Translations under genes and position numbers: made by a program
The notes under the pieces: model-generated
Databases searched by the model: none
Seen by the model: the letters and a program-made list of their open reading frames with translations, nothing else
Told to the model about the DNA's origin: nothing
Origin: a bacterium
GTDB taxonomy: Bacteria; Patescibacteriota; Saccharimonadia; Saccharimonadales; UBA4665
Direction: 5' to 3'
Length of the DNA: 64,000 bases
Assembly (NCBI GenBank): GCA_021783725.1
Contig: JAJXTN010000005.1
Coordinates: 1 to 64,000, forward strand
Part shown: positions 1 through 64,000 of the stretch, piece by piece
Layout of the letters: each line of letters begins with the position of its first letter
Position numbering within the stretch: position 1 is the first letter of the stretch

Positions 1-60
1 CATAGTACCTTAAGGGACAATAACAGTGCAAGCCTGCATTTTAAGGGTATAATAGAGCCA

Positions 61-1089
61 ATGATTGTCATTCAGAACGTTTCACTAGCCAGTTACTCGG
101 GCATGGGTTTGGGTGGCACGGCTAATTACTTATGTGAAGTCGTCAACCGTATGGAAGTTCTTGAAGCTATGAGCTGGGCACAAGAACGAAACTTGCCTTT
201 TATCATGATTGGTTCGGGTAGTAACGTAATCTGGCGTGATGAAGGCTTTAGTGGCTTGGTGATCGTAAATAAAATTACCCATTTTGAACTATTCCAAGAA
301 GATGAAACTAATGCCTACCTAACAGTCGGTGGTGGCGAAAATTGGGACTCAGTAGTCCAGCGTAGCGTCGATGCCGGGCTGACTGGGATTGAAGCTTTGA
401 GTTTAATACCGGGCACGGCCGGAGCTACGCCAATCCAGAATGTCGGAGCCTATGGACAAGAAATATCGCAAGTATTGGTAACAATTGAAGCGTTTGATGC
501 CCAAGCTAAGGATTTTGTAACTCTTTCGGCTATTGATTGTGCATTTGGCTATCGAACTAGTCGGTTCAAAACCACCGATCGTGGCCGTTTCTACATCACT
601 GGCCTAACCTTACACTTGATGAAAGCTAATCCCAGCCCTCCATTCTATCCAGCGGTCCAAAGCTATTTCGACGTCAACAACGTCAGCACTGTGACACCAT
701 CGATATTACGGCAAACGGTTATCGACATCCGCCAAGCCAAATTGCCAGACCCAGCTGTAGTTCATAACAACGGCTCATTCTTTGCTAACCCAGTTGTGTC
801 ACAAGACAAATTCGACATTTTAGCCGATACTTATGGTGACATAGCTCATTGGCAAGTTGCTGATAACCAAGTCAAACTGTCAGCCGCTTGGCTAATTGAA
901 CAAGTTGGATTCAAAGATTATCACGATTCCGAAACCGGTATGGCCACTTGGCCAAGTCAACCACTCGTACTCATCAACGAACACGCCAAAACTACTGCTG
1001 ATGCTCTAGCTTTCAAACAAAAAATTGTCGATGCAGTCAATCAACAGTTCGGCATCGTCCTCGAACAAGAACCCGAACTATTACCCTAA
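61..1089 (+). CDS. murB: UDP-N-acetylenolpyruvoylglucosamine reductase MurB
   Basis: Cytoplasmic FAD enzyme that reduces enolpyruvyl-UDP-GlcNAc to UDP-MurNAc, the second committed step of peptidoglycan synthesis. The 342-residue length and layout match the E. coli type I family. Visible are the FAD-binding GSGSN (51-55), the PGTAGATPIQNVGAYG segment (118-132), and the catalytic serine in NNGSFF (Ser239), with a C-terminal substrate-binding lobe. A TATAAT box at 48-53 lies 7 nt from the ATG and no Shine-Dalgarno fits, so the mRNA is probably leaderless. It faces glyA convergently, with 2 nt between the ends. murA lies 1.5 kb downstream on the same strand, consistent with a wall-synthesis neighbourhood. 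Confidence 0.95.
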   Translation: MIVIQNVSLASYSGMGLGGTANYLCEVVNRMEVLEAMSWAQERNLPFIMIGSGSNVIWRDEGFSGLVIVNKITHFELFQEDETNAYLTVGGGENWDSVVQRSVDAGLTGIEALSLIPGTAGATPIQNVGAYGQEISQVLVTIEAFDAQAKDFVTLSAIDCAFGYRTSRFKTTDRGRFYITGLTLHLMKANPSPPFYPAVQSYFDVNNVSTVTPSILRQTVIDIRQAKLPDPAVVHNNGSFFANPVVSQDKFDILADTYGDIAHWQVADNQVKLSAAWLIEQVGFKDYHDSETGMATWPSQPLVLINEHAKTTADALAFKQKIVDAVNQQFGIVLEQEPELLP

Positions 1090-1091
1090 AA

Positions 1092-2369
1092 TTATTTATC
1101 ACTAGGTAATGGGTAATTTAAGGCGAACTTTTTTACTTCGTCTCTTAACATGTTAAGTTTAGCGTCGTCGTTCCGGTTATCGATTGCTTGTTTCATCCAC
1201 TCGGCAACAACTTCCATGTCCTTCTCGACCAGCCCGCGAGTGGTAATAGCTGGCGTGCCAAGGCGGATACCGCTTGGACTAAATGGTGGCAAAGTATCAT
1301 CGGCGATGCTGTTCTTATTGAGTGTTAAGCCAATTTTATCAAGTGCTTCTTCGGCAATTTTGCCATCAATACCGAAACTTCGATGAACGTCGGCTAGAAT
1401 CAAGTGGTTACTCGTACCGCCAGTTACTAAGTAGAAACCGCGGTCTTGCATGGCTTTCGCCAATGCCTGGGCATTCAATAGTATTTTCTGGGCATATTGT
1501 TTAAACTCCGGAGTTAAAGCTTCGCCGAAAGCCACGGCCTTGGCGGCTATGATATGTTCGTGTGGTCCGCCTTGCATGCCAGGGAACACTGCTCGATCAA
1601 TCAGCGTCGGTATATTTTCCAAAGTTTTGGTTGGAGCTTTAAGAGGTGTCGAAACTATACCTTTAGACAGTATTACGCCACCGCGTGGACCGCGTAAAGT
1701 TTTATGCGTAGTACTAGTGATTACGTGAAAACCATAGTCGAACGGATTCTTGGCAACACCACCGGCTATCAATCCAGCGATATGGGCCATGTCGGCCATC
1801 AATAAAGCTCCAACTTCATTGCCAATCGCTGCAAATTTGGCATAATCTAGCTCTCGCGGATAAGCACTAAAACCGGCAATAATAATTTTCGGTTTATGTT
1901 CAAGGGCTAGTTGTCGCAACTCATCATAATCAATCTCACCGGTTGCCGGATCCTTCATTTTGTATCTAATGAAGTTGTATAGTTTGGCTGAACGAGTCAC
2001 TGGAGCGCCATGAGTCAAGTGGCCACCATGACTTAGATCCATAGCCAGCACCGTGTCGCCGGGTTCTAACCAAGCACTATATACAGCTTCATTGGCTGGC
2101 GCACCGGAATGCGGTTGGACGTTAGCGTGATCAGCGTTAAATAATTGCTTCGCCCGGTCGATAGCCAATTGTTCGACTTTATCAGTATTGTCTTGACCAC
2201 CATAATAGCGTTTACCGGGGTAACCCTCCGAGTATTTATTAGTAAATACGCTACCCATCGCTTCAAGTACATCTTTGCTGACATAGTTCTCTGACGGAAT
2301 CAGCTCCAGACCCTCTCGTTGGCGTTTCTCTTCATCGGCAATAAGTTTAGCAACAGTCGTATCAATCAT
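1092..2369 (-). CDS. glyA: Serine hydroxymethyltransferase GlyA
   Basis: PLP enzyme interconverting serine and glycine while charging tetrahydrofolate with a one-carbon unit. At 425 residues it is full length. The PLP lysine is Lys223 in the [13 protein letters not shown] motif, and the family signatures IPSENY (24-29), KRYYGG (53-58) and the [11 protein letters not shown] substrate region (111-121) are intact. A GGGAG Shine-Dalgarno sits 7-8 nt before the ATG, so this gene uses conventional initiation. It is monocistronic and convergent with murB. The 3' coding part contains one copy of a 14-bp palindrome seen three times in the window. Confidence 0.96.
1144..1157. repeat. Palindrome CTTAACATGTTAAG, copy 1
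   Basis: Perfect 14-bp palindrome inside glyA, where it encodes Leu-Asn-Met-Leu. Identical copies lie at 16488 and 33398. Confidence 0.6.
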
Positions 2370-2577
2370 TCCATTCTCCCGAATATATTAAGTTAAGGTC
2401 GACAAGATCAGAAACAATAGGTTAATTAGATCATTGGCCTATTGTACCAAGCAACATCAAACCGTTAAAGACTGGTGGAGAATTTCATAGCCTAGACTAT
2501 GGACAACCAGGCATCAATAATAGTAAATTAGCTAAGCGACTAAATGTTAATGTTTATAATTTATACCCACTTATATA

Positions 2578-2606
2578 TTGAAATTTAATACCATAAATGA
2601 TATCAT
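2578..2606 (+). promoter_or_regulatory. murA promoter
   Basis: TTGAAA (2578-2583), a 17-nt spacer and TATCAT (2601-2606). Only 9 nt separate the -10 box from the murA ATG, so the 5' leader should be at most a few nucleotides. Because MurA carries a DNA-binding domain, the AT-rich stretch here is a plausible autoregulatory target; no clear operator palindrome was seen. Confidence 0.6.
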
Positions 2607-2615
2607 ATTCGAGTT

Positions 2616-4139
2616 ATGCAAACGTCTAACGACAAAATCGGGCAACTTATTGCTCAAGTACGACAAGAACGTGGTTTAACTCAGGCCGAATTTGCTCGAC
2701 TTTTGAACACCTCCCAGTCGGCTGTAAATCGCATGGAACACGGTCGCCAAAACCTCAGTCTTGAGACGTTAGGTCGGATTAGCGAGGCCCTAAACAAACA
2801 ACTTATCAGCCTAAATGATGGCGCGATCAACCTACAAATTGAAGGTGGTCATGAACTAAAAGGCGAGATTAGTCTTAAAACTAGTAAGAATGCCGCTGTC
2901 GCCTTATTGTGTGCCAGCCTGCTTAACAAAGGTACGACCCGCTTAAAAAATATCGCCCATATCGAGGAAGTGAACCGTTTGATCGAAGTTCTGACAAGTA
3001 TTGGCGTACAGATACGCTGGGTCGGAGGCAATGATCTAGAAATCAAACCTCCAGCGAAACTAAACCTGGAAGCCATGAACAAGGATTCTGCTCGTAAGAC
3101 TCGTAGCGTAATCATGTTCATTGGCCCATTAATGCATTTGTCGAAAACATTCTCAATCCCTTACGCCGGCGGTTGTGAATTGGGTCGACGGACAGTTTTG
3201 CCTCATCTCTATGCACTAGAAGAATTCGGCATCAACGTCTTGACCAAATCTGGCCATTACCAAGTGACAGCCAACCTACACGTGCCCAAAAGGCCAGTCG
3301 TATTGTATGAATCGGGTGATACCACTACCGAAAACGTATTGATGGCGGCCGCTCGAACCCCCGGTCAAACCGTCATCAAGATGGCTAGTGCCAATTACAT
3401 GGTTCAAGATTTATGTTTCTTCCTCCAAAAGCTGGGCGTAAAAATTGAAGGCGTCGGGACCAGTACACTTATAGTTAATGGACTGACCAATATTCACAAA
3501 AATATTACCTACTCACCAGGAGAAGATCCGGTCGAAGCCATGACATTCATCGCCGCGGCTGTTACTACCGATTCCAAGATCACTATTCGTCGGGCACCAA
3601 TTGAGTTCCTAGAACTTGAATTATTAAAGCTCGAAAAGATGGGTCTGAAGTACGATATTAGTCCTAGCTACAAAGCCGACAACGGTCGGACCGAGCTGGT
3701 TGACCTAACGATTCACAAACATCATGGCAAATTGATTGCGCCTCAAGAAAAAATTCACCCGAACGTCTTCCCCGGTCTGAACATTGATCATTTACCTTAT
3801 TTCGTTCCTATCGTAGCCATTGCTCGTGGCCGAACCCTTATCCATGACTGGATATACGAAGACCGAGCTCTGATGTATACCGAAATGAAAAAAATCGGCG
3901 TCAACCTCGAGTTGGCTGATCCGCACCGAGTTTTCGTAACCGGTCCAACGCGTTTCAAGCCAGCCGACTTGGTCTGCCCGAGCGGTATCCGGCCAGCGGT
4001 CATGCTGTTGATTGGCATGCTAGCCGCTCCTGGCATATCTAAACTGCGTAATGTCTACACCATTAACCGTGGCTATGAAGATCTCGCCGAACGCCTCAAT
4101 AGCCTAGGCGCCCACATCTCCGTCTCCCGTGAACTATAA
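2616..4139 (+). CDS. murA: UDP-GlcNAc 1-carboxyvinyltransferase MurA with N-terminal Xre helix-turn-helix
   Basis: Transfers enolpyruvate from PEP to UDP-GlcNAc, the first committed peptidoglycan step. Residues 8-62 form an Xre/Cro-type helix-turn-helix (RQERGLTQAEFARLL, then SQSAVNRMEHG). The enolpyruvyl transferase fold starts near residue 70. The catalytic pair Lys91-Asn92 (TSKNAA) and the PEP-loop cysteine Cys187 in AGGCELGRRT are present, so the enzyme should be active and is predicted fosfomycin-sensitive from that cysteine. Total length is 507 against about 420 for ordinary MurA; the excess equals the DNA-binding domain. The reading frame is continuous, so the fusion is real in this assembly. 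The domain may tie wall precursor supply to transcription (inference). Confidence 0.93.
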   Translation: MQTSNDKIGQLIAQVRQERGLTQAEFARLLNTSQSAVNRMEHGRQNLSLETLGRISEALNKQLISLNDGAINLQIEGGHELKGEISLKTSKNAAVALLCASLLNKGTTRLKNIAHIEEVNRLIEVLTSIGVQIRWVGGNDLEIKPPAKLNLEAMNKDSARKTRSVIMFIGPLMHLSKTFSIPYAGGCELGRRTVLPHLYALEEFGINVLTKSGHYQVTANLHVPKRPVVLYESGDTTTENVLMAAARTPGQTVIKMASANYMVQDLCFFLQKLGVKIEGVGTSTLIVNGLTNIHKNITYSPGEDPVEAMTFIAAAVTTDSKITIRRAPIEFLELELLKLEKMGLKYDISPSYKADNGRTELVDLTIHKHHGKLIAPQEKIHPNVFPGLNIDHLPYFVPIVAIARGRTLIHDWIYEDRALMYTEMKKIGVNLELADPHRVFVTGPTRFKPADLVCPSGIRPAVMLLIGMLAAPGISKLRNVYTINRGYEDLAERLNSLGAHISVSREL

Positions 4140-4206
4140 AAATCAGCTTTCGGCATACTCCGATAAATGCTATAATCACCCCTGTTGCAAGGAACTGTTA
4201 AAACTA

Positions 4207-4281
4207 GCGGGTGTCGTATAACGGTTATTATGTCAGTTTTCCAAACTGAAAACGGGAGTTCGACTCTCCCCACCCGCACCA
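4207..4281 (+). tRNA. tRNA-Gly (anticodon TCC)
   Basis: Cloverleaf with acceptor GCGGGTG/CACCCGC, anticodon loop TTTCCAA, T-arm GGAG-TTCGACT-CTCC and an encoded CCA at 4279-4281. Discriminator base is A, whereas most bacterial tRNA-Gly have U73. The terminator hairpin begins inside the acceptor end. Confidence 0.95.
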
Positions 4282-4320
4282 AAATGAAAGCCTATCGATA
4301 GATGGGCTTTTGTTTTGGTG
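4277..4320 (+). terminator. tRNA-Gly terminator overlapping CCA
   Basis: CACCAAAA (4277-4284) pairs with TTTTGGTG (4313-4320) around an inner AAGCC/GGCTT stem and T-runs. The stem therefore includes the discriminator and CCA of the tRNA, as at the other tRNA genes of the window. Confidence 0.75.
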
Positions 4321-4348
4321 TTAGCGGATATTTGATAAAAACTTTCCA

Positions 4349-4741
4349 TTGCCACAATACGAAAAGGGAGCGGCTTGCTTTGATCTGATTTGCCACGAGA
4401 CAGTAACGATTCCACCTCATCAGATTAAGGCTGTCGCTCAAAACGTAGCCGTTAAAGTACCAGAAGGCTATGCGTTATTGCTCTTTGCCAGGAGCAGTAC
4501 ATCGCATAAAAAAGGTCTCATGCTGGCTAACGGGGTAGGCGTCACCGATCCATTCTATTGTGGAGACAAAGACGAAAACCTGGCATTCCTGTTCAATATT
4601 ACAGATAATCCAGTAACCGTCGAAGCCGGAGACAAAATTGTCCAAGGAATGATCATTAAAACCGAACCGATATCCTGGCAAGAAGTCGACAAGATGGTCG
4701 ACAAGGGCCACGGCGGTTATCAGCATAGCGAGAATGTATAG
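4349..4741 (+). CDS. dut: dUTP diphosphatase (trimeric dUTPase)
   Basis: Hydrolyses dUTP to dUMP and PPi, keeping uracil out of DNA and supplying dUMP. Trimeric-family motifs are visible: motif 1 GAACFDLICHE (7-17), motif 2 LFARSST (45-51), motif 3 NGVGVTDPFYCGDKDEN with the catalytic Asp67, motif 4 AGDKIVQGMI, and a partial motif 5 GHGGYQHSENV lacking the usual GSTG. The start given is TTG. Codons upstream in frame back to an ATA at 4328 also match the family N-terminus (F-x3-FPLPQYEKGAA), so the true start may be the non-canonical ATA at 4328. An in-frame stop lies at 4322. A terminator follows at 4821. Confidence 0.88.
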   Translation: MPQYEKGAACFDLICHETVTIPPHQIKAVAQNVAVKVPEGYALLLFARSSTSHKKGLMLANGVGVTDPFYCGDKDENLAFLFNITDNPVTVEAGDKIVQGMIIKTEPISWQEVDKMVDKGHGGYQHSENV

Positions 4742-4820
4742 TAAGACAAGAAGCACCGCAATATAAACAAAAACTGTATGAGTAATCTAGATCTGACCAG
4801 TTTAATGATACTTCACCGGA

Positions 4821-4854
4821 ACAAGAGCTTATCACAAGATGGGCTCTTGTTTTG
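4821..4854 (+). terminator. Intrinsic terminator after dut
   Basis: ACAAGAGC (4821-4828) pairs with GCTCTTGT (4843-4850), followed by a short T-run. It lies between the convergent dut and the envelope gene pair. Confidence 0.75.
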
Positions 4855-4871
4855 TACTAGTTTTAAGAAAT

Positions 4872-5156
4872 CTAAAGTGTTAAAGATTGGCCAGCGCTAG
4901 ATAATTGGCTGAATTTACCTTCATCGACTGGCTTAGCACCGACAACTGATTGGGATTGATAACGTGACACCTTGAACAGCCCGTTAGAAGACGATTTAAT
5001 CGTGAAAATATGACTGTTCAGTAGCAAATTAACACTATTGTTAGTTGTAACTTTGATGCCCTCGAGACGATTAATTTCATACACCGAAACCACCAACAAG
5101 CTTAGACTCAAAAATATAATCGGTAATGAGTGGAGGTGAAGATTTTTGCTATTCAT
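4872..5156 (-). CDS. Small membrane-anchored protein, unknown function
   Basis: 94 residues. A hydrophobic segment at about residues 11-26 (LPIIFLSLSLLVVSVY) forms an N-terminal anchor, with the remaining 65 residues probably outside the membrane. No family was recognised. Its start lies 3 nt after the end of the upstream zinc-ribbon gene, so the two are almost certainly cotranscribed. The C-terminal part is rich in Ser, Gln and Lys without cysteines. Confidence 0.65.
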   Translation of the reverse strand: MNSKNLHLHSLPIIFLSLSLLVVSVYEINRLEGIKVTTNNSVNLLLNSHIFTIKSSSNGLFKVSRYQSQSVVGAKPVDEGKFSQLSSAGQSLTL

Positions 5157-5159
5157 AGT

Positions 5160-6059
5160 TTATTGCCATTGCCAGCCTAATTGTAAATCATTCATGTTAG
5201 CCTCTGCACCACTCGTGGCATGAACTACAACAAACAAGTTCTCACCATCAGTTGTTTGATGAAAAACAGCTGCCTCAATCACATTAACGCCTTGATCATT
5301 GGATGAGCTGACGAAGTACGCCGGACTGGCGGCAAAAGTTCCAACAGCCTCTTTGGTAATTTTAAAGTTCGGCAGGCTCTGTTTGACGTCCTTTTCAACG
5401 GCTTGTTTTGCTAAACCAATGAATTCTACAGCACTTACATTCGATGTCGACGCATACACTTTATAAGCATCGGTTGACAGATTAAACGTCGCCCCGTTAA
5501 AAATATTAATATTACATGTACCGACGGGATTCTCAATATTGAACTTGATGGTCAATTTAACATGATAGCAATTGGTGGTGATGCTCGAAGCAGTCAGTAC
5601 TGGAGCAGTATTGACTGCAGATACAGCACTTTTAGCTTTCTGCTTAACATCATTTTGATGATTGACAGCATATACCCAAGTGGCTATTCCTGTAAACAAA
5701 GCTAACAACGAAATAATTACACCGACGATATTAAGTCCCTTTTTTACTGTTCTAAGTGATAAAGTTGCAAACACTAGGCCAGTAGCACCCAGTACTATTC
5801 CAGCTAACGGAAAGAATAACGCCCCTACGATGCCAACCAGACCAAAAACGATCGCCATAAAGGCTTTGAAATGCTTAGATTGCTGATTGGTGTCAGGGAC
5901 CGAATATTCCGGCAAGTCCGCCGGCTCGACTTCGGTAATATCTAATTTTGATTTAGTTTCAGCAATTGTTTTACTAGCCGAATCATCTAATTTGTATCCG
6001 CAATTCCCACAGAATTGGGCTCCGTCTTCGACTGGTTCATTACAATTTGGGCAAATCAT
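5160..6059 (-). CDS. Zinc-ribbon membrane protein with DUF4190-like segment
   Basis: 299 residues. The N-terminus is a CPNC-x10-CGNC zinc ribbon (residues 3-20) facing the cytoplasm. Two or three transmembrane helices follow (about 65-135), rich in Gly and Ala and similar in layout to DUF4190. Residues from about 150 onward form an exported domain with two cysteines (Cys163, Cys180) that could form a disulfide. The gene lies 37 nt downstream of the prsW-like gene, whose product carries a related C-terminal zinc ribbon, and immediately upstream of a small membrane protein. The shared ribbons suggest a common partner or assembly (inference). Confidence 0.8.
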   Translation of the reverse strand: MICPNCNEPVEDGAQFCGNCGYKLDDSASKTIAETKSKLDITEVEPADLPEYSVPDTNQQSKHFKAFMAIVFGLVGIVGALFFPLAGIVLGATGLVFATLSLRTVKKGLNIVGVIISLLALFTGIATWVYAVNHQNDVKQKAKSAVSAVNTAPVLTASSITTNCYHVKLTIKFNIENPVGTCNINIFNGATFNLSTDAYKVYASTSNVSAVEFIGLAKQAVEKDVKQSLPNFKITKEAVGTFAASPAYFVSSSNDQGVNVIEAAVFHQTTDGENLFVVVHATSGAEANMNDLQLGWQWQ

Positions 6060-6096
6060 TGCGGGCTAATCCTTTTTGTTTCGATCTTTAGCGTAT

Positions 6097-6864
6097 TTAA
6101 GCACGTTGGCCACATTCGATGCAATAAAGATGATGCTCGGGATTGGCTTGCCCGCAATGGCGGCAATAGTCATTATGCCCAACACTACTCAAGCCAGCCT
6201 TTTGATCCAAATCGGTTGCCGTTATGTATAACCAGAATAACACTAGACTCATGCCCAGAGTTATAGAAATCGACATGATTGAGTAAACGTTTTGACCAGA
6301 CGCCAAACCAAAATCGTATAAACCGTGGAGCACCATTGCCAACAACAAAGTCAACGCCACCCAGGCGCGTGGTCGGTGATCCAATTTCGATCTAATCAAC
6401 ATAAAGCCCACCATACCAGTAATCGCTGCATGAAAAAATGGCGTTAATAATAATCGCTTCAAACCAGTTGCGGCGCCAAATTGCACAGCGTATAGAATGT
6501 TCTCGGGCAATCCGAAACCCAGTCCAGCTAATGCAAAATAGACTATGCCATCGGTGTGCTCATTGAAATAACGCTTCGGATAAATGAATATTGAAAGTGG
6601 TATAAACTTACAAGCTTCTTCGATTACACCAATCGCCAATGAAGCAATCAAGATTGTTAATAGCGGGGCTGTACTGCTATAACTTTTGGTTGGTATGGTC
6701 ATGTTCTCGATGATGGCCGCCACCAAACCACCCGCAGAACCTAAGCCGAAAGCAATCCACAATGCCCCAATCGGTTCACGTTCACCACGATCGTTCACAA
6801 TAAAGAAAGTCGCCAAAGCTACCGATATTAAAATCAGGCCCAGGATAACGAATAGCAACAGCAT
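6097..6864 (-). CDS. PrsW-family intramembrane metalloprotease with C-terminal zinc ribbon
   Basis: 255 residues with about seven or eight membrane helices. The family's metalloprotease motifs are present: EEACK (82-86), ENILY (121-125), FHA (144-146) and HGLYD (180-184). In Bacillus, PrsW performs site-1 cleavage of the anti-sigma factor RsiW; the substrate here is unknown. The C-terminus (235-254) is a CRHCG-CIECG zinc ribbon resembling the N-terminal ribbon of the next gene product, which is therefore a candidate substrate or partner (inference). First gene of a three-gene operon. Confidence 0.88.
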   Translation of the reverse strand: MLLLFVILGLILISVALATFFIVNDRGEREPIGALWIAFGLGSAGGLVAAIIENMTIPTKSYSSTAPLLTILIASLAIGVIEEACKFIPLSIFIYPKRYFNEHTDGIVYFALAGLGFGLPENILYAVQFGAATGLKRLLLTPFFHAAITGMVGFMLIRSKLDHRPRAWVALTLLLAMVLHGLYDFGLASGQNVYSIMSISITLGMSLVLFWLYITATDLDQKAGLSSVGHNDYCRHCGQANPEHHLYCIECGQRA

Positions 6865-7020
6865 AGTATTTATTTTATTTCCTTAACTATGATTATAACT
6901 CTCTGGCTGGATTATTGATACTTTGGATATTTTGCTTACCTCTATAAACTGTTAAAGTGTAACAAGGATTATCAGATAGTAAGATGGTTAAATAGTCTTA
7001 TAGTTAGATAGTTCACATCT

Positions 7021-7210
7021 AGGTGCGCCCTGGTAGCTCAGCTGGAGTTGGCGGAGCCGACTAGATAAATGTGAGTGGCTCTGTTCAGATGAGCTACAAT
7101 GATTAACAATTAAGTAGGTGCGCCCTGGTAGCTCAGCTGGAGTTGGCGGAGCCGACTAGATAAATGTGAGTGGCTCTGTTCAGATGAGCTACAATGATTA
7201 ACAATATATA
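7021..7210 (+). repeat. Two tandem 95-bp units carrying tRNA-Arg 5'-half copies
   Basis: Units 7021-7115 and 7116-7210 are identical except in their last five bases, and the real tRNA-Arg begins the third period. Each unit starts with the same 26 bases as 7211-7236 (six bases of flank plus the tRNA 5' end through the D-loop). A mini-hairpin GGCGGAGCC (7050-7058; 7145-7153) follows. Then comes a diverged antisense copy of the same tRNA 5' half (7077-7097; 7172-7192) and an AT-rich tail with TACAAT. The gene-free stretch 6865-7020 shows no coding capacity and presumably holds the tRNA promoter. Confidence 0.9.
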
Positions 7211-7216
7211 AGGTGC

Positions 7217-7293
7217 GCCCTGGTAGCTCAGCTGGATAGAGCAGAGGACTTCTAAGCCTAAGGTCGCAGGTTCGAATCCTGCCCAGGGCACCA
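7217..7293 (+). tRNA. tRNA-Arg (anticodon TCT)
   Basis: Acceptor GCCCTGG/CCAGGGC, D-arm GCTC/GAGC, anticodon loop CTTCTAA, T-arm GCAGG/CCTGC, encoded CCA at 7291-7293. The anticodon stem GAGGA/GCCTA has mismatches at 27-43 (G-A) and 31-39 (A-G). It is flanked on both sides by repeats made of its own halves. Confidence 0.93.
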
Positions 7294-7332
7294 TATAAAT
7301 ACCCGACCCTGATGGTCGGGTTTTTATATGGT
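7290..7332 (+). terminator. tRNA-Arg terminator overlapping CCA
   Basis: ACCATATAAA (7290-7299) pairs with TTTATATGGT (7323-7332) around a CCCGACC/GGTCGGG core ending in five T residues. The stem includes A73 and CCA. Confidence 0.85.
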
Positions 7333-7518
7333 TCACTGCCAAGATTTGGTTCTGCGACTTGGCGGCGTAGCCGACAATAGTTGCAGGTTCGTCGTATGAC
7401 AAGCTATCGCAGGAATGTATTCCGAGAAAGTTTGTCGGGAGAAGGACGAAGTCCGCTATCCTGCCCAGGGCACCGTCCTCCGTCGCAAATCCCTTTAGGG
7501 GGTTAGCTATGGAGGATT
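7333..7518 (+). repeat. tRNA-Arg 3'-half palindromic array with 66-nt T-loop insert
   Basis: Order: a diverged antisense copy of the tRNA 3' half (7333-7362); mini-hairpin GGCGTAGCC (7364-7372); a sense T-arm copy AGTTGCAGGTTCG (7379-7391); a 66-nt insert (7392-7457); the rest of the tRNA 3' end, ATCCTGCCCAGGGCACC (7458-7474), identical to the tRNA. A further hairpin closes the unit (7475-7518). The insert folds into two local helices plus a GGAC-GAA-GTCC hairpin and matches inserts at 13193-13258 and 40901-40966. No protein is encoded. It is not a second functional tRNA because the 5' half is missing. Confidence 0.9.
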
Positions 7519-7753
7519 GTCTGGAAGTTTTAATAAATTAAATAGCCGGTCTTACGACCGGCTATTTAATTTGGGACGAACGATGGGGATTGCCTTAGTC
7601 CCTCAAAACAAAATTAGTTTTGTTAGAACTAACCCAAAAACTACTGTAGCAATTTTTGGGCAAGGGTGCCGGGGTTTGCCACTGGCAAACCCGTTCAATC
7701 CCCTCGGCGCTATCCCAATATAAAAAGGCTAGCTTTCGCTAACCTTTTTATAT
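7519..7753 (-). repeat. tRNA-His 3'-half palindromic array
   Basis: Read on the minus strand from the tRNA-His end: a large terminator hairpin, an antisense copy of the tRNA 3' half (about 7690-7713), a hairpin with core TTGCCAGTGGCAA (7675-7693), two further AT-rich hairpins, a sense copy of the tRNA 3' end (about 7573-7593), and a second terminator with a perfect 17-bp stem (7535-7572). The hairpin core TTGCCAGTGGCAA recurs in the tRNA-Lys array with different flanking pairs. The array converges with the tRNA-Arg array near 7518. Confidence 0.82.
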
Positions 7754-7757
7754 TGGG
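7714..7757 (-). terminator. tRNA-His terminator overlapping CCA
   Basis: CCCAATATAAAAAGG (7714-7728) and CCTTTTTATATTGGG (7743-7757) form a perfect 15-bp stem over an inner CTAGC/GCTAA helix. The stem reaches into the encoded CCA and discriminator of tRNA-His. Confidence 0.85.
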
Positions 7758-7830
7758 GCGAACGATGGGGATTGAACCCACGACATTCGGGACCACAACC
7801 CGACGCTCTACCAACTGAGCTACGTCCGCC
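7754..7830 (-). tRNA. tRNA-His (anticodon GTG)
   Basis: Anticodon loop TTGTGGT. The extra 5' G (G-1, position 7830) is encoded and pairs with C73, the histidyl-tRNA synthetase identity element. Acceptor GCGGACG/CGTTCGC, T-arm GTGGG-TTCAATC, encoded CCA at 7754-7756. Confidence 0.95.
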
Positions 7831-8047
7831 TCGTCGTCGGAATTGTAATTCACAACAGGGGTGATTATAACTTATTCGGCCGTTATATACAAACAAGAAA
7901 ACTAGATGTGACCCGTCACATTGACCATGTGTCATAGACTTACTCATTTTGTATGTATCAGATAAGCCCAAACACTCGGCAGCATTGGAACATGGCACAT
8001 GTCACATCTATGCCAAATGCCCCATGCTACATGTACACTTAGTCCTT

Positions 8048-8986
8048 TCAATCGGCGATATGTATGACGACTTTTCCGCGCGGATGACTCTGTTCGAGAT
8101 AAGCCAAGGCATCGGCTGCCTGGTCAAAGTTAAACACCCTATCAATATTAGGTTTTAAAACGTCGCTATCGACTAGACCAGCCAACTTAGTCAAACGATC
8201 AGTTGTAACTTGTGTGAACTGATGAATGTAATGAATATTATACTGGGCGAGTAATTCTTCATTCGGCTGTTCGACCATCGAAACCAAGATGCCACCGGTT
8301 CTCAGTACGGCATATGACTTGACGTTGGTCTCACCACCGATCATGTCAAAAACCGCATCATAATCTTTGATCAGTGTTGAAAAATCTTGGTTATGATAGT
8401 CTATGCACTCGTCAGCCCCCAAACTTGTTACGAACTCGCGACTTTTCTCAGACGCCGTAGTCGCCACATAGGCACCTAAATGTTTGGCCAACTGGATTGC
8501 TATCGAACCGATGCCTCCAGCACCACCATGTATTAGTATTTTTTGAGTTGGTTGAACATCAATATGATCGACCATCGCCTGATAAGCGCTAACGCTTACT
8601 AGAGGCAATCCAGCCGCTTCTTCAAAACTGACATTGTTTGGTTTCAAAGCAATCGAATCACTACTAACTGGCGCGAATTCAGCAAACGACCCATTACCAC
8701 TAAAAGCGTTGGCTTGACCGTACACATGATCACCAATGCTCACACCACTAACATCTTCACCTACGCTTACGACTTTGCCAGCCAAATCACCGCCCAGTGT
8801 GGCCGGAAATTTCAGCTCCGCCATTTGACGCGCGCGACCTTCACGAACCGTAACGTCAAACGGATTAACTCCAGCCGCCATGACGGCGACTAATACTTGG
8901 CCACTATTTGGGACTGGCTGAACAGCATCGTCAACTACTTTTACGACATTTTGGTCACCATACGAGTTGATTTGCGCAGCTTTCAT
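8048..8986 (-). CDS. NADP-dependent medium-chain oxidoreductase (quinone oxidoreductase-like)
   Basis: 312-residue member of the zinc-independent branch of the medium-chain dehydrogenase/reductase family. A GroES-like domain occupies about residues 1-120 and a Rossmann fold about 120-260, with the nucleotide motif HGGAGGIGS (153-161). The catalytic zinc cysteines of alcohol dehydrogenases are absent, as in NADPH:quinone reductases. The substrate cannot be deduced. A TATAAT box and an AAGGAG Shine-Dalgarno precede the ATG. It stands alone between the tRNA-His array and the divergent P-type ATPase. Confidence 0.87.
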   Translation of the reverse strand: MKAAQINSYGDQNVVKVVDDAVQPVPNSGQVLVAVMAAGVNPFDVTVREGRARQMAELKFPATLGGDLAGKVVSVGEDVSGVSIGDHVYGQANAFSGNGSFAEFAPVSSDSIALKPNNVSFEEAAGLPLVSVSAYQAMVDHIDVQPTQKILIHGGAGGIGSIAIQLAKHLGAYVATTASEKSREFVTSLGADECIDYHNQDFSTLIKDYDAVFDMIGGETNVKSYAVLRTGGILVSMVEQPNEELLAQYNIHYIHQFTQVTTDRLTKLAGLVDSDVLKPNIDRVFNFDQAADALAYLEQSHPRGKVVIHIAD

Positions 8987-9089
8987 ATTGCTCCTTAATA
9001 TTGATTGACTTAATTATAGCTAATTGTGACTAGCAACAGGTAATTACCGGTATAAATTGTTATACTAGTATTAAATAATTGGAGATTTC

Positions 9090-10934
9090 ATGAAGCGACT
9101 GATTAAGTTTGTGCTTGATTACAAATTGTTTAGCATTGCCCTGGCTACGGTAATTATAGGCTTGGTCCTGCAATTGACTGGCCAACAAACAGCCGCCAAA
9201 TGGCTTCTCAGCATTGTGGCTTTAGCCGAGGCCGGTCCTTTAATGTGGTCAATGTGGCGAGATTTTCGTGACGGTAGCTACGGTTTAGATATACTGGCGG
9301 CCACGGCGATAATTGCATCGGTTGTCCTAGGACAATATTGGGCAGCCATTGTGGTGGTCTTAATGTTAACTGGTGGTGAATCGCTAGAGGATTACGCCGA
9401 ACGACGCGCTCTAAGCGAATTAGACTCTTTGTTGAAGCACGCCCCTAGTAAAGCTCACGTCCTGCGCAAAGGTAAAACTTTGGATGTAAAAGTTGAGGAA
9501 TTGCACATCGGCGATAAGATTATCATCAAACCGGGTGAAGTTGTGCCGGTAGACGCCATTGTCTATGAAGGTACTGCTAGCTTTGATGAAGCCAGCCTGA
9601 CAGGTGAAAGCGTGCCTCAAGTCCGACAATCAGGCGACCAGCTACTTAGTGGCTCGGTCAACCTGGACGGCGCGGTCCACGCCAAAGTTATAGCTAGTGC
9701 CGAGGATAGCCAATACCAACAAATCATTAAATTAGTTAAAAGTGCTTCGGCTAGCCAAGCACCATTCGTGCGTTTGGCCGACCGCTATAGCCTACCGTTC
9801 ACGTTTGCCGCCTACGCTATCGCTATTACAGTTTGGGTAATGACCGGTGATCCGATGCGCTTTCTGCAAGTCATAGTTGTAGCTACCCCTTGCCCGTTAT
9901 TATTAGCCGCGCCGATTGCCTTAATCAGTGGCATGAGTCGGGCGAGCAAATATGGCATAATTGTCAAAACTGGCTCGGCTTTAGAGAAGTTGTCTGAAGC
10001 TAAAAGTATTGCATTCGACAAAACCGGTACTTTAACTCGCGGTGAACTAAAAATTGACGAGGTGGTGAGTTTCGATGATTTTAGCAACGACTCAGTCTTA
10101 AGCTTAGCCGCCAGCCTGGAGCAAAGCTCCAACCACATTATGGCCCACGCCATCGTTAATCACGCCAAGTCTCAATCTATCAAACTAGCCAAAGCCAAAC
10201 ACGTCAAAGAGATTTCTGGTCGGGGTGTAATCGCCAGTCTCAAGAATCAGCAAATTCTAGTTGGTCGACTGTCATTACTAGAGGAGTATAAGATTAAGTT
10301 TCCCCCGTCATTTAAGCCAGCCAGTGTTGCGCAGACAGCCGTATACGTAGCGGTTGATGGTCAATTAGCCGGGGTTATCAAACTTAGTGACGAGATTCGG
10401 TCGGAAAGTAAAGCTACCTTAGCCAGATTGCATAAGCTTGGACTAAAAGATTCAATAATGATAACCGGCGACAATACCGTAACGGCCAATAAAATCGCCA
10501 AACAATTAGGCATTGATCACGTTCATGCCGAAACGTTACCAGCCGACAAATTACACCTACTGGAATCAGTCAAAGACAGACCACTGATATTCGTCGGTGA
10601 TGGGGTCAACGACGCTCCGGCTTTAACAGCCGCTGACATTGGTATCGCTCTCGGAGCCAGAGGGAATACGGCGGCCAGTGAATCGGCCGATATGGTCATT
10701 ATGCTAGATGATTTAGGCAGAGTCGCGACAGCTATAACCATCGCTAAAAGGACCTTCTTTATCGCTAAGCAAAGTATCTTGATCGGTATTGGTATCAGTC
10801 TGGCTCTGATGTTAATCTTTGCTACCGGCAAGTTTTCACCGCTTATGGGAGCGATTATTCAAGAAGTTGTCGATGTGGTGGTTATTTTCAATGCCCTGCG
10901 GGCCCATTACGGAAAAATTGATATCATCACCTAA
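9090..10934 (+). CDS. Heavy-metal P1B-type ATPase, TPC class
   Basis: 614-residue membrane pump coupling ATP hydrolysis to metal export. It lacks an N-terminal heavy-metal-binding domain. Visible are the actuator TGES loop (about 170), the metal-site TPCP in the membrane (about 265-268) in place of the common CPC, the phosphorylation site DKTGT (Asp310) and the hinge GDGVNDAP (about 502-509). The HP dipeptide usual in the nucleotide-binding domain is replaced in SSNHIMAHAI. The TPC variant and lost HP make the metal uncertain; TPC-type pumps have been linked to nickel or cobalt. Conventional GGAG ribosome site. Its stop abuts that of the convergent next gene. Confidence 0.9.
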   Translation: MKRLIKFVLDYKLFSIALATVIIGLVLQLTGQQTAAKWLLSIVALAEAGPLMWSMWRDFRDGSYGLDILAATAIIASVVLGQYWAAIVVVLMLTGGESLEDYAERRALSELDSLLKHAPSKAHVLRKGKTLDVKVEELHIGDKIIIKPGEVVPVDAIVYEGTASFDEASLTGESVPQVRQSGDQLLSGSVNLDGAVHAKVIASAEDSQYQQIIKLVKSASASQAPFVRLADRYSLPFTFAAYAIAITVWVMTGDPMRFLQVIVVATPCPLLLAAPIALISGMSRASKYGIIVKTGSALEKLSEAKSIAFDKTGTLTRGELKIDEVVSFDDFSNDSVLSLAASLEQSSNHIMAHAIVNHAKSQSIKLAKAKHVKEISGRGVIASLKNQQILVGRLSLLEEYKIKFPPSFKPASVAQTAVYVAVDGQLAGVIKLSDEIRSESKATLARLHKLGLKDSIMITGDNTVTANKIAKQLGIDHVHAETLPADKLHLLESVKDRPLIFVGDGVNDAPALTAADIGIALGARGNTAASESADMVIMLDDLGRVATAITIAKRTFFIAKQSILIGIGISLALMLIFATGKFSPLMGAIIQEVVDVVVIFNALRAHYGKIDIIT

Positions 10935-11564
10935 CTAAGCAATAATCCCAAGTAGAGTAGCTATAAAAATAGGTACCAATAGGTTATCAAGACCAAAGAC
11001 GCCTAGATTTTCCAGCACACCGGCCAGTGTCGCTAATCCGAATATAGCCATCCCAGTAATTGCATAGATATTGTTGTGACTAAATACTGCTAGAATCACC
11101 ATGGATACGATTATAAAAGTCAGTGTGCCGACAACGCTCTTGGCCTGGCCGAGCACATGATAGCGATTCGTAGGACCGTATCTAACTCCAATAATCGCTG
11201 CCAAGCCGTCAGCTAAGCTCATCTGTAGTAAAGCCGCAACATAGACCCATTTATTGTTGGTAATAAAAGTTACCGCACCAACCGCCACAGCAAAGTAGAC
11301 TTCACCCCAGGTTGGTCGAGTGACGCTATGTATAGCTCTAAATATTTGAAAATATCGCGATATGGCGACAACTATCAAAAAAGCTAGGCTCAACCACCGA
11401 ATTTGATTCCAACTCAAAAAGAATGGCCAAAATGCTACAAAACTACCAACGGTTATATGAATGAATTTACGACTAAGTTCAGAATGCGAGTTGTGATGAC
11501 GCCACCACAACTCGTTACACACCAGCAACAAGAAAACGGCGATAACAACTGTGATGATAACCAT
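10935..11564 (-). CDS. SEC59/DGK1/VTE5-like polyprenol or diacylglycerol kinase
   Basis: 209-residue integral membrane protein with about six or seven helices. The family signature is visible: RKFIHITVG (32-40), a polar stretch ADGLAAIIG with a GPTNR loop (about 118-133), a conserved lysine, and GLDNLLVP near the end. Eukaryotic relatives phosphorylate dolichol, phytol or diacylglycerol using CTP; the bacterial substrate is unknown. In a CPR cell a role in salvaging or recycling lipid carriers is plausible (inference). TACAAT lies 8 nt before the ATG, so the transcript is predicted leaderless. Confidence 0.8.
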   Translation of the reverse strand: MVIITVVIAVFLLLVCNELWWRHHNSHSELSRKFIHITVGSFVAFWPFFLSWNQIRWLSLAFLIVVAISRYFQIFRAIHSVTRPTWGEVYFAVAVGAVTFITNNKWVYVAALLQMSLADGLAAIIGVRYGPTNRYHVLGQAKSVVGTLTFIIVSMVILAVFSHNNIYAITGMAIFGLATLAGVLENLGVFGLDNLLVPIFIATLLGIIA

Positions 11565-11723
11565 TGGCTATTATTGTACGCTAATCTTCAGCCGAACAAA
11601 GCTGACCAAACACACCTAACAAAAACATCGACAATAATAGACGTAAAGATTTAAACATTAGAATGGATAATTTCGTGTTTAATGTAAGCCAATTTTTGCT
11701 ATGATAAGCACAAGGAGTATAAA

Positions 11724-12455
11724 ATGAAACATAACGAAAAAGGTTTTAGCGCAGTTGAAGGACTAATGATAGTGCTTATCGTTGGCATGATTAGTGCGGT
11801 CGGATGGTACATCTGGCAAGCTAAGCAAAGCACTGACAAAAATCTAGCGGTAGCCCCGACTTCAGCCAGCAAGTCAACCTTAACTAAAAAGACCCCGTCC
11901 ATAACACCGCCCAAAGCGTCGACCACCACGCCCGTCGCCCAGACTAACGCTTGTCAGGTTGTCGCCACCCAAGCAGCCTCCGATTGGAAAACATTCACCG
12001 ACAATAACTACAAGTTCAGCATCTCCTACCCCGCCACTTGGAGTGTTAACACTAGTGGCGGAACCGAGAATAGCAATAGCCACACACCGATACTTAACGA
12101 ACTGCTATTTACGCTTCCTGGCCACCAAGGGCCCCAATACAACTTAGAAGTAACTAGTCAAAGTCTAACTGATGCAACGTCCGACTGGGAAAATAGCGTC
12201 AAGCAAGCTCAGTCGAACAGTTCAGGCACTACATACACTATTTTAAATAAAGACAGCTGTTCTTTTAGTGGCCATGACGCCATCAGGATTAACACCAAGC
12301 AGTCCTATGGCACAACCACTGTATATGACAGCGAATTCTATGTGGCTGCCAACGGATACGCTTATAAATTCTCGACAGCCTATCTTAATGACAGCGACCC
12401 CTTCAAAAGTAACAACTCCTTGCTGGCAGTAGTTGAATCGCTAAGCATAAATTAA
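11724..12455 (+). CDS. Pilin-like exported protein
   Basis: 243 residues. The N-terminus MKHNEKGFSAVEG followed by a hydrophobic helix (about 14-32) has the layout of a type IV prepilin: Gly before Phe for PilD cleavage and Glu at +5. The mature part is Ser/Thr-rich to about residue 85, then a globular domain with three cysteines. It could be a minor pilin or a pilin-anchored surface protein. No pilus assembly genes adjoin it; the main pilus cluster lies 10 kb away. AAGGAG Shine-Dalgarno and TATGAT box upstream. Confidence 0.75.
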   Translation: MKHNEKGFSAVEGLMIVLIVGMISAVGWYIWQAKQSTDKNLAVAPTSASKSTLTKKTPSITPPKASTTTPVAQTNACQVVATQAASDWKTFTDNNYKFSISYPATWSVNTSGGTENSNSHTPILNELLFTLPGHQGPQYNLEVTSQSLTDATSDWENSVKQAQSNSSGTTYTILNKDSCSFSGHDAIRINTKQSYGTTTVYDSEFYVAANGYAYKFSTAYLNDSDPFKSNNSLLAVVESLSIN

Positions 12456-12456
12456 A

Positions 12457-12539
12457 AAACTGTGGAGTTGCGGGATTTGAACCCAGAACTGCCCGGTGGG
12501 CAGTTACTATCGACACCTGCGAAGCGTCGCGCATTAAAA
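12457..12539 (-). repeat. tRNA-Pro(CGG) 3'-end repeat
   Basis: Downstream of tRNA-Pro(CGG) on the minus strand: a stretch containing the mini-hairpin GCGAAGC (12519-12525), a hairpin AACTGCCC/GGGCAGTT (about 12488-12506), and a copy of the tRNA T-arm with part of its 3' side (about 12464-12487), then a T-run acting as terminator. A shorter version of the arrays at the Arg, His, Pro(TGG) and Lys genes, without the 66-nt insert. Confidence 0.75.
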
Positions 12540-12616
12540 TGGTCGGGGTGGCGGGATTTGAACCCACGACCTCGGCGTCCCGAACGCCGCGCGCTACCAA
12601 GCTGCGCTACACCCCG
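12540..12616 (-). tRNA. tRNA-Pro (anticodon CGG)
   Basis: Acceptor CGGGGTG/CACCCCG, anticodon stem CGGCG/CGCCG around loop TTCGGGA, T-arm GTGGG-TTCAAAT-CCCGC, encoded CCA at 12540-12542. Confidence 0.95.
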
Positions 12617-12649
12617 TTATCCATGCCGATTATGCGCCATGCTACGCTG

Positions 12650-13117
12650 TTAAGCAATCTGTTTTTGGAGTTCTGACAAATCCGCCAAAACTTGTCTAGC
12701 ATGACCAAGTGGCGTAACTCGACCGTAGACTTTTCTAACTTGGCCGGCGGGATCAATGATGAATGTTTTGCGCAGTATACCCTCACGGCCATACATTTTC
12801 TTGCCCCATGCGCCGTAAGCTTCAATCACCTGACCAGTTTCATCACTTAATATTGGAAAAGTCAGACGATGATTTTGGGCAAACTTTTGATGGCTGGCGG
12901 TATCATCTTTGGAAATGCCAATTATTTCAGCTCCGGTTTTTTCAGCTATATCATCTCGGCCATCACGAAAGCTACAAGCTTCAATCGTACAACCTGGCGT
13001 ATCGTCCTTGGGATAGAAATACAGAACTAGCCATTGATTGCGATAATCGGCTAGTGAACGTTGTTCGCCTTGCTGATCATTCAGTTTAAAATCTGGTGCC
13101 GGATACGGTGTTTGCAT
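12650..13117 (-). CDS. bcp: Thioredoxin-dependent peroxiredoxin Bcp
   Basis: 155-residue AhpC/TSA-fold enzyme that reduces hydroperoxides in the cytoplasm, recycled by thioredoxin. The peroxidatic cysteine is in DDTPGCTIEACSFRD (Cys43), with a second cysteine five residues later that acts as resolving cysteine in atypical 2-Cys Bcp enzymes. Full length for the family. TATCAT lies 6 nt before the ATG, just beyond the last hairpin of the tRNA-Pro(TGG) array, so the promoter is embedded in the array's end and the mRNA is predicted leaderless. Confidence 0.93.
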   Translation of the reverse strand: MQTPYPAPDFKLNDQQGEQRSLADYRNQWLVLYFYPKDDTPGCTIEACSFRDGRDDIAEKTGAEIIGISKDDTASHQKFAQNHRLTFPILSDETGQVIEAYGAWGKKMYGREGILRKTFIIDPAGQVRKVYGRVTPLGHARQVLADLSELQKQIA

Positions 13118-13130
13118 GGGTCTATGATAT

Positions 13131-13313
13131 CAAAAATCCTGCGTAGCTCGGCATAATGCTGGGCGACGGAGGATAGTCGGGGGAGACAGGATAGCGGACT
13201 ACGTCCTTCTCCGGATAAGTTTTCTCTGAATACATTCCTGCGATAGCTTATCCTACGACGAACCTGCGACTATTGTCAGCTTCGCTGCCAAGTCGCAGAA
13301 CCGGATCCTGCTT
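13131..13313 (-). repeat. tRNA-Pro(TGG) 3'-half palindromic array with 66-nt T-loop insert
   Basis: Read on the minus strand: antisense copy of the tRNA T-arm (13291-13311); loop with GCGAAGC (13279-13285); sense T-arm copy ending TTCG (13259-13271); the 66-nt insert (13193-13258); the tRNA 3' end (13176-13192, with one extra C relative to the tRNA); then a terminal hairpin ending in a T-run before bcp. The array is colinear with the one after tRNA-Arg, although the two lie 5.7 kb apart on opposite strands. The insert differs in stem bases but preserves pairing. Confidence 0.9.
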
Positions 13314-13431
<118 letters not shown>

Positions 13432-13537
13432 GAAACTTCCGAGTAGATATAACTATCACTGCAACAGAGGTGATTATACCCAATATAGTCACTAATTACC
13501 ATAGCTATGGCATGAAAATAAACTTAATTTATAAATT

Positions 13538-14332
13538 CTATTGAATTATTCGAATTTGTTCGATAGAGTTCGCCAATCCCTGATCGTTGGAATCAACTAA
13601 AACGGCATTAAATTGTCTCGGACCGTTAGTCTCAAGAATATTGCGAGTTTTAGCATCGTCACGCCAACGCGGAATAATACTGCTATAGGCTACGCCTAAT
13701 GAAGAGTCCAAAATTCCGCACATACCAACATCGGTAATATGAGCCGTGCCGGCCGGCAGAACCCGAGCATCAGCTGTTGGCACATGCCAGTGATCGCCAA
13801 CCACTAGCGTCACTCGACCGTCTAAATAATTACCGATCACTACTTTCTCGCTGCTATAATCACCATGGAAATTTACGACCGTCGCATTACGTGGTTTATG
13901 TTTGTTAATTTCTAGAATTGAATCGATACTTTTCAAAGGGTTGTTCAAATAATTGCTCGAATCTTTACCAACGATTTTACCTAGCAAACTAATAACTAAC
14001 GTTGTACCAGCTGAATTGGTTATATATTTGTAGCCAAGACCATTATGACTTTGCGGGAAATTAGCTGGCCGGATAATCGGCTCTTCGGAATCATCCATCA
14101 ATGGAAAAATTGACGGTATGTTCAAACTCCAGTTGCCACCAGTACAGAAGTCGACTCCAGCTTGCTGTAATCGACGGAAATCACTGGGTGATGTACCCCG
14201 TCCATCAGTCACATTCTCGGCTTGAGCAATTACTAGATCGACAGCTTTGGTTTGGCGTAGATTAGGAAGGATATTTTCTACAACCTGCAGGCCGACGTCG
14301 CCCATAACATCACCAATATAGAGTATTCTCAT
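13538..14332 (-). CDS. ymdB: YmdB-family metallophosphoesterase
   Basis: 264-residue phosphodiesterase of the YmdB family; the Bacillus enzyme hydrolyses 2',3'- and 3',5'-cyclic nucleotides. Metal ligands are visible in GDVMGDVG (7-14), AENVTDGRG (38-46), GGNWS and the later FHGDYSSEK and HVPTAD motifs. It lies directly downstream of rny, the same pairing seen in Bacillus, so a joint role in RNA decay signalling is likely. A TATACT box lies 6 nt before the ATG, giving it its own leaderless promoter. Confidence 0.92.
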   Translation of the reverse strand: MRILYIGDVMGDVGLQVVENILPNLRQTKAVDLVIAQAENVTDGRGTSPSDFRRLQQAGVDFCTGGNWSLNIPSIFPLMDDSEEPIIRPANFPQSHNGLGYKYITNSAGTTLVISLLGKIVGKDSSNYLNNPLKSIDSILEINKHKPRNATVVNFHGDYSSEKVVIGNYLDGRVTLVVGDHWHVPTADARVLPAGTAHITDVGMCGILDSSLGVAYSSIIPRWRDDAKTRNILETNGPRQFNAVLVDSNDQGLANSIEQIRIIQ

Positions 14333-14364
14333 AGCTTCAGTATAGAGGTTAGTCTGCTAATTAA

Positions 14365-15888
14365 CTACTTAGCGAATTCGATGGCTCGGGTTTCGCGGAT
14401 GACATTCACCTTGATGGTACCGGGGTATTGCATGGTTGATTCAATCTTGGTGGCAATGTCACGGGCGAGCTTGATAGCGCTCAAATCATCGATTGCTTGT
14501 GGCTTAACGAAAACTCGAACTTCACGGCCAGCACTTATGGCGTAAGATTTCTCGATACCATTAAAGCTATTAGCGACATTCTCGAGTTCGCGCATGCGCT
14601 CACCAAAATTCTCGGCCGATATATTACGAGCACCTGGTCGCGAGGCACTTATGGCATCACAAGTTCGAATAATCAAAGCTTCAACACTAGTAGCTTCGAC
14701 ATCATCGTGATGTTGTTCAGCAGCCAAGGCAACTTCTTCCGGTGCTCCATATTTGCGAAGCATCTCGCCTGATATGTGATGGTGCTTACCTTCCATTTTG
14801 TGAGTTAGCGCTTTGCCGAGATCATGAACTAGTGCCGCATACTTGGCCACTTTGATGTCAGCACCGAGCTCTTCAGCAATCATGCCGGCAATGTGTGCCA
14901 TTTCGGTACTGTGCTTAAGCACGTTTTGACCATAGCTAGTTCGGTATTTTAGCTCACCGAGTAATTGAAGAATTTCCTTAGGTATACCGATGATGCCGAC
15001 TTCTCGAGCGGCATCTTCACCAGCTTTGATGACGTCCCTCTCGACGTTCTTCTGGGCTTTTTCGACAACCTCTTCAATGCGACCAGGATGGATACGACCA
15101 TCTTTCATCAGCATCTCAAGTGTTTGACGGGCGACTTCACGGCGGACAGGATCAAAACTACTAAAGACGATATAGCCAGGAGTATCGTCAACCATAATAT
15201 CGACGCCGGTAGCCCGCTGAAGGGCTTGAATATTGCGGCCTTCTTTGCCGATGATTCGGCCTTTCATCTCTTCATCTTCTAACTTCATACTAGTAATCGT
15301 TCGCTCGGCCGTAACTTCACTGGCCATGCGTTCCATGGCGGTTGTAATGATTAGGGCAGCTTGTTCGTCGGCGTTCTCGCGAGCTTCGTTTTGACGCTTG
15401 TTAATCAAACCTATCATGTCTTGATTGATGTCGCGCTCAGTCATTTGCATCAATTTCGCAGCGGCGTCTTCTTTAGTCAGCTTAGCAATCTTCTCAAGTT
15501 TATCCTGTTGTTTGGACCGGATTTCACGAATTTCATTTTTAAGTTGTTCCAGCTCGTCTTCGTCTTTGCGTAATTTCTCGCTCCGCTTGTCGAGTTCGTC
15601 AATCTTCTTGTCCATCGATTCTTCACGCGTAATTAGTCGCTGTTCCAAATCTTTAAGTTCTTTGCGACGACTCTGTTCTTCTTTGCGACTTTCATCGATA
15701 GCTTTATTAGCATCTTCACGAGCTTGGTCGATCATTTTATCGGCCTCGCGCTTGGCTTTGGCTAACTCTTTTTGGACTTTATCCTCGGCGCTACCTTGAC
15801 GTTGTTTGGTGTACACTACACTGGCACCAAAACCAGCAAAAACTCCTACTATAGCCAGCAGTACTGTTAACATGTTTTTCCTTTCCAT
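14365..15888 (-). CDS. rny: Ribonuclease Y
   Basis: 507-residue membrane-tethered endoribonuclease that initiates mRNA decay. Order of parts: N-terminal transmembrane helix (about 5-25), a long charged coiled coil (about 30-165), a KH RNA-binding domain around GRIIGKEGRNIQALQ, and an HD phosphohydrolase domain with HIAGM and VHDLGKALTH. Length and order match the family. With ymdB it forms a two-gene block. The 200-bp region upstream (15889-16091) has no gene. Confidence 0.96.
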   Translation of the reverse strand: MERKNMLTVLLAIVGVFAGFGASVVYTKQRQGSAEDKVQKELAKAKREADKMIDQAREDANKAIDESRKEEQSRRKELKDLEQRLITREESMDKKIDELDKRSEKLRKDEDELEQLKNEIREIRSKQQDKLEKIAKLTKEDAAAKLMQMTERDINQDMIGLINKRQNEARENADEQAALIITTAMERMASEVTAERTITSMKLEDEEMKGRIIGKEGRNIQALQRATGVDIMVDDTPGYIVFSSFDPVRREVARQTLEMLMKDGRIHPGRIEEVVEKAQKNVERDVIKAGEDAAREVGIIGIPKEILQLLGELKYRTSYGQNVLKHSTEMAHIAGMIAEELGADIKVAKYAALVHDLGKALTHKMEGKHHHISGEMLRKYGAPEEVALAAEQHHDDVEATSVEALIIRTCDAISASRPGARNISAENFGERMRELENVANSFNGIEKSYAISAGREVRVFVKPQAIDDLSAIKLARDIATKIESTMQYPGTIKVNVIRETRAIEFAK

Positions 15889-16091
15889 CTGCAGATAGCA
15901 ACTATCTAGGCATTCGCTATCACTTCTCTAGCCCTAAGTTATCTATCTGAATATCGAATTAAATTTAGAAATATGGCAAATTTGGATTAATTTTCGTCTC
16001 TCGAACGTTACAATCCTACATATAAATATACGCTGTCGTGACTTAATCGGTCAATGTTTTCCGTTTTGGTCGACCACTCCGACCGACTAAT

Positions 16092-16484
16092 TTATTTAGT
16101 TGGTGGCGTAATGTGTGGCTCGGCGCCATAGAACGGCACAACCTGTAGGTCATTATTACCAGCTTGCAAACTTGCTATGCCTTTCTCAATCCAATCTTGG
16201 TGTTGACTAGCGACAATCGGGATACCCAGACTATAGGCCATGGCATTAGCTACACTAATACCGATTCTCAGACCAGTGAAACTGCCAGGCCCTTGATAGA
16301 CTATAATCGCTTTTATTGCCTGCCTATTTTGATGCTGACTATCTAGTAATTTGTCGATTTGCCGTTCAATAGTTTCAGCCAATTCGCGATGAGCCGGCCA
16401 GGTCATATAGGCAAGTTGCCGATCGTCATCGTACAAACCGATTTCGGCTTGTGGCTGATCGGTTTTGATGGTAAATATTTGCAT
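16092..16484 (-). CDS. tsaB: TsaB, t6A tRNA modification scaffold (short form)
   Basis: 130 residues, against about 230 for typical TsaB. The N-terminal actin-like lobe is present with the diagnostic YQGPGSFTGLRIGI motif (64-77) and the A-N-A-M-A-Y helix; the C-terminal lobe is absent. TsaB with TsaD and TsaE makes threonylcarbamoyl-adenosine at position 37 of ANN-decoding tRNAs. It lies 12 nt downstream of tsaE. The loss of the C-terminal lobe may be a lineage trait; the stop is clean and the frame is not obviously broken. Confidence 0.85.
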   Translation of the reverse strand: MQIFTIKTDQPQAEIGLYDDDRQLAYMTWPAHRELAETIERQIDKLLDSQHQNRQAIKAIIVYQGPGSFTGLRIGISVANAMAYSLGIPIVASQHQDWIEKGIASLQAGNNDLQVVPFYGAEPHITPPTK

Positions 16485-16487
16485 ATG

Positions 16488-16501
16488 CTTAACATGTTAA
16501 G
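16488..16501. repeat. Palindrome CTTAACATGTTAAG, copy 2
   Basis: Perfect palindrome spanning the tsaE stop codon and the gap before tsaB. It could serve as an operator or a processing hairpin, or be coincidental. Confidence 0.6.
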
Positions 16502-16961
16502 TGTTAGGGAAGAGATATGCAAGTTTAGCCGGATATTTAAATGTAAGTGACCTAGAGTTTTCACCAGTAGCTTTAATATTCAGCGTAATATGGTCGGCAG
16601 GGATTACAGCATTAGCGATGTTCGGCCACTCAACCACAACTACCGCTTGCGGATCTTGAATAGTTTCGGCCAACTCATTCCTGAGGATACCCGGTTCATC
16701 CAATCGATAAAAATCATAATGATGCATGGTTAAATTGGCCGACTGATACTGATTGCTCAGTGTAAAACTCGGACTATGAACGACGTCCTTACTGCCCATA
16801 CCCTTTGCTAAGCCTTTTGCGAAAGAAGTTTTGCCACCACCTAGATCGCTGACCAATTCGATGACTTCGCCACCACGCAAACGTCGGCCGATAGTTTCGC
16901 CAACGGCTAAAGTATCTTGTAAGCTTGTGGAATTGATTTCCCAAATCTGTTCGGTACTCAT
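16497..16961 (-). CDS. tsaE: TsaE, t6A modification ATPase
   Basis: About 154 residues from the internal ATG at 16961 (MSTEQIW). The P-loop is SDLGGGKTSFAKG, with HSPSFTLSNQY and the MHHYDFYRL box typical of the family, then VVVEWP. TsaE hydrolyses ATP to drive the TsaBD complex. The longer frame back to 17033 is rejected because the added residues do not fit the family. The first 173 nt overlap, in another frame, the 3' end of the upstream lamin-tail gene, including the P-loop codons. A translationally coupled tsaE-tsaB pair is likely. Confidence 0.9.
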   Translation of the reverse strand: MSTEQIWEINSTSLQDTLAVGETIGRRLRGGEVIELVSDLGGGKTSFAKGLAKGMGSKDVVHSPSFTLSNQYQSANLTMHHYDFYRLDEPGILRNELAETIQDPQAVVVVEWPNIANAVIPADHITLNIKATGENSRSLTFKYPAKLAYLFPNT

Positions 16962-18303
16962 ATGCTCCGTATAGTAGCGCGAGGCTGGCCACCAGAGCAA
17001 GTGTCCACGAATGAATTGGTGATGGATTAGCAACCGGCGGATTACTATTGATGGCTTTAGTTGGGGCTGAAGCTGTAGATTTTGATGATTTTGCGGTAGA
17101 CGATGCAGACTTGACGACTATAGGTTTAATGTTTGGTTTAGCGACAACCGGCGTATTAATAATATTTAAGCTTCCTGGCGTAGCACTAGTAGTCCATATC
17201 CATTTATCATTGGCTAGAGCCCAGGCTTGGCCGTCCTTAGCACCATCATAGATAGCCGTTTGCGATATCGTCTCGAGTTCAGAGTTGAGTAATTTCACTT
17301 GGCCGCCACTGTTAGACAGAGTCAAACCGGTTAACTTAGAATAATAAGCCGTGTAACTCATGGGTGCCAGTAAACTGCCGCTGGGCAATACATATGTATG
17401 TAAAGTTGTCGTGCCGGCTTGCAGACTATAGTCGCTAACATCAAAAGGCGAGTTATTGGGATTATATAGCTCGATATATTCATTGGTACTATCGTTACCA
17501 GTGGCTAGGGGGTTGGGCAATATTTCCGTGATCTGGGGAGTTGATAGTCCGATATTGATATCTGGAGTATTGGCTAGTGGCTCGGCAACATCTTCAGAAG
17601 TTGGAGCAACTATAACTAGTGGCGGCGAGCTAACAATGGGATTAATCGTGCTAGGACTGTCAACTTTAGTTGTTGGGCTTGAGACTGCCATTAAAACACA
17701 GCTATTATTGGCATCCGGCTGAACCGCTAACCACGTACCAGAACCAGGTGAGGCGATGTCGGGATTGTATTGATTGGTTAAAGGCTGTCGGAGCAATGAT
17801 GCATTGGTACTGGCTGGCAGAGTTTGGGCACCGCTGGTAGCGGTTTTGGACCAGCCGACATAATCTTGTAAGACTGGGCTAACTGAACCTCCCGGCGACA
17901 CCTGATTGCTAGACATGATCTCGACCAAACCAGCGATCGATGAAAAGCCCAAGGTTGAAGAATTAACCGTCATCTGATAGCACAATAACTGGCTGTCATC
18001 ACTAATCATGTAGTAACCATGGGCCGGCAAACTACCAGTTAGTGGCAACTGCCGGCTACTAGTAGCTTTAGTTAGGTCATAATTATTGAAATATTGAAGT
18101 TGGTATTTGGTCATATCCAGCGATATGTCGGTGGTATTGTAGAGACTGACGAATTGACCATTACTGCTAGTAATCTTGAATTGTGAAATAACTAGCGACG
18201 GTATGGCAACCGATTCAGCATAGGTCAGACCGAGCATCATATTGAGCGTTAAACCAACCATACCCAATAACACTAGTAGTCGTTGGATTGTCTTGAATTG
18301 CAT
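16789..18303 (-). CDS. Secreted lamin-tail-domain (LTD) surface protein
   Basis: About 504 residues from the ATG at 18303 (MQFKTIQRLLVLL), followed by a signal peptide ending near residue 30 (TYAES). Two beta-sandwich LTD-like domains are visible, about 35-150 and about 262-385; the second contains the typical EILPNP-x8-EYIELYNPN start. A Ser/Pro/Thr-rich linker, a single membrane helix (about 435-455) and a basic tail follow, so it is a wall- or membrane-anchored surface protein. The basic tail is encoded inside tsaE in another frame. TACAAT lies 9 nt before the ATG. Partner or ligand unknown. Confidence 0.8.
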   Translation of the reverse strand: MQFKTIQRLLVLLGMVGLTLNMMLGLTYAESVAIPSLVISQFKITSSNGQFVSLYNTTDISLDMTKYQLQYFNNYDLTKATSSRQLPLTGSLPAHGYYMISDDSQLLCYQMTVNSSTLGFSSIAGLVEIMSSNQVSPGGSVSPVLQDYVGWSKTATSGAQTLPASTNASLLRQPLTNQYNPDIASPGSGTWLAVQPDANNSCVLMAVSSPTTKVDSPSTINPIVSSPPLVIVAPTSEDVAEPLANTPDINIGLSTPQITEILPNPLATGNDSTNEYIELYNPNNSPFDVSDYSLQAGTTTLHTYVLPSGSLLAPMSYTAYYSKLTGLTLSNSGGQVKLLNSELETISQTAIYDGAKDGQAWALANDKWIWTTSATPGSLNIINTPVVAKPNIKPIVVKSASSTAKSSKSTASAPTKAINSNPPVANPSPIHSWTLALVASLALLYGAYEYRTDLGNQFHKLTRYFSRWRNYRPTFAWWRSHRIGQRSRWWQNFFRKRLSKGYGQ

Positions 18304-18468
18304 AGTGCAAAGATTGTAGTTCGGTCGATTTCTAACAACAAGCACCAGCGCAATGGAAATACTGATTATCTTAAATATTTAATATTTCAGTGACCCCGAT
18401 AGTCAAAAATGCTTACCCAAGTATATTCCAAAACTCCAGTCGATAGGTATAAGCGCTATAATGTAAGC

Positions 18469-18987
18469 ATGCTACAACTCAGTAAATCATTAGTTAATAA
18501 AACCGTGATGTCGCTCAGGACCGAAACGGTGATTGCTACTGTGCTGAGCCCAATTATTAATCCGAATAATCTCAAGATAGAAGGCTTCTACTGTCAAGAT
18601 CGTTTCGATAACAGCACGCTAGTATTGCTATACCAAGATATCAGGGAAGTCCTGCCCCAAGGTTATGTCGTCAATGATCACGCTGTACTATCGGACCCCG
18701 ATGAACTCATCCGACTCAAGAAAGTCTTGGACCTGAACTTCAACCCCATTGGCAAACAAGTTGTGACCGTCACCAAGCAAAGAGTCGGTAAGGTTAGCGA
18801 CTACGCCACCGAAACCGAAACTATGTATATCCAGAAAATCTATGTCGCCCAATCTATCTTGAAAAGCTTTACCGGCGGTAGTCTTAGTATCGATCGAACT
18901 CAAGTTAACGAAATCACGCCACAAAAAATTATTATCAACGAACTACTCAAAGGCAACCCAGCCACAGCTACAGCTATCGCTACCTAA
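18469..18987 (+). CDS. PRC-barrel-like protein
   Basis: About 172 residues from the ATG at 18469 (MLQLSKSL). The start is set by TATAAT at 18457-18462, 6 nt upstream, which rules out the longer frame and predicts a leaderless mRNA. Two beta-rich segments resemble PRC-barrel modules: SLVNKTVMS-x-RTETVIATVLSPII, and a second around RVGKVSDYATETETMYIQKIYV. Such domains occur in RimM and photosynthetic reaction centres and as free-standing adaptors. The target is unknown. Convergent with recX. Confidence 0.75.
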   Translation: MLQLSKSLVNKTVMSLRTETVIATVLSPIINPNNLKIEGFYCQDRFDNSTLVLLYQDIREVLPQGYVVNDHAVLSDPDELIRLKKVLDLNFNPIGKQVVTVTKQRVGKVSDYATETETMYIQKIYVAQSILKSFTGGSLSIDRTQVNEITPQKIIINELLKGNPATATAIAT

Positions 18988-18989
18988 CT

Positions 18990-19607
18990 TCAGTCTACTG
19001 ACTGATCGTTGTCCGATAATGCGGCTTTGATGTCACCATAGCTAAAGCCTTGGCGAGCCAGATATTGCATCAGTTTCAGATCATCTTGATAACGAGTTTG
19101 GCGCCGTTTGCGACTAATGATTTCCGTCAAAGCAGTTTGTTCAGCTTGTGGTTCACTGCCGACGACTGTCTGGATTACACTATCCTTAACATGTTTTTTG
19201 CGAAGTTCAATGGTAAGCTTACGGCGGGAAGTCGGTTTTAGCAGGCGACGATCGCGAACAAAAGCCTCGGCAAATTTATGGTCATCTATCAATTGTTTAT
19301 CACTTAACTTGCTAAGTATTGACTCTGATAGGGTAGGGGAGGCTTGCTTGCGTTTCAGATATGAGGTAATTTCCCATTCTGAACGTGGTCTAATCGCTAA
19401 ATAATTTAGAACATTGGCATACATCTTATCGTCGTCCGATAACCTTTTATAGTCACCTATTTGGTTTTGGCTCAGCTCCAAGCCGACAACGATATGACTG
19501 TCCAGCAGGGCATCGGCACTAAGACTAAATGAATATTTATCATCAACGAATATCGAGTAGCGGCCTGTCCGCTTCACCTGCTGTTTAATAGCCGTGACTT
19601 TCATCAA
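18990..19607 (-). CDS. recX: Regulatory protein RecX
   Basis: 205 residues with the three-repeat helical layout of RecX, which caps RecA filaments and limits recombination. Recognisable: YLAIRPRSEWEITSYLKRK, DDHKFAEAFVRDR and the C-terminal RQGFSYGDIKAAL. The start overlaps the stop of the upstream nudix gene by 4 nt and recA lies just beyond, giving a recA-nudix-recX operon in which RecX is made with its target. Confidence 0.9.
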   Translation of the reverse strand: MMKVTAIKQQVKRTGRYSIFVDDKYSFSLSADALLDSHIVVGLELSQNQIGDYKRLSDDDKMYANVLNYLAIRPRSEWEITSYLKRKQASPTLSESILSKLSDKQLIDDHKFAEAFVRDRRLLKPTSRRKLTIELRKKHVKDSVIQTVVGSEPQAEQTALTEIISRKRRQTRYQDDLKLMQYLARQGFSYGDIKAALSDNDQSVD

Positions 19608-20119
19608 TAAAACCGTTCGATTACCTCAACAAGCCCATCAGTAACTTCATCTGGATGATTAGAAATGAGTGATTTTATTTCATCTACTGTTAACCATTCG
19701 ATCTTAGCAACTTCATCTTCTTGAATTATGAAATCTGTATTTGGTTTCACTACAACCTTATAAGCTTTGACGAATTGATTTAATTGACGATTCTGATGAA
19801 CATTGTGCGTTTGATAATAGCCCACTTCTTCTAAGGCAACGTTATCTAGACCAATCTCTTCGAATAGTTCACGTTTAGCGGCTGTCTCATAGGTTTCTCC
19901 TACGTCTACATGACCGGCCGCAGAATTATCCCAGCAATTTGGGTAAAGTATCATGCTAGCTAATCGTTTCTGGATCAATACTCTCCCCTGCTCGTCTTCA
20001 ACCATTATTCTAACAATCCGATGAAAATCACCATTTACCCAAACGTTTTTCTTTGAGGCTCCGCCAATAGGTACATCATCAGCTGAAACGACCATTATTG
20101 GAATCTCGCTCATGGACAA
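19604..20119 (-). CDS. NUDIX hydrolase (isopentenyl-diphosphate isomerase-like subgroup)
   Basis: 171 residues. The Nudix box GHVDVGETYETAAKRELFEEIG fits GX5EX7REUXEEXGU. The flanking sequence (VRIMVEDEQGRVLIQKR, YPNCWDNSAAGHV) resembles the IDI/YfcD branch. Substrate not predictable. Embedded between recA and recX with a 2-nt gap to recA and a 4-nt overlap with recX, so it is translationally coupled. Nucleotide-pool sanitation alongside recombination is a reasonable guess. Confidence 0.85.
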   Translation of the reverse strand: MSMSEIPIMVVSADDVPIGGASKKNVWVNGDFHRIVRIMVEDEQGRVLIQKRLASMILYPNCWDNSAAGHVDVGETYETAAKRELFEEIGLDNVALEEVGYYQTHNVHQNRQLNQFVKAYKVVVKPNTDFIIQEDEVAKIEWLTVDEIKSLISNHPDEVTDGLVEVIERFY

Positions 20120-20121
20120 CT

Positions 20122-21171
20122 CTATTCTTTGGCGGCGGCAATGGCGGCGTCGCGGACTTTCTTGGAGATTTCTTCCATAACTTTTGGATTATCTTGTAGG
20201 TATTGTTTGGCGGCTTCTCTTCCCTGACCAATTTTTTCACCATTATAGGCGAACCAAGCTCCGGCTTTATCGACGATATCATGATTGGTAGCTAGATCGA
20301 GAATATCGCCACTGGCGCTAATGCCTTGGTTATACATGATGTCAAATTCGGCCTCACGGAAGGGTGGGGCAATCTTATTCTTGACAACCTTAACTCTAGT
20401 CCGATTACCGATAACTTCATCGCCTTGTTTGATTTGACCAATGCGCCGAATATCCATTCGCACTGATGCATAGAATTTCAGGGCGTTACCACCGGTAGTT
20501 GTCTCTGGATTACCGAACATAACACCAATTTTCATACGAATCTGGTTGATGAATATAACGGTAGCTTTACTGCGCGATATAACACCAGTCAACTTACGCA
20601 GTGCCTGACTCATCAAACGGGCTTGGAGTCCCATATGACTATCGCCCATATCACCTTCGATTTCAGCCCGCGGTACGAGAGCAGCGACCGAGTCAACAAC
20701 TATCAAATCGACAGCATTGGAACGCACCAAAGTCTCAACAATTTCTAAAGCTTGCTCGCCATTATCGGGCTGGGACAATAGTAAGTTTTCGACGTCAACA
20801 CCTATGCGTTTGGCGTAGGCCGGATCAAGGGCATGTTCGGCATCGATGAAAGCCGCCGTGCCGCCAGCTTTTTGAACTTGAGCGATGGCGTGAAGAGTTA
20901 GTGTTGTTTTACCCGAAGATTCCGGGCCATAGATTTCGACAACTCGACCTTTAGGAATACCGCCGCCTAGAGCTAAATCCAATGACAAACTTCCGGTCGG
21001 AATACATTCTACAGCCACCGCGTAGGATTCGCCCATTTTCATGATCGAGCCTTTGCCGAATTGTTTTTCGATCGTCTCCATGGCCAAATCTAGAGCTTTG
21101 GCTCGGCCAACAGTTACTGAATTTGACTCACTGGATTCTTTGGTTGCTTTAATCGCTTTTTTGTCGGCCAT
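20122..21171 (-). CDS. recA: Recombinase RecA
   Basis: 349-residue DNA-strand-exchange ATPase. Walker [10 protein letters not shown] (82-90), the MAW-type signature, Walker [11 protein letters not shown], the loop L1 region [15 protein letters not shown] and loop L2 [28 protein letters not shown] are all intact. It starts at a well-placed ATG preceded by a GAGGAG Shine-Dalgarno. It heads the recA-nudix-recX operon. No LexA-type operator was recognised upstream. Confidence 0.97.
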
Positions 21172-21423
21172 GATGTACTCCTCTAGTTATACAGTCCTAA
21201 AACTTGCTTATATACGTACTTAATAGTTTAGCACTATAACCCCTGACCCAGTTTAGTGAAAATTGCTACAGCTTAACAGAGTAGACAATTTTACAAAAAT
21301 TAATTATTAATTAACTTATTGTCGAGAGTAAATGCTTACGTTTTTAACACTGGCCTGCTAGAATATGTCCAGGATGGGTGAACATACAAAGTCAAAATTA
21401 CCAAGTGTACTAGAGGTTAAGCG

Positions 21424-23226
21424 ATGCGAATCCCTGATTCTCTAGTCGAAAAACTGCTGAGCCATAGCACCAAAACCACCAAGGAACAGTTGGCCAGTTT
21501 GCGTGAGCAAGAAGCTACCGAGAAAAAGCCTCTTCAAGACTTGGCAGTTATCAACAATCTCATATCAGAAAAAGATCTGACCAAGCTATACGCCGAAGAG
21601 ATTGAAATTCCGTTTGTTGAACTAGTTGCCAAGGACATCAAGCACGACGTTTTGAAATTACTGCCGGAGCGTATCGCCCGACAATACAACGCAGTGGTGT
21701 TTGATGTTGATGAGAATAACACCAAAATGGTGGCCATGCAGGATCCTGACGATATTCAGGCTTTGAATTTCTTGCAGAAGCAGTTAGGGACAGGCATAAA
21801 AGTTCACATAACTACCAGTAGTCTACTGCAAGCGGCCCTCGACCAATACCGCGGGAACATTAGCAGTGAGCTCACCAAAGTTATCGCTACCGAAGACGAA
21901 GCTGATGATTCCGAAGAGGTCAGCGAAGAGGACTTGGCCGAGGATTCACCAGTCGCTCAAACGGTCAACATTATCATCGAATATGGCGTCAAAGCTGGCG
22001 CTAGTGACATTCACATCGAACCACGCGAAGATTTTGTAGTAGTTCGCTATCGTATCGATGGCATGCTGAGAGAAGCCAACAAATTGCCACGAAAACTACT
22101 CGGCGCTCTCGTTAGTCGTATAAAAATATTAAGTAATTTGAAAATTGACGAGAAACGATCACCCCAAGATGGTCGTTTCAAAGTCGAAGTTAGTGGCCAA
22201 ATCTATGCCCTTCGAGTGTCTACCCTACCGATTCTGGATGGCGAAAAAGTAGTCATGCGTATTTTGAATGAGAGTAGTAAACCGGCCGACTTCACCGAAC
22301 TGGGATTCTGGGGCAAAGCTCTAGCCGACCTAAAGAACGCCATAGTCCAACCACACGGCATGGTGTTAGTGACTGGGCCGACCGGTTCGGGTAAATCGAC
22401 CACTCTTTTTAGCGTTTTGAGTGTGTTGAATACGCCGAATGTCAACATTTCAACAGTTGAAGACCCGATCGAATATCATGTCATCGGTGCCAACCAAACT
22501 CAAGTTAATCCGATAGCCGGCATGACCTTTTCCAATGGCCTTAGGGCCCTACTACGCCAAGATCCAAACATTATCATGATTGGGGAGATTCGCGATGGCG
22601 AAACCGCCGACTTAGCCGTCCAAGCTTCGCTGACCGGTCACTTAGTATTTAGCACTCTGCACACTTCCAACGCCGCCACTTGTCTGCCCCGACTACTTGA
22701 CATGGGTGTTGAGCCTTTCCTGATAGCCAGCACGGTGCGAGTCGTCGTCGCTCAACGTTTAGTACGGCGGTTATGTTTCGACTGTCGCGAACCATTTACA
22801 CCCGATGCTCCGACCATGAAACAAATCGAAAAAAGTTTTCGTCTCGACCAGAACGGTGGCATGAAACGCATGAACGAGCTAGAAGTGTTAGCCATGAATG
22901 ATGGAATCGGCAAATCTAGTAAAACCAAATCCGCCACCGACGATTTAGGCTCAACCACCAGTAGTATTAACAAACTGTGGAAAGCTCATGACGACGGCTG
23001 TGACAGCTGTAATCATAACGGTTACAAAGGCCGCATCGGTATCTACGAAGTGTTATCCAATTCACCAGAGATTCAGAAACTGATTGTTTCCAGTAGCGCC
23101 AGTGAGAATATTGAACAAACGGCTATCAGTGAAGACATGTTGACTATGAAACTCGACGGTTTTATCAAATCACTTCGTGGTGAAACGACAATCGAAGAGA
23201 TATTAAGAGTAACTTCACAGGACTAA
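21424..23226 (+). CDS. pilB: Type IV pilus extension ATPase PilB (GspE family)
   Basis: 600 residues. An MshEN/GspE N-terminal domain occupies about 15-150, followed by an acidic linker (about 155-175). The ATPase domain has Walker A GPTGSGKST (about 316-324), Asp box, and the Walker B/His box IIMIGEIRDGETADLAVQASLTGHLVFSTLH. A zinc site is formed by CFDC and CDSC-NHNG in the C-terminal part; the two CxxC halves are separated by an unusually long Ser/Lys-rich insert (about 470-530). It powers pilin polymerisation at the inner face of the membrane. pilC starts 1 nt after it. No retraction ATPase PilT is in the window. Confidence 0.95.
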   Translation: MRIPDSLVEKLLSHSTKTTKEQLASLREQEATEKKPLQDLAVINNLISEKDLTKLYAEEIEIPFVELVAKDIKHDVLKLLPERIARQYNAVVFDVDENNTKMVAMQDPDDIQALNFLQKQLGTGIKVHITTSSLLQAALDQYRGNISSELTKVIATEDEADDSEEVSEEDLAEDSPVAQTVNIIIEYGVKAGASDIHIEPREDFVVVRYRIDGMLREANKLPRKLLGALVSRIKILSNLKIDEKRSPQDGRFKVEVSGQIYALRVSTLPILDGEKVVMRILNESSKPADFTELGFWGKALADLKNAIVQPHGMVLVTGPTGSGKSTTLFSVLSVLNTPNVNISTVEDPIEYHVIGANQTQVNPIAGMTFSNGLRALLRQDPNIIMIGEIRDGETADLAVQASLTGHLVFSTLHTSNAATCLPRLLDMGVEPFLIASTVRVVVAQRLVRRLCFDCREPFTPDAPTMKQIEKSFRLDQNGGMKRMNELEVLAMNDGIGKSSKTKSATDDLGSTTSSINKLWKAHDDGCDSCNHNGYKGRIGIYEVLSNSPEIQKLIVSSSASENIEQTAISEDMLTMKLDGFIKSLRGETTIEEILRVTSQD

Positions 23227-23227
23227 T

Positions 23228-24547
23228 ATGCAGTTTAATTATAAAGCCACGACCAAAGACGGACGATCGATCTCCGGTTCGGCTGAAGCCGCCGATCGCC
23301 AAGCGTTGATTGCTATGTTGCGCAAACAAGATGTCCATCCAATTCTTATCGAAAGTGCTGGTAAAAAGAAGAAATCAAAAAATGGTGGGTTGTTCGGTCC
23401 CCCGAAAAAAGTCAAATTGATGGATTTGGTGATATTCACCCGCCAGTTATCGACCATGATATCGGCCGGTGTACCGTTAACCCGCTCGCTTGCCGCTCTC
23501 CAAAGCGATTCCGAGAACCCATACATGCACGAAGTGTTAGCGACCGTCACTAAAGAAGTTGAGAGTGGCGCCCCTTTAGGCGACGCTTTTGCAAAATTTC
23601 CGAATGTTTTCTCTGACGTTTACGTCAATATGGTTCGCGCCGGCGAAGAAGGCGGTATCCTCGATGAGATTCTCGGCCGATTAGCCACCCAAGTCGAACA
23701 AGACGCTTCGATTCGGAAAAAAATTAAAAGTGCCATGATGTATCCGATAGTAATACTGTCGATTACCATCGTTGCCTTTTTCGGCGTCATGCTATTTATC
23801 GTACCGAAATTAGGTGGCATTTTGTTGAGTCTTGGCGGACCAAATGCCAAATTGCCCATCTACACACAAGTTTTGTTGAATATCAGCCACTTTTGTGTGA
23901 CTTCCAGTATTGTCAATTCCATACCGTTTTATCACTTTTTCGCCAGCTTAATGCCGATCCCGATTTTGAGATCGATCTTGTTGGGTATTCCAAACTTAAT
24001 TTTTATCCTAGCCCTAGGCTTGGTCATTACCATTTATGTTTTGCGATATATCAAAACACCCAAGGGAAAATACCAGTTTCACGCTTTGCTATTACGCACA
24101 CCAGTTGTCAAAACAGTCATATTAAAAATCGCTATCGCCCGCTTCTCACGAACATTCGCATCGCTAATGTCATCGGGGGTCAGCGTGCTTGATGCTTTAG
24201 AAGTGACCGGTGCGGCCCTTGGCAACAAAGTCATCGAAGAAGAATTGCGATTAGCGGCCATAGAAGTCAAAAACGGTAAGCAATTGAGTGAGCCATTAAG
24301 CCATAGCAAACATTTCCCGCCGATTGTAGCCCAGATGTTAATGGTCGGTGAAGAAACTGGCAAGATTGATACCGTGCTGGTCAAAATAGCCGATTTCTAC
24401 GAAGAGGAAGTGTCAGTGCTGATAGACGGCCTCGCGGCTATCATTGAACCGATCATGATTATATTCCTGGGGGCAGGTGTTGGTCTGATTGCCGCTTCAG
24501 TGATGGGACCAATTGCCAATCTTTCCAAGAACATCGGTAACAGTTAA
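23228..24547 (+). CDS. pilC: Type IV pilus platform protein PilC (GspF family)
   Basis: 439 residues with the duplicated GspF domain: first copy FTRQLSTMISAGVPLTRSL, second copy FSRTFASLMSSGVSVLDAL. Three strongly hydrophobic segments (about 173-200, 245-275 and 405-430) anchor it in the membrane. It couples PilB to the growing pilus. A Lys-rich linker (about 40-55) precedes the first domain. Cotranscribed with pilB; the pilin promoter lies just after it. Confidence 0.95.
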   Translation: MQFNYKATTKDGRSISGSAEAADRQALIAMLRKQDVHPILIESAGKKKKSKNGGLFGPPKKVKLMDLVIFTRQLSTMISAGVPLTRSLAALQSDSENPYMHEVLATVTKEVESGAPLGDAFAKFPNVFSDVYVNMVRAGEEGGILDEILGRLATQVEQDASIRKKIKSAMMYPIVILSITIVAFFGVMLFIVPKLGGILLSLGGPNAKLPIYTQVLLNISHFCVTSSIVNSIPFYHFFASLMPIPILRSILLGIPNLIFILALGLVITIYVLRYIKTPKGKYQFHALLLRTPVVKTVILKIAIARFSRTFASLMSSGVSVLDALEVTGAALGNKVIEEELRLAAIEVKNGKQLSEPLSHSKHFPPIVAQMLMVGEETGKIDTVLVKIADFYEEEVSVLIDGLAAIIEPIMIIFLGAGVGLIAASVMGPIANLSKNIGNS

Positions 24548-24571
24548 AACGATATGTTATCCACAACACTA

Positions 24572-24599
24572 TTGACCTCTTACTACTTATGTTTATAAT
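24572..24599 (+). promoter_or_regulatory. Major pilin promoter
   Basis: TTGACC (24572-24577), 16-nt spacer, TATAAT (24594-24599): among the strongest promoters in the window. An untranslated leader of about 80 nt contains a hairpin at 24614-24635 (GAT loop) and ends in an AGAAGGGTGGG ribosome-binding region. Confidence 0.8.
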
Positions 24600-24682
24600 C
24601 ATATTCAGAACTTGCAGTAGAGCGATGCTCTGCAGCTAAGGTCATAAGTAATAAAACTATAAGAAAGAAGGGTGGGTCCTTT

Positions 24683-25183
24683 ATGATCTCTCTCAAGAAA
24701 AATAATAAGGGCTTCACGATTGTTGAACTTTTAATCGTGATTGTCGTAATTGGTATATTGGCGCTACTCGTCATTACTACCTACAGTGGTATTCAAGCTA
24801 AAGCACGTAACGCGAAACGCGCGGCTGACTTATTGTCACTCCAAACGCAACTCGAAGCTTACTTTACGCAAGCCAGTCACTATCCATCGTTGACTGACAT
24901 GAACACCGGAACATCGGCTACGACCAACGCCAGTTCTACTTGGGTTACGACTAACATGAAGAGCTTAGACCAAAATGCTATGGTCGATCCTTCGAACCCT
25001 TACAGCAGTAAGAACTTGGCCGCCGCTCCAGTTGCCAAATCATACTCTTACCAACCGACACAAAGTGATGGTGTAACGAGTTGTGAAACAGATGACACGA
25101 CCTGTGCCAAATACACCCTAACAGCTACCTACGAAGGTACCTACAACGGTTCTACTACAGACGTCAAATCTAACTTAGACTAG
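24683..25183 (+). CDS. Major type IV pilin (prepilin)
   Basis: 166 residues. The leader MISLKKNNKG precedes FTIVELLIVIVVIGIL, the classic class III signal with Glu5 and a hydrophobic assembly helix. The globular part has a Cys pair near the C-terminus (CETDDTTC) forming a likely disulfide-bounded D-region, and is rich in Thr and Ser. Its own strong promoter, long leader and terminator mark it as the highly expressed structural subunit. Processed by PilD, which is not encoded in this window. Confidence 0.93.
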   Translation: MISLKKNNKGFTIVELLIVIVVIGILALLVITTYSGIQAKARNAKRAADLLSLQTQLEAYFTQASHYPSLTDMNTGTSATTNASSTWVTTNMKSLDQNAMVDPSNPYSSKNLAAAPVAKSYSYQPTQSDGVTSCETDDTTCAKYTLTATYEGTYNGSTTDVKSNLD

Positions 25184-25205
25184 TAGAAATCTACTTAAGT
25201 TATAT

Positions 25206-25232
25206 AAAAACCCGGGGTTATCTCGGGTTTTT
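25206..25232 (+). terminator. Terminator after major pilin
   Basis: AAAAACCCG pairs with CGGGTTTTT. It separates abundant pilin mRNA from the minor-pilin genes downstream. Confidence 0.85.
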
Positions 25233-25322
25233 ATATTTATCCAGCAACACTGATCATTACTTCCATCGGTCAAGCAGTTAATGCTGTTTAAAAGTATTTA
25301 ATCCTATATAATTAGCATAAGC

Positions 25323-25718
25323 ATGTCTGTGTCCAAAAACGTTCAAGGTTTCACGATAGTCGAGTTATTAGTGACTATTGCTGTAGCCGGCATCATGATT
25401 GGTTCGCTAAGCCAAGTAGTTACGACCTATATCCATACCGCTCAACGTGGTCGATACCTTAATCTAGCAAACTCTTACGTCGAAGCTAAAGTCGAAGCAT
25501 TGAGAAATATTGGCTACAACGCTATCAGTCTCGGCACCACTAATCTTACTCCTGAGCTACCGTCTCAGTTGCCACTGAGAAGTACGGCCACGATGGTAGT
25601 AACAAGCCCAGAAAATGGCATCAAGCAAGCCGATATAACTATCACCTACAATGATCAAGGCACTAGCAACAGTTATTCATATACAACATACGTCGGAGAA
25701 CTCGGTGTCGGTCAATAA
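25323..25718 (+). CDS. Minor pilin (PilV/PulI-like)
   Basis: 131 residues, with prepilin signal NVQGFTIVELLVTIAVAGIMIGSL and a short beta-rich domain. No cysteines. It begins the minor-pilin operon; TATAAT lies about 10 nt upstream of the ATG. Minor pilins of this kind prime assembly or sit at the pilus tip. The next gene's start overlaps its 3' end. Confidence 0.85.
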   Translation: MSVSKNVQGFTIVELLVTIAVAGIMIGSLSQVVTTYIHTAQRGRYLNLANSYVEAKVEALRNIGYNAISLGTTNLTPELPSQLPLRSTATMVVTSPENGIKQADITITYNDQGTSNSYSYTTYVGELGVGQ

Positions 25719-26385
25719 CATTAAACGATCAACTCAAGCTGGTTATACATTAGTCGAAGTGACTATCGTCGTGGCAATTATGGCAATCATTGGTGTCGTC
25801 TATATCGGATTGGTGGCTAATTACTTTGTAGTGATTAGTCGTAGCAACGAGCTAGCCGAGATGACCATCAATTCTCAAAACCTACTTCGTACAACAGTAG
25901 AGAATATACGTTTTGGCGATGGTGTTCGTCAAACCAATCAAATAGCCGACCCCAACGCGCCCAGCGGTGGCTGGAACACCAGTAATACTAACTTCGTGAT
26001 TATTATAGCCGTGCCAGCCGTTAATTCATCTAAAAACTACATTATTGATCCGTCTACCGGCAGCCCCTATATGAATGAACTGGTTTATTACAAAAACGGC
26101 ACAACCCTGATGGAAAGAATCTTAGCCAATCCTGGCGCTTTAGGCAACACCCTATACACTACTTGTCCAGCTAGTTTAGCGACTAGTAGTTGTCGGCCCG
26201 ATACCCAACTGGCCGATTATGTAAATGCCATGACTTTCACTGTCTACGATCAAAACGCCAACGTAACTACCGACTTAACTCAAGCCCGTTCAGTAGCTAT
26301 TAACCTATCGTTGCAACGCAACGCCCCCGGTCAACCACTAACCGTATCTAACAGCATTAGAGTTACATTAAGGAATAGGTTCTAA
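25705..26385 (+). CDS. Minor pilin (PilW/PulJ-like)
   Basis: About 226 residues from a GTG at 25705, chosen because a GGAG Shine-Dalgarno lies 5 nt upstream and the prepilin signal AGYTLVEVTIVVAIMAIIG then falls near residue 12. It overlaps the previous gene by 14 nt. The exported domain contains one cysteine pair in TTCPASLATSSC. The size and position after a smaller minor pilin match PilW/PulJ-type subunits. Confidence 0.82.
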   Translation: MSVNNIKRSTQAGYTLVEVTIVVAIMAIIGVVYIGLVANYFVVISRSNELAEMTINSQNLLRTTVENIRFGDGVRQTNQIADPNAPSGGWNTSNTNFVIIIAVPAVNSSKNYIIDPSTGSPYMNELVYYKNGTTLMERILANPGALGNTLYTTCPASLATSSCRPDTQLADYVNAMTFTVYDQNANVTTDLTQARSVAINLSLQRNAPGQPLTVSNSIRVTLRNRF

Positions 26386-26386
26386 T

Positions 26387-27745
26387 ATGACCAGACGCAA
26401 ACTGTCCAATCAGCGTGGATCAATCTTGTTGATATTCATTCTAAGTTTCCCGTTTTTGATATTGATGGCCAGTTACTACATGCAACTGGCCCTAACCAGT
26501 TTTCAAGTCGCTCGATTCGACCAGCTGCACACCATGGCTCAGCTTGCCGCTGACGCCGGAGCTGACTACTCTATCGAACAGTTTAGTCTCAATAATTCTT
26601 GGGTTGGAACTTCCGGGGAGATCACATTACATAGCGACAGCCAATTCCGTACCACCTTCAGCTCAACTATCACTAGTGGCACCAATAGTCGGACTGTATC
26701 CGTCACCGGTCGTACGTATTGGCCAGCCACATCAACAACTGCCAACCGCTCAGTTTCTATAGCAGTCGATTTACGCCCGGTATCATCCGGATCGTATAGT
26801 GTTATTAGTGGTGAGGGTGGCCTGTATATGAGTAATAGCTCCAAGGTCATTGGTGGCAATGTATTCGTAAACGGCGAGATAGTATTAGCCAACTCGGCCC
26901 AAATAGGTTTAAGCACTTCACCGGCAGTCGTCCAGGTAGCTGATCAAATATGCCCCAACCCTCCAGACTCAACTTTTCCGCGTGTCTGTAATAGTGGTGA
27001 AAATGGCCAGCCAATATCCATCAGTAATACTGCGCATATTTACGGAACAGTCACCGCCACCAACCAGACCAACGGTAGTGGCATGAGTAGCCCAGGCCTA
27101 GTTAGCGGTTCAGTCGCTCCCCAAGCCCTACCCACATATAACCGTAGTGGCCAAAAAGCGGCAGTCACAACTACCACAACCGGTAGCGCTGCGTCTTGTA
27201 ACGGTAGCCAGACACTCACTTGGGCGGCCAACACCAAAATAGTCGGTGACGTCACGATTAGCAACCAATGCGTGGTTACGATTATGGGTAACATTTGGAT
27301 TACTGGTAACTTATCGGTCGCCAATTCGGCCAAAATGGTAGTTGATAATTCTCTAGGGACTACAATGCCAAACATCATGGTTGATGGGTCGGGTGGCGCA
27401 AGCTTCACTCAAAGCGCCCAATTAGTCGCCAATACCAGTGGCACGGGCTTCGAAATTTACACTTTCTACAGTACCGATAGCTGTTCACCTGATTGCACGT
27501 CAGTGACAGGCACGGATTTATTCAATTCAAGATCGATAACTACGATTAGCTTGCAGAACTCCGCTTCAGCGCCTGACACTATCTTTTATGCCTATTGGAC
27601 TCGGGTAGCGATAGCAAATACCGGACAAATAGGAGCCCTAATTGGTCAGACCATAGACTTGGCCAATACTGGCACAATAACCTTTGGGACATCTACGTCA
27701 ACAGGTAGCGTCGTCTGGATACCGCAAGGTTATCGTCGACAATAA
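26387..27745 (+). CDS. PilX-like pilus-associated protein with Ser/Thr-rich passenger
   Basis: 452 residues. The N-terminal QRGSILLIFILSFPFLILMASYY helix lacks the canonical Glu5 but resembles PilX/GspK-like minor components. The large exported part is rich in Asn, Ser, Thr and Gly, with repeated segments of the type ISNTAHIYGTV, LANSAQIGL and ANTGQIGAL that suggest a repetitive beta-helix. Six or more cysteines are spaced through it. It probably forms a tip or adhesion module; no known adhesin family was recognised. Confidence 0.7.
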   Translation: MTRRKLSNQRGSILLIFILSFPFLILMASYYMQLALTSFQVARFDQLHTMAQLAADAGADYSIEQFSLNNSWVGTSGEITLHSDSQFRTTFSSTITSGTNSRTVSVTGRTYWPATSTTANRSVSIAVDLRPVSSGSYSVISGEGGLYMSNSSKVIGGNVFVNGEIVLANSAQIGLSTSPAVVQVADQICPNPPDSTFPRVCNSGENGQPISISNTAHIYGTVTATNQTNGSGMSSPGLVSGSVAPQALPTYNRSGQKAAVTTTTTGSAASCNGSQTLTWAANTKIVGDVTISNQCVVTIMGNIWITGNLSVANSAKMVVDNSLGTTMPNIMVDGSGGASFTQSAQLVANTSGTGFEIYTFYSTDSCSPDCTSVTGTDLFNSRSITTISLQNSASAPDTIFYAYWTRVAIANTGQIGALIGQTIDLANTGTITFGTSTSTGSVVWIPQGYRRQ

Positions 27746-27782
27746 CCAGTATAATGGCTGTTCTTGTGCCTACCATCTCTGA

Positions 27783-27828
27783 TATACTAAAATCAATGGC
27801 CTTATGCTTAGATGGGCAGCATATATGA
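27783..27828 (+). promoter_or_regulatory. pilM promoter with leaderless 10-codon upstream ORF
   Basis: TATACT (27783-27788) lies 7 nt before an ATG at 27796 that opens MALCLDGQHI. Its TGA stop (27826-27828) overlaps the pilM ATG as ATGA. This suggests a leaderless leader peptide that feeds ribosomes into pilM by termination-reinitiation. Confidence 0.55.
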
Positions 27829-28919
27829 AAATAGCAAAAATTCCTTACTTTCTATACGACAAACCCCTTTTTGGGCTAGATATCGGTTCTAGTTCATTAA
27901 AAGTTATGCAAATTGATGAATCGACTCTCAACTCCGCTAGCCATAAGGCCGGCCCAAAAATTATTGGCTACGGCTTTACTGATTTTGATCATACAGCCCA
28001 AGAAAATGGAGTATTAGTTAAGCCAGATGTGATTGCCAAAGCGGCTCATAATCTTTTCAAAAACCATCTCATAGGTGACATCACGACTCGACGGGTAGCA
28101 ATTGCTATTCCTGCCTATCGCACTTTCACTAGATCGCTCAATCTACCGAAACTCAAAAACAGTCAAATTCGCGAGGCTGTAGAGCTAGAAGCTGAACAGT
28201 ACATCCAAGTCCCTTTAGATGAATTGTATCTTGACTACGACATCGTCAACCAAACTGCTGATTCGACTGAGCTTTTCGTGGTGGCCGTGCCCAAGAATAT
28301 TGTTGACTCTTATCTAGAACTAGCTCAAATAATGGGGTTGGAAGCCGTTCTAATTGAGCCGACTTTGAGCTCATCGGCTAGACTGTTCTCCCTCGATAAA
28401 CAAAGTGATATACCGGGTTTCATTATTGACTTCGGGTCAGTGTCGGCTGATATTAGTATTTTCGACACGACCATTTTGGTTACCGGTACGGTGCAAGGTG
28501 GTGGCGTTAACTTCACTGAATCAATAAAAAATAAATTGCATGTCACCGAGGAAGAAGCAGGTTTAATAAAAACTCGTTATGGTTTAAGTGCCAGTAAACG
28601 CCAAGCCGATATTGTACAAGCTCTGGAGCCCACCTTACAACAAATCGTCAAAGAAATTCGACGAATGATGCGTTATTACGAAGAGCGCTATGAAGACAAG
28701 AAACCAATAGGCCAGATTGTTACTTTGGGTGGTGGCGCCAACATGCCTGGATTGAGTGAATATTTAACCAATGTCATGCGCCTGGCCGTTCGTCACACCG
28801 ATCCGTGGCAATATTTAGACTATAAAGGTCTGCAACCACCGTCAGACGCCGATAAGCCAATGTATGCCACCGTCGCTGGTCTATGCTTAGCTCCATCACA
28901 CAAGGTATTCCAGCCATGA
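27825..28919 (+). CDS. pilM: Type IV pilus assembly protein PilM
   Basis: About 364 residues from ATG 27825 (MKIAKIPYF). Actin-like ATPase fold: phosphate-1 motif FGLDIGSSSLKVMQ, phosphate-2 region GFIIDFGSVSADISIF and adenosine motif TLGGGANMPGL. PilM forms a cytoplasmic ring and binds the N-terminus of PilN. An alternative ATG at 27804 is in frame, but the upstream-ORF overlap favours the shorter start. First gene of pilM-N-O-P-like, with the pilN start overlapping by 4 nt. Confidence 0.92.
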   Translation: MKIAKIPYFLYDKPLFGLDIGSSSLKVMQIDESTLNSASHKAGPKIIGYGFTDFDHTAQENGVLVKPDVIAKAAHNLFKNHLIGDITTRRVAIAIPAYRTFTRSLNLPKLKNSQIREAVELEAEQYIQVPLDELYLDYDIVNQTADSTELFVVAVPKNIVDSYLELAQIMGLEAVLIEPTLSSSARLFSLDKQSDIPGFIIDFGSVSADISIFDTTILVTGTVQGGGVNFTESIKNKLHVTEEEAGLIKTRYGLSASKRQADIVQALEPTLQQIVKEIRRMMRYYEERYEDKKPIGQIVTLGGGANMPGLSEYLTNVMRLAVRHTDPWQYLDYKGLQPPSDADKPMYATVAGLCLAPSHKVFQP

Positions 28920-29515
28920 TTAATCTACTGCCGCCAGAAGTAAAAATGAGTTATCGTTATGCCCGACGTAATGTATCTTTAAGACGCTGGGTTTTTAGTT
29001 TTGTTTTTGCGTTCATTGGTTTAGGTATCATATCGACTTACGGACTATTAACCATGCATCAATCTTACATTCGCTATCAAAATCAAATATCCTCAGCTCA
29101 AGATTTATTCAAAACTGAGAAATTTTCCGAAACCCAAGCTCGGGTTGCCGACATGAGCAATAGTTTCAAATTAGTCGTCCAAGTCCTAGGCAAAGAAGTG
29201 TTATTTTCGCAATTACTGAAAAGAATTGCCGCCACCATACCCACCAATGCCAATCTAACCGGTCTAAACATTAATCAAACTCAGGGAGGAATTGATATTA
29301 CAGCCATAGCAACCGATTACAACACCGCTACTCAAGTACAAGTGAATTTAGCTGATGCCAACAATAAAATTTTCAGCAAAGCCGATATCTTGAATGTAAG
29401 TTGTGGTGCGGCTACCGCCCAAAACACCAATTATCCCTGCACCGTCAATATTAGAGCCCTATTCGCCACCAATAACCCCTTCTTACTCATCAACAATAAA
29501 CAGGCCACGCCATGA
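28916..29515 (+). CDS. pilN: Type IV pilus assembly protein PilN
   Basis: 199 residues starting MINLLPPEVK, the hallmark PilN N-terminus that docks into PilM. One transmembrane helix (about 25-45), then a coiled segment and a ferredoxin-like domain outside the membrane. A Cys pair (CGAATAQNTNYPC) near the end may form a disulfide. ATGA overlap with pilM shows translational coupling. Confidence 0.9.
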   Translation: MINLLPPEVKMSYRYARRNVSLRRWVFSFVFAFIGLGIISTYGLLTMHQSYIRYQNQISSAQDLFKTEKFSETQARVADMSNSFKLVVQVLGKEVLFSQLLKRIAATIPTNANLTGLNINQTQGGIDITAIATDYNTATQVQVNLADANNKIFSKADILNVSCGAATAQNTNYPCTVNIRALFATNNPFLLINNKQATP

Positions 29516-30144
29516 CCAGTAAAAAATTATATTGGCTATTTATCGGTTTGATTGGCTTGTTATTTATTGGCCTTGTAGCTGGCACATACGGTGTTAATAG
29601 CTTGCTAAGCAAACAGTCTAATAGTGTTACTGCCCTTAAAGCCAAAAGCTTGGCTCTAGCTCAGGAGCAAATTACCCTCAAGAAAGCCAAGGCCGATATC
29701 CAAACTTACGCCAATCTAGAAACTATAGCCAAGGAAGTTGTTCCCCAAGACAAAGATCAAGCCGAAGCAGTACGAGAAATAGTTAATATCGCCGATACCA
29801 ATGGCGTAGCTCTATCAGCTATTAATTTTCCGGCCTCGTCACTAGGTAATGGCATAATTGGTGCCAAGACTCCAACTGCTACATCATCGTCACCCAGCAC
29901 TCCATCAGCCAACACTTCACAACTCCAGCCAGTTCCCGGTATATCAGGCGTCTACCAATTACCAATAACAGTCATAAGTGATACCAATAAGCCTGTCGCC
30001 TATGACAAATTCATCAGTTTCTTGACCGCTATAGAACATAACCGACGAACGGCTCAAGTTAGTTCGATAACTATTCAGCCAAGCAACACTAATCACAGCC
30101 TACTAACCTTCACTCTCAACCTAAACGAATACATCAAGCCATGA
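29512..30144 (+). CDS. pilO: Type IV pilus assembly protein PilO
   Basis: 210 residues: a transmembrane helix at about 5-25, a coiled coil (about 30-85), a Ser/Pro/Thr-rich linker and a C-terminal ferredoxin-like domain. Together with PilN it forms the membrane-spanning alignment complex linking PilM to the exterior. Overlaps pilN and the next gene by 4 nt each. Confidence 0.85.
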   Translation: MTSKKLYWLFIGLIGLLFIGLVAGTYGVNSLLSKQSNSVTALKAKSLALAQEQITLKKAKADIQTYANLETIAKEVVPQDKDQAEAVREIVNIADTNGVALSAINFPASSLGNGIIGAKTPTATSSSPSTPSANTSQLQPVPGISGVYQLPITVISDTNKPVAYDKFISFLTAIEHNRRTAQVSSITIQPSNTNHSLLTFTLNLNEYIKP

Positions 30145-30446
30145 CTATCCCCAAAATCGACAAACAATTAATCACCGATAAAACCTCGACTGTCGTGGAC
30201 TATATTCATCATTATAGTTTCGTATTGTTCTTAACGTTCCTGGCTTGTTTGTATGGCTTCGTGTTGTTCCGAATTAACAGCCTGAGCAATGTCCAACCCT
30301 CAGATACAGCCGTCAGTAGCCAAGTGAAGGCCGCCGCTATACCGAAATTAGATCAAAACGTCATTAACCAATTACAGTCATTGCAAGACAATAGTGTGGG
30401 CGTCAAAGCCTTGTTCAACGAAGCTCGCAGTAATCCGTTCCAGTAA
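30141..30446 (+). CDS. Small pilus-operon membrane protein (PilP position)
   Basis: 101 residues with one transmembrane helix (about 26-46) and a short exterior tail ending in SNPFQ. It takes the place of pilP after pilM-N-O, and its NPF-type ending resembles the PilP N-terminal linker, but the PilP beta-domain is absent. This fits a cell without an outer membrane, where no secretin PilQ needs to be contacted (inference). Confidence 0.7.
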   Translation: MTIPKIDKQLITDKTSTVVDYIHHYSFVLFLTFLACLYGFVLFRINSLSNVQPSDTAVSSQVKAAAIPKLDQNVINQLQSLQDNSVGVKALFNEARSNPFQ

Positions 30447-30448
30447 GG

Positions 30449-31129
30449 CTACGGCTGGGTAGGCGGTAAGTTATCTGTAATCGAAGGTGCTAACGATTCG
30501 GTGGATGGGGGTGTTTTTATATTGGCAGGTGCCAGCGGTTGAGGCTGGTTGTATGGAGCACTGTATACTGTGTTAAGTCCGTTGTTATTCATGCGAGCTT
30601 GCTCTATGGCTTCTTTTGCCGACAATATTTGCTGGGCGCACTTATTAGGGTCCGGGCAATACAAGAAAACGAATTTGCTTCTTTCGCCAGCAGTTTCGAC
30701 TCGCAACGATCCGTAATTAAACATTTGCTGTAGTATTCCATCTTGGGCGGCGGTTACGTCTTGCATATTGCCGAGCGATAAATGACTAGTTTGCTGATCG
30801 AATAAACTGGTACGAGTTACTTGATTTAAGCTCTCGGCCGATAGTTGCCAAATGTTGCTCCAATAAACAATGTGAGCGATATAAACAAAAGCTAATACTA
30901 TCAGGACAAACACTAGATAGACAATACTAGCAATTGCATAAACCTGGCCAGAGCTATATGAAGTAAAGACTTTGGGTAATAATCCAAAAACTCCGGCTGC
31001 TACTGCTATCAACATGACAACACTAGCGAGATAGATACCTAGGATTCCTATCGGATGACGCTTGATGGTAAGTAGTACTTGTTCGGTTGGAGGATTTGTC
31101 ACCGGTGCTGTGGGATTAGTTGGATACAT
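30449..31129 (-). CDS. Membrane protein with bacterial PH domain
   Basis: 226 residues. Two membrane helices (about 28-50 and 66-92) precede a bPH_2/DUF304-like domain (about 95-165; WQLSAESLNQVTR and GSLRVETAGERSKFVF). The C-terminus is Pro/Asn-rich and probably disordered. Such proteins in other bacteria are linked to membrane lipid handling, without a known reaction. TATAAT lies 9 nt before the ATG. Its end is 2 nt from that of the convergent pilus operon. Confidence 0.75.
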   Translation of the reverse strand: MYPTNPTAPVTNPPTEQVLLTIKRHPIGILGIYLASVVMLIAVAAGVFGLLPKVFTSYSSGQVYAIASIVYLVFVLIVLAFVYIAHIVYWSNIWQLSAESLNQVTRTSLFDQQTSHLSLGNMQDVTAAQDGILQQMFNYGSLRVETAGERSKFVFLYCPDPNKCAQQILSAKEAIEQARMNNNGLNTVYSAPYNQPQPLAPANIKTPPSTESLAPSITDNLPPTQP

Positions 31130-31208
31130 TACTTGAAAATTATAACAGCCTTAAGAGACACTAGAAAACATTTAACATAAGCGAACTGTCGACAAATTAG
31201 CCTAAACT

Positions 31209-32237
31209 CTATAACAAAGCTGATTGTTCGTCTTTTTTAGACTGCTTACCGAGGTGTTTATAGGCTTTGGGTGTAACTTTTCGTCCGCGTGGCGTACGCT
31301 CTAGTAAACCAACTTGCATCAGGTATGGCTCATAGAAATCTTCAATCGTTCCCCGCTCTTCTGCGGTAATTGCCGCTAACGTCTCGACACCAACTGGACC
31401 GCCATCGTAATTTTCGATAATTGCCGCCAGCAACATCCGGTCGGCGTTATCGAGACCTAATTCATCAATATCCATAAGTTGTAGCGACTTATGGCTCAGT
31501 TCGGTATCGATAATTCCGTCGCCATTAACATCGGCATAATCTCTAACGCGTTTTAGTAAACGGTTGGCAATTCTTGGTGTTAAACGAGAGCGTTTAGCCA
31601 ACTCAATGGCGGCTGGCTTATCGATTTTGACTTTCAGTATCGAAGCGGCTCGCTCGATTATTTGCTGAATTTCATCAGCTTGGTAGAATTCCAGTCGGTG
31701 AATTATTCCAAACCGATCGCGTAGTGGTGCTGACAGAGCACCGGTTCGAGTCGTCGCACCGATAATTGTGAAGGTCGGTAAATCCAATCGCAGACTACGC
31801 GCACTCGGCCCTTTACCTAGCATGATATCAAGTTTGAAATCCTCCATAGCACTGTATAAAACTTCTTCGACAGTTCGATTTAAGCGGTGTATTTCATCGA
31901 TGAATAAGATGTCGCCGTCACTCAAGTTGGTTAGCAAACTAGCCAAATCGCCAGCTCGTTCAATGGCTGGACCACTAGTAACGCGAATCTGAGCCCCCAT
32001 CTCATGAGCAATAACACTGGCCATAGTGGTTTTACCCAGCCCTGGCGGACCATGTAGCAAAATATGGTCGAGTGGTTCACCGCGTTTCTGAGCCGCTTTA
32101 ATCGCTAGCTTTAGATTTTGCTTTAAGCGTTCCTGGCCAATGTAATTAGCGAAATCCCTAGGACGTAACGTAATCTCCAGCTCAACTTCTTGAGGCTCTT
32201 CGGCTTCGACACCAGCATTTACAATTCGGTCAATCAT
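31209..32237 (-). CDS. ruvB: Holliday junction helicase motor RuvB
   Basis: 342-residue AAA+ ATPase. Walker [10 protein letters not shown] (63-71), Walker B LFIDEIH (about 110-116), sensor 1 and the C-terminal winged helix ([18 protein letters not shown]) are intact. It drives branch migration with RuvA. It is separated from ruvA by an aldo/keto reductase, and ruvC is further upstream behind a transposase insertion. Confidence 0.97.
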
Positions 32238-32267
32238 GATTATCTACAGTATACCCTAGATGAACGC

Positions 32268-33083
32268 TCAAGGGATGTGGGTCGGGTCCCAGCAAGTTCG
32301 CAGGTCTTTATCTAGTTTGGCTATTTGCTGTAAATCGTCTTCATCTAATTGAAAATCGAAAATATCAATATTGTCCTTGATGCGCTCTGGACTAACTGAC
32401 TTAGGCAATACGGCTAAATCTTGTTGGACCAACCAGCGCAACATAACTTGAGCGTAACTTTTGCTGTGCTTTTGAGCGATTTGATCAATCACAGGATTTT
32501 GCATGTCTTTACCGTGAGCCAGTGGAGAATAGGCTTCAATAACTATGCCATGGGTACGGCAATAATCACGGAGATCGGGTTGTTGCAGGAAGACATGTAG
32601 TTCAACTTGATTAACGGCTGGAGTAATAGAGGCGTGGTGTTTGAGCTGTTCGAGATGGTTAACGGTGTAGTTACTGACGCCGATTGATTTAGCTTGTCCA
32701 GCCGCCTGAATTTTCTCAAGTTCTAGCCAGGAGTCATTGCGCAGACCTGTAACCGGGAAGTGGAGTAGTAGTAAATCAACATAATCAGTCTGTAACTTCT
32801 TCAGGGAATTTGCGAAACTCTTGCTAGTCAAAGCACTTCCAAAATGCGTAATACTAATCTTGGTGGTGATAAATATTTCCTGTCGTTTAGTGCCCGCGCC
32901 AGTCCAAGCTTGACCTAGAACCTCTTCGTTGCCATATATCTGAGCCGTATCGAAGTGGCGATAACCAGACTGCCATGCCGAATTAAAAACATCAAAGAAA
33001 GCTTGATCATCTTTAACTTGCCATAGGCCCAGCCCAACCTGAGGAATAGTCGCCCCGTCATTTAATTTCAGTTTTGGGATCAT
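32268..33083 (-). CDS. Aldo/keto reductase
   Basis: 271-residue TIM-barrel NADPH-dependent carbonyl reductase of the bacterial 2,5-diketogluconate reductase branch. Catalytic tetrad residues are visible: Asp in GYRHFDTAQIYGNE (with the Tyr four to five residues on), Lys in ITTKI and His in LLLLHFP. The C-terminal nucleotide site PKSVSPERIKDN is present. Its physiological substrate is unknown. It lies between ruvA and ruvB with 4 nt to ruvA, so it is cotranscribed with the recombination genes. Confidence 0.92.
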   Translation of the reverse strand: MIPKLKLNDGATIPQVGLGLWQVKDDQAFFDVFNSAWQSGYRHFDTAQIYGNEEVLGQAWTGAGTKRQEIFITTKISITHFGSALTSKSFANSLKKLQTDYVDLLLLHFPVTGLRNDSWLELEKIQAAGQAKSIGVSNYTVNHLEQLKHHASITPAVNQVELHVFLQQPDLRDYCRTHGIVIEAYSPLAHGKDMQNPVIDQIAQKHSKSYAQVMLRWLVQQDLAVLPKSVSPERIKDNIDIFDFQLDEDDLQQIAKLDKDLRTCWDPTHIP

Positions 33084-33087
33084 ATTA

Positions 33088-33666
33088 TTAACCCCTTAGA
33101 GCTAACTTCACACGTTGAGAAGTAGGTAAGTCTGGATCAACATTTTGTAGAGCTTTGCCAGCGTCTTGAGGGGTGTAGCCTAAAGCTACTAAAGCCTCGA
33201 CGGCTTCGTCTTTCAAAAGAGCGTCTTCAGCTTGGAGCAAGCCAGTAGATTCTAAATCTACACCGACTAAACCAACCTTATCCTTAAGTTCGACAACTAC
33301 ACGCTCGGCAACACGTTTACCAACACCATTAGCGCGCTGAATGAATTTCACGTCTCCCCCGGCGATTGCCTGCCTGACCTCTTGATTTGTACCTATACTT
33401 AACATGTTAAGTGCCATTTTTGGTCCAACCCCATTAACGCCCAGTAACTGTTCAAAGAAATTCTTGTCCTCGCGTTTCAAAAACCCAAACAGGTCATGTT
33501 GCTGTTCACGTATATGCTCATAGACATACAGCTTGGCGGGCTCACCACTAACCAACCGCCCATGATCCTCGGCTGAAACATATAGCCCATAACCGACGCC
33601 CTGAACGTCTAGCACAACCGTATCAGCTAGCTTTTCACTCACCACCCCATTAAGTGTCGCAATCAT
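33088..33666 (-). CDS. ruvA: Holliday junction DNA-binding protein RuvA
   Basis: About 192 residues from the ATG at 33666 (MIATLNGVV), the conserved family start. OB-fold domain I, helix-hairpin-helix pair in domain II (LLGVNGVGPKMALNML and RANGVGKRVAERVVVEL), and C-terminal domain III (AVEALVALGYTPQDAGKAL) that contacts RuvB are all present. A copy of the 14-bp palindrome lies in the HhH-coding region. Confidence 0.96.
   Translation of the reverse strand: MIATLNGVVSEKLADTVVLDVQGVGYGLYVSAEDHGRLVSGEPAKLYVYEHIREQQHDLFGFLKREDKNFFEQLLGVNGVGPKMALNMLSIGTNQEVRQAIAGGDVKFIQRANGVGKRVAERVVVELKDKVGLVGVDLESTGLLQAEDALLKDEAVEALVALGYTPQDAGKALQNVDPDLPTSQRVKLALRG
33398..33411. repeat. Palindrome CTTAACATGTTAAG, copy 3
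   Basis: Inside ruvA, encoding Leu-Asn-Met-Leu in the same frame as the copy in glyA. Confidence 0.6.
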
Positions 33667-33700
33667 CCCCACATTATCGCACACTTTTCACCCAACAGGC

Positions 33701-33721
33701 GCTCAAGGTCCGACCTTGAGC
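33701..33721. repeat. REP-like palindrome 1 flanking the transposase
   Basis: Nine-bp stem GCTCAAGGT/ACCTTGAGC with a CCG loop, upstream of the Y1 transposase gene and just outside ruvA. Confidence 0.8.
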
Positions 33722-33767
33722 AGATTAACTATTTTAATAATTTATCAATTATTTTTGTCATTCTTTT

Positions 33768-33788
33768 GCTCAAGGACGGACCTTGAGC
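33768..33788. repeat. REP-like palindrome 2
   Basis: Eight-bp stem GCTCAAGG/CCTTGAGC, loop ACGGA, immediately upstream of the transposase start codon. Confidence 0.8.
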
Positions 33789-33802
33789 ATATTATTTTTT
33801 AA

Positions 33803-34417
33803 ATGCCAGGTAGAAATATAGTCAAAAATTACGGTGCGGAACAATACTATCATATTTATTCCAGAGGTGTTGCCAAACAGTTAGTGTTTAGGGACGATCA
33901 GGATTATAGGTATCTACTAAGCTTATTTAAGAGATACCTTTCGATTAAACCAACCACGCATAAATCACATTCCAATTATCCAAACTTTAGTAAACGGCTT
34001 GAATTGATTGCCTATTGTCTCATGCCTAACCATTTGCATATGCTCATACTTCAACACGACGAATATGCAATGGCAAAACTGATGCATACACTGCTAGTTA
34101 GCTATTGTATTTACTTTAATAAGAAATATGAACGTGTTGGTCCAGTATTCCAGAGCCGATACAAAGCAAGCCTAATCAACGAACGAAGTTATCTTGAGCA
34201 TATTTCTCGCTACATTCATCTTAATCCTTCTGACTGGCAGAATTATCCATACTCAAGCTTGCCCTACTACAAACAAGAACTACAAGCGGAATGGTTAAAA
34301 TTAGGCTACGTAATGACAATGTTCAACAACGTCGGCGATTACATTAAATTCCTAGAGGACTACGAAAGTCGGAAAGCCTACTTGGAAGCTATCAAAAAAT
34401 ACCTGGCAAATTGCTAA
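33803..34417 (+). mobile_element. REP-associated tyrosine transposase (RAYT, Y1 HUH family)
   Basis: 204-residue single-strand transposase of the IS200/IS605-like Y1 superfamily. The metal-binding H-x-H is NHLHML (His77, His79, after the typical YCLMP), and the probable catalytic tyrosine is in RYIHLNP (Tyr137). YYHIYSRG and GPVFQSRYK match the RAYT branch. RAYTs are usually domesticated single-copy enzymes acting on nearby palindromes; here three such palindromes flank the gene (33701, 33768, 34424). It lies on the opposite strand between ruvC and ruvA, splitting the ruv genes. The gene appears intact. Confidence 0.92.
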
Positions 34418-34423
34418 CCTTTT

Positions 34424-34444
34424 GCGCAAGGTCGGACCTTGCGT
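34424..34444. repeat. REP-like palindrome 3
   Basis: CGCAAGGT/ACCTTGCG stem with CGG loop, between the transposase stop and the ruvC stop. It differs from copies 1 and 2 at a base pair (compensated GCTC to GCGC), so pairing is conserved. Confidence 0.8.
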
Positions 34445-34450
34445 AGGGGG

Positions 34451-34921
34451 TTATCGCATATTCATCGAATAGGTGATAGCGGCGGCTAGGGCGTCGGCGC
34501 AGTCGTCGGGTCTGGGGATTTCTTTGAGTTGCAAGATAACTCGAACCATTTCCTGAATTTGCGATTTTTCGGCCCGACCATAGCCAGTTAAAGCTTGCTT
34601 GATCTGCAGGGGAGTGTACTCGAAAATATCTAAGCCGGCTTGTTTACCAGCTAGCAAAACCACACCCCGAGCTTGAGCCACCGTCATCGCTGTCGTGACA
34701 TTCTGGGCAAAGAACAATTTCTCGACTGACATTATCTCTGGTTTGGTTTCGGCAATGATGTCAGTTAACTCTTCAAAAATGGTTTGCAATCGCACAGCGT
34801 CATCTTCCTTTGCCGGCGTCCGTATCACGCCAGCGTCAACCAAATGGGCCTTCCCCTTGGCGTATTCAATAATCCCAAAACCCATTATCCCAGTCCCCGG
34901 ATCAATCCCAATAATCCTCAT
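34451..34921 (-). CDS. ruvC: Crossover junction endodeoxyribonuclease RuvC
   Basis: 156-residue RNase H-fold resolvase. Acidic catalytic residues are visible: Asp7 in GIDPGTGIMGFG, Glu in SVEKLFFAQN, and Asp residues in RPDDCADALAAAI. The YTPLQIKQALTGYGRAEKSQI substrate helix is intact. Its start overlaps the stop of the upstream nudix gene by 4 nt. It should act with RuvAB, but the RAYT now intervenes before ruvA. Confidence 0.96.
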   Translation of the reverse strand: MRIIGIDPGTGIMGFGIIEYAKGKAHLVDAGVIRTPAKEDDAVRLQTIFEELTDIIAETKPEIMSVEKLFFAQNVTTAMTVAQARGVVLLAGKQAGLDIFEYTPLQIKQALTGYGRAEKSQIQEMVRVILQLKEIPRPDDCADALAAAITYSMNMR

Positions 34922-35418
34922 TGTTTTTCCTGAGCTTTACTAATCAAGGGTCGCCAATCATAACTAGATCCTAAGCGACCATCTGCCAATACAATATCGG
35001 TGTCGTTCAATGCAACCCATTCGGGGAATTTCGACAATACTTTTTCATCTTCTGTAAAGCCTGAGTCACTAAGTTCACCTTCTATATAATCACATGCGTA
35101 ATACAGCAGGATTGATTGTACGAAAGCACCATCACCAGTCATTGGTAATTTGAAAAAATTAGACGCACAAACTAGTAATTTTGGATTGCCGACAGTCAGC
35201 CCAGTCTCCTCTTTAACTTCACGAATAACAGCTTGTTCTGGCGTTTCTCCGAGTTCAATTCCTCCTCCTGGAAGATCGATACCATTCTGCTGAGGAGATA
35301 CTAATAATTTGTTATCTTTTAGAACAATTGCATAGGCAGAGGGTCGCCATCTTAAATCTGTTGAATCAACATCGTGATAATCTCCATCAATATCGATACA
35401 TTTAACTATCGGCATCAA
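34918..35418 (-). CDS. NUDIX hydrolase
   Basis: 166 residues with the Nudix box GGGIELGETPEQAVIREVKEETG preceded by NGIDLP. The N-terminal extension IDGDYHDVDSTDLRWRPSAYAIVL is typical of CPR nudix proteins. Substrate unknown. It overlaps yebC by 4 nt at its start and ruvC by 4 nt at its end, so it lies inside the comEC-yebC-nudix-ruvC operon. ATG at 35418 or 35415 both possible. Confidence 0.85.
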   Translation of the reverse strand: MMPIVKCIDIDGDYHDVDSTDLRWRPSAYAIVLKDNKLLVSPQQNGIDLPGGGIELGETPEQAVIREVKEETGLTVGNPKLLVCASNFFKLPMTGDGAFVQSILLYYACDYIEGELSDSGFTEDEKVLSKFPEWVALNDTDIVLADGRLGSSYDWRPLISKAQEKQ

Positions 35419-36140
35419 GCGTCCTCGGGGAGGTCGATGTCGAAGTTGACGTGGGTGTTGACGACATCATCTAGGTCATCAAGCGCTTCCATGACACGCA
35501 TGATTTTGCCAGCCGTTTCGGCGTCGGTGATATCAATTGTGGTATTAGGTACATAGGTAAGTTCGGCTTCGGTGACTTCCAGCCCGGCATTCGATAGGGC
35601 AGTGCGCACTTTGGCAAGATCTTTAGGGTCAGTATAGATTATCGAATCACCTTCCTCTTCTTGGACGTCTTCCGCGCCAGCTTCCAGCGCCTGCATCAAC
35701 ACATCATCACCAGTGGCCGACACTCGAATCATACCTTTATGATCGAATTGAAAAGCCACGGCGCCTTTTTCGGCGATGTTGCCGCCATGTTTGGAAAACG
35801 CCAATTTCACTTCCGGATAGGTACGATTGATATTATCAGTAGCACATTCGACCAATATGGCCGTACCTCCAGGTCCATAGCCTTCATACATGACTTCGTG
35901 CAATTGAGCGGCATCTTTATCCTTAATTCGATCGATGGCCCGTTGAATATTAGCGGCTGGCATATTGGCGGCCTTGGCCTTATCCATCGCCAAGCGAAGC
36001 GAAAAATTAGTTTCTGGGTCAACTCCATTCCGAGCGGCAATCGCTATGGCATTACCCAATCGAGTGAACACCACTCCACGAGCCGCATCCTTAGCGCCCT
36101 TTTGACGTTTAATGGTTGACCATTTGCTGTGTCCGCTCAA
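35415..36140 (-). CDS. yebC: YebC/PmpR-family protein
   Basis: 241 residues with the signature MSGHSKWSTIKRQKGAKDAARG start and the EGYGPGGTAILVECATDNINRT central motif. Members act as DNA-binding regulators and, more recently, as translation factors that help ribosomes through proline stretches. Often adjacent to ruvC in bacteria, as here. ATGA overlap with comEC upstream. Confidence 0.95.
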   Translation of the reverse strand: MSGHSKWSTIKRQKGAKDAARGVVFTRLGNAIAIAARNGVDPETNFSLRLAMDKAKAANMPAANIQRAIDRIKDKDAAQLHEVMYEGYGPGGTAILVECATDNINRTYPEVKLAFSKHGGNIAEKGAVAFQFDHKGMIRVSATGDDVLMQALEAGAEDVQEEEGDSIIYTDPKDLAKVRTALSNAGLEVTEAELTYVPNTTIDITDAETAGKIMRVMEALDDLDDVVNTHVNFDIDLPEDA

Positions 36141-37621
36141 GCCGGTAGCTCCTTCGATTTTATACGTTTTCTATCTGTTATATTACCACTATTAGTTAAT
36201 TTTGTCTTGGCCATTAAACTAAACGTCACAATTATCACGACTACATATAGGCCAATCATTTTGCCAGCCGACAGACTTAACTTCTGCAGGAAGCTGTGAG
36301 GAATCTTCGAAAGCAGGTGAGCGATATCCAACATATAGGTAAGAATGATGTTAGCCGGCCAAGCTAACCACCCAGCTCCAGCAGTCGATAACATGCCGCC
36401 CAAACCGGCAACCACACTCAGCAACATTGCCAACGGCACTAGCGCCACGACCATGACGTTGGCCGGCAAACCAACTAAAGACATTTGCCCAAAAGTGTAG
36501 AGCACGTAGGGTAGAGTCATAATCTCCGCACAAAAACTCTCGATAGCCACCATCACCAAGACCATATTCTGCCATGCTGGGTGTACCCGACTGACTAGCA
36601 GTGGAGCCAATACCAAAACACCGAAAAATGCCAAAAAACTCAAAAACCAACTGGCATCGCCCCAAACGTAAAACGGATTAGCCCAAGCGGTTATAGCGGC
36701 GGCTATCAGGATTAGATTCAACGGCTTGATTCGCCGACCATAATACCCTGCCGCAATACTTAACGTGCTAACTATTGCCGCTCGAACTATCGAGGCGCTA
36801 GCACCAGCCATCAACAGAAACACCGCCATCAAACCAAACGACATATATGTCTTCAGCCGTTTCGAGCGCTTGCCCGCCAGCCGTTGGCTAGCTCCCAGCA
36901 TGATGGTCAGATTATAACCAGATACAGCAATGATATGAGTTAAACCGACACTTAGTATATCCTGCTTGATATTGGCCGGCAGAGTAGTTCGCTGACCGAT
37001 CAACAAGCCCATGGCGAACGATGCCGACGGTTCAGGCAGAGCTGTCTGCATGCCAGCCGAAAATTTGCGCCGAACTTCAGCGATTATACTTGGCTGATGT
37101 TTAATAACTGTCATCTGGGCATAGCTCATCCGTCCCTGATAAGCACCTCGACTCGACATTAATTTGCCGGTAACCATCAATTCATCGCCTTGTAATACGG
37201 AATTGGTACCGAAGCCACTGATTTGAAGTTTGCCGACCAACCTGTGACCATCCGCCAAGCTCACTTGCCCACCATCAAAACTAAATTGCGACAAGCTACC
37301 ATAACCAGCGTCGTTCAAAGCCGTAACCTTCAAAGTCAATTTATGGCCATAGAGCGCTAAGTAAGCCTGTTTGTTGAGTGCGAATTCGGTTCCCCGATGC
37401 CAGCCAACTCCAGTCATAACTAATATCAAAACCATCAACGTTACTACTGAACGTTTTTTAAGTAGCCCGATTAATACTAATCCGCTCAACAAATACCAGT
37501 TACTAATCAACGAATAGCCGGCTATCGACAACCCGACGCCACCCAGCGTAGCTAGACAGGCCCAAAAAATAAGCGTCGTGCGACGAAATCGATAACTCCA
37601 TAAACGCTGCATGAGCGGCAT
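36137..37621 (-). CDS. comEC: ComEC/Rec2-family DNA uptake channel, without hydrolase domain
   Basis: 494 residues. Parts: N-terminal helices, an OB/DUF4131-like soluble region (about 85-180) and a polytopic competence domain with the hallmark THIIAVSGYNLTIMLG motif and about eight helices. The C-terminal metallo-beta-lactamase-like nuclease domain of full ComEC is absent. It should form the channel importing single-stranded DNA. Together with the type IV pilus and recA in this window it indicates natural competence, a trait often inferred for CPR bacteria. Confidence 0.9.
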   Translation of the reverse strand: MPLMQRLWSYRFRRTTLIFWACLATLGGVGLSIAGYSLISNWYLLSGLVLIGLLKKRSVVTLMVLILVMTGVGWHRGTEFALNKQAYLALYGHKLTLKVTALNDAGYGSLSQFSFDGGQVSLADGHRLVGKLQISGFGTNSVLQGDELMVTGKLMSSRGAYQGRMSYAQMTVIKHQPSIIAEVRRKFSAGMQTALPEPSASFAMGLLIGQRTTLPANIKQDILSVGLTHIIAVSGYNLTIMLGASQRLAGKRSKRLKTYMSFGLMAVFLLMAGASASIVRAAIVSTLSIAAGYYGRRIKPLNLILIAAAITAWANPFYVWGDASWFLSFLAFFGVLVLAPLLVSRVHPAWQNMVLVMVAIESFCAEIMTLPYVLYTFGQMSLVGLPANVMVVALVPLAMLLSVVAGLGGMLSTAGAGWLAWPANIILTYMLDIAHLLSKIPHSFLQKLSLSAGKMIGLYVVVIIVTFSLMAKTKLTNSGNITDRKRIKSKELPA

Positions 37622-37763
37622 TCTAACAAGCTAGTTTGGCTAAGTCTAAACAGTTAAGAATAGTTTAAGGATTATAAGCCAGCCAAATACCGTGGCAGAC
37701 ACTAATCAATAGATCAATGACCACTTAAGCTATGCCTCAGGTTATACTTGTATAAATATAGCT

Positions 37764-38798
37764 ATGAAAAATTACGTTGTCACAAGGGTCGAAAAACACC
37801 CCACCTATCATGTCTTATCTGTTCAGCCTCGTGACGAATCTGACCGAATAGATTTCTGGCCAGGTCAATATGCGGCAATTGCTTTCAAAAGTGGCTTGCG
37901 TCTGTCGCCAATGCGCAGTTTCTCAATCGTCAGCTCCCCACATGATGCTGAGCTACAATTCGCCATGCGGCGGCACGGTAAGTTCACCCGCAAAATCGCT
38001 CGGCTACAACCCGGTCACGATGTAAAAGTCCAAGGGCCCTTCGGTAATTTTGTTTTTGATCCAAGTGACAGCAACATCATCATGCTGGCCGCCGGTATCG
38101 GCATAACGCCATTCATGAGTATGCTTAGGCACGCAGTAAAATCTGGCATGACCACACCGATTACGCTAGTTTATGCAACCAGCAGTGCTGATGATATACC
38201 GTTTTACGATGAACTAATCGAACTGCAAGCTCAGAAAAAGAATTTACGAGTCATTTTTGTTGTCAAACAAGGCATCAGAGACCAAGTCAATAATATATAT
38301 GTCGGCCGAGTCGACGAGAACTTCCTGAACCGCTTAACCGGTCAGCGTTGGCGACCATTTACCTACTTTATATGTGGTCCCCTTGGCTTCACTAAATCCT
38401 TACAGAACGTCTTGATAAACAATGAGGTCGATCCGGAACGCATCATCACTGAATCGTTCAATCAATCGAGTTCGCACTTTTGGGGCCCAAGCAAAATGAG
38501 TATCCCTTCAATGACCTATCTAGTCACAGCTTTCACAATGCTGATTGGCATCGCTTTCATTATGGCCTTGGATCTCGTACGATTTATACCCAAGGCTCAG
38601 GCCGTCACCGCTACTAGCCAACCAGCTAACTCGACTTCATCGACCGTTCCGACGACCGACACCACGGCTAATTCGACGGCCTCTGCTACTGACCCAACCC
38701 AGAGCACTACCACCAACACCAACAATTCAACCGCCACTAACCAACCGTCACAAACCTACTATCAACAACCAATGACTTGCACTTCTAGAGGATGTTAA
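37764..38798 (+). CDS. FNR-like flavin reductase with C-terminal membrane anchor
   Basis: 344 residues. An FAD-binding FR-type domain (about 1-100; MRSFSIVSSP holds the flavin) and an NAD(P)-binding domain (about 105-235; AAGIGITPFMSML, ICGPLGF) are followed by one membrane helix (about 250-272). A Ser/Thr-rich tail of about 70 residues ends in Cys-Thr-Ser-Arg-Gly-Cys. The reductase faces the cytoplasm and the tail probably lies outside. TATAAA lies 7 nt before the ATG (leaderless). It heads an operon with apbE and a ferric-reductase-like gene, so electrons from NAD(P)H probably pass to the membrane partner (inference). Confidence 0.85.
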   Translation: MKNYVVTRVEKHPTYHVLSVQPRDESDRIDFWPGQYAAIAFKSGLRLSPMRSFSIVSSPHDAELQFAMRRHGKFTRKIARLQPGHDVKVQGPFGNFVFDPSDSNIIMLAAGIGITPFMSMLRHAVKSGMTTPITLVYATSSADDIPFYDELIELQAQKKNLRVIFVVKQGIRDQVNNIYVGRVDENFLNRLTGQRWRPFTYFICGPLGFTKSLQNVLINNEVDPERIITESFNQSSSHFWGPSKMSIPSMTYLVTAFTMLIGIAFIMALDLVRFIPKAQAVTATSQPANSTSSTVPTTDTTANSTASATDPTQSTTTNTNNSTATNQPSQTYYQQPMTCTSRGC

Positions 38799-39703
38799 GA
38801 TTCCAGCAACTCGGTAAGGCGCTAGGTTCAGATGTTGCATTAACGGTAATTGTTAAACACGAATCTGAAGTTGGGCCGATTTTCCAAACATTATGGGCCT
38901 TAATCACAAGTTTTGAGAAACGTTTCAGCCGATTTTTGCCGGACAGTGAGTTGTCTCATTTCAACCTAAATGCCGGACGGCCAACCCCCATATCCCGACA
39001 ATTTCATGAACTATTAATATCTGCTCAGAAATATTCGAACCAAACCGACGGATTATACAATCCATTCATCCTGCCTTCACTGCAACAAGCCGGTTATATA
39101 GGCTCCTGGCCCCAGCCCGATAACTATAATCAACGGTTAAATTATTCCAAACGTCAACTGTCTGATCATCAACAATTGGTCATCAAGCCCACCACCGCCC
39201 ACATCTCAGCCGCTAGCGCTTTAGATTTCGGGGGCATCGGCAAAGGCTATCTACTCGACGAACTGGCCGATTATTTAGAGAAATCCGGCTTTAATAATTA
39301 CTGGCTGTCTCTAGGTGGTGACATCATTTGTAACGGCCGAGATCATCAGGCTGAAGACTGGAAAATTGGTGTGGCTGACGCCCACGACGATAGCATTGCT
39401 TGTACGACGATCACCAATCATGGCCAGCGCTTGGGCGTGGCAACTTCCGGCACCACGATTCGCAAAGGCCAAGGCTGGCATCATATAATCGACCCCCGAA
39501 CTGGCCGGCCAGCAGAAACCGACGTTCTAACCGCTACCCTAGCCGCTCCATCAGCGACAACCGCCGATGTCTTTGCTAAATGCCTAGTCATATTGGGCTC
39601 AACTTCAATCGCCAAATTTCTAGAAACTACGGACTATTACGCAGTGGTTCAAACTGTGGCGCAATCCGGCAAACAAGCATTACAATATGGGAAGACTCCA
39701 TGA
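38792..39703 (+). CDS. apbE: FAD:protein FMN transferase ApbE
   Basis: 303 residues. Family motifs present: FEKRFSRFLPDSELSHFN, DGLYNPF, ALDFGGIGKGYLLDEL, LSLGGDI and the Mg/FAD-binding HHIIDPRTGRPA with TADVFAKCLVILG. It attaches FMN covalently to Thr/Ser in target proteins. No signal peptide or lipobox is seen, so it may work from the cytoplasmic side or use an unrecognised export route. No FMN-binding domain with the usual target motif is encoded nearby. Overlaps the genes on both sides. Confidence 0.93.
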   Translation: MLRFQQLGKALGSDVALTVIVKHESEVGPIFQTLWALITSFEKRFSRFLPDSELSHFNLNAGRPTPISRQFHELLISAQKYSNQTDGLYNPFILPSLQQAGYIGSWPQPDNYNQRLNYSKRQLSDHQQLVIKPTTAHISAASALDFGGIGKGYLLDELADYLEKSGFNNYWLSLGGDIICNGRDHQAEDWKIGVADAHDDSIACTTITNHGQRLGVATSGTTIRKGQGWHHIIDPRTGRPAETDVLTATLAAPSATTADVFAKCLVILGSTSIAKFLETTDYYAVVQTVAQSGKQALQYGKTP

Positions 39704-40341
39704 CCGCAGTTAATCTCATTTTGGCCGACAGCACTACTCGCATCATCACCCAGCGCGTAGTTTCGTCATGGGCTTGGTATATTATTCGCGCTGCTGGTTT
39801 CGTATCGGCCGCCTTGTTAATTGGACTAATGCTATCTGGTATCGGTCAAGTAACCGGCTTAACCTACCGCTTCCTCGAGCCAGTCAAAGCTTGGGCATTA
39901 CACAAAGCTATGGCTTTTGCGCTGGTGGCGGCCCTAATCCTACATATCGGCTTCTTATTGCTCGATCATTACGTACCGTTCAATGTTTTCCAAGTCACAA
40001 TTCCCTTCTTGTCGCACGTCAACAACGGATCGTCATTGCTCGGTATGGCCTTGGGCGGTTTAGCCGTCAGTTTTGGCATATTCGCCATGTATGGCGTCGT
40101 ATTATTAGTGGCTAGCTCTCTAAGCTTGATCGATAGCCATAAACATACTTGGCGCTGGTTACACTATTCCAGTTACGCAGTGGTTGTATTAGTCTTCTTG
40201 CACGCTTTGTACTCCGGCAGTGATTTGAAGTACGGAACTTTCCGAGCTGGCTTCATATTTCTATTCGGAATTGTGCTTTTAGGTATCCTAAGTCGGATTC
40301 GTCGCAGTGGTTCACTCAAAGACCACGACGACTCAGATTGA
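39700..40341 (+). CDS. Ferric-reductase-like heme transmembrane protein
   Basis: 213 residues from ATG 39700, which overlaps the apbE stop as ATGA. Five or six helices. Paired histidines spaced about one helix turn cycle apart (LHKAMAFALVAALILH and LHYSSYAVVVLVFLH) match the two-heme arrangement of the ferric reductase/YedZ/NOX superfamily. With the upstream FNR-like reductase it reconstitutes the two halves of a NOX/FRE enzyme on separate polypeptides. The terminal electron acceptor is unknown. Confidence 0.85.
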   Translation: MTAVNLILADSTTRIITQRVVSSWAWYIIRAAGFVSAALLIGLMLSGIGQVTGLTYRFLEPVKAWALHKAMAFALVAALILHIGFLLLDHYVPFNVFQVTIPFLSHVNNGSSLLGMALGGLAVSFGIFAMYGVVLLVASSLSLIDSHKHTWRWLHYSSYAVVVLVFLHALYSGSDLKYGTFRAGFIFLFGIVLLGILSRIRRSGSLKDHDDSD

Positions 40342-40424
40342 CATTTTGGCCAAAATACGGATAATGTAAGGAGTTATTTCCACTTTTAAATATGGAAAAA
40401 TTAGAAATGCTTACACCTCTAAGC

Positions 40425-40500
40425 GTTTCGGAAATCGTTAGATTTTCGCCCAATTTTGCAATCTAAGGAGCCACAGGCGACTGAATGCAAAATTTAGAGG
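40425..40500 (+). repeat. Hairpin element upstream of tRNA-Lys (shared with tRNA-Met)
   Basis: A 9-bp stem AATTTTGCA (40452-40460)/TGCAAAATT (40486-40494) encloses a loop with AAGGAGC and CGACTG, preceded by GTTTCGGAAAT and followed by AGGAGC. The element before tRNA-Met has the same order and loop motifs with a completely different but still complementary stem. The rest of 40342-40533 contains no gene; a hairpin near 40504-40527 adjoins the tRNA. Confidence 0.75.
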
Positions 40501-40533
40501 AGCCCGGCCGTCTAGCAGACAGCCGGACGACGC

Positions 40534-40609
40534 GGGCCCATAGCTCAGCTGGTAGAGCAGAGGACTTTTAATCCTCGTGTCGCGGGTTCGAGTCCCGCTG
40601 GGCCCTCCA
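40534..40609 (+). tRNA. tRNA-Lys (anticodon TTT)
   Basis: Acceptor GGGCCCA/TGGGCCC, anticodon stem AGGAC region around loop CTTTTAA, T-arm GCGGG-TTCGAGT-CCCGC, encoded CCA 40607-40609. Discriminator is T (U73), unusual for bacterial tRNA-Lys, which normally has A73. Confidence 0.95.
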
Positions 40610-40647
40610 ATAAAATTACCTCAGCTTGTCTGGGGTATTTTTATTGG
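40607..40647 (+). terminator. tRNA-Lys terminator overlapping CCA
   Basis: CCAATAAAA pairs with TTTTTATTGG around TACC/GGTA, including the encoded CCA in the stem. Confidence 0.85.
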
Positions 40648-41018
40648 ATGTTCGGCGAGCTTGGACTCGCGACACGACGTGTCGAGGGTGAGAATTGCCA
40701 GTGGCAATTCGCAAGGCAATCTTCCGATACAAGCTATGCTTGTAGTCGTGAAGTTGCGGGGTCGCCAAAGGTGACCGAGTCCCGCTGGGCCCTCCAATAG
40801 AAAACACCCACCTCGCCGTGGGTGTTTTCTATTGAACGCCTAGCGCGCTTGAGCCGGCGACAGAGATTTTGCTAAGCAAAATATCATAGTCGCGGGTTCG
40901 GCACAGCGCCAGCTCTCGCAGAAGCTAGCTTCGAGAAAGCTGACGCGCAGAAGGACGGAGTCCGCTGTCCCGCTGAACATCCAACAAAATCACCTCAGCT
41001 CATCTGGGGTAATTTTAT
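40648..41018 (+). repeat. tRNA-Lys 3'-half palindromic array, two further units
   Basis: Unit A: antisense tRNA 3' half (40648-40677), hairpin with TTGCCAGTGGCAA core (40692-40710), hairpin at 40728-40746, sense T-arm whose loop is replaced by a GGTC/GACC hairpin (40752-40776), and the tRNA 3' end (40777-40799). Unit B: perfect 17-bp terminator (40795-40834), antisense half (40835-40862), hairpin ATTTTGC/GCAAAAT (40866-40882), sense T-arm (40888-40900), 66-nt insert (40901-40966), degenerate 3' end (40967-40985) and a third terminator-like hairpin to 41018. No gene lies in 40610-41061. Confidence 0.9.
40795..40834 (+). terminator. Second terminator in the tRNA-Lys array
   Basis: Perfect 17-bp stem with loop CTCGCC, following a tRNA-Lys 3'-end copy. 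Its outer bases again pair with the CCA-like end of that copy. Confidence 0.85.
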
Positions 41019-41061
41019 AGAATTAGTCGGTTATTTGAATGTTGTTATATCATGGGGTGAC

Positions 41062-41544
41062 ATGAAAGCGCCGCTCAAACTGGCTAGTTTGTTATTTCTG
41101 GTCGATGACCACCGGATTCTTTTAGCTATGAAAAAGCGGGGGTTTGGAGCTGGGCTATGGAATGGTGTAGGTGGTAAACCTGAAGACGAAGAGTCTATCG
41201 ACCAGACAGCGATTCGCGAATGCCAAGAAGAAATCGGCGTCACTCCCCTGTCGACGAAGCAAGTTGCGGTGCTCGATTTCTTCTTCCCAAACGATAAATC
41301 GAGTTGGGATCAACAAGTAATTGTATATATCTGCACTGAATGGCAAGCCGAACCAAAAGAAACTGAGGAGATGAGGCCCGAATGGTTCAACCTTACTGCT
41401 ATTCCCTACGACCAAATGTGGAAAGATGATATCTACTGGTTACCCAAAGTTCTAGAAGGCCACTTTGTACAAGCCAAGTTTGGCTTTGACGATAACGATA
41501 ACGTCATCAGTCACCAAATAGAGACATTACTCTCTCCAACCTAG
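41062..41544 (+). CDS. NUDIX hydrolase, MTH1/8-oxo-dGTPase-like
   Basis: About 160 residues from ATG 41062, which has GGGGTG upstream. The Nudix box GVGGKPEDEESIDQTAIRECQEEIGV and preceding MKKRGFGAGLWN match the MTH1/MutT-like branch that hydrolyses oxidised purine nucleotides. The SSW-x-QQVIVYICTEW strand and MRPEWFNLTAIPYDQMW are also family features. A TTG at 41035 would lengthen the protein but is not supported by homology. Confidence 0.87.
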   Translation: MKAPLKLASLLFLVDDHRILLAMKKRGFGAGLWNGVGGKPEDEESIDQTAIRECQEEIGVTPLSTKQVAVLDFFFPNDKSSWDQQVIVYICTEWQAEPKETEEMRPEWFNLTAIPYDQMWKDDIYWLPKVLEGHFVQAKFGFDDNDNVISHQIETLLSPT

Positions 41545-41558
41545 CGGAAAGTTAACTA

Positions 41559-41870
41559 CTAGAAAGTTGCGCTTTGACTGGTCAGTAAGCTGCTGTCACT
41601 ACTATTAGCCGTTGATGGATCATTCTGGTTTAGCTCGTTAAGCGCAGCATCGAGATCGGCAGTCGAATTAATCTGAGGTGCTGAGCTAACATTAGTAGCT
41701 ATTGGTGACTGAGTAGCCGCAACGGCTGGCGCAGTAGCTGTGCTAGCGGTAGTCGACGTATTCTGACGGCTATAGACTGAGTAACCGATGAAACCTAAAG
41801 CGGCGACAACAGCGACCACGATCGCCAATTCAACGACCGAAAAGCCTGAATGATTATTGCGTAAAGTCAT
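41559..41870 (-). CDS. Small pilin-like protein
   Basis: 103 residues from ATG 41870. NNHSGFSVVELAIVVAVVAALGFIG is a canonical prepilin signal with Glu5. The mature part is short, Ala/Ser/Thr/Asn-rich and probably disordered, with no globular domain. It starts 1 nt after the upstream secreted protein gene. It may be an accessory pilin-like anchor rather than a structural pilin. Confidence 0.78.
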   Translation of the reverse strand: MTLRNNHSGFSVVELAIVVAVVAALGFIGYSVYSRQNTSTTASTATAPAVAATQSPIATNVSSAPQINSTADLDAALNELNQNDPSTANSSDSSLLTSQSATF

Positions 41871-41871
41871 T

Positions 41872-42516
41872 TTAGTTGCCTCCCGTTGTCTTGTTAGTGG
41901 TGGTTGTAGTTGTAGAAGTTGTTGAAGTAGTGGTACTTTGAACTGATTTAACGCCAACGATTAAATTCTTAACGGCTGTGCGGTAATCTTGGAGGGCTGA
42001 TATTTCTAACTTAAGACTGTTTTTGAATGAGCTAACCATTCCCTTAGGGTCGGTACCATCACATTTGAATGTCACACTGGTTGCTTTAATCGTATCGACT
42101 GCTGTTTGAGCGGACGTATGTTGAGCGTTAACATCAGCAACTAATGCATCGTAATTACTGAGGGTTTTACCCTTTGTAGTATAGAAAGTTTCAGTACGAG
42201 TAGCGATAGTCGTGAACAAATCAAGTTGTTTTTGGCCGCGATCAGCGATTCTTGCCATAATGTTGGTCACGACTTTTTCGCGGTTCTGACAAACTTTTAG
42301 TTTGGCGTCGGCCAATCTAGTTTGAGCCTGAGTTTTGGCCTGCTCCTGCGCGGTAGTGCCATTGGTGGCTGGCGTAGTTTGGGAGTCAACAGTTACTGGT
42401 GTTGTCTGAGCATTAGCTCGAGCGTTAGAGCTCATCGCCAATGTCGGGACGGCCACTAAAGCCACTGCGCCGAAGGTGGCTAAAAAGAGCCCTGGTTTCA
42501 CGAATAATTTACTCAT
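41872..42516 (-). CDS. Secreted helical protein, unknown function
   Basis: About 214 residues from ATG 42516 (MSKLFVKPG), with a signal peptide ending near ARANAQ. The mature protein is mostly helical, with two cysteines (KVCQNRE and FKCDG) and a Thr/Ser homopolymer-like tail. No family recognised. Cotranscribed with the pilin-like gene, suggesting a surface complex. A longer upstream frame lacks a plausible start. Confidence 0.72.
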   Translation of the reverse strand: MSKLFVKPGLFLATFGAVALVAVPTLAMSSNARANAQTTPVTVDSQTTPATNGTTAQEQAKTQAQTRLADAKLKVCQNREKVVTNIMARIADRGQKQLDLFTTIATRTETFYTTKGKTLSNYDALVADVNAQHTSAQTAVDTIKATSVTFKCDGTDPKGMVSSFKNSLKLEISALQDYRTAVKNLIVGVKSVQSTTTSTTSTTTTTTNKTTGGN

Positions 42517-42618
42517 TGATGAGATTCTTCCTTTGATTAAGTTATTACCTCTATCATTAAGCTTATGCCTTACGGTGAACAAGGTCAATAGTCTGATAAA
42601 TCGTTGTAAATAATATAA

Positions 42619-43242
42619 TTAATGGACGAATGGACAACTTCGATTGAAAGATTGGTCTTGAACTAGCGAACTAATAGCGGCGGCCACTTTTTGACGCTGG
42701 ACAGTATGCCAAATGTTGGTCGGTTGATGATTGAGCCGAAATTTAGTATTGCGCCCAAAATTTCGCATAACTGGCGCTCGAACAACCGTGTAGTCCAAAC
42801 TACTGGCCTCTAAGGTTTTGATGTGATTTTCGCCATCTAATAATATTTTACCGGCAACAATCTTGAATAATGGTCGCAGAAGTTTAGCTAGCCAGTTCGG
42901 ATTATCACCACTAGCCCGCGCATCAGCACCGGTCAGTGTAATAATCCGCTTAATTCCCTGCTGCTCCATCGCCAGAACCAAAACGGCCATCGCCGAACTC
43001 AATATGTCTTTAGATTTAGTGTGCCAACTACCTAAAGTACTGATCACTAATTGACTACCTTGAATGGCTTGGCTGACATCACTAGACTGATGTATATCGC
43101 CTTTAATCAATTTCAAATGCTGGTCGGAAGCGAAATCAACGTCGTTATGAACGAAAGCAATTACCTGATGGCCTTGGGCTAACAGTTCAGCGACCACCAA
43201 GCGACCGACTTTTCCCGATGCGCCAAACACGGTAATTTGCAT
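42619..43242 (-). CDS. NAD(P)-binding oxidoreductase, atypical SDR (NmrA/YwnB-like)
   Basis: 207 residues. N-terminal Rossmann motif FGASGKVGR (GxxGxxG, 8-15), a LVISTLGSWHTKSK strand and the TVVRAP motif typical of atypical SDRs acting as flavin reductases or sugar epimerases. No classical YxxxK is evident. Reaction unknown. It starts 12 nt after the LRR gene stop and is probably cotranscribed. Confidence 0.83.
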   Translation of the reverse strand: MQITVFGASGKVGRLVVAELLAQGHQVIAFVHNDVDFASDQHLKLIKGDIHQSSDVSQAIQGSQLVISTLGSWHTKSKDILSSAMAVLVLAMEQQGIKRIITLTGADARASGDNPNWLAKLLRPLFKIVAGKILLDGENHIKTLEASSLDYTVVRAPVMRNFGRNTKFRLNHQPTNIWHTVQRQKVAAAISSLVQDQSFNRSCPFVH

Positions 43243-43254
43243 CAGTTTGGCCGC

Positions 43255-43812
43255 TTAGAAAACTATCTTGGTATTAGGTAATTCGGTTTGTAGTTTAGCT
43301 ATTGTTGTCTGACTCAACGGGTTGCCGATCAAATCAAGTTCTTTGAGATTCGTCTTGAGATTAGCTAGTTCGTTCGGCAAACCAGTGATCTTGTTATAGC
43401 TGAGGTTTAATGTTTGCAGTTTGGACAATTGACCGATTTCAGCCGGCACACCAGTCATATGATTGTAGCTGGCGTCCAGCAGTATCAATTGTGACATCTG
43501 ACGTATTTCGCCTATCAAACTGCCTTCCAACAAGTTGTGGTCTATCTTGAAAATTACCAGTTTAGTCATACCACCCATCTGTGATGGTAGCGTTTTAATA
43601 CTATTATTCGATAAAATTAGCTCAGAAGTATCAGTTTGGTTATAGATGTTCGGCGTTACTTTAGTCAAACCCTGATTACTGAGATCGATGACACCATTAT
43701 TGTTGCTAGCGTTGATTGTCGGGCTAGTTTTCGAGTTATTATTGTGGTTAATTCCATAATATAAACCGCCAGCTATGACCAATAAAGCTATGAAGCCTAA
43801 TAGATATTTCAT
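43255..43812 (-). CDS. Membrane-anchored leucine-rich repeat protein
   Basis: 185 residues. N-terminal helix (LLGFIALLVIAGGLYYGI), an Asn-rich linker, then five or six LRRs with LxxLxLSxNxITGLPxEL spacing (about 55-170). The bacterial-type repeats suggest a small protein-binding arc exposed outside the membrane, perhaps for host or partner contact (inference). TATAAT lies 10 nt from the ATG. Confidence 0.85.
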   Translation of the reverse strand: MKYLLGFIALLVIAGGLYYGINHNNNSKTSPTINASNNNGVIDLSNQGLTKVTPNIYNQTDTSELILSNNSIKTLPSQMGGMTKLVIFKIDHNLLEGSLIGEIRQMSQLILLDASYNHMTGVPAEIGQLSKLQTLNLSYNKITGLPNELANLKTNLKELDLIGNPLSQTTIAKLQTELPNTKIVF

Positions 43813-43847
43813 ATAAGACCTGATTATAGCAGTTTGGCGACCAGATA

Positions 43848-44354
43848 CTAACGCTTGCCGTGTTTGCCGTTATGTTTAGGACTAGGACGCTGCATCCATA
43901 TAAACAATAGACAGACTATGGCGCTCGAACTCACGATCAAGACTTGTGATCGCTGGACTTGACTCCAGAGTGGCGACCCCATGACATCATGTTGCAAACC
44001 CGGCGCCATCAAAGGCACGATCAGCAAAGCCGCCAATAGTCCCACGCCAATCGCCGGCAAAACATTAAGTAGTAATTTGGACTTGCTTTTAACGGTCCTA
44101 ATCATAAATATGGTCGTTAGAACCGCTGGCGTTAAGAGCAGGAATAAATGAATCGTGTCACTGCCGACATGCCCAGGATCAAAGCTATGGGAAGCGAATA
44201 AGCCCAGCAGGCTGTTGGCATCAGGTGCAATGAATTGCACCAAGACATCGCCCAAGCATAAGCTCAAAAATACCAAGGCAGCATTAATTCTGAACAACGT
44301 CAAAACTACGATCGGCAAGACTACTATGGCGGCCAGGATAATCGTTGGATTCAT
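43848..44354 (-). CDS. Polytopic membrane protein, unknown function
   Basis: About 168 residues from ATG 44354, supported by TATAGT 6 nt upstream. Four or five helices with a Pro/Asn/His loop (FIAPDANSLLGLFASHSFDPGHVGSD) and a basic C-terminus rich in His and Lys. No family recognised. Confidence 0.72.
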   Translation of the reverse strand: MNPTIILAAIVVLPIVVLTLFRINAALVFLSLCLGDVLVQFIAPDANSLLGLFASHSFDPGHVGSDTIHLFLLLTPAVLTTIFMIRTVKSKSKLLLNVLPAIGVGLLAALLIVPLMAPGLQHDVMGSPLWSQVQRSQVLIVSSSAIVCLLFIWMQRPSPKHNGKHGKR

Positions 44355-44410
44355 GCCCCCACTATAGCATGAGCGCAATCTGGCTACTAAAGTCTATGTC
44401 AAGCTTACGT

Positions 44411-45313
44411 TTAGGCGCCGATGCGATCTTTGCGGCGACCAACTTTAGCGGCTAACTCGGCGTAATCGATGATTTTCTCGGCGACGTTGTGATTGGTTAC
44501 TTTCTCAATACCGAAGCCAGGACTAGAGTTTACTTCCAGAACTAATGGACCGCGCTCACTGCGCATCATATCGACACCACAAACAGCTAGTCCCATTGCC
44601 TTGGCGGCTTTCTGGGCAGTTCGACGTTCTTCATCGGTTAGCTTGACTGGGATACCTTCCCCGCCTTGGTGCAAGTTAGACCGGAAATCATCATCTAGGC
44701 TTTGGCGCATCATACTGGCCACGACTTTACCATTTACTACAAAAGCACGGATGTCGACTCCGGCACTTTCGGCCACAAATTCTTGGACGATGAAGCTCAC
44801 GCCTTCAACATAGAAAGCTTGCATTACCGCAATGGCAGCTTTGCGAGTTTCAGCCAGCACTACACCATTACCGTGTGTGCCACGAGCAACTTTAATGATT
44901 GCCGGCGCTCCACCTACTTGATCGAGAACGTCATCTAGGTCGGATGATTCACGAGCAAACACCGTCTTGGGGATACCGACTCCGGCTTTGGCCAATAACT
45001 GCATACTACGCAGTTTGTCGCGCGACCGAACAATTGCTATCGAACTAGTAACGGTTGGGATATTACGCATTTCGAACTGGCGGACAATTGACGAACCGTA
45101 CTTGGTCAAGCTGGCGGAAATCCGCGGAATGATAACGTCGACATCTCGTACTTCTTCACCTTCATACCGAATTACTGGGTTCCCCCGTTCGGCAGTAATG
45201 TAACATTTGGAATAATTAATAACCCGAACAACGTGACCACGAGCTTCAGCTTCCTCTTTAAGGCGCTTTGTCGAGTAGTTGCCTGGACCTTTAGATAGAA
45301 TTGCAATATTCAT
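44411..45313 (-). CDS. rimK: RimK-family ATP-grasp alpha-L-glutamate ligase
   Basis: 300 residues: N-terminal substrate domain (about 1-95) and ATP-grasp (about 100-290) with HGNGVVLAE, FIVQEFV, DIRAFVV and the metal site LEVNSSPGFGIE. E. coli RimK adds glutamates to ribosomal protein S6; other members make gamma-Glu cofactors. It lies 9 nt downstream of a retropepsin-like protease, the same pairing as RimK with RimB-type proteins. Target in this organism unknown. Confidence 0.92.
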   Translation of the reverse strand: MNIAILSKGPGNYSTKRLKEEAEARGHVVRVINYSKCYITAERGNPVIRYEGEEVRDVDVIIPRISASLTKYGSSIVRQFEMRNIPTVTSSIAIVRSRDKLRSMQLLAKAGVGIPKTVFARESSDLDDVLDQVGGAPAIIKVARGTHGNGVVLAETRKAAIAVMQAFYVEGVSFIVQEFVAESAGVDIRAFVVNGKVVASMMRQSLDDDFRSNLHQGGEGIPVKLTDEERRTAQKAAKAMGLAVCGVDMMRSERGPLVLEVNSSPGFGIEKVTNHNVAEKIIDYAELAAKVGRRKDRIGA

Positions 45314-45322
45314 AGCTGAACC

Positions 45323-45757
45323 TTACTCATTATTAATTGATACGTCAACCAAAAAACCATGGGTTTGTAAAAAGTTACGGCCGATTAACATCGGATATTT
45401 CATACTGCTACGATTGCTCAGTGTAATAGTTATCGGATAAGTTTTCCCCAATATGACTATATCGGTATCAATCGCATACCGATCTGAGATGTGACCGCTG
45501 GAACTTTTAACCCGGCGATGGTGAAAATTGTCAACGCTGATGACGGCGTTCTTACCATGTGGCACAAACTGCAATTGATTGCCGGTAGCAGATTTAACTT
45601 CTTTGATATTATCGGCATGCATCGAACCGGAAAACGCGCCGGTATCAACCTTGGCAATGATGTTATCAACGTTCAGCAAAGGCAAGCCGACATGCAGTAA
45701 AGTGCCGACTGTTTTAGAGTCGTTAGTCCGTTTAGTACGTAGCCAATTAATGTTCAT
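45323..45757 (-). CDS. Retropepsin-like ATP-dependent zinc protease family protein (RimB-like)
   Basis: 144 residues of the Zn_protease (PF05618) family. The aspartyl active-site motif AKVDTGAFSGSMHA is clear, followed by HRRVKSSSGHISDRY and PMLIGRNFL. Despite the family name the fold is retropepsin-like. With the adjacent RimK it could trim or remove glutamate chains added by the ligase (inference from known RimK-RimB pairing). TATAAT and a GAGG Shine-Dalgarno precede the start. Confidence 0.88.
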   Translation of the reverse strand: MNINWLRTKRTNDSKTVGTLLHVGLPLLNVDNIIAKVDTGAFSGSMHADNIKEVKSATGNQLQFVPHGKNAVISVDNFHHRRVKSSSGHISDRYAIDTDIVILGKTYPITITLSNRSSMKYPMLIGRNFLQTHGFLVDVSINNE

Positions 45758-45869
45758 CGATAGTCCTCATATTCGATTTGATTATATGAAGTAGTTCAAA
45801 TCGAAGCTAATTATATCATATATATCTGGAATAAACAATACCATTATGCGCCGTTTGACGACTAGGTTT

Positions 45870-45989
45870 CTAAGACGTATGGGCGTGCAGAACGCGCGTG
45901 TAAGCTAGGTATATCAGCGACAGGACCATAACAATAATAGTTATAAGTAGAGGGATGAAACCACTTTGATTTAAATGCTTGTGCTTCAT
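45870..45989 (-). CDS. 39-residue single-helix membrane protein
   Basis: ATG at 45989 reads MKHKHLNQSGF, followed by a hydrophobic helix with Pro at its start (IPLLITIIVMVLSLIYLAY) and a short His-rich tail. The basic N-terminus, G-F junction and helix look designed for membrane insertion. No strong Shine-Dalgarno; AT-rich promoter-like sequence upstream. The rest of the gap 45758-46059 shows nothing else. Confidence 0.5.
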   Translation of the reverse strand: MKHKHLNQSGFIPLLITIIVMVLSLIYLAYTRVLHAHTS

Positions 45990-46059
45990 TTAAATTAATT
46001 ATTAATCGATAGCTGATTTTTGGCAAGTTATAGATGACCTTAAGTCTATAATATAGTTT

Positions 46060-46767
46060 ATGAACAAAATTCAGGAAAATATACCCCGTGATGTTATTAC
46101 CCCTGACACAGCCGATATATTTAGTTATTATGGAGTTGAAGTTCCTGAACTAGGACCGGGAAATCTGCCTGGCAGGCTAGATTTTGAACGCCAAAAAGCC
46201 CTTGAAGCGCACCATTACAATGCAACTCATGATCAGCTTACCGGTTTAATGAATCGCCAAGGCTTAGAAGAATACTTGCGCGATAACAAATTGCCCAAAG
46301 CGGCGATGATAGTCGACGGTGACGGCATCAAACTTATTAACGATACGCTGGGCCACAGGCGGGGCGACGAAATTATCCAAACCATTGCTCAGGCCTTGGT
46401 TGCCAGCACTCGGCCTAGTGATGCGGTTTTCCGAACTGGTGGCGATGAGTTTACGATCATCTTAAACCCTAGTATTGCCAGCGGCGATTCAACTTTTGAC
46501 GGTCAAGACATGCGTCACGGTGAAACCCAAACCAACCTAACTCCTCAACAACTTATCGATCTGACCATCGAGCGCATCGGCTTAAAAGCCGACTCAATAG
46601 TCAACGATCCAAAAAATGCCGACCTTCAGTCCGAAGGGATTCACTTTGGCATGTCTGTCGGAGGCGCCGTTTGGCAAGAAGGTATGAGTTTCAGCGATTT
46701 GACGGCGGCGGCCGACGCGGCGATGTATGAACACAAAACAGCCAAGAAGAACGGAATAACTGGCTAG
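46060..46767 (+). CDS. GGDEF-domain protein (putative diguanylate cyclase)
   Basis: 235 residues. A short N-terminal stretch without a sensor domain, then a GGDEF domain from about residue 60 (HDQLTGLMNRQGL). The active loop is an intact GGDEF (127-131), and an RxxD inhibitory site (RPSD, about 118-121) lies five residues upstream, so synthesis of c-di-GMP with product inhibition is predicted. An insertion rich in Gln/Thr (about 140-165) interrupts the fold. TATAAT lies 7 nt before the ATG (leaderless). Convergent with dnaJ. Confidence 0.88.
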   Translation: MNKIQENIPRDVITPDTADIFSYYGVEVPELGPGNLPGRLDFERQKALEAHHYNATHDQLTGLMNRQGLEEYLRDNKLPKAAMIVDGDGIKLINDTLGHRRGDEIIQTIAQALVASTRPSDAVFRTGGDEFTIILNPSIASGDSTFDGQDMRHGETQTNLTPQQLIDLTIERIGLKADSIVNDPKNADLQSEGIHFGMSVGGAVWQEGMSFSDLTAAADAAMYEHKTAKKNGITG

Positions 46768-46768
46768 T

Positions 46769-47860
46769 TTAGAACAAGCCGTGCTTCTTGGGTTCTGTGT
46801 CGAATTCTTGCAATAGTTGTTGCTGACGCTTGGTAAGTTTGGTCGGCGTATCAACAACTATCGTCACAATATGCGCGCCACGAGTTCCGCCCTTAAGGTG
46901 CGTGACACCGTGATTCGATAACTTAAAGTCTGAACCAGACTGAGTGCCGGCTGGCACTTTCATCCGCACCGGACCGTCAACGGTATCAACCGCTATTTCC
47001 GCCCCAAGAGCGGCGTCAATCATGCTGACATGCTCTTCACTGAGAATCAGATCACCTTCACGAGTAAAATGCTTGTGGGGTTTTACCCGAATGTTGACGT
47101 ACAGATCACCTTTTGGACCATTGGCAACGGCTTCACCGTGTTCACGTAGGCGAATAGTCGCGCCGTCGTCGATACCAGCCGGTATTTTGAGGTCAATAAC
47201 TTGCTTCTTGGATTGGGTACCTTTGCCGTGACAGACGCTACAAACTTTTTCTGGCACTTTGCCCCGGCCATGACAGGTTGGACAAATGCTAGCCTGTTGG
47301 ATATTACCGAAAATCGTCCGAGTAACAGTCATGACTTGACCACTACCACCACACTGGTCGCAATTCTTTAATTCATGCCCAGGTTCAACCGTCGTGCCCT
47401 TACAGTGTTCACAATTATCATCAAGGTTAAGACTAAGCTCAACTTCGGTACCGAAAACAGCTTGCTCAAAACTAATCTCGACCCCAGCTTCAACATCACG
47501 GCCTCGGGTTTGACGTGGCTGACCATGAGTACTTCCACCACCAAAAAAGCTACTGAAGATATCGCCTAGACCTAGATCACCAAAATCAAAGTGAACTTCC
47601 TGGCCTTGACCACCAAAACCGCCGTAAGGATTACCGCTACCGTTACCACCGACGCCTGCATGGCCGAATTGATCATAACGTTTACGCTTGCTTTCGTCTT
47701 TGAGAACTTCGTAAGCTTCATTTATTTCTTTAAATTTGGTTTCGTCACCACCGCGATCGGGATGGTGTTCAACGGCCGCCCGGCGAAATGCTTTCTTGAT
47801 TTCGTCAGCACTGGCATCTTTGCCAACTCCTAAAATTTCATAGTAATCGCGTTTAGCCAT
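46769..47860 (-). CDS. dnaJ: Chaperone DnaJ
   Basis: 363 residues: J domain with HPD (33-35), Gly/Phe-rich linker (about 70-115), four CxxCxGxG zinc modules (about 140-205) and C-terminal substrate domains. All zinc cysteines visible. Last gene of the heat-shock cluster, with an AGAAGA-type ribosome site in the 59-nt gap after cutA. Confidence 0.96.
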
Positions 47861-47919
47861 ATATTGGGTCTTCTTTTGATTGGTTGAGCGTGATTTGATT
47901 CATTGCTCTATTCTATCAG

Positions 47920-48243
47920 TTAATTGGTGGTTGAATCTTTGAGCCAAGCTTTCGCCATATGCGACAAGTGCAACACCGGAATAGCTTTTAGGACAAAGGT
48001 TTCGTAACTATGTAGTTTAGCGACGACCTTCTCGACTGGCTGGAAAAAATCAGCTTTACTGAGCATTATCAGCTTAATTTCATCGGCTTCTTCTAGCTTA
48101 TGCTTCCAGCTAAACTTCGACTTGATCGGGATGAATTCGGCGCAAGCGATTAATTTATCAGCCAGTAATTTATCAACTATGCGTTGGGCTTCCTGCCAGC
48201 TACCGCAAGTCAGGACTAATTCTACTGGCTGATTGTCGGCCAT
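47920..48243 (-). CDS. cutA: CutA1-family protein
   Basis: 107 residues with the ferredoxin-like CutA fold: VLTCGSWQEAQRIVDKLLADKLIACAEFIPIKS, then F-S-W-KHKLEEADEIKLIMLSK and HSYETFVLKAIPV. A trimeric protein once linked to copper tolerance; true function unclear. It overlaps the dnaK stop by 1 nt, an unusual place for cutA and a possible hint of a role in proteostasis. Confidence 0.9.
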   Translation of the reverse strand: MADNQPVELVLTCGSWQEAQRIVDKLLADKLIACAEFIPIKSKFSWKHKLEEADEIKLIMLSKADFFQPVEKVVAKLHSYETFVLKAIPVLHLSHMAKAWLKDSTTN

Positions 48244-50174
48244 TATTTCTTATCTGCCTGGTCTGTCGATTTATCAGATTTTTCAGCTTCATCAACGACT
48301 TCACCCTCTATCGGTCCTTCAGTCTTGGAACCATCAGTTTTATCAGTTTCCGAGTTTCCAGAACCTTGCTCGTAAAGCTTGGCGCCGATAGGCATGATTA
48401 CATCATTGAGTGTTTTAGCCGCCGCTTCTAAAGTTTCCTTTTCGGCTTTATCGTCGGCCACAACTTTCTTGGCTGTCTCAACAGCTGTTTCTAGCGACTT
48501 CTTGTCATCATCGCTGATTTTATCGCCGTTGTCTTTGATCAGCTTCTCGGCCTGGTAGACGGCGCCATCGAGCACATTGCGGGCTTCGACTTGTTCTTTG
48601 CGAGCCTTGTCTTCTTCGGCATGAGCTTCGGCTTCTTTGGCCATTTTCTCAACTTCAGTTTTATCTAGATTACCCGATCCGCTAATCGTTATGCTCTGCT
48701 CTTTACCGGTACCTTTATCTTTGGCTGTAACATTTAGAATGCCATTGGCGTCAATATTGAAAGTAACTTCAATTTGCGGAATGCCACGCGGTGCCGGGGC
48801 AATACCGTCTAGAATGAATCGACCGAGGCTTTTATTGCCTTCAATCATATCGCGTTCACCTTGAGCAACATGGATCTCGACTTGGGGCTGGCTATCAGCA
48901 GCTGTGCTGAATACTTCCGACTTGCTAGTCGGGATGGTAGTATTGCGCTCAATCAGCTTGGTCATCACCCCGCCCATGGTTTCGATACCAAGACTTAGCG
49001 GCGTCACGTCAAGTAGTAAAACGTCTTTGACGTCACCCTGTAAGACACCTCCCTGAATGGCGGCACCAATAGCCACAACTTCGTCAGGATTAACACCCTT
49101 CATGGGGTCTTTGCCAAAAATCTGCTTAACTTTTTCCTGAACGGCTGGCATGCGAGTCATACCACCGACTAATACTATGGCGTCGATTTCACTGGCTTTT
49201 AGTCCAGCATCTTTGAGAGCTTTTTCGCAAGGGTCGGCTGTCTTACTTATCAAATCAGAAACTAGGTCTTCAAGTTTGGCGCGGGTAAGTTTGTGCTCGA
49301 AGTGCTTAGGTCCATCGGCATCGGCGGTCAAGAATGGCAAGTTAATGTTTACTTCTTGAGCTGAGGACAACTCAATCTTGGCCTTCTCGGCTTCGTCACG
49401 CAAGCGTTGCATGGCGGCTTTATCTTCAGAAATATCAATACCCTGTTCTTTTTTGAACTCATCAGCGAAATAATTGACTAATACTCGGTCGAAATCAGCA
49501 CCACCTAAGTGGGTGTCACCATTAGTGCTTTTAACTTCAAAAACTCCATCGCCAAGTTCTAGAATCGAAACATCAAATGTGCCACCGCCTAAGTCATAGA
49601 CGGCAATTTTCTCATCTTTGTTGTCACCTTTATCTAGACCATAGGCTAAAGCCGCGGCAGTCGGTTCGTTAATAATTCGTTTAACTTCAAGGCCGGCGAT
49701 CTTACCAGCGTCTTTAGTGGCTTGACGTTGACTGTCATCAAAGTAAGCTGGAACGGTAATTACAGCTTCGGTAACTTTGTCGCCCAAGAAAGCTTCGGCA
49801 TCGGCTTTTAATTTGCCGAGGATCATGGCGCTGACTTCTTCAGGGCTATATTCCTTGTCGGCCATTTTGACTTTAACTCCATTGCCGGACTTAACCATTT
49901 CATAGCCCATCAGCTTAAGATCGCGTTGAACTTCTTTGTCGTTCCAATTACGTCCAATCAAACGCTTAACTTCATATATCGTGTTCTTGGAATTAGTCAC
50001 CTGTTGGCGACGGGCTACTTGCCCAATTAAGCGTTCACCACTTTTGTTAACCGCCACGACACTAGGCGTAGTTCGGGCACCTTCGCTGTTAGCGATGATT
50101 TCTGGCTTGCCTGACTGCATAACCGCCATTGCTGAGTTAGTCGTTCCGAGATCGATGCCAATAATTTTAGCCAT
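48243..50174 (-). CDS. dnaK: Chaperone DnaK (Hsp70)
   Basis: About 643 residues from ATG 50174 ([16 protein letters not shown]), chosen over an upstream in-frame ATG because a GAGGAG Shine-Dalgarno sits just before it. The actin-like nucleotide domain (phosphate-1 DLGTTNSA, connect and adenosine motifs), linker [14 protein letters not shown], substrate-binding domain and lidded C-terminus are complete, ending in an acidic/Lys tail. Controlled by a CIRCE element 63 nt upstream. Confidence 0.97.
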
Positions 50175-50224
50175 ATTTACTCCTCTAGTAGATTTATTCA
50201 TTAAAAATCGATTTAACTACTATC

Positions 50225-50261
50225 ATCATAAAAAACTAGCACTCTCATGTCAAGAGTGCTA
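50225..50261 (-). promoter_or_regulatory. CIRCE operator and dnaK promoter
   Basis: Inverted repeat TAGCACTC-N9-GAGTGCTA at 50237-50261, the HrcA operator. Read toward dnaK, a TTGACA -35 box (50248-50253) lies inside the operator spacer and TATGAT (50225-50230) is 17 nt away, so HrcA binding would directly block RNA polymerase. Confidence 0.92.
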
Positions 50262-50283
50262 GCTGTTGTATTGTTAGCTACAA

Positions 50284-50574
50284 CTAACTTTGGGGATTTT
50301 CTAGCTTAGGTGGAGGTGGCAATTGGTCGTTATTCAGCCTATGAAGCTGTTTATCGAATTTGGCAGTATCCTGATGTCTAACAAATTTATCAATATCACC
50401 TTGACTAATTGGCGTACTGGCGGGCGGTTTAACTTCTCCGTCCCATTCCAGCCGACCGGCTTTGGGATCGGTCATGGCAGTCTGGACATGGTCGCCGGCG
50501 CGACCTAACAATCTTCTGATTCTTTCGATTTTAGATTCGGCGTTAGGATTAACCGGTTCAGGGATTTCATTCAT
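50284..50574 (-). CDS. Small hydrophilic protein in the heat-shock cluster
   Basis: 96 residues, charged and Pro-rich, with no membrane segment or cysteines. Central segment KIERIRRLLGRAGDHVQTAMTDP looks helical. No family recognised. It lies between grpE and dnaK on the same strand, before the dnaK CIRCE promoter, so it is probably transcribed with hrcA-grpE under HrcA control. Could be a lineage-specific chaperone accessory (inference). Confidence 0.68.
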   Translation of the reverse strand: MNEIPEPVNPNAESKIERIRRLLGRAGDHVQTAMTDPKAGRLEWDGEVKPPASTPISQGDIDKFVRHQDTAKFDKQLHRLNNDQLPPPPKLENPQS

Positions 50575-50622
50575 TTATAATCCTTATGTTTTAGATATAA
50601 CCTGAGCAGTATTATATAACTT

Positions 50623-51087
50623 CTAGACTAATTTAACACGTACCATGGCGTGACGGATGACGTCGTCGCCCAATTTGTAGCCTGCTTGCAGTTCTTCGCT
50701 GACGACTTCATTAACGCCCTCACCTTCATCCATGGTGACCGCCTCGTGATACTGAGGATTAAACGGCTCACCAACAGTGGCAATCCGCTCAACGCCTATA
50801 TCGGCTAGAGTTTTTTCGAACTGCTTGACTATGCCTTGGATGCCTTGAATGTAATCATTGTCGGCCAAATCTCTCGGTACATGTTTGAGAGCTCGTTCAA
50901 AATTATCAATTACTGGCAGAAGATCGCGCACAACATTGGACTTGACGACCGTCCGCAAACTGGCAATCTGGGCTTCGTGCTGGCGACGAATATTTGTAGC
51001 ATCAGCTCGTTCACGCTGCAAGGCCTCAGTTAGAGCTTGAAGTTCGGTCTGGGCGTCGTTAGGCTTAGCTTTTGGATTTTTAGGCAT
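50623..51087 (-). CDS. grpE: Nucleotide exchange factor GrpE
   Basis: 154 residues: a long N-terminal helix (about 15-60) for dimerisation, then the four-helix bundle and C-terminal beta domain with NPQYHEAVTMDEGEGVNEVVSEELQAGYKLGDDVIRHAMVRV. It releases ADP from DnaK. Overlaps hrcA by 8 nt. Confidence 0.94.
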   Translation of the reverse strand: MPKNPKAKPNDAQTELQALTEALQRERADATNIRRQHEAQIASLRTVVKSNVVRDLLPVIDNFERALKHVPRDLADNDYIQGIQGIVKQFEKTLADIGVERIATVGEPFNPQYHEAVTMDEGEGVNEVVSEELQAGYKLGDDVIRHAMVRVKLV

Positions 51088-51787
51088 ATAGCACCTCCTC
51101 TAGTTCTTGGCCGGCCCGGCGAACCAGCAACATGACTTCGCGGTAGCTCTGACGAGTCGGACCAAGTGTACCAATATAACTGTGGTCGCTGAACGGACTG
51201 CGGAATCGACTAATGATTAGGGTACAGCCAGCGCTCCGACCAATTGGGTTCTCGGCACCAATATAGACACTCAATGGTTCATTGGGGGCAGCTTCACGTA
51301 GCCAAGGTTCAAGATTATCAAGCAAACTGGCAACTTGTTGAACTTGCATGCCATTGATAAATTCTGGTTGACCAAATAGATTGGATAAGCCGCTCATGTA
51401 CAACTGATTACCAATTGTAGCGACAGCCAGATTTTGCGTCAGCTCGACTAATGTATCAACTGCGCTCCGAATAGTATTCTCCGGCACTCCACCCATCTGA
51501 ACTCGAGTTGCCAAAGCTCGTTCAGTCCGTTTCTCGGGCATATTATGTTCGCCACCCTCTATCAGCTCATTGACATATAATCGATACCCCTTGTCGGTTG
51601 GGACTCGGCCAGAACTAGTATGTGGCTGATGGATATAGCCTAAATGCTCCAACTCGGCCATTTCGGCCCTAATCGTCGCCGAACTCACACCAAACACTTT
51701 AGCCAGCAAACTAGAACCTACCGGGCTAGCTACTTCAGCATATTGTTCAACGATGGCACTTAATATCTTCTGTTGGCGTTCAGTCAT
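51080..51787 (-). CDS. hrcA: Heat-shock repressor HrcA (short form)
   Basis: 235 residues, against about 340 in Bacillus. The N-terminal winged helix (ERQQKILSAIVEQYAEVASPVGSSLLA, ATIRAEMAELEHLGYIHQPHTSSGRVPTDKGYR) is full. The GAF-like domain is shortened and the dimerisation insert reduced, but the terminal YIGTLGPTRQSYREVM is kept. It should bind the two CIRCE sites in this cluster and be stabilised by GroEL. Confidence 0.93.
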   Translation of the reverse strand: MTERQQKILSAIVEQYAEVASPVGSSLLAKVFGVSSATIRAEMAELEHLGYIHQPHTSSGRVPTDKGYRLYVNELIEGGEHNMPEKRTERALATRVQMGGVPENTIRSAVDTLVELTQNLAVATIGNQLYMSGLSNLFGQPEFINGMQVQQVASLLDNLEPWLREAAPNEPLSVYIGAENPIGRSAGCTLIISRFRSPFSDHSYIGTLGPTRQSYREVMLLVRRAGQELEEVLYA

Positions 51788-51828
51788 AGCAACATATCAA
51801 CCGTTTATAGGTGTTATGATATATCAAA

Positions 51829-51853
51829 TAGCACTCGGACGTCAAGAGTGCCA
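51829..51853 (-). promoter_or_regulatory. CIRCE operator upstream of hrcA
   Basis: TAGCACTC-N9-GAGTGCCA, one mismatch from the consensus repeat, 42 nt before the hrcA start. A TTGACG -35 box again falls in the 9-nt spacer, with TATCAT-like -10 sequence between operator and gene. Confidence 0.9.
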
Positions 51854-51953
51854 ACTAGCCCGATGGTTTCAATCAACCGATTAGATTAAAACTATTATAC
51901 GGCTGACACTGAACGCTAATAAAGCAAAGTGCCAGTCAGTTATTTATTAATTT

Positions 51954-52688
51954 TTATAAACTTTCGACTAATTGTCGAGTGGCGATGAGGAGCTGTTCGG
52001 CCAATTGCCGACCGGCCTTTTCCTGGTCCTCGTGGCGAATTCCCAACTCCACTATTTCATTGATTTGTCGACTAGCATCGATGACTTTGTCGTTGATAAC
52101 AAAATGGTAATAGTCCCGCTTGAGGGCAAATTCAAATTCTTTGATGGCACTTTGCATCCGTCGTTTAAATTCGACTGGGGTCATCGCGCCACGGTGCTTT
52201 ATGCGTTTCTGCCATTCCTCAAAGCTCGGTGGCAAGACAAATACGCAGATTGTGTCCGGCTTATACTTGATGGCATTATCAGCACCAGCCACTTCAGTAT
52301 CCGATATTGCTGTTCGATTTTCGTCCAACGATTTTTCTAGCTCCCGAACGCTTACGCCAGAAACTTGTTGATTGTGTATCACGGCGGCTTCTAAGAATTT
52401 ACCCTGTTTAATATCCTCAAGCATTTCTTTTTCAGTCCTGAACCAGTACTCACGACCGTTTTGTTCGGGAACACCTTCATTGTCACGCGGCTTTCTGGTA
52501 GTGTCGGAGACTACAAAATGATAATTACCAGTTTTTAGAAGTTCGCGAATGATTGTATTTCGACCACTGGAAGTAGGTGCTACTAACAACACTAGTTTAA
52601 CTTGTGATAGCGCCTGCAGGGCTGGCTTCGATAAATGATAATCGACTAATAGTTTACGAAACTCAGCAATGTGAGCAAGTTTGTTCAT
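51954..52688 (-). CDS. Guanylate-kinase-like protein with degenerate P-loop
   Basis: 244 residues. The SDTTRKPRDNEGVPEQNGREYWF and VFVLPPSFEEWQKRIKHRG segments match the guanylate kinase fold, with GMP-binding Tyr/Arg elements kept. The P-loop reads APTSSGRNT (37-45): the invariant lysine is Arg and flanking glycines are lost, so phosphotransfer may be impaired. An extra N-terminal 30 residues and a C-terminal helical extension are unusual. TATAAA lies 6 nt before the ATG (leaderless). It may be a divergent Gmk or a non-catalytic guanylate-binding protein. Confidence 0.78.
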   Translation of the reverse strand: MNKLAHIAEFRKLLVDYHLSKPALQALSQVKLVLLVAPTSSGRNTIIRELLKTGNYHFVVSDTTRKPRDNEGVPEQNGREYWFRTEKEMLEDIKQGKFLEAAVIHNQQVSGVSVRELEKSLDENRTAISDTEVAGADNAIKYKPDTICVFVLPPSFEEWQKRIKHRGAMTPVEFKRRMQSAIKEFEFALKRDYYHFVINDKVIDASRQINEIVELGIRHEDQEKAGRQLAEQLLIATRQLVESL

Positions 52689-52743
52689 AGATTATTTATA
52701 GCAGATTAACAGGGGTGAAGCAATGCAATAACAACATTAACCC

Positions 52744-53385
52744 CTAATCAACGTACAATACCGAGCTCAACACTCGAGGTTTAAATAGAAACAGTCTCAA
52801 TAAAATAGTGTGAATGTGGACGGCCACCACCATAACTAGTATCGACGTCAAGACAAATCCGGCACTTAACCATATACTAGCTTCACCCGACCCGGCTAGC
52901 GCGGCAGTACCACAATATGGCACAATCGTTCGAAAGAAAAATAGTGTGTAACTTACCCATATCAAAACGATTATTAGCCTAATCATGAAGTGCTCCACAG
53001 CCGTCCAAATCAATTTGCGGCGATTGACGTGCACGTAACTCAGTTCTTGATTTAATTCCAGTTGGTTGCGGATAGCTCTAATAATATTTATAGCGAACAG
53101 GTATAAAACTAGACCGATCAAAACCCAAAACAATAACAATGGTAAATCACCCAGAAAACCGCTCGACGTTGTAGTGACAAAAGCTTGATAAGTAGCGGTG
53201 TGGGTAAAGTCATAATTCAGTAGTTCAAGGCGCAAACTACTGGTTTGATAATGACTGACTAATAGCGTACCGACACCGATACCAATCCCAGCCGCCAAGG
53301 CAATGCTGGCGCTCAACCATGATGGTAACAGTATCAGGGCTATCAAACGGCTATCAAAATTGTTTTCGCTAGGTAGATGTTTCAT
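52744..53385 (-). CDS. Four-helix membrane protein, unknown function
   Basis: 213 residues, with hydrophobic segments at about 14-42, 78-105, 128-150 and 165-198. Loops contain a conserved-looking CGTAALAGSGEAS turn. No family recognised. It stands between lepA and the guanylate-kinase-like gene on the same strand. Confidence 0.7.
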   Translation of the reverse strand: MKHLPSENNFDSRLIALILLPSWLSASIALAAGIGIGVGTLLVSHYQTSSLRLELLNYDFTHTATYQAFVTTTSSGFLGDLPLLLFWVLIGLVLYLFAINIIRAIRNQLELNQELSYVHVNRRKLIWTAVEHFMIRLIIVLIWVSYTLFFFRTIVPYCGTAALAGSGEASIWLSAGFVLTSILVMVVAVHIHTILLRLFLFKPRVLSSVLYVD

Positions 53386-53444
53386 TTTGTGGTCTTCCGA
53401 TTTATTGTATAACAGTCCGGCTTTATGCGGTAATTATCGGACAA

Positions 53445-55349
53445 TTAATCGCGCTTGAGCATGACCGTAAAAGCTTCGGCCGGAATATCAACTTTCCCGA
53501 ACCGTTTCATGCGTTTCTTACCCTTAGCTTGTTTGGCTAGGACTTTCTTCTTGCGCGATACATCGCCACCATACAGACCGGTAGTGACGTCCTTACGAAA
53601 AGCGCTGATGTCTTCACGAGCGATGAATCGACCGCCAATCGCCGCTTGCAATGACACTTGGAAATTCTGTCTCGGAATCACTTCTTTTAATTTACCGACT
53701 GTTTCGCGACCAATGCGATCGGCTTCTGAACGATGGACCATAATACTTAGCGCTCCGACTATCTCACCCGCCACATAGAAATCCAGCCGGACCAAATCTT
53801 CAGCCCGATAATCGTCTAGCTCATAATTAAACGAACCGTACCCACTAGTGATGCTTTTAAGTTGGTCATAAAAATCGGTCAGAAGATTAGCTAATGGTGC
53901 CGAGAAACTGACTAGTGCTCGATCTTCCATATAGCTTAGATTGTTCTGCAATCCGCGTTTCGACGATATCAACTGGATGACCGGACCGACGTAATCCTTG
54001 GGTACGACGATTTCACCTCTTATCCAAGGTTCGCGGATTTCGACGATCGTGGCTGGATCCGGTAAAGCCGAGGCGCTTTTGATATCCAGCTCACTACCGT
54101 TTAACAACCTGACTTGATAGTCAGTTGATGGGTTAGTAACGACTAAAGCCAAGTCGTATTCACGCTCCAAACGTTCGCGGATTATATCCATATGCAGTAG
54201 TCCCAAGAAACCAATCCGAACCCCAAAGCCCAGTACCGGTGAATTCTCCGGCTCAAATTGCAATGCCGAATCGCTTAGACTGAGTTTTTCGATAGCTTCT
54301 TTGAGCTCCAAATAATATTCATTACTCTCTGGGAAGAAACCAGCATAAACAAACGGCCGAACATCTCGATAACCTGGTAAAGCTTGACTAGCCGGTGAGC
54401 TAGTGAGCGTCACAGTGTCACCGACTTTAGCTTCACGAGTTGATTTCAAGTTGGTAACAATATAGCCAATCTCCCCAGCTTGCAAACTTTGGCCGGCAGT
54501 CATGTCTGGCTGTAGCGTACCAACTTCTAGGGCTATTCCTGTGGCGCCGGTGGCCATCATTTTAATCTGGCTATTCTTCGATACCGAACCATCGAACACG
54601 CGAATATACAGTATTACTCCGCGATAGTCATCGTAGTAACTGTCAAATATTAGAGCTCTAGTTTCCGGTAATTTTGAACTTAGCGGTGCCGGTATATCAC
54701 GCACGATGCGGTCTAGTATTGCCGGTACGCCTTGTCCGGTTTTGGCTGATATATGCAGGATGTCGTCTGGTTTACAACCCAGCAAACTAACTATTTCGGC
54801 ACTGACCTTTTCGACGTTCGCAGCTGGTAAATCGATTTTATTGAGTACTGGGATGATCGCCAGGTCAGCAGCGATAGCTAAATAGACATTGGCTAGAGTC
54901 TGAGCTTGGATACCTTGACTGGCGTCAACGATTAATAAAGCCCCTTCGCAAGCTTCAAGGCTACGCGAGACTTCATAGCTAAAATCAACGTGACCAGGCG
55001 TATCAATCAAATTTAGCTCATATTCAATTGGCAATTGGCTTTTAGCGAATGGCAATGAATTAGCTTTTGACGATTGGCGATTATGATTCAATTGGTCATT
55101 GTTAATCGCTAATTCATTGTTCTTAGCTAATTGCTCATTGCCAATACTAGTTTTATAGAACATGCGCACCGGCGCCAATTTGATAGTAATGCCCTTCTCG
55201 CGTTCCAAATCCATACGGTCCAATAGTTGGGCTTTCATGTCACGCTTATCGACCGTACCGGTCAACTCTAGAAGTCGATCGGCTAGAGTCGATTTACCGT
55301 GATCGATATGGGCAATGATACAAAAATTACGAATGTGGTCTTGTTGCAT
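53445..55349 (-). CDS. lepA: Elongation factor 4 (LepA) with a repeat-derived insert
   Basis: 634-residue GTPase that back-translocates or rescues ribosomes. G1 AHIDHGKST (13-21), G2 ERGIT-equivalent EKGIT, G3 DTPGHVD (116-122), G4 NKID, domains II, III and V and the LepA-specific C-terminal domain are intact. Between beta-strands of the G domain (residues 67-109) it has about 37 extra residues rich in Asn, Gln and Leu, encoded by short degenerate repeats. This is absent from E. coli LepA at the same place. TATAAT lies 8 nt before the ATG (leaderless). Confidence 0.95.
   Translation of the reverse strand: MQQDHIRNFCIIAHIDHGKSTLADRLLELTGTVDKRDMKAQLLDRMDLEREKGITIKLAPVRMFYKTSIGNEQLAKNNELAINNDQLNHNRQSSKANSLPFAKSQLPIEYELNLIDTPGHVDFSYEVSRSLEACEGALLIVDASQGIQAQTLANVYLAIAADLAIIPVLNKIDLPAANVEKVSAEIVSLLGCKPDDILHISAKTGQGVPAILDRIVRDIPAPLSSKLPETRALIFDSYYDDYRGVILYIRVFDGSVSKNSQIKMMATGATGIALEVGTLQPDMTAGQSLQAGEIGYIVTNLKSTREAKVGDTVTLTSSPASQALPGYRDVRPFVYAGFFPESNEYYLELKEAIEKLSLSDSALQFEPENSPVLGFGVRIGFLGLLHMDIIRERLEREYDLALVVTNPSTDYQVRLLNGSELDIKSASALPDPATIVEIREPWIRGEIVVPKDYVGPVIQLISSKRGLQNNLSYMEDRALVSFSAPLANLLTDFYDQLKSITSGYGSFNYELDDYRAEDLVRLDFYVAGEIVGALSIMVHRSEADRIGRETVGKLKEVIPRQNFQVSLQAAIGGRFIAREDISAFRKDVTTGLYGGDVSRKKKVLAKQAKGKKRMKRFGKVDIPAEAFTVMLKRD
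55023..55151. repeat. Degenerate repeat insert in lepA
   Basis: On the minus strand, repeated units resembling CAATTAGCTAAGAACAATGA (about 18-20 nt) encode the Asn/Gln/Leu-rich residues 67-109 of LepA. The insert is in frame and does not disturb the flanking G2 and G3 motifs. Confidence 0.75.
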
Positions 55350-55409
55350 GTCAGGCCATTATATCGTTAAACGATTAAAAATAACAGAGGTGGAATAATA
55401 TTTATTGAC

Positions 55410-57005
55410 CTATAGGTCAATCTTAAGTGGCTTAAGGGCAATGCGCCGCATTCGATAAATCACCGGTCGAACTTCTTCCATGCCGAAAATTGACGATACT
55501 ATCACGTGGACCGCCATCACTACTACTGAGATTAATAATAACTTGCCGCCCAAGGTGACGATACCACGGTCATCAACACCTAACGGGTACAACTTGACCA
55601 TGATATAGCCGGCGGAAATTGTAAAACCGGTGACTGACATTGTTCTAAACACGCTACTACGAAAAGCCGTATCAAATATACCTCGATCACGAATTAACAT
55701 AATAATCATTAGTAGCGAAACTTCGGCGAAAGCCACGATTGACTGAGCTAGCGCCAAACCTTCAACGCCGTAAGCACTAGGTCGAGCTAAGCTGTAAGCC
55801 AACACCACGTTAAGCGCAATAATGAAAAACGATACAAAAAGTGGGGTTTTGGTATCTTTCTGGGCGTAGAACCAACGCGAAATAATCGAGTAAATTATTC
55901 GGAAAAAGATGGCGGCCGTCAAGAAACCGAAAATACTGGCGATTTGTTCATTGCCTTTACTGTAGATCAAGTGGGCTAAATAGCCTCGACAGAAGAACGC
56001 AATCACCACTACTGGGGCGCTAATCCATATCAAAACCCTCAGCACCATCAAGAAATCACGTCGAAACAGGTCTGGACGGCCCTGACTAAGTCGAGTATTT
56101 AGGCGCGGAAATGCCGCCGTCGATATCGCCGTTCCAATCAGTAGAATTGGTGCCGTACTCAAGATAAAGGCGTTATTGAAATTACTAATATTACCGGCTC
56201 CGAGACCGCTAGCAATGTGGGTTTCAACGATACCTTCAACCTGATCTATCCCCTGATCAAGTGAACGTGGCGGCAGGTTCCTGAGCACGACATGGAAGTC
56301 CGGACTATGCCACATGATACGAGGGTGCCAGTGAAAACTGGTATTCATAACGCCAAACGCAATGATAATCAATTGCAGGACTGCTCCAATCATCGCCCCG
56401 AGCCCTAGACCAACTAGCCCAATATTATCCTTAAAGACAAAAATACTGATAATGATTGACAAGTTGTAAGCCAATGGTGCGATAGCATAGAAGAAGAATC
56501 GTCCCATGGTCTGCTGAACACTGTTAAGAATACCAGAGATAGTAAACAGCAAGGGGTTGAAGGCTAGGAAACGCATAATCGTCGTCGCTGTATCGAGTTG
56601 CTCGGGTGTTAGCCCAGGAGCTACAACATGATGAATTAACGGTCGAGCGAAAATAATCATGATGACACCAACCACCGCCATAATGATCGCCAACAAGTTC
56701 ATCAGCGAGCCAGCTAATTCCCAAGCCGATTGCTTATTACCACGGTGCAATCGATCGGACAACACCGGCATAAAAGCCACGCCTAAAGCACCGGCGGCTA
56801 AAGTAAAGAAAAAGAAATCGGGAATACTGAAAGCCGCGAAATAGGCATCGGTACTGTGTGGACCGACCAGAGGAAAGTTGGCGTTAACCAACTTGGTACG
56901 CAAAAAACCCAGTAGCTGTCCAGCTAAGGCTGTGACCATTAGCAGAGCGGCAACATTGCCGATGCCGATACGCTTTTTCTTTACTGCACTGGGATTATTG
57001 TCCAT
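55410..57005 (-). CDS. murJ: Lipid II flippase MurJ (MviN)
   Basis: 531 residues, about 14 membrane helices of the MOP superfamily. N-terminal signature AGQLLGFLRTKLVNANFP and ST-DAYFAAFSIPDFFF, with arginines lining the central cavity. It moves lipid-linked peptidoglycan precursor outward, complementing murA and murB at the window start. An unusual hydrophilic stretch (about 250-270) lies in a loop. Confidence 0.93.
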   Translation of the reverse strand: MDNNPSAVKKKRIGIGNVAALLMVTALAGQLLGFLRTKLVNANFPLVGPHSTDAYFAAFSIPDFFFFTLAAGALGVAFMPVLSDRLHRGNKQSAWELAGSLMNLLAIIMAVVGVIMIIFARPLIHHVVAPGLTPEQLDTATTIMRFLAFNPLLFTISGILNSVQQTMGRFFFYAIAPLAYNLSIIISIFVFKDNIGLVGLGLGAMIGAVLQLIIIAFGVMNTSFHWHPRIMWHSPDFHVVLRNLPPRSLDQGIDQVEGIVETHIASGLGAGNISNFNNAFILSTAPILLIGTAISTAAFPRLNTRLSQGRPDLFRRDFLMVLRVLIWISAPVVVIAFFCRGYLAHLIYSKGNEQIASIFGFLTAAIFFRIIYSIISRWFYAQKDTKTPLFVSFFIIALNVVLAYSLARPSAYGVEGLALAQSIVAFAEVSLLMIIMLIRDRGIFDTAFRSSVFRTMSVTGFTISAGYIMVKLYPLGVDDRGIVTLGGKLLLISVVVMAVHVIVSSIFGMEEVRPVIYRMRRIALKPLKIDL

Positions 57006-57107
57006 GAATGTTCATTTTTATCGCTAAATATCATCAATAAGTATAGTGCAGGTAGCCCGCCAGTGATAGGCTAAATATTTAAAATACTGATAGCATAGAA
57101 GTTTGGC

Positions 57108-58976
57108 TTAATACAAAGCGGCGGCTTGAGGCATTTTGGCGCCCTTGAGAACTTCATCGACTTCGTCGGCGTCGACTGTTTCTTTCTCAATCAAGCGCTC
57201 TTTGAGACTCTCAAGTTTATCGAGATTGGCTTTGATTACGGCTCGAGCGCGATTGGCGGCTTCAGTAATCAAACTTTCGACTTCATCATCAATTACTTTA
57301 GCTGTCTCATCAGAATAATCACGTTCGTGAACCAATCGATCGATCATCATACCATCATCAACATGGAAGACTTGATCGCGCAATTTCTGGCCCATACCTT
57401 GATTGACGACCATATCTCTGGCTAATTCAGCGGCATGTTGAAGGTCATTACCGGCACCGGTAGTAATTCGATCACGTCCCAAGATTACTTCTTCGGCAAT
57501 TCGACCGCCTAATCCACGAGCTAAAATGTCCTTGAATTGAATCAACGATACAAAAGCTCGGTCTTCGGGTGGAATAAACCAAGTGACTCCGCCAGTGTCG
57601 CCACGAGGGATAATCGTTACTTTGTGGACTGGATCACTATCTGGTAGAACATGACCGACAAGCGCGTGACCAGCTTCGTGGTAGGCCGTAGTTTTCTTGT
57701 CATTGTCTGACATGACCTTGCTTTTACGCTCTGGGCCGATGGCAACTCGTTCAAACGCTTCAGTTACGTCCTTCTGAGTGATTTCATTACGGCTATTACG
57801 GGCGGCAATAATCGCCGACTCGTTAGCGATGTTAGCTAAATCGGCGCCGGAACTACCAGCAGCTTTGGCGGCCAAAGCATCAATATCAACTGATTTAGCC
57901 AGTGGTTTCTTGGCAAAATGTACTTTCAGAATGGCCTCACGATCTTTGCGGTCGGGCAAACCGATATTGACGCGTCGGTCGAAACGACCTGGTCGCAGTA
58001 AGGCTGGATCAAGTACATCAGCTCGGTTGGTGGCTGCTAGAACAATTACATTAACTCCCTGTTCAAAGCCGTCCATTTCCACCAGAATCTGATTAAGCGT
58101 TTGTTCGCGCTCGTCATGACCACCGCCCATGCCAGAACCGCGACGGCGCCCCACGGCATCAATTTCATCGATAAAGATAATGCATGGTGAGTTTTTCTTG
58201 GCCTTGGCAAACAAATCACGAACCCGTGACGCCCCGACACCGACAAACATTTCGACAAATTCCGAACCAGAAATACTAAAGAATGGCACATTGGCTTCGC
58301 CGGCTACGGCTCGAGCCAACATGGTTTTACCAGTTCCTGGAGGGCCAACTAGCAAAACACCCTTAGGTATGCGGGCTCCCATTCCGGCGAACTTCTTGGG
58401 GAATTTCAAGAATTCAACGACTTCTTCTAGGTCTTGTTTAGCTTCTTCGGACCCAGCGATGTCTTTAAAGGTTGATTTGTCTTTTTCGTTACCATATAGC
58501 CGAGCCCGACTTTTGCCAAAGCTCATGGCTTGATTACCCTGCCCCTGGGCGCTCCGTAACATGAAGTACAGCAAACCAGCTATCAATATTACTGGAACAA
58601 TGGAAGTAGCAATATTAATCCAAGTCGATGAGCTACTGGTGACTGGCTTGTAAGTTATTGATGCTTTACTGGTATCGAAACCTTGGTCTTTTAGTCCAGA
58701 ATTGCTATCGACGTAAGTTTTGAGCGTCGGCTTACTTTGATCCTTGGTCGTAATTGTTAGCTCGTTGCCGTTAACGACGATTTTTGAATACTTACCGGCA
58801 TTGTTGTCGCTAATGGCTTGAGTAGCTGGTATTGGGGTCAACTTTGATGGCTGGGTGGTCGCCGTCAGAATGATTAATCCAAACAATATGATTAAGGCGA
58901 CAAAGCCGACGTTCTTGATACCACGACTAGTTGGCTTAGTAGGTTTTCGAGGGGCTCGTAAAGGTTTTTTATCCAT
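57108..58976 (-). CDS. ftsH: ATP-dependent zinc metalloprotease FtsH
   Basis: 622 residues. Two membrane helices (about 23-42 and 119-140) flank an exterior domain. AAA+ module: Walker A GPPGTGKT (211-218), Walker [12 protein letters not shown] with [19 protein letters not shown]. The zinc site HEAGH (about 432-436) and the downstream Asp ligand are present. It degrades unstable membrane and soluble proteins. TATAAT lies 9 nt before the ATG. Confidence 0.97.
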
Positions 58977-59011
58977 AGTCTAAATATTATAGCGCGGTCA
59001 TATATTTTTGG

Positions 59012-59926
59012 CTAGCGCTCAATGCCCGTGAGTGCCAAGTACTTAGTGCCAACCTTCATATTATGGCCTTGAAATATCGGAAATAGCTTGCCAGTTTTAG
59101 CGGTCTTGGCCGACACTACCAGCCTGTCGATTTTACGCCGATCGAGCTGACGCCAGCCATTCGACCTCAGCCAAGTTGCCATCACTTCCTTAGCTACCGA
59201 ATGTGGTAAGTGGTTAAACCACCGGCGATCAATCTTGCCGGCTTTCGATTGTTGATGCAGAACATTAGTCAGTGCTTCGTCTAATTCTCGATTCTGTGTC
59301 TGCAATTCACTGAGGATCTGCCTCAAGTGTTGTTTGGAGACCTCGTCAAATTTCGGCAATAAATAATGTCGCACATAATTGCGCAGATACTTTGGATCAT
59401 GATTGGTGCTATCTTCGCGCCACTTTAACCCTTGATCATTGGCGTAATCGATTAAAGCTTGCTTGGGCAGATGTAGTGCTGGGCGATGCAAATCTGACTG
59501 TGAAGTTAAAGATGTCAAACCTTTGCGGCCGGTTCCGCGAAGTATGTTGAGGATAGCAGTCTCGATTAAATCATCTTGGTGATGGGCTGTAATGATTGCT
59601 CGACTATTACTCGAGGCCTGCACTTGGCGTAGAAACTGATAGCGAGCTTTTCTGGCCTCAGCTTCGCTGGCACCAATCCCTAAATGACCCTCGGCATAGA
59701 CAAACGGCAGGCCATAGGCTTTAGCTAAAGCCTGAACTAGTAGTCGATCTTGGCCAGAATCCACACGAATACCATGGTCAAAATGAGCGACAATCAGCTT
59801 CGGATAACTTTTACCCAGTTGCCTAGCTCGCCAATTTTGGACATACAAATGATGGAGTAAAGCCGACGAATCCACTCCACCGCTTACGGCCACAACGTAA
59901 CTACCAGGATCCAGTTTAATATCCAT
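59012..59926 (-). CDS. tilS: tRNA(Ile)-lysidine synthase TilS
   Basis: 304 residues, a short form limited to the catalytic domain and part of the C-terminal region. PP-loop SGGVDSS (15-21), HFDHGIRVDSGQD, and AHHQDDLIETAILNILRGTGRKGL are the family motifs. It converts C34 of tRNA-Ile(CAU) to lysidine so AUA is read as Ile. Downstream of ftsH in reading order, as often seen with tilS-ftsH. Confidence 0.93.
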   Translation of the reverse strand: MDIKLDPGSYVVAVSGGVDSSALLHHLYVQNWRARQLGKSYPKLIVAHFDHGIRVDSGQDRLLVQALAKAYGLPFVYAEGHLGIGASEAEARKARYQFLRQVQASSNSRAIITAHHQDDLIETAILNILRGTGRKGLTSLTSQSDLHRPALHLPKQALIDYANDQGLKWREDSTNHDPKYLRNYVRHYLLPKFDEVSKQHLRQILSELQTQNRELDEALTNVLHQQSKAGKIDRRWFNHLPHSVAKEVMATWLRSNGWRQLDRRKIDRLVVSAKTAKTGKLFPIFQGHNMKVGTKYLALTGIER

Positions 59927-60039
59927 ATGACCATGTTAACAGTTAACGTGCTTATGGATTACATATGGATTTAATCTAACATCGGTTGTCATCACATAAA
60001 AAAAGGTCTATAGTCTCAACAAAATGTGGGTAAAAGGAA

Positions 60040-61596
60040 ATGGCTGTGGAATTTGACCCTCATAATCAGTCTGAGATATTACTATCGGAATCTGACCACG
60101 CTATTCGAGTGGTCGCCCAACCCAGCCAGTTCAAAGTCACTGAGTTAGCTGATAAGCCTTTCGTCATCGGTACACTTCCCGGTGAATTTGTCGGAGATGT
60201 CGAAGCTAGCGTATACCTTATCAGACGAGCAGAGACTTATACGACTTTTGCAACCGTTGAAATGCCACCACGTGATGATTTATCAGCTTTAGAGCAGTTT
60301 GCACAATTAACCGATCAGCTGGAACACACCAATAGAGCTAGTGTTTTAGATAAATACCGAGCTTTCCGTCCGATTACCAAAAATCTGCTAATGGTATATA
60401 TGCTTGAACTTCAGCCAGACGGTAGCTCTAGTCGTGAAGTACTTATATACCCTTGTCAGCTCAGCTCTCTAAATAATGGACTTGGTGCTGACTATTTTAG
60501 AAGGACCGGCAATAGTGACGAAGCCGATAGCTTAATCACGGAAGTCGGCCGGTCGGTAAGTGACGTAGTTAACATATTAAATCCCGACACCCCAAATCCC
60601 AATCGATCCCTTAGAATCACTTTGCCGAGAGACGCTCCGGAAGAAATAACTAAAGAACTAGTTGTTAAAGATAAACCGATCACTGAGACTACTCGACGAC
60701 CCAGAACAATCGAAAATTCTAACCTCCCAACGTTTTCGGACTTTGGTGGTTTAGATGTTGAGATGATGACGCTCATGGACTTTGTGGCTAGTTTGGACAA
60801 TCCATTATTGGCCGAACATGGTCTAGCCCGACCAGGAGCGATACTCCTAGAGGGACCAGGTGGCGTTGGCAAAACTGCCTTAGTTCAAGCCCTGTCTAGG
60901 GAGATCAATGCCAAATACATTCCTGTCCGAGTGAGTGATATAGCAGGCCAATTCGTAGGTGAGCCTGTGAAAAAGTTACGTGATACTTTTAGCAAGGCGG
61001 CAACTGCCAGCAAAAACAATAAGGTTGTTCTGTTCTTCGATGAATTTGATGGTTTGTTCAGTTCCGACTCGATGGGGAACCAGGGCGTTGTTAGCGCATT
61101 AGTAGCTGAGCTAAAAATTATACTGAATAATTGTGCTAGTGATTATCCAAATTTAATCGTGGTAGCCGCCTCAAATAATGTTGGTAATATATCGCAAGAA
61201 TTATTAAGACCTGGAAGGTTTGACACAGTTATCAAGATTCCAGCGCCCAGTCAAAATGCTAGACAGGCCATTTTCGCCAATATGTTGCTTCGACACGAAG
61301 ATCATTTCAAGGTTATATCAGATGAGGACGTCGACGTGGAGTTCGCCAGGCTACAGGACGGTGCAAACGGTGTTTTTGAAATCCAGCAAGATAGTAGCCT
61401 AATCAATATCCATGAATTAGCTACAATTACCGAAGACCTGACTGGTGCGGACATCAAAAATATAGTTGATGGCCTCCTGCGCAGTCGCCTGCAATTACAA
61501 TTCAAAACCGGCTCTTCACCAACCTCAACCATTACCCACGCCGAATTGGTCAAAGCCATCCAGGCCTACCGCACATCCCGACCCAGCAATAACTAG
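60040..61596 (+). CDS. AAA+ ATPase with uncharacterised N-terminal domain
   Basis: 518 residues. The first 220 residues are a beta-rich domain without recognised homology. The classical AAA module follows: Walker A GPGGVGKT (about 272-279), Walker B VVLFFDEFD (about 328-336), pore-loop-like GQFVGEP, and an arginine-finger SRH (ELLRPGRFD, near 385-395). It resembles the ATPase part of FtsH, PAN or Cdc48 but has no protease domain and no membrane helix, so it may unfold or remodel a cytoplasmic partner. AAAGGA ribosome site and TATAGT box upstream. Stands alone; a hairpin at 61638-61661 follows. Confidence 0.82.
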   Translation: MAVEFDPHNQSEILLSESDHAIRVVAQPSQFKVTELADKPFVIGTLPGEFVGDVEASVYLIRRAETYTTFATVEMPPRDDLSALEQFAQLTDQLEHTNRASVLDKYRAFRPITKNLLMVYMLELQPDGSSSREVLIYPCQLSSLNNGLGADYFRRTGNSDEADSLITEVGRSVSDVVNILNPDTPNPNRSLRITLPRDAPEEITKELVVKDKPITETTRRPRTIENSNLPTFSDFGGLDVEMMTLMDFVASLDNPLLAEHGLARPGAILLEGPGGVGKTALVQALSREINAKYIPVRVSDIAGQFVGEPVKKLRDTFSKAATASKNNKVVLFFDEFDGLFSSDSMGNQGVVSALVAELKIILNNCASDYPNLIVVAASNNVGNISQELLRPGRFDTVIKIPAPSQNARQAIFANMLLRHEDHFKVISDEDVDVEFARLQDGANGVFEIQQDSSLINIHELATITEDLTGADIKNIVDGLLRSRLQLQFKTGSSPTSTITHAELVKAIQAYRTSRPSNN

Positions 61597-61637
61597 CTAG
61601 TCCTAATAGTCACACATCAAATGCACTTGAGACTGGC

Positions 61638-61661
61638 GGAGGTTAACTTCGTCAACCCTCC
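61638..61661 (+). other. Hairpin downstream of the AAA+ gene
   Basis: GGAGGTTAAC/GTCAACCCTCC type stem with a TTC loop; the complementary strand carries a GAA triloop. No T-run, so a weak terminator at best. Confidence 0.5.
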
Positions 61662-61702
61662 AATACTAGTCAACAGATGTAAATCGTGTTATATTAACCC
61701 CT

Positions 61703-61860
61703 GTATTTCGAAATTTGTCTTGCGATTTACCAAAACATCAAACCAAGGAGCGTAGCGACTGTATGATGTTTTGAAAGGAGCAGAGTGACAGAAGTTGGAG
61801 CTCGGCAAAAGTAACGCAAGTTAGTTTTGGCGAACGAAAACTGACGTCGCATTGCGACGT
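61703..61860 (+). repeat. Hairpin elements upstream of tRNA-Met
   Basis: First element: 9-bp stem AAAACATCA (61732-61740)/TGATGTTTT (61764-61772), loop containing AAGGAGC, GCGTAGC and CGACTG, preceded by TATTTCGAAAT and followed by AAAGGAGC. It matches the element upstream of tRNA-Lys in order and loop motifs. Two more hairpins follow, AGTTTT/AAAACT (about 61823-61842) and ACGTCGC/GCGACGT (61844-61860), abutting the tRNA. No gene in 61597-61860. Confidence 0.75.
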
Positions 61861-61936
61861 GGCGGCGTAGCTCAGTGGTTAGAGCACAGGACTCATAAGC
61901 CTGGGGTCAGTGGTTCAAATCCACTCGCCGCTACCA
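61861..61936 (+). tRNA. tRNA-Met (anticodon CAT, elongator type)
   Basis: Acceptor GGCGGCG/CGCCGCT with a G-T first pair, D-arm GCTC/GAGC, anticodon loop CTCATAA, T-arm AGTGG-TTCAAAT-CCACT, encoded CCA. The 1-72 position is a G-T wobble, not the C-A mismatch of initiators. An Ile-type (CAU, substrate of TilS) identity cannot be fully excluded. Stem position 31-39 is an A-G mismatch. Confidence 0.92.
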
Positions 61937-61975
61937 ACAAAAGTGCCCGAGTCTATCTCGGGCTTTTTTGTTGGT
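61933..61975 (+). terminator. tRNA-Met terminator overlapping CCA
   Basis: ACCAACAAAA (61933-61942) pairs with TTTTGTTGGT (61966-61975) around GCCCGAG/CTCGGGC. A second hairpin CACTTTCACT/AGTGAAAGTG follows at about 61992-62022. Confidence 0.85.
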
Positions 61976-62102
61976 CATGCCTCTTGTTCTCACTTTCACT
62001 CCTTTCTAGTTTAGTGAAAGTGTCCAAGATGTATGGTAGGTGGATAATAATTGGAGCCGAATATATTGTAAGTTAACAATTATTCTTGTATGGTAGTGAA
62101 AT

Positions 62103-62585
62103 ATGAGTCATAGCCCTGAAGGCCAGAATTTACCGAGCGAATTCTTTACCGGTACTGTCCGCCTGCCAGGTGGTATCGAGCGAGCTACCGCCTACTACGC
62201 CGACTTGTCTCACCCCTTAGGCTTAACCGCCGTCCGTAAGTTAGTTCAAATAACTGGGATTGCACCCAACGACATCCACAATCCGACCAACCATATGATC
62301 ATCGATGCTTTTCAAGGTTTCCCAGCCTACGACTTGAGAATCATGGTTAGGTCGTCGGATTTCCAATTGGGACCGACATCTGATGAAAATATCGAGTTTC
62401 AAGTTAGTGAAGCTGAAACTCTAGAGCGAATCCTAGCTTTTGGACAGACTCACGCTCCGGCTGGTCCGGATAGCCTAATCATCAATGATGAAATCGCTCT
62501 ATATGCTCCAGTCCTAGCCAGAGGGCTAAAAGTTCAAGGTCATAAAGTCGATTCGGCCAATCCACACACCGGATTTTATTTATAA
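62103..62585 (+). CDS. Uncharacterised cytoplasmic protein
   Basis: 160 residues, soluble, one domain, acidic, with no cysteines, signal or membrane segment. Motifs such as YYADLSHPLGLTAVRKLVQITG and HMIIDAFQGFPAYDLRIM look conserved-domain-like but were not recognised. Flanked by tRNA-Met and a strong bidirectional terminator. Confidence 0.72.
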   Translation: MSHSPEGQNLPSEFFTGTVRLPGGIERATAYYADLSHPLGLTAVRKLVQITGIAPNDIHNPTNHMIIDAFQGFPAYDLRIMVRSSDFQLGPTSDENIEFQVSEAETLERILAFGQTHAPAGPDSLIINDEIALYAPVLARGLKVQGHKVDSANPHTGFYL

Positions 62586-62591
62586 ACATAT

Positions 62592-62625
62592 AAAACAGCC
62601 TGAGAATTAAGCTCAGGCTGTTTTA
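62592..62625. terminator. Bidirectional terminator
   Basis: AAAACAGCCTGAG pairs with CTCAGGCTGTTTT around AATTAAG. It has T-runs on both strands and serves both the 160-residue gene (+) and the 29-codon gene (-). Confidence 0.88.
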
Positions 62626-62636
62626 ATAGCTAGCGT

Positions 62637-62726
62637 TTACAATTTTCTTAGTAAACGATCTATATTTAGTAAACTTTGATCCGATGTAGACTCGAATTCA
62701 AAGCTAAGGTCGGTGCTAGACTTCAT
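62637..62726 (-). CDS. 29-residue acidic microprotein with strong promoter
   Basis: ATG at 62726 reads MKSSTDLSFEFES, then STSDQSLLNIDRLLRKL and stop. A GGAG Shine-Dalgarno is 7-8 nt upstream, a consensus TTGACA/TATAAT promoter lies upstream at 62787-62814, and a terminator follows 11 nt after the stop. The protein has an acidic Ser-rich half and an amphipathic Leu-rich C-terminal helix. No family known. The arrangement of near-perfect promoter, ribosome site and terminator argues for real, high expression. Confidence 0.7.
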   Translation of the reverse strand: MKSSTDLSFEFESTSDQSLLNIDRLLRKL

Positions 62727-62786
62727 AGCCGACTCCTAAATTAATTTTGTTTGTAAATTTTTGTTTGTGATCACGAAACAGTATTT

Positions 62787-62814
62787 ATTATACATTAAAT
62801 TGATGATTTGTCAA
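62787..62814 (-). promoter_or_regulatory. Consensus promoter of the 29-codon gene
   Basis: TTGACA (62809-62814) and TATAAT (62787-62792), both perfect consensus with a 16-nt spacer, giving a leader of about 55 nt. Confidence 0.85.
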
Positions 62815-62881
62815 TTTTTATTTCGTTGGACCTCAGATATATAGTACGTCGCGTTCGCCTAACCGACAATATCGGCAATCG

Positions 62882-63238
62882 CTAAATGGTTGTATTTTTT
62901 GCACTATTATTGATTTGAATAAAAATGGCTATAGCTATGATAAATAATAAGCCGGCAAAGCCCAAAAATATCGGATTCGCTTGATGGTTAAGCGATTTGA
63001 CCGGAGTAGCCGTCGTAGTGGTGGCGATAGTTTTGTTAAAGCTAATCGTTGGCAAGCTGTTCGGTTGTAACAGTATGCCCGTCTGACCACTATTCAGCAC
63101 GTCAATAGTGCCACCCGGTTGAATGCCCGATGACACATTGCCACCAAAACTACTAGAGTCGCTGGATAACTGAGGATTATTAGTGCTGGATTGAGTTCCA
63201 GAACTGGTATCGGTTGAGAGTGCTGCGTTGGTCGCCAT
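62882..63238 (-). CDS. C-terminally anchored Ser/Thr-rich protein
   Basis: 118 residues. No signal peptide; a Ser/Thr/Gly/Asn-rich N-terminal 85 residues followed by one hydrophobic helix (about 89-108, IFLGFAGLLFIIAIAIFIQI) and a short tail. It may be tail-anchored with a cytoplasmic N-terminus. No family recognised. Confidence 0.65.
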   Translation of the reverse strand: MATNAALSTDTSSGTQSSTNNPQLSSDSSSFGGNVSSGIQPGGTIDVLNSGQTGILLQPNSLPTISFNKTIATTTTATPVKSLNHQANPIFLGFAGLLFIIAIAIFIQINNSAKNTTI

Positions 63239-63403
63239 AACCCTATTGTACGGTAAAGACTAGTAATTCACCGAATATTTTAATCTCGTCTGTCGCTGGA
63301 ATATGGCCGACTACGTGATTAATCATAATCCGATTAGTTGATGCCTGTGATTAAGTCCATACTTATATGTGATAAAAAAGCTCGACTAACGATTAGGATA
63401 CAT

Positions 63404-63643
63404 ATGTTCGACCGAGCCCCAGACATAAACAAAAAACCGCGAAATGTTAAAGTGCGCACCCAAAACTTCATCAAGAACAACGGCGAACCCTTAGACAAAG
63501 CCGCCAATGACACGCCGACCAGTGAAGAAGTCGTACTAGTCCAGAATAGTCCGGTCATGAGACAACGCTTCCGGCAGATAGCCAGCCGCATCCGCATCAT
63601 CAACGTCCACGGACTCAGAAAAAACCCACCACACGTCGATTAG
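63404..63643 (+). CDS. Small basic protein, unknown function
   Basis: About 79 residues from ATG 63404 (MFDRAPDINKKPRNVKV). Basic, no membrane segment; the C-terminal RQRFRQIASRIRIINVHGLRKNPP is Arg-rich and could bind nucleic acid. An in-frame ATG at 63338 is possible but adds residues with a less natural composition. Convergent with the gene at the window end. Confidence 0.55.
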   Translation: MFDRAPDINKKPRNVKVRTQNFIKNNGEPLDKAANDTPTSEEVVLVQNSPVMRQRFRQIASRIRIINVHGLRKNPPHVD

Positions 63644-63646
63644 GGT

Positions 63647-64000
63647 TTAAGTAACTATTTTTTTGAGTAGATTACGGTCTCGGCGTGTGTTGGCTTCTTC
63701 GATAGCCCCAAAGCCATCGTCGATAAATATTGGCAGGTCGGTGGGTCGTTTACCGATCAATTTAGCAGTCGTAGCCAAACTAATACCCAGCAGGCCGTGC
63801 ATGAACAAGATTCGCCTGACAACGTCATTCATGCGTGGCAAGGCTCCAACCAAATCGGCGACCGGAATAGTTGGCAATTCCAGCGGATTGGCACCGTTAG
63901 GACTAAGCTTTAATGCCGTATGATTTAGACGGCGGCGATTTAGCTCGTCACGAATACAGCCGACCATCATTTCATGAAATACTACTTCCCTACCGACATC
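63647..64000 (-). CDS. Uncharacterised protein, 5' end outside the window
   Basis: The reading frame is open to the window edge upstream of an internal ATG at 63970 (residues DVGREVVFHEM precede it), so the gene is probably truncated here. The visible part, CIRDELNRRRLNHTALKLSPNG and RMNDVVRRILFMHGLLGISLATTAKLIGKRPTDL, is helical and basic. No family recognised. Confidence 0.55.
   Translation of the reverse strand, partial: DVGREVVFHEMMVGCIRDELNRRRLNHTALKLSPNGANPLELPTIPVADLVGALPRMNDVVRRILFMHGLLGISLATTAKLIGKRPTDLPIFIDDGFGAIEEANTRRDRNLLKKIVT

Follow-up and report, generated by a model that had tools for sequence, protein, structure and literature searches.

Tyrosine-recombinase islands that target tRNA genes are kilobase-sized and carry an integrase; they regenerate the 3' end of the tRNA and push the old one downstream. 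Palindromic mobile elements (the Rickettsia palindromic elements, the Allomyces double-hairpin elements, the REP/MITE repeats) are short, folded, multi-copy and non-coding, and are found in RNA or coding genes. To our knowledge they neither copy the flanks of their own target tRNA nor sit in a tRNA loop beside an intact copy of the gene. The mORFs of fungal mitochondria insert into a gene, bring along a replacement 3' end and displace the native one, as in atp6 of Allomyces and atp6, atp9, cox2 and nad3 of Glomus (PMC3630166). Among the insertion sequences of CPR rRNA genes, GIY-YIG proteins occur in inserts that are not introns, and those of Saccharibacteria are mostly no longer than 250 nt and lack introns and nuclease genes (PMC11270868).

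The tRNA genes considered here lie in a stretch of 64,000 nt (the window) from a bacterium of the order Saccharimonadales and are accompanied by sense and antisense copies of their own halves. We believe, with a probability of about two in three, that these arrays arose when small mobile elements inserted into tRNA genes, the elements comprising homing-type ones and their non-coding derivatives. At the sequence level this reading is supported by the architecture of the arrays, their specificity for their own tRNA, empty and filled sites, shared cores, covariation, and GIY-YIG genes in the same sites. Like the palindromic elements, the cores of the arrays are short, folded, multi-copy and non-coding. 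Like the tyrosine-recombinase islands, the units on the 3' side regenerate the tRNA 3' end and leave the old end downstream; unlike the islands, they measure about 180 nt, have no integrase that we could see, hold a core in the T-loop and include an antisense arm.

The original prediction of tRNA-half arrays at tRNA-Arg and tRNA-His describes something real, and the pattern turns out to be far larger than was described there. Two 5' units of 95 nt each, 97% identical to each other, precede tRNA-Arg (Table 1), and each runs from an exact copy of tRNA nt 1-20 through a hairpin to an antisense copy of nt 26-7 that matches at 17 of 20 positions. For the downstream unit the predicted order of antisense and then sense is correct, but the sense copy is not contiguous, as a folded insert splits it. 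The sense copies of the tRNA halves are nearly exact, but the antisense arms have decayed. At both loci a terminator, absent from the earlier description, stands between the intact tRNA and its 3' unit. The tRNA-His gene, on the minus strand, does share the 3' arrangement of tRNA-Arg, and it has no 5' array. A sequence that by eye is closely similar to its A3 core is found at tRNA-Lys of genome G032 (L067). Inspection of the ORFs found no nuclease or recombinase gene within the window's own units, and a search of the window against Rfam at the gathering score gave nothing besides tRNA and chance matches.

Table 1. Coordinates of tRNA genes, partial tRNA copies and associated features in the window, and partial 5' tRNA copies at other loci.
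Position	Strand	Feature	Source
7020..7114	+	5' unit 1 of tRNA-Arg(tct): copy of nt 1-20 (7027-7046), hairpin insert, degenerate antisense copy of nt 26-7 (7078-7097)	
7115..7209	+	5' unit 2 of tRNA-Arg(tct), tandem copy of unit 1: sense 7122-7141, antisense 7173-7192	
7217..7293	+	tRNA-Arg(tct), intact	ARAGORN, Rfam
7294..7331	+	Terminator hairpin T1, adjoining the CCA end of tRNA-Arg; centre of a longer palindrome reaching into the tRNA	
7327..7358	+	Degenerate antisense copy of tRNA-Arg 3' half (nt 76-47)	
7359..7379	+	Loop hairpin separating antisense and sense arms of the Arg 3' unit	sequence
7380..7391	+	Sense copy of tRNA-Arg nt 47-58, 11/12	
7392..7457	+	A1 core, folded, 66 nt, inside the T-loop of the copied tRNA-Arg 3' half	
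7458..7474	+	Exact sense copy of tRNA-Arg nt 60-76	
7475..7520	+	Second terminator-like hairpin of the Arg 3' unit, TCCTCCGTCGC...GCTATGGAGGA type	sequence
7534..7572	-	Terminator behind the 3'-end copy of tRNA-His	
7572..7592	-	Sense copy of tRNA-His nt 56-76, 20/21	
7593..7692	-	A3 core of the tRNA-His unit	
7693..7717	-	Degenerate antisense copy of tRNA-His 3' half	
7715..7753	-	Terminator T1 of tRNA-His	
7754..7829	-	tRNA-His(gtg), intact	ARAGORN, Rfam
12464..12485	-	Short B unit: T-arm copy of tRNA-Pro(cgg) (12540-12616, minus)	
13180..13192	-	Partial 3'-end copy of tRNA-Pro(tgg) (13355-13431, minus), behind an A1 core	
40610..40796	+	A2 unit of tRNA-Lys(ttt): terminator, antisense 40660-40677, A2 core 40686-40782, exact copy of nt 56-76 at 40776-40796	
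40797..41018	+	A1 unit of the same tRNA-Lys(ttt): decayed third 3'-end copy 40967-40983; terminator resembles the first	
		Partial 5' copies before GIY-YIG genes: Trp 1-37 (L125); Asn 1-13 and 17-26 (L159); Arg 1-15 (L161); Lys 1-16 (L163)	

The window genome comprises 843 kb in 19 contigs, and the flanks of all 39 of its tRNA genes were compared with their own and with other tRNAs. The tRNA's own 3' 15-mer (at least 13 of 15 matching) recurs downstream of 18 of the 39, as against 7 of 1404 foreign comparisons (0.5%, p 3e-25), and its own 5' 18-mer (at least 16 of 18) recurs upstream of 4, as against 5 of 1362 (0.4%). When the positions were swapped, with the 3' end sought upstream and the 5' end downstream, each control gave 0 of 39. 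Given the low rate of foreign matches and the empty swapped controls, the pattern is genome-wide, specific to the own tRNA and specific to the side, and the claim that each array copies its own tRNA is upheld. Some tRNA genes have no copy or array at all. No same-genus relative of the window genome was present among the genomes compared. The concern that the arrays might be an assembly artefact of one bin can be set aside, because the same plan recurs across dozens of independent genomes, several of which are a single contig (G058, G114, G146).

Several further observations were made around the tRNA genes. The genes for tRNA-Leu(taa) and tRNA-Leu(caa), which have a common 3' end, carry nearly identical 3' units (L033 and L039; G000, C12 and C18), and this is a recent exchange between paralogous tRNAs. 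An orphan A2 unit of tRNA-Gln lies about 4 kb downstream of its tRNA (L077, G000:C4:44151). A conserved folded leader, AATTTTGCAATCYAAGGAGC...GCGACTGAATGCAAAATTGAGAGGAG, which is not a tRNA copy, stands directly upstream of several tRNAs, both in the window (40449-40533 and 61731-61860) and at tRNA-Asp and two further tRNA-Met genes of the window genome and at tRNA-Val of G158.

The 3' units of the window genome follow one common plan in which a folded non-coding core interrupts the sense 3' half near the T-loop. From the intact tRNA the order is T1 (its stem starting from the CCA), antisense of about nt 76-44, a small loop, sense of about nt 44-54, the core, sense of nt 56-76 and a second terminator. 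Most cores lie within the T-loop of the copied 3' half; a minority are found elsewhere (the D-loop in L240; the anticodon or D-region in several 5' units). The 5' unit is the mirror image and consists of a promoter region, a sense copy from nt 1 to nt 20-54, a core or hairpin, a short inverted piece, a promoter region and then the intact tRNA. When the sense copies of 56 units are compared with their own tRNAs, nt 56-66 are 91-100% identical and nt 74-76 fall to 64-77%, in a profile with a mild selection bias from the requirement of at least 8 of 12 matches in its first part. This gradient suits a process in which the flank adjoining the insertion point would be what is needed, as homology. 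A simple tandem duplication of the target site was also considered for all units; it holds for G125 and was rejected as a general rule, T1 and T2 being unrelated at most loci.

At least two families of cores, A2 and A1, show strong compensatory change. For A2 this amounts to 17 of 25 pairs in the seed alignment, with double changes at 21 of the 25 pairs among 48 distinct sequences; none of 500 shuffles reaches this level and the slid controls are far lower. For A1, the core of the Arg array, compensatory change is seen at 16 of 22 pairs, and relatives of this core occur at tRNA-Pro(tgg), Arg(tcg), Met, Lys, Tyr and Val. Neither family has an Rfam match at the gathering score, nor do three A2 loci up to an E-value of 2. 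A2 is a multi-copy folded non-coding unit with covarying stems, as palindromic or MITE-like elements are. Its helices 1 and 2 contain 1.1% and 0% G-U pairs, compared to 5.9% in the tRNA stems and 9.5% in the terminators of the same genomes, and helices 3-4 contain many. The near-absence of G-U pairs hints that the main arms of A2 could be maintained at the DNA level.

The covariance model of A2 finds 8 matches in the window genome and matches in 69 of 149 genomes of the order, with up to 26 copies per genome, so the suspicion that such arrays might be absent from all relatives is answered by this family alone. Outside the order, the model gave a single doubtful match of 36 nt among the 380 genomes of a sample of the phylum. 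An exact 30-nt A2 motif, chosen without tRNA sequence, was found in 95 stretches of a species collection, nearly all of them named Candidatus Saccharibacteria. At the loci that could be checked, 66 of 84 copies are within 450 nt of a tRNA called by ARAGORN, 64 of them in the tRNA's orientation, and of these tRNA-near copies 44 have the 3' arrangement and 22 the 5' arrangement. Among the remaining A2 copies, half are at contig edges and most have tRNA-like ends. The distribution of A2 is patchy and restricted to Saccharibacteria.

Some A2 copies have other surroundings. In one case an A2 unit lies directly behind a tmRNA gene (L220, 6873-7336), and therefore tmRNA is also a target. In L198, L245 and L214 the copies are away from any recognised RNA gene, and L198 and L245 share the upstream words ACGGGTGACGT; a location inside rRNA was considered for these two and rejected, as they have no Rfam match. 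The motif is also present in contigs binned elsewhere, namely L223 (a Thiothrix MAG) and L196 (a Doudnabacteria MAG). The latter is almost the same as L191, which comes from a Saccharibacteria MAG, and both L223 and L196 are probably mis-binned Saccharibacteria contigs.

Insertion becomes apparent when orthologous sites are compared. The gene pair Leu(gag)-Val(tac) is orthologous in five genomes of one genus, four of which are readable, and it offers a precise comparison of filled and empty sites for A2 and for another core. The site is empty in G106, where tRNA-Val is followed by a terminator and then the next gene. In G125 it is filled: tRNA-Val, terminator, antisense arm, A2, an exact copy of nt 56-77 and an identical terminator, so that a 59-nt direct repeat surrounds the insert. 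It is filled also in G158, with a different terminator behind tRNA-Val, an antisense arm, another core, a copy of nt 56-77 and, last, a terminator resembling the one in G106. Since the G106-like terminator stands only behind the downstream copy in G158, the old 3' end and its terminator have been displaced by new ones. The end of the target gene (nt 56-77 and terminator) has thus been duplicated in G125 or given a new terminator in front in G158. G149 has A2 on both the 5' and the 3' side of tRNA-Val.

Additionally, near-identical cores are found at different tRNAs within single assemblies (Ser(gct) and Ser(gga) at 100%, Lys(ttt) and Lys(ctt) at 99%, Ser(tga) and Lys(ctt) at 94%), each copy being flanked by the bases of its own tRNA, and the mean similarity of cores is higher within than between assemblies. 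Given these shared cores with own-tRNA flanks, the simplest reading is mobility in which the flanks are those of the own tRNA. It had been proposed that a locus-specific process makes the arrays, and the filled and empty sites, together with the same core at different tRNAs, point to the insertion of a mobile element as that process. Of the mechanisms named for it (fold-back synthesis, template switching or gene conversion), fold-back or homology-directed copying is plausible for the flanks, but the core itself would have come by insertion. In a separate case, L288 (G127:C7:218200-219600), a tRNA-Gln(ttg) appears to be split in its D-loop and T-loop by hairpin inserts and a quite different tRNA-Gln(ttg) lies between the halves; the native tRNA-Gln seems to have been replaced from within by another.

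Small GIY-YIG genes occupy sites of the same kind. In the window genome tRNA-Lys(ctt) is flanked by two of them, one to either side, and tRNA-Arg(cct) is preceded by one; a further, degenerate gene on contig C19 stands in front of a tmRNA-like 3' end and terminator, where a tmRNA gene was looked for and not detected. Elsewhere in the order, 21 of 39 small GIY-YIG genes have a tRNA within 1.5 kb; with the window genome included the count is 24 of 44, against 0 of 11 for UvrC, which has the same domain (p 7e-4). At several loci the gene takes exactly the place of the insert in a 5' unit, with a partial 5' copy before it and the intact tRNA behind it (Table 1, last row), and the catalytic residues Y, Y, G, R, H and E are invariant in 12 proteins. 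A tRNA-Gly that is empty in G127 is followed in G059 by a GIY-YIG ORF and a 12-nt copy of the tRNA 3' end, with the same AGCATAAG flank, although this flank also occurs behind several tRNAs of the order, which weakens the comparison so that it is no strict proof alone. The tRNA-Gln of G059 and G127 was tried as a GIY-YIG empty site and rejected as too rearranged. Judging from their sequences, the coding GIY-YIG elements and the non-coding cores share targets and architecture. Their co-occurrence in genomes is weak (A2 is carried by 13 of 19 genomes with a small GIY-YIG gene and by 18 of 42 without, p 0.10), and consequently we infer rather than establish that GIY-YIG nucleases move the non-coding cores.

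Paired hairpins, CCTACTTCGC...GCTTCGTAGG and CCCTCC...GGAGGG, are found behind tRNA 3' ends at L114 (2150-2250) and L110 (1250-1480) and also behind tRNA-Glu(ctc), Leu(cag), Leu(gag), Gly(gcc) and Gln(ctg). The same pair precedes GIY-YIG genes and may therefore mark lost coding elements. In L112 (1280-2070) a tandem GTCATCCCGACCGGAGTGGAGGGATC repeat lies between a GIY-YIG gene and tRNA-Arg(cct).

Other explanations of the arrays have to be weighed against this one. The suggestion that transcripts could take alternative folds holds up in silico: in a readthrough transcript the acceptor strand is predicted to leave its own partner and to pair with the copy, at a probability of 0.92-1.00 in six of eight loci and of 0.72 and 0.41 in the others, while its own acceptor stem falls to 0 and the original 3' half, the terminator and the antisense arm form one long hairpin. 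The arrays could then be a functional RNA switch: in readthrough transcripts the antisense arm would capture the original 3' half and the acceptor stem would be closed by the downstream copy, so that the tRNA precursor has an alternative form that is regulatory or intron-like. It would fit this that the antisense arms recognise their own tRNA (mean score 12.0 vs 7.5) and that in the window genome alone wobble-keeping changes exceed pair-breaking ones (p 0.014), leaving slight room for selection. However, the fold follows automatically from the sense, terminator, antisense and sense order of the parts. The 62 A2 units have no significant wobble-keeping excess (p 0.39, the same as the shuffled controls) and their antisense arms drift towards A/T, the arrays are patchy over genomes and tRNAs, and with the terminator in front most transcripts should not reach them. 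The antisense arms resemble by-products undergoing decay, and we think a switch quite improbable. The idea of a self-directed antisense RNA fails on similar grounds, with the array behind a terminator, the arms decaying without a wobble excess and some tRNAs having no array.

A purely local origin would have template switching at the terminator and T-arm palindromes duplicate each tRNA, with replication errors doing all the work and no mobile element involved. The terminator is indeed the centre of a palindrome extending into the tRNA, G125 has its exact direct repeat, the 5' units are tandem, and A2 helices 1 and 2 covary almost without G-U pairs, as if the arms were corrected at the DNA level. 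Template switching may well be part of how the flanks are made, but as the whole account we find it unlikely, since it leaves unexplained both a conserved core family at different tRNAs in 69 genomes and the GIY-YIG genes in the same sites. The blocks of 3'-end identity from T-loop to CCA are the classic footprint of tyrosine-recombinase islands, of which the arrays could be attachment-site remnants. Against this, the insert at the filled sites is just about 110-190 nt, conserved and folded, these non-coding inserts have no integrase gene, the 5' units and antisense arms are foreign to island attachment sites, the A2 motif has no match in a viral contig collection, and the empty and filled tRNA-Val sites disfavour it, so that we judge island remnants very improbable. 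Least credible to us are degenerate group I or group II introns in the tRNA genes. In their favour, the insertions lie in tRNA loops, group I introns often encode GIY-YIG nucleases, and one GIY-YIG protein has a weak match to TIGR01453, below the cut-off. But no Rfam intron family matches in the window at the gathering score or at three A2 loci up to an E-value of 2, and since an intact tRNA stands beside the interrupted copy, no splicing is needed.

Under the mobile-element reading that we prefer, an element of about 110-190 nt would enter near the T-loop and supply or duplicate the tRNA 3' end and terminator, leaving an intact tRNA upstream and the old 3' end displaced downstream; the 5' unit would be the mirror case, with a partial 5' copy, the insert and the intact tRNA. 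Autonomous members would carry a GIY-YIG nuclease gene of about 80-100 aa, and most members, including those of the window, would be non-coding folded cores. The nuclease may cut the tRNA gene, and the break could be repaired by homology-directed copying (homing) from a tRNA of the same kind that bears the element. The antisense arm could be a by-product of fold-back copying that later decays. Ordinary homing needs pre-existing homology and so does not alone account for cores that carry the flanks of a new tRNA. For this we suppose an occasional transfer to another tRNA, from which the flanks would be copied afresh, perhaps through fold-back at the palindromes of the terminator or the T-arm. 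The non-coding cores would be moved in trans or by an unseen factor. Counterpoints to the mobile-element reading are the tRNAs without copies and the A2 copies in unexplained contexts (L198, L245, L214). More tentatively, the arrays could represent a new class of mobile element, in which a protein-less folded core, about 65-100 nt long, would settle in any tRNA gene and make its flanks from the target by fold-back or template-switch copying, keeping an intact copy. If true, such an element would home to the cell's most conserved genes while retaining the intact copy.

tRNA genes are among the most constrained in the cell and the genomes of Saccharibacteria are very small; despite both, the A2 family is present at the tRNAs of about half of the genomes sampled in the order. 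The system is a tractable one for studying how essential RNA genes can be a parasite's target while the host survives. It accounts for the confusing tRNA fragments, partial or antisense, that occur in CPR genomes, points to a role of the many small GIY-YIG nucleases found there, and provides a testable link between homing nucleases, palindromes and the turnover of tRNA genes, including the apparent replacement of tRNA-Gln in G127. In our search of the literature, with most subscription journals and preprints outside it, no description of tRNA-linked GIY-YIG genes or of partial tRNA arrays in CPR was found. The tRNA-invading hairpin elements would be a widespread genome parasite of Saccharibacteria that we could not find described.

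The insertions in CPR rRNA genes are similar in occurring in the same superphylum, in targeting RNA genes, in their GIY-YIG proteins and, within Saccharibacteria, in being mostly short, but they have no duplicated intact gene beside the insert, and tRNA is not treated in that work (PMC11270868). The nearest described mechanism is that of the fungal mitochondrial mORFs. Those elements reside in mitochondrial protein genes, mostly encode LAGLIDADG proteins and have inserts of about 1 kb (PMC3630166), whereas here the targets are bacterial tRNA genes, the inserts are mostly non-coding and of 110-190 nt, and there is an antisense arm with a terminator as well as a 5' mirror form. What the two have in common is an endonuclease-linked insert that comes with a replacement 3' part for the gene and pushes the native part downstream, and in the atp9 case of the mORFs the endonuclease is likewise of the GIY-YIG type (PMC3630166).
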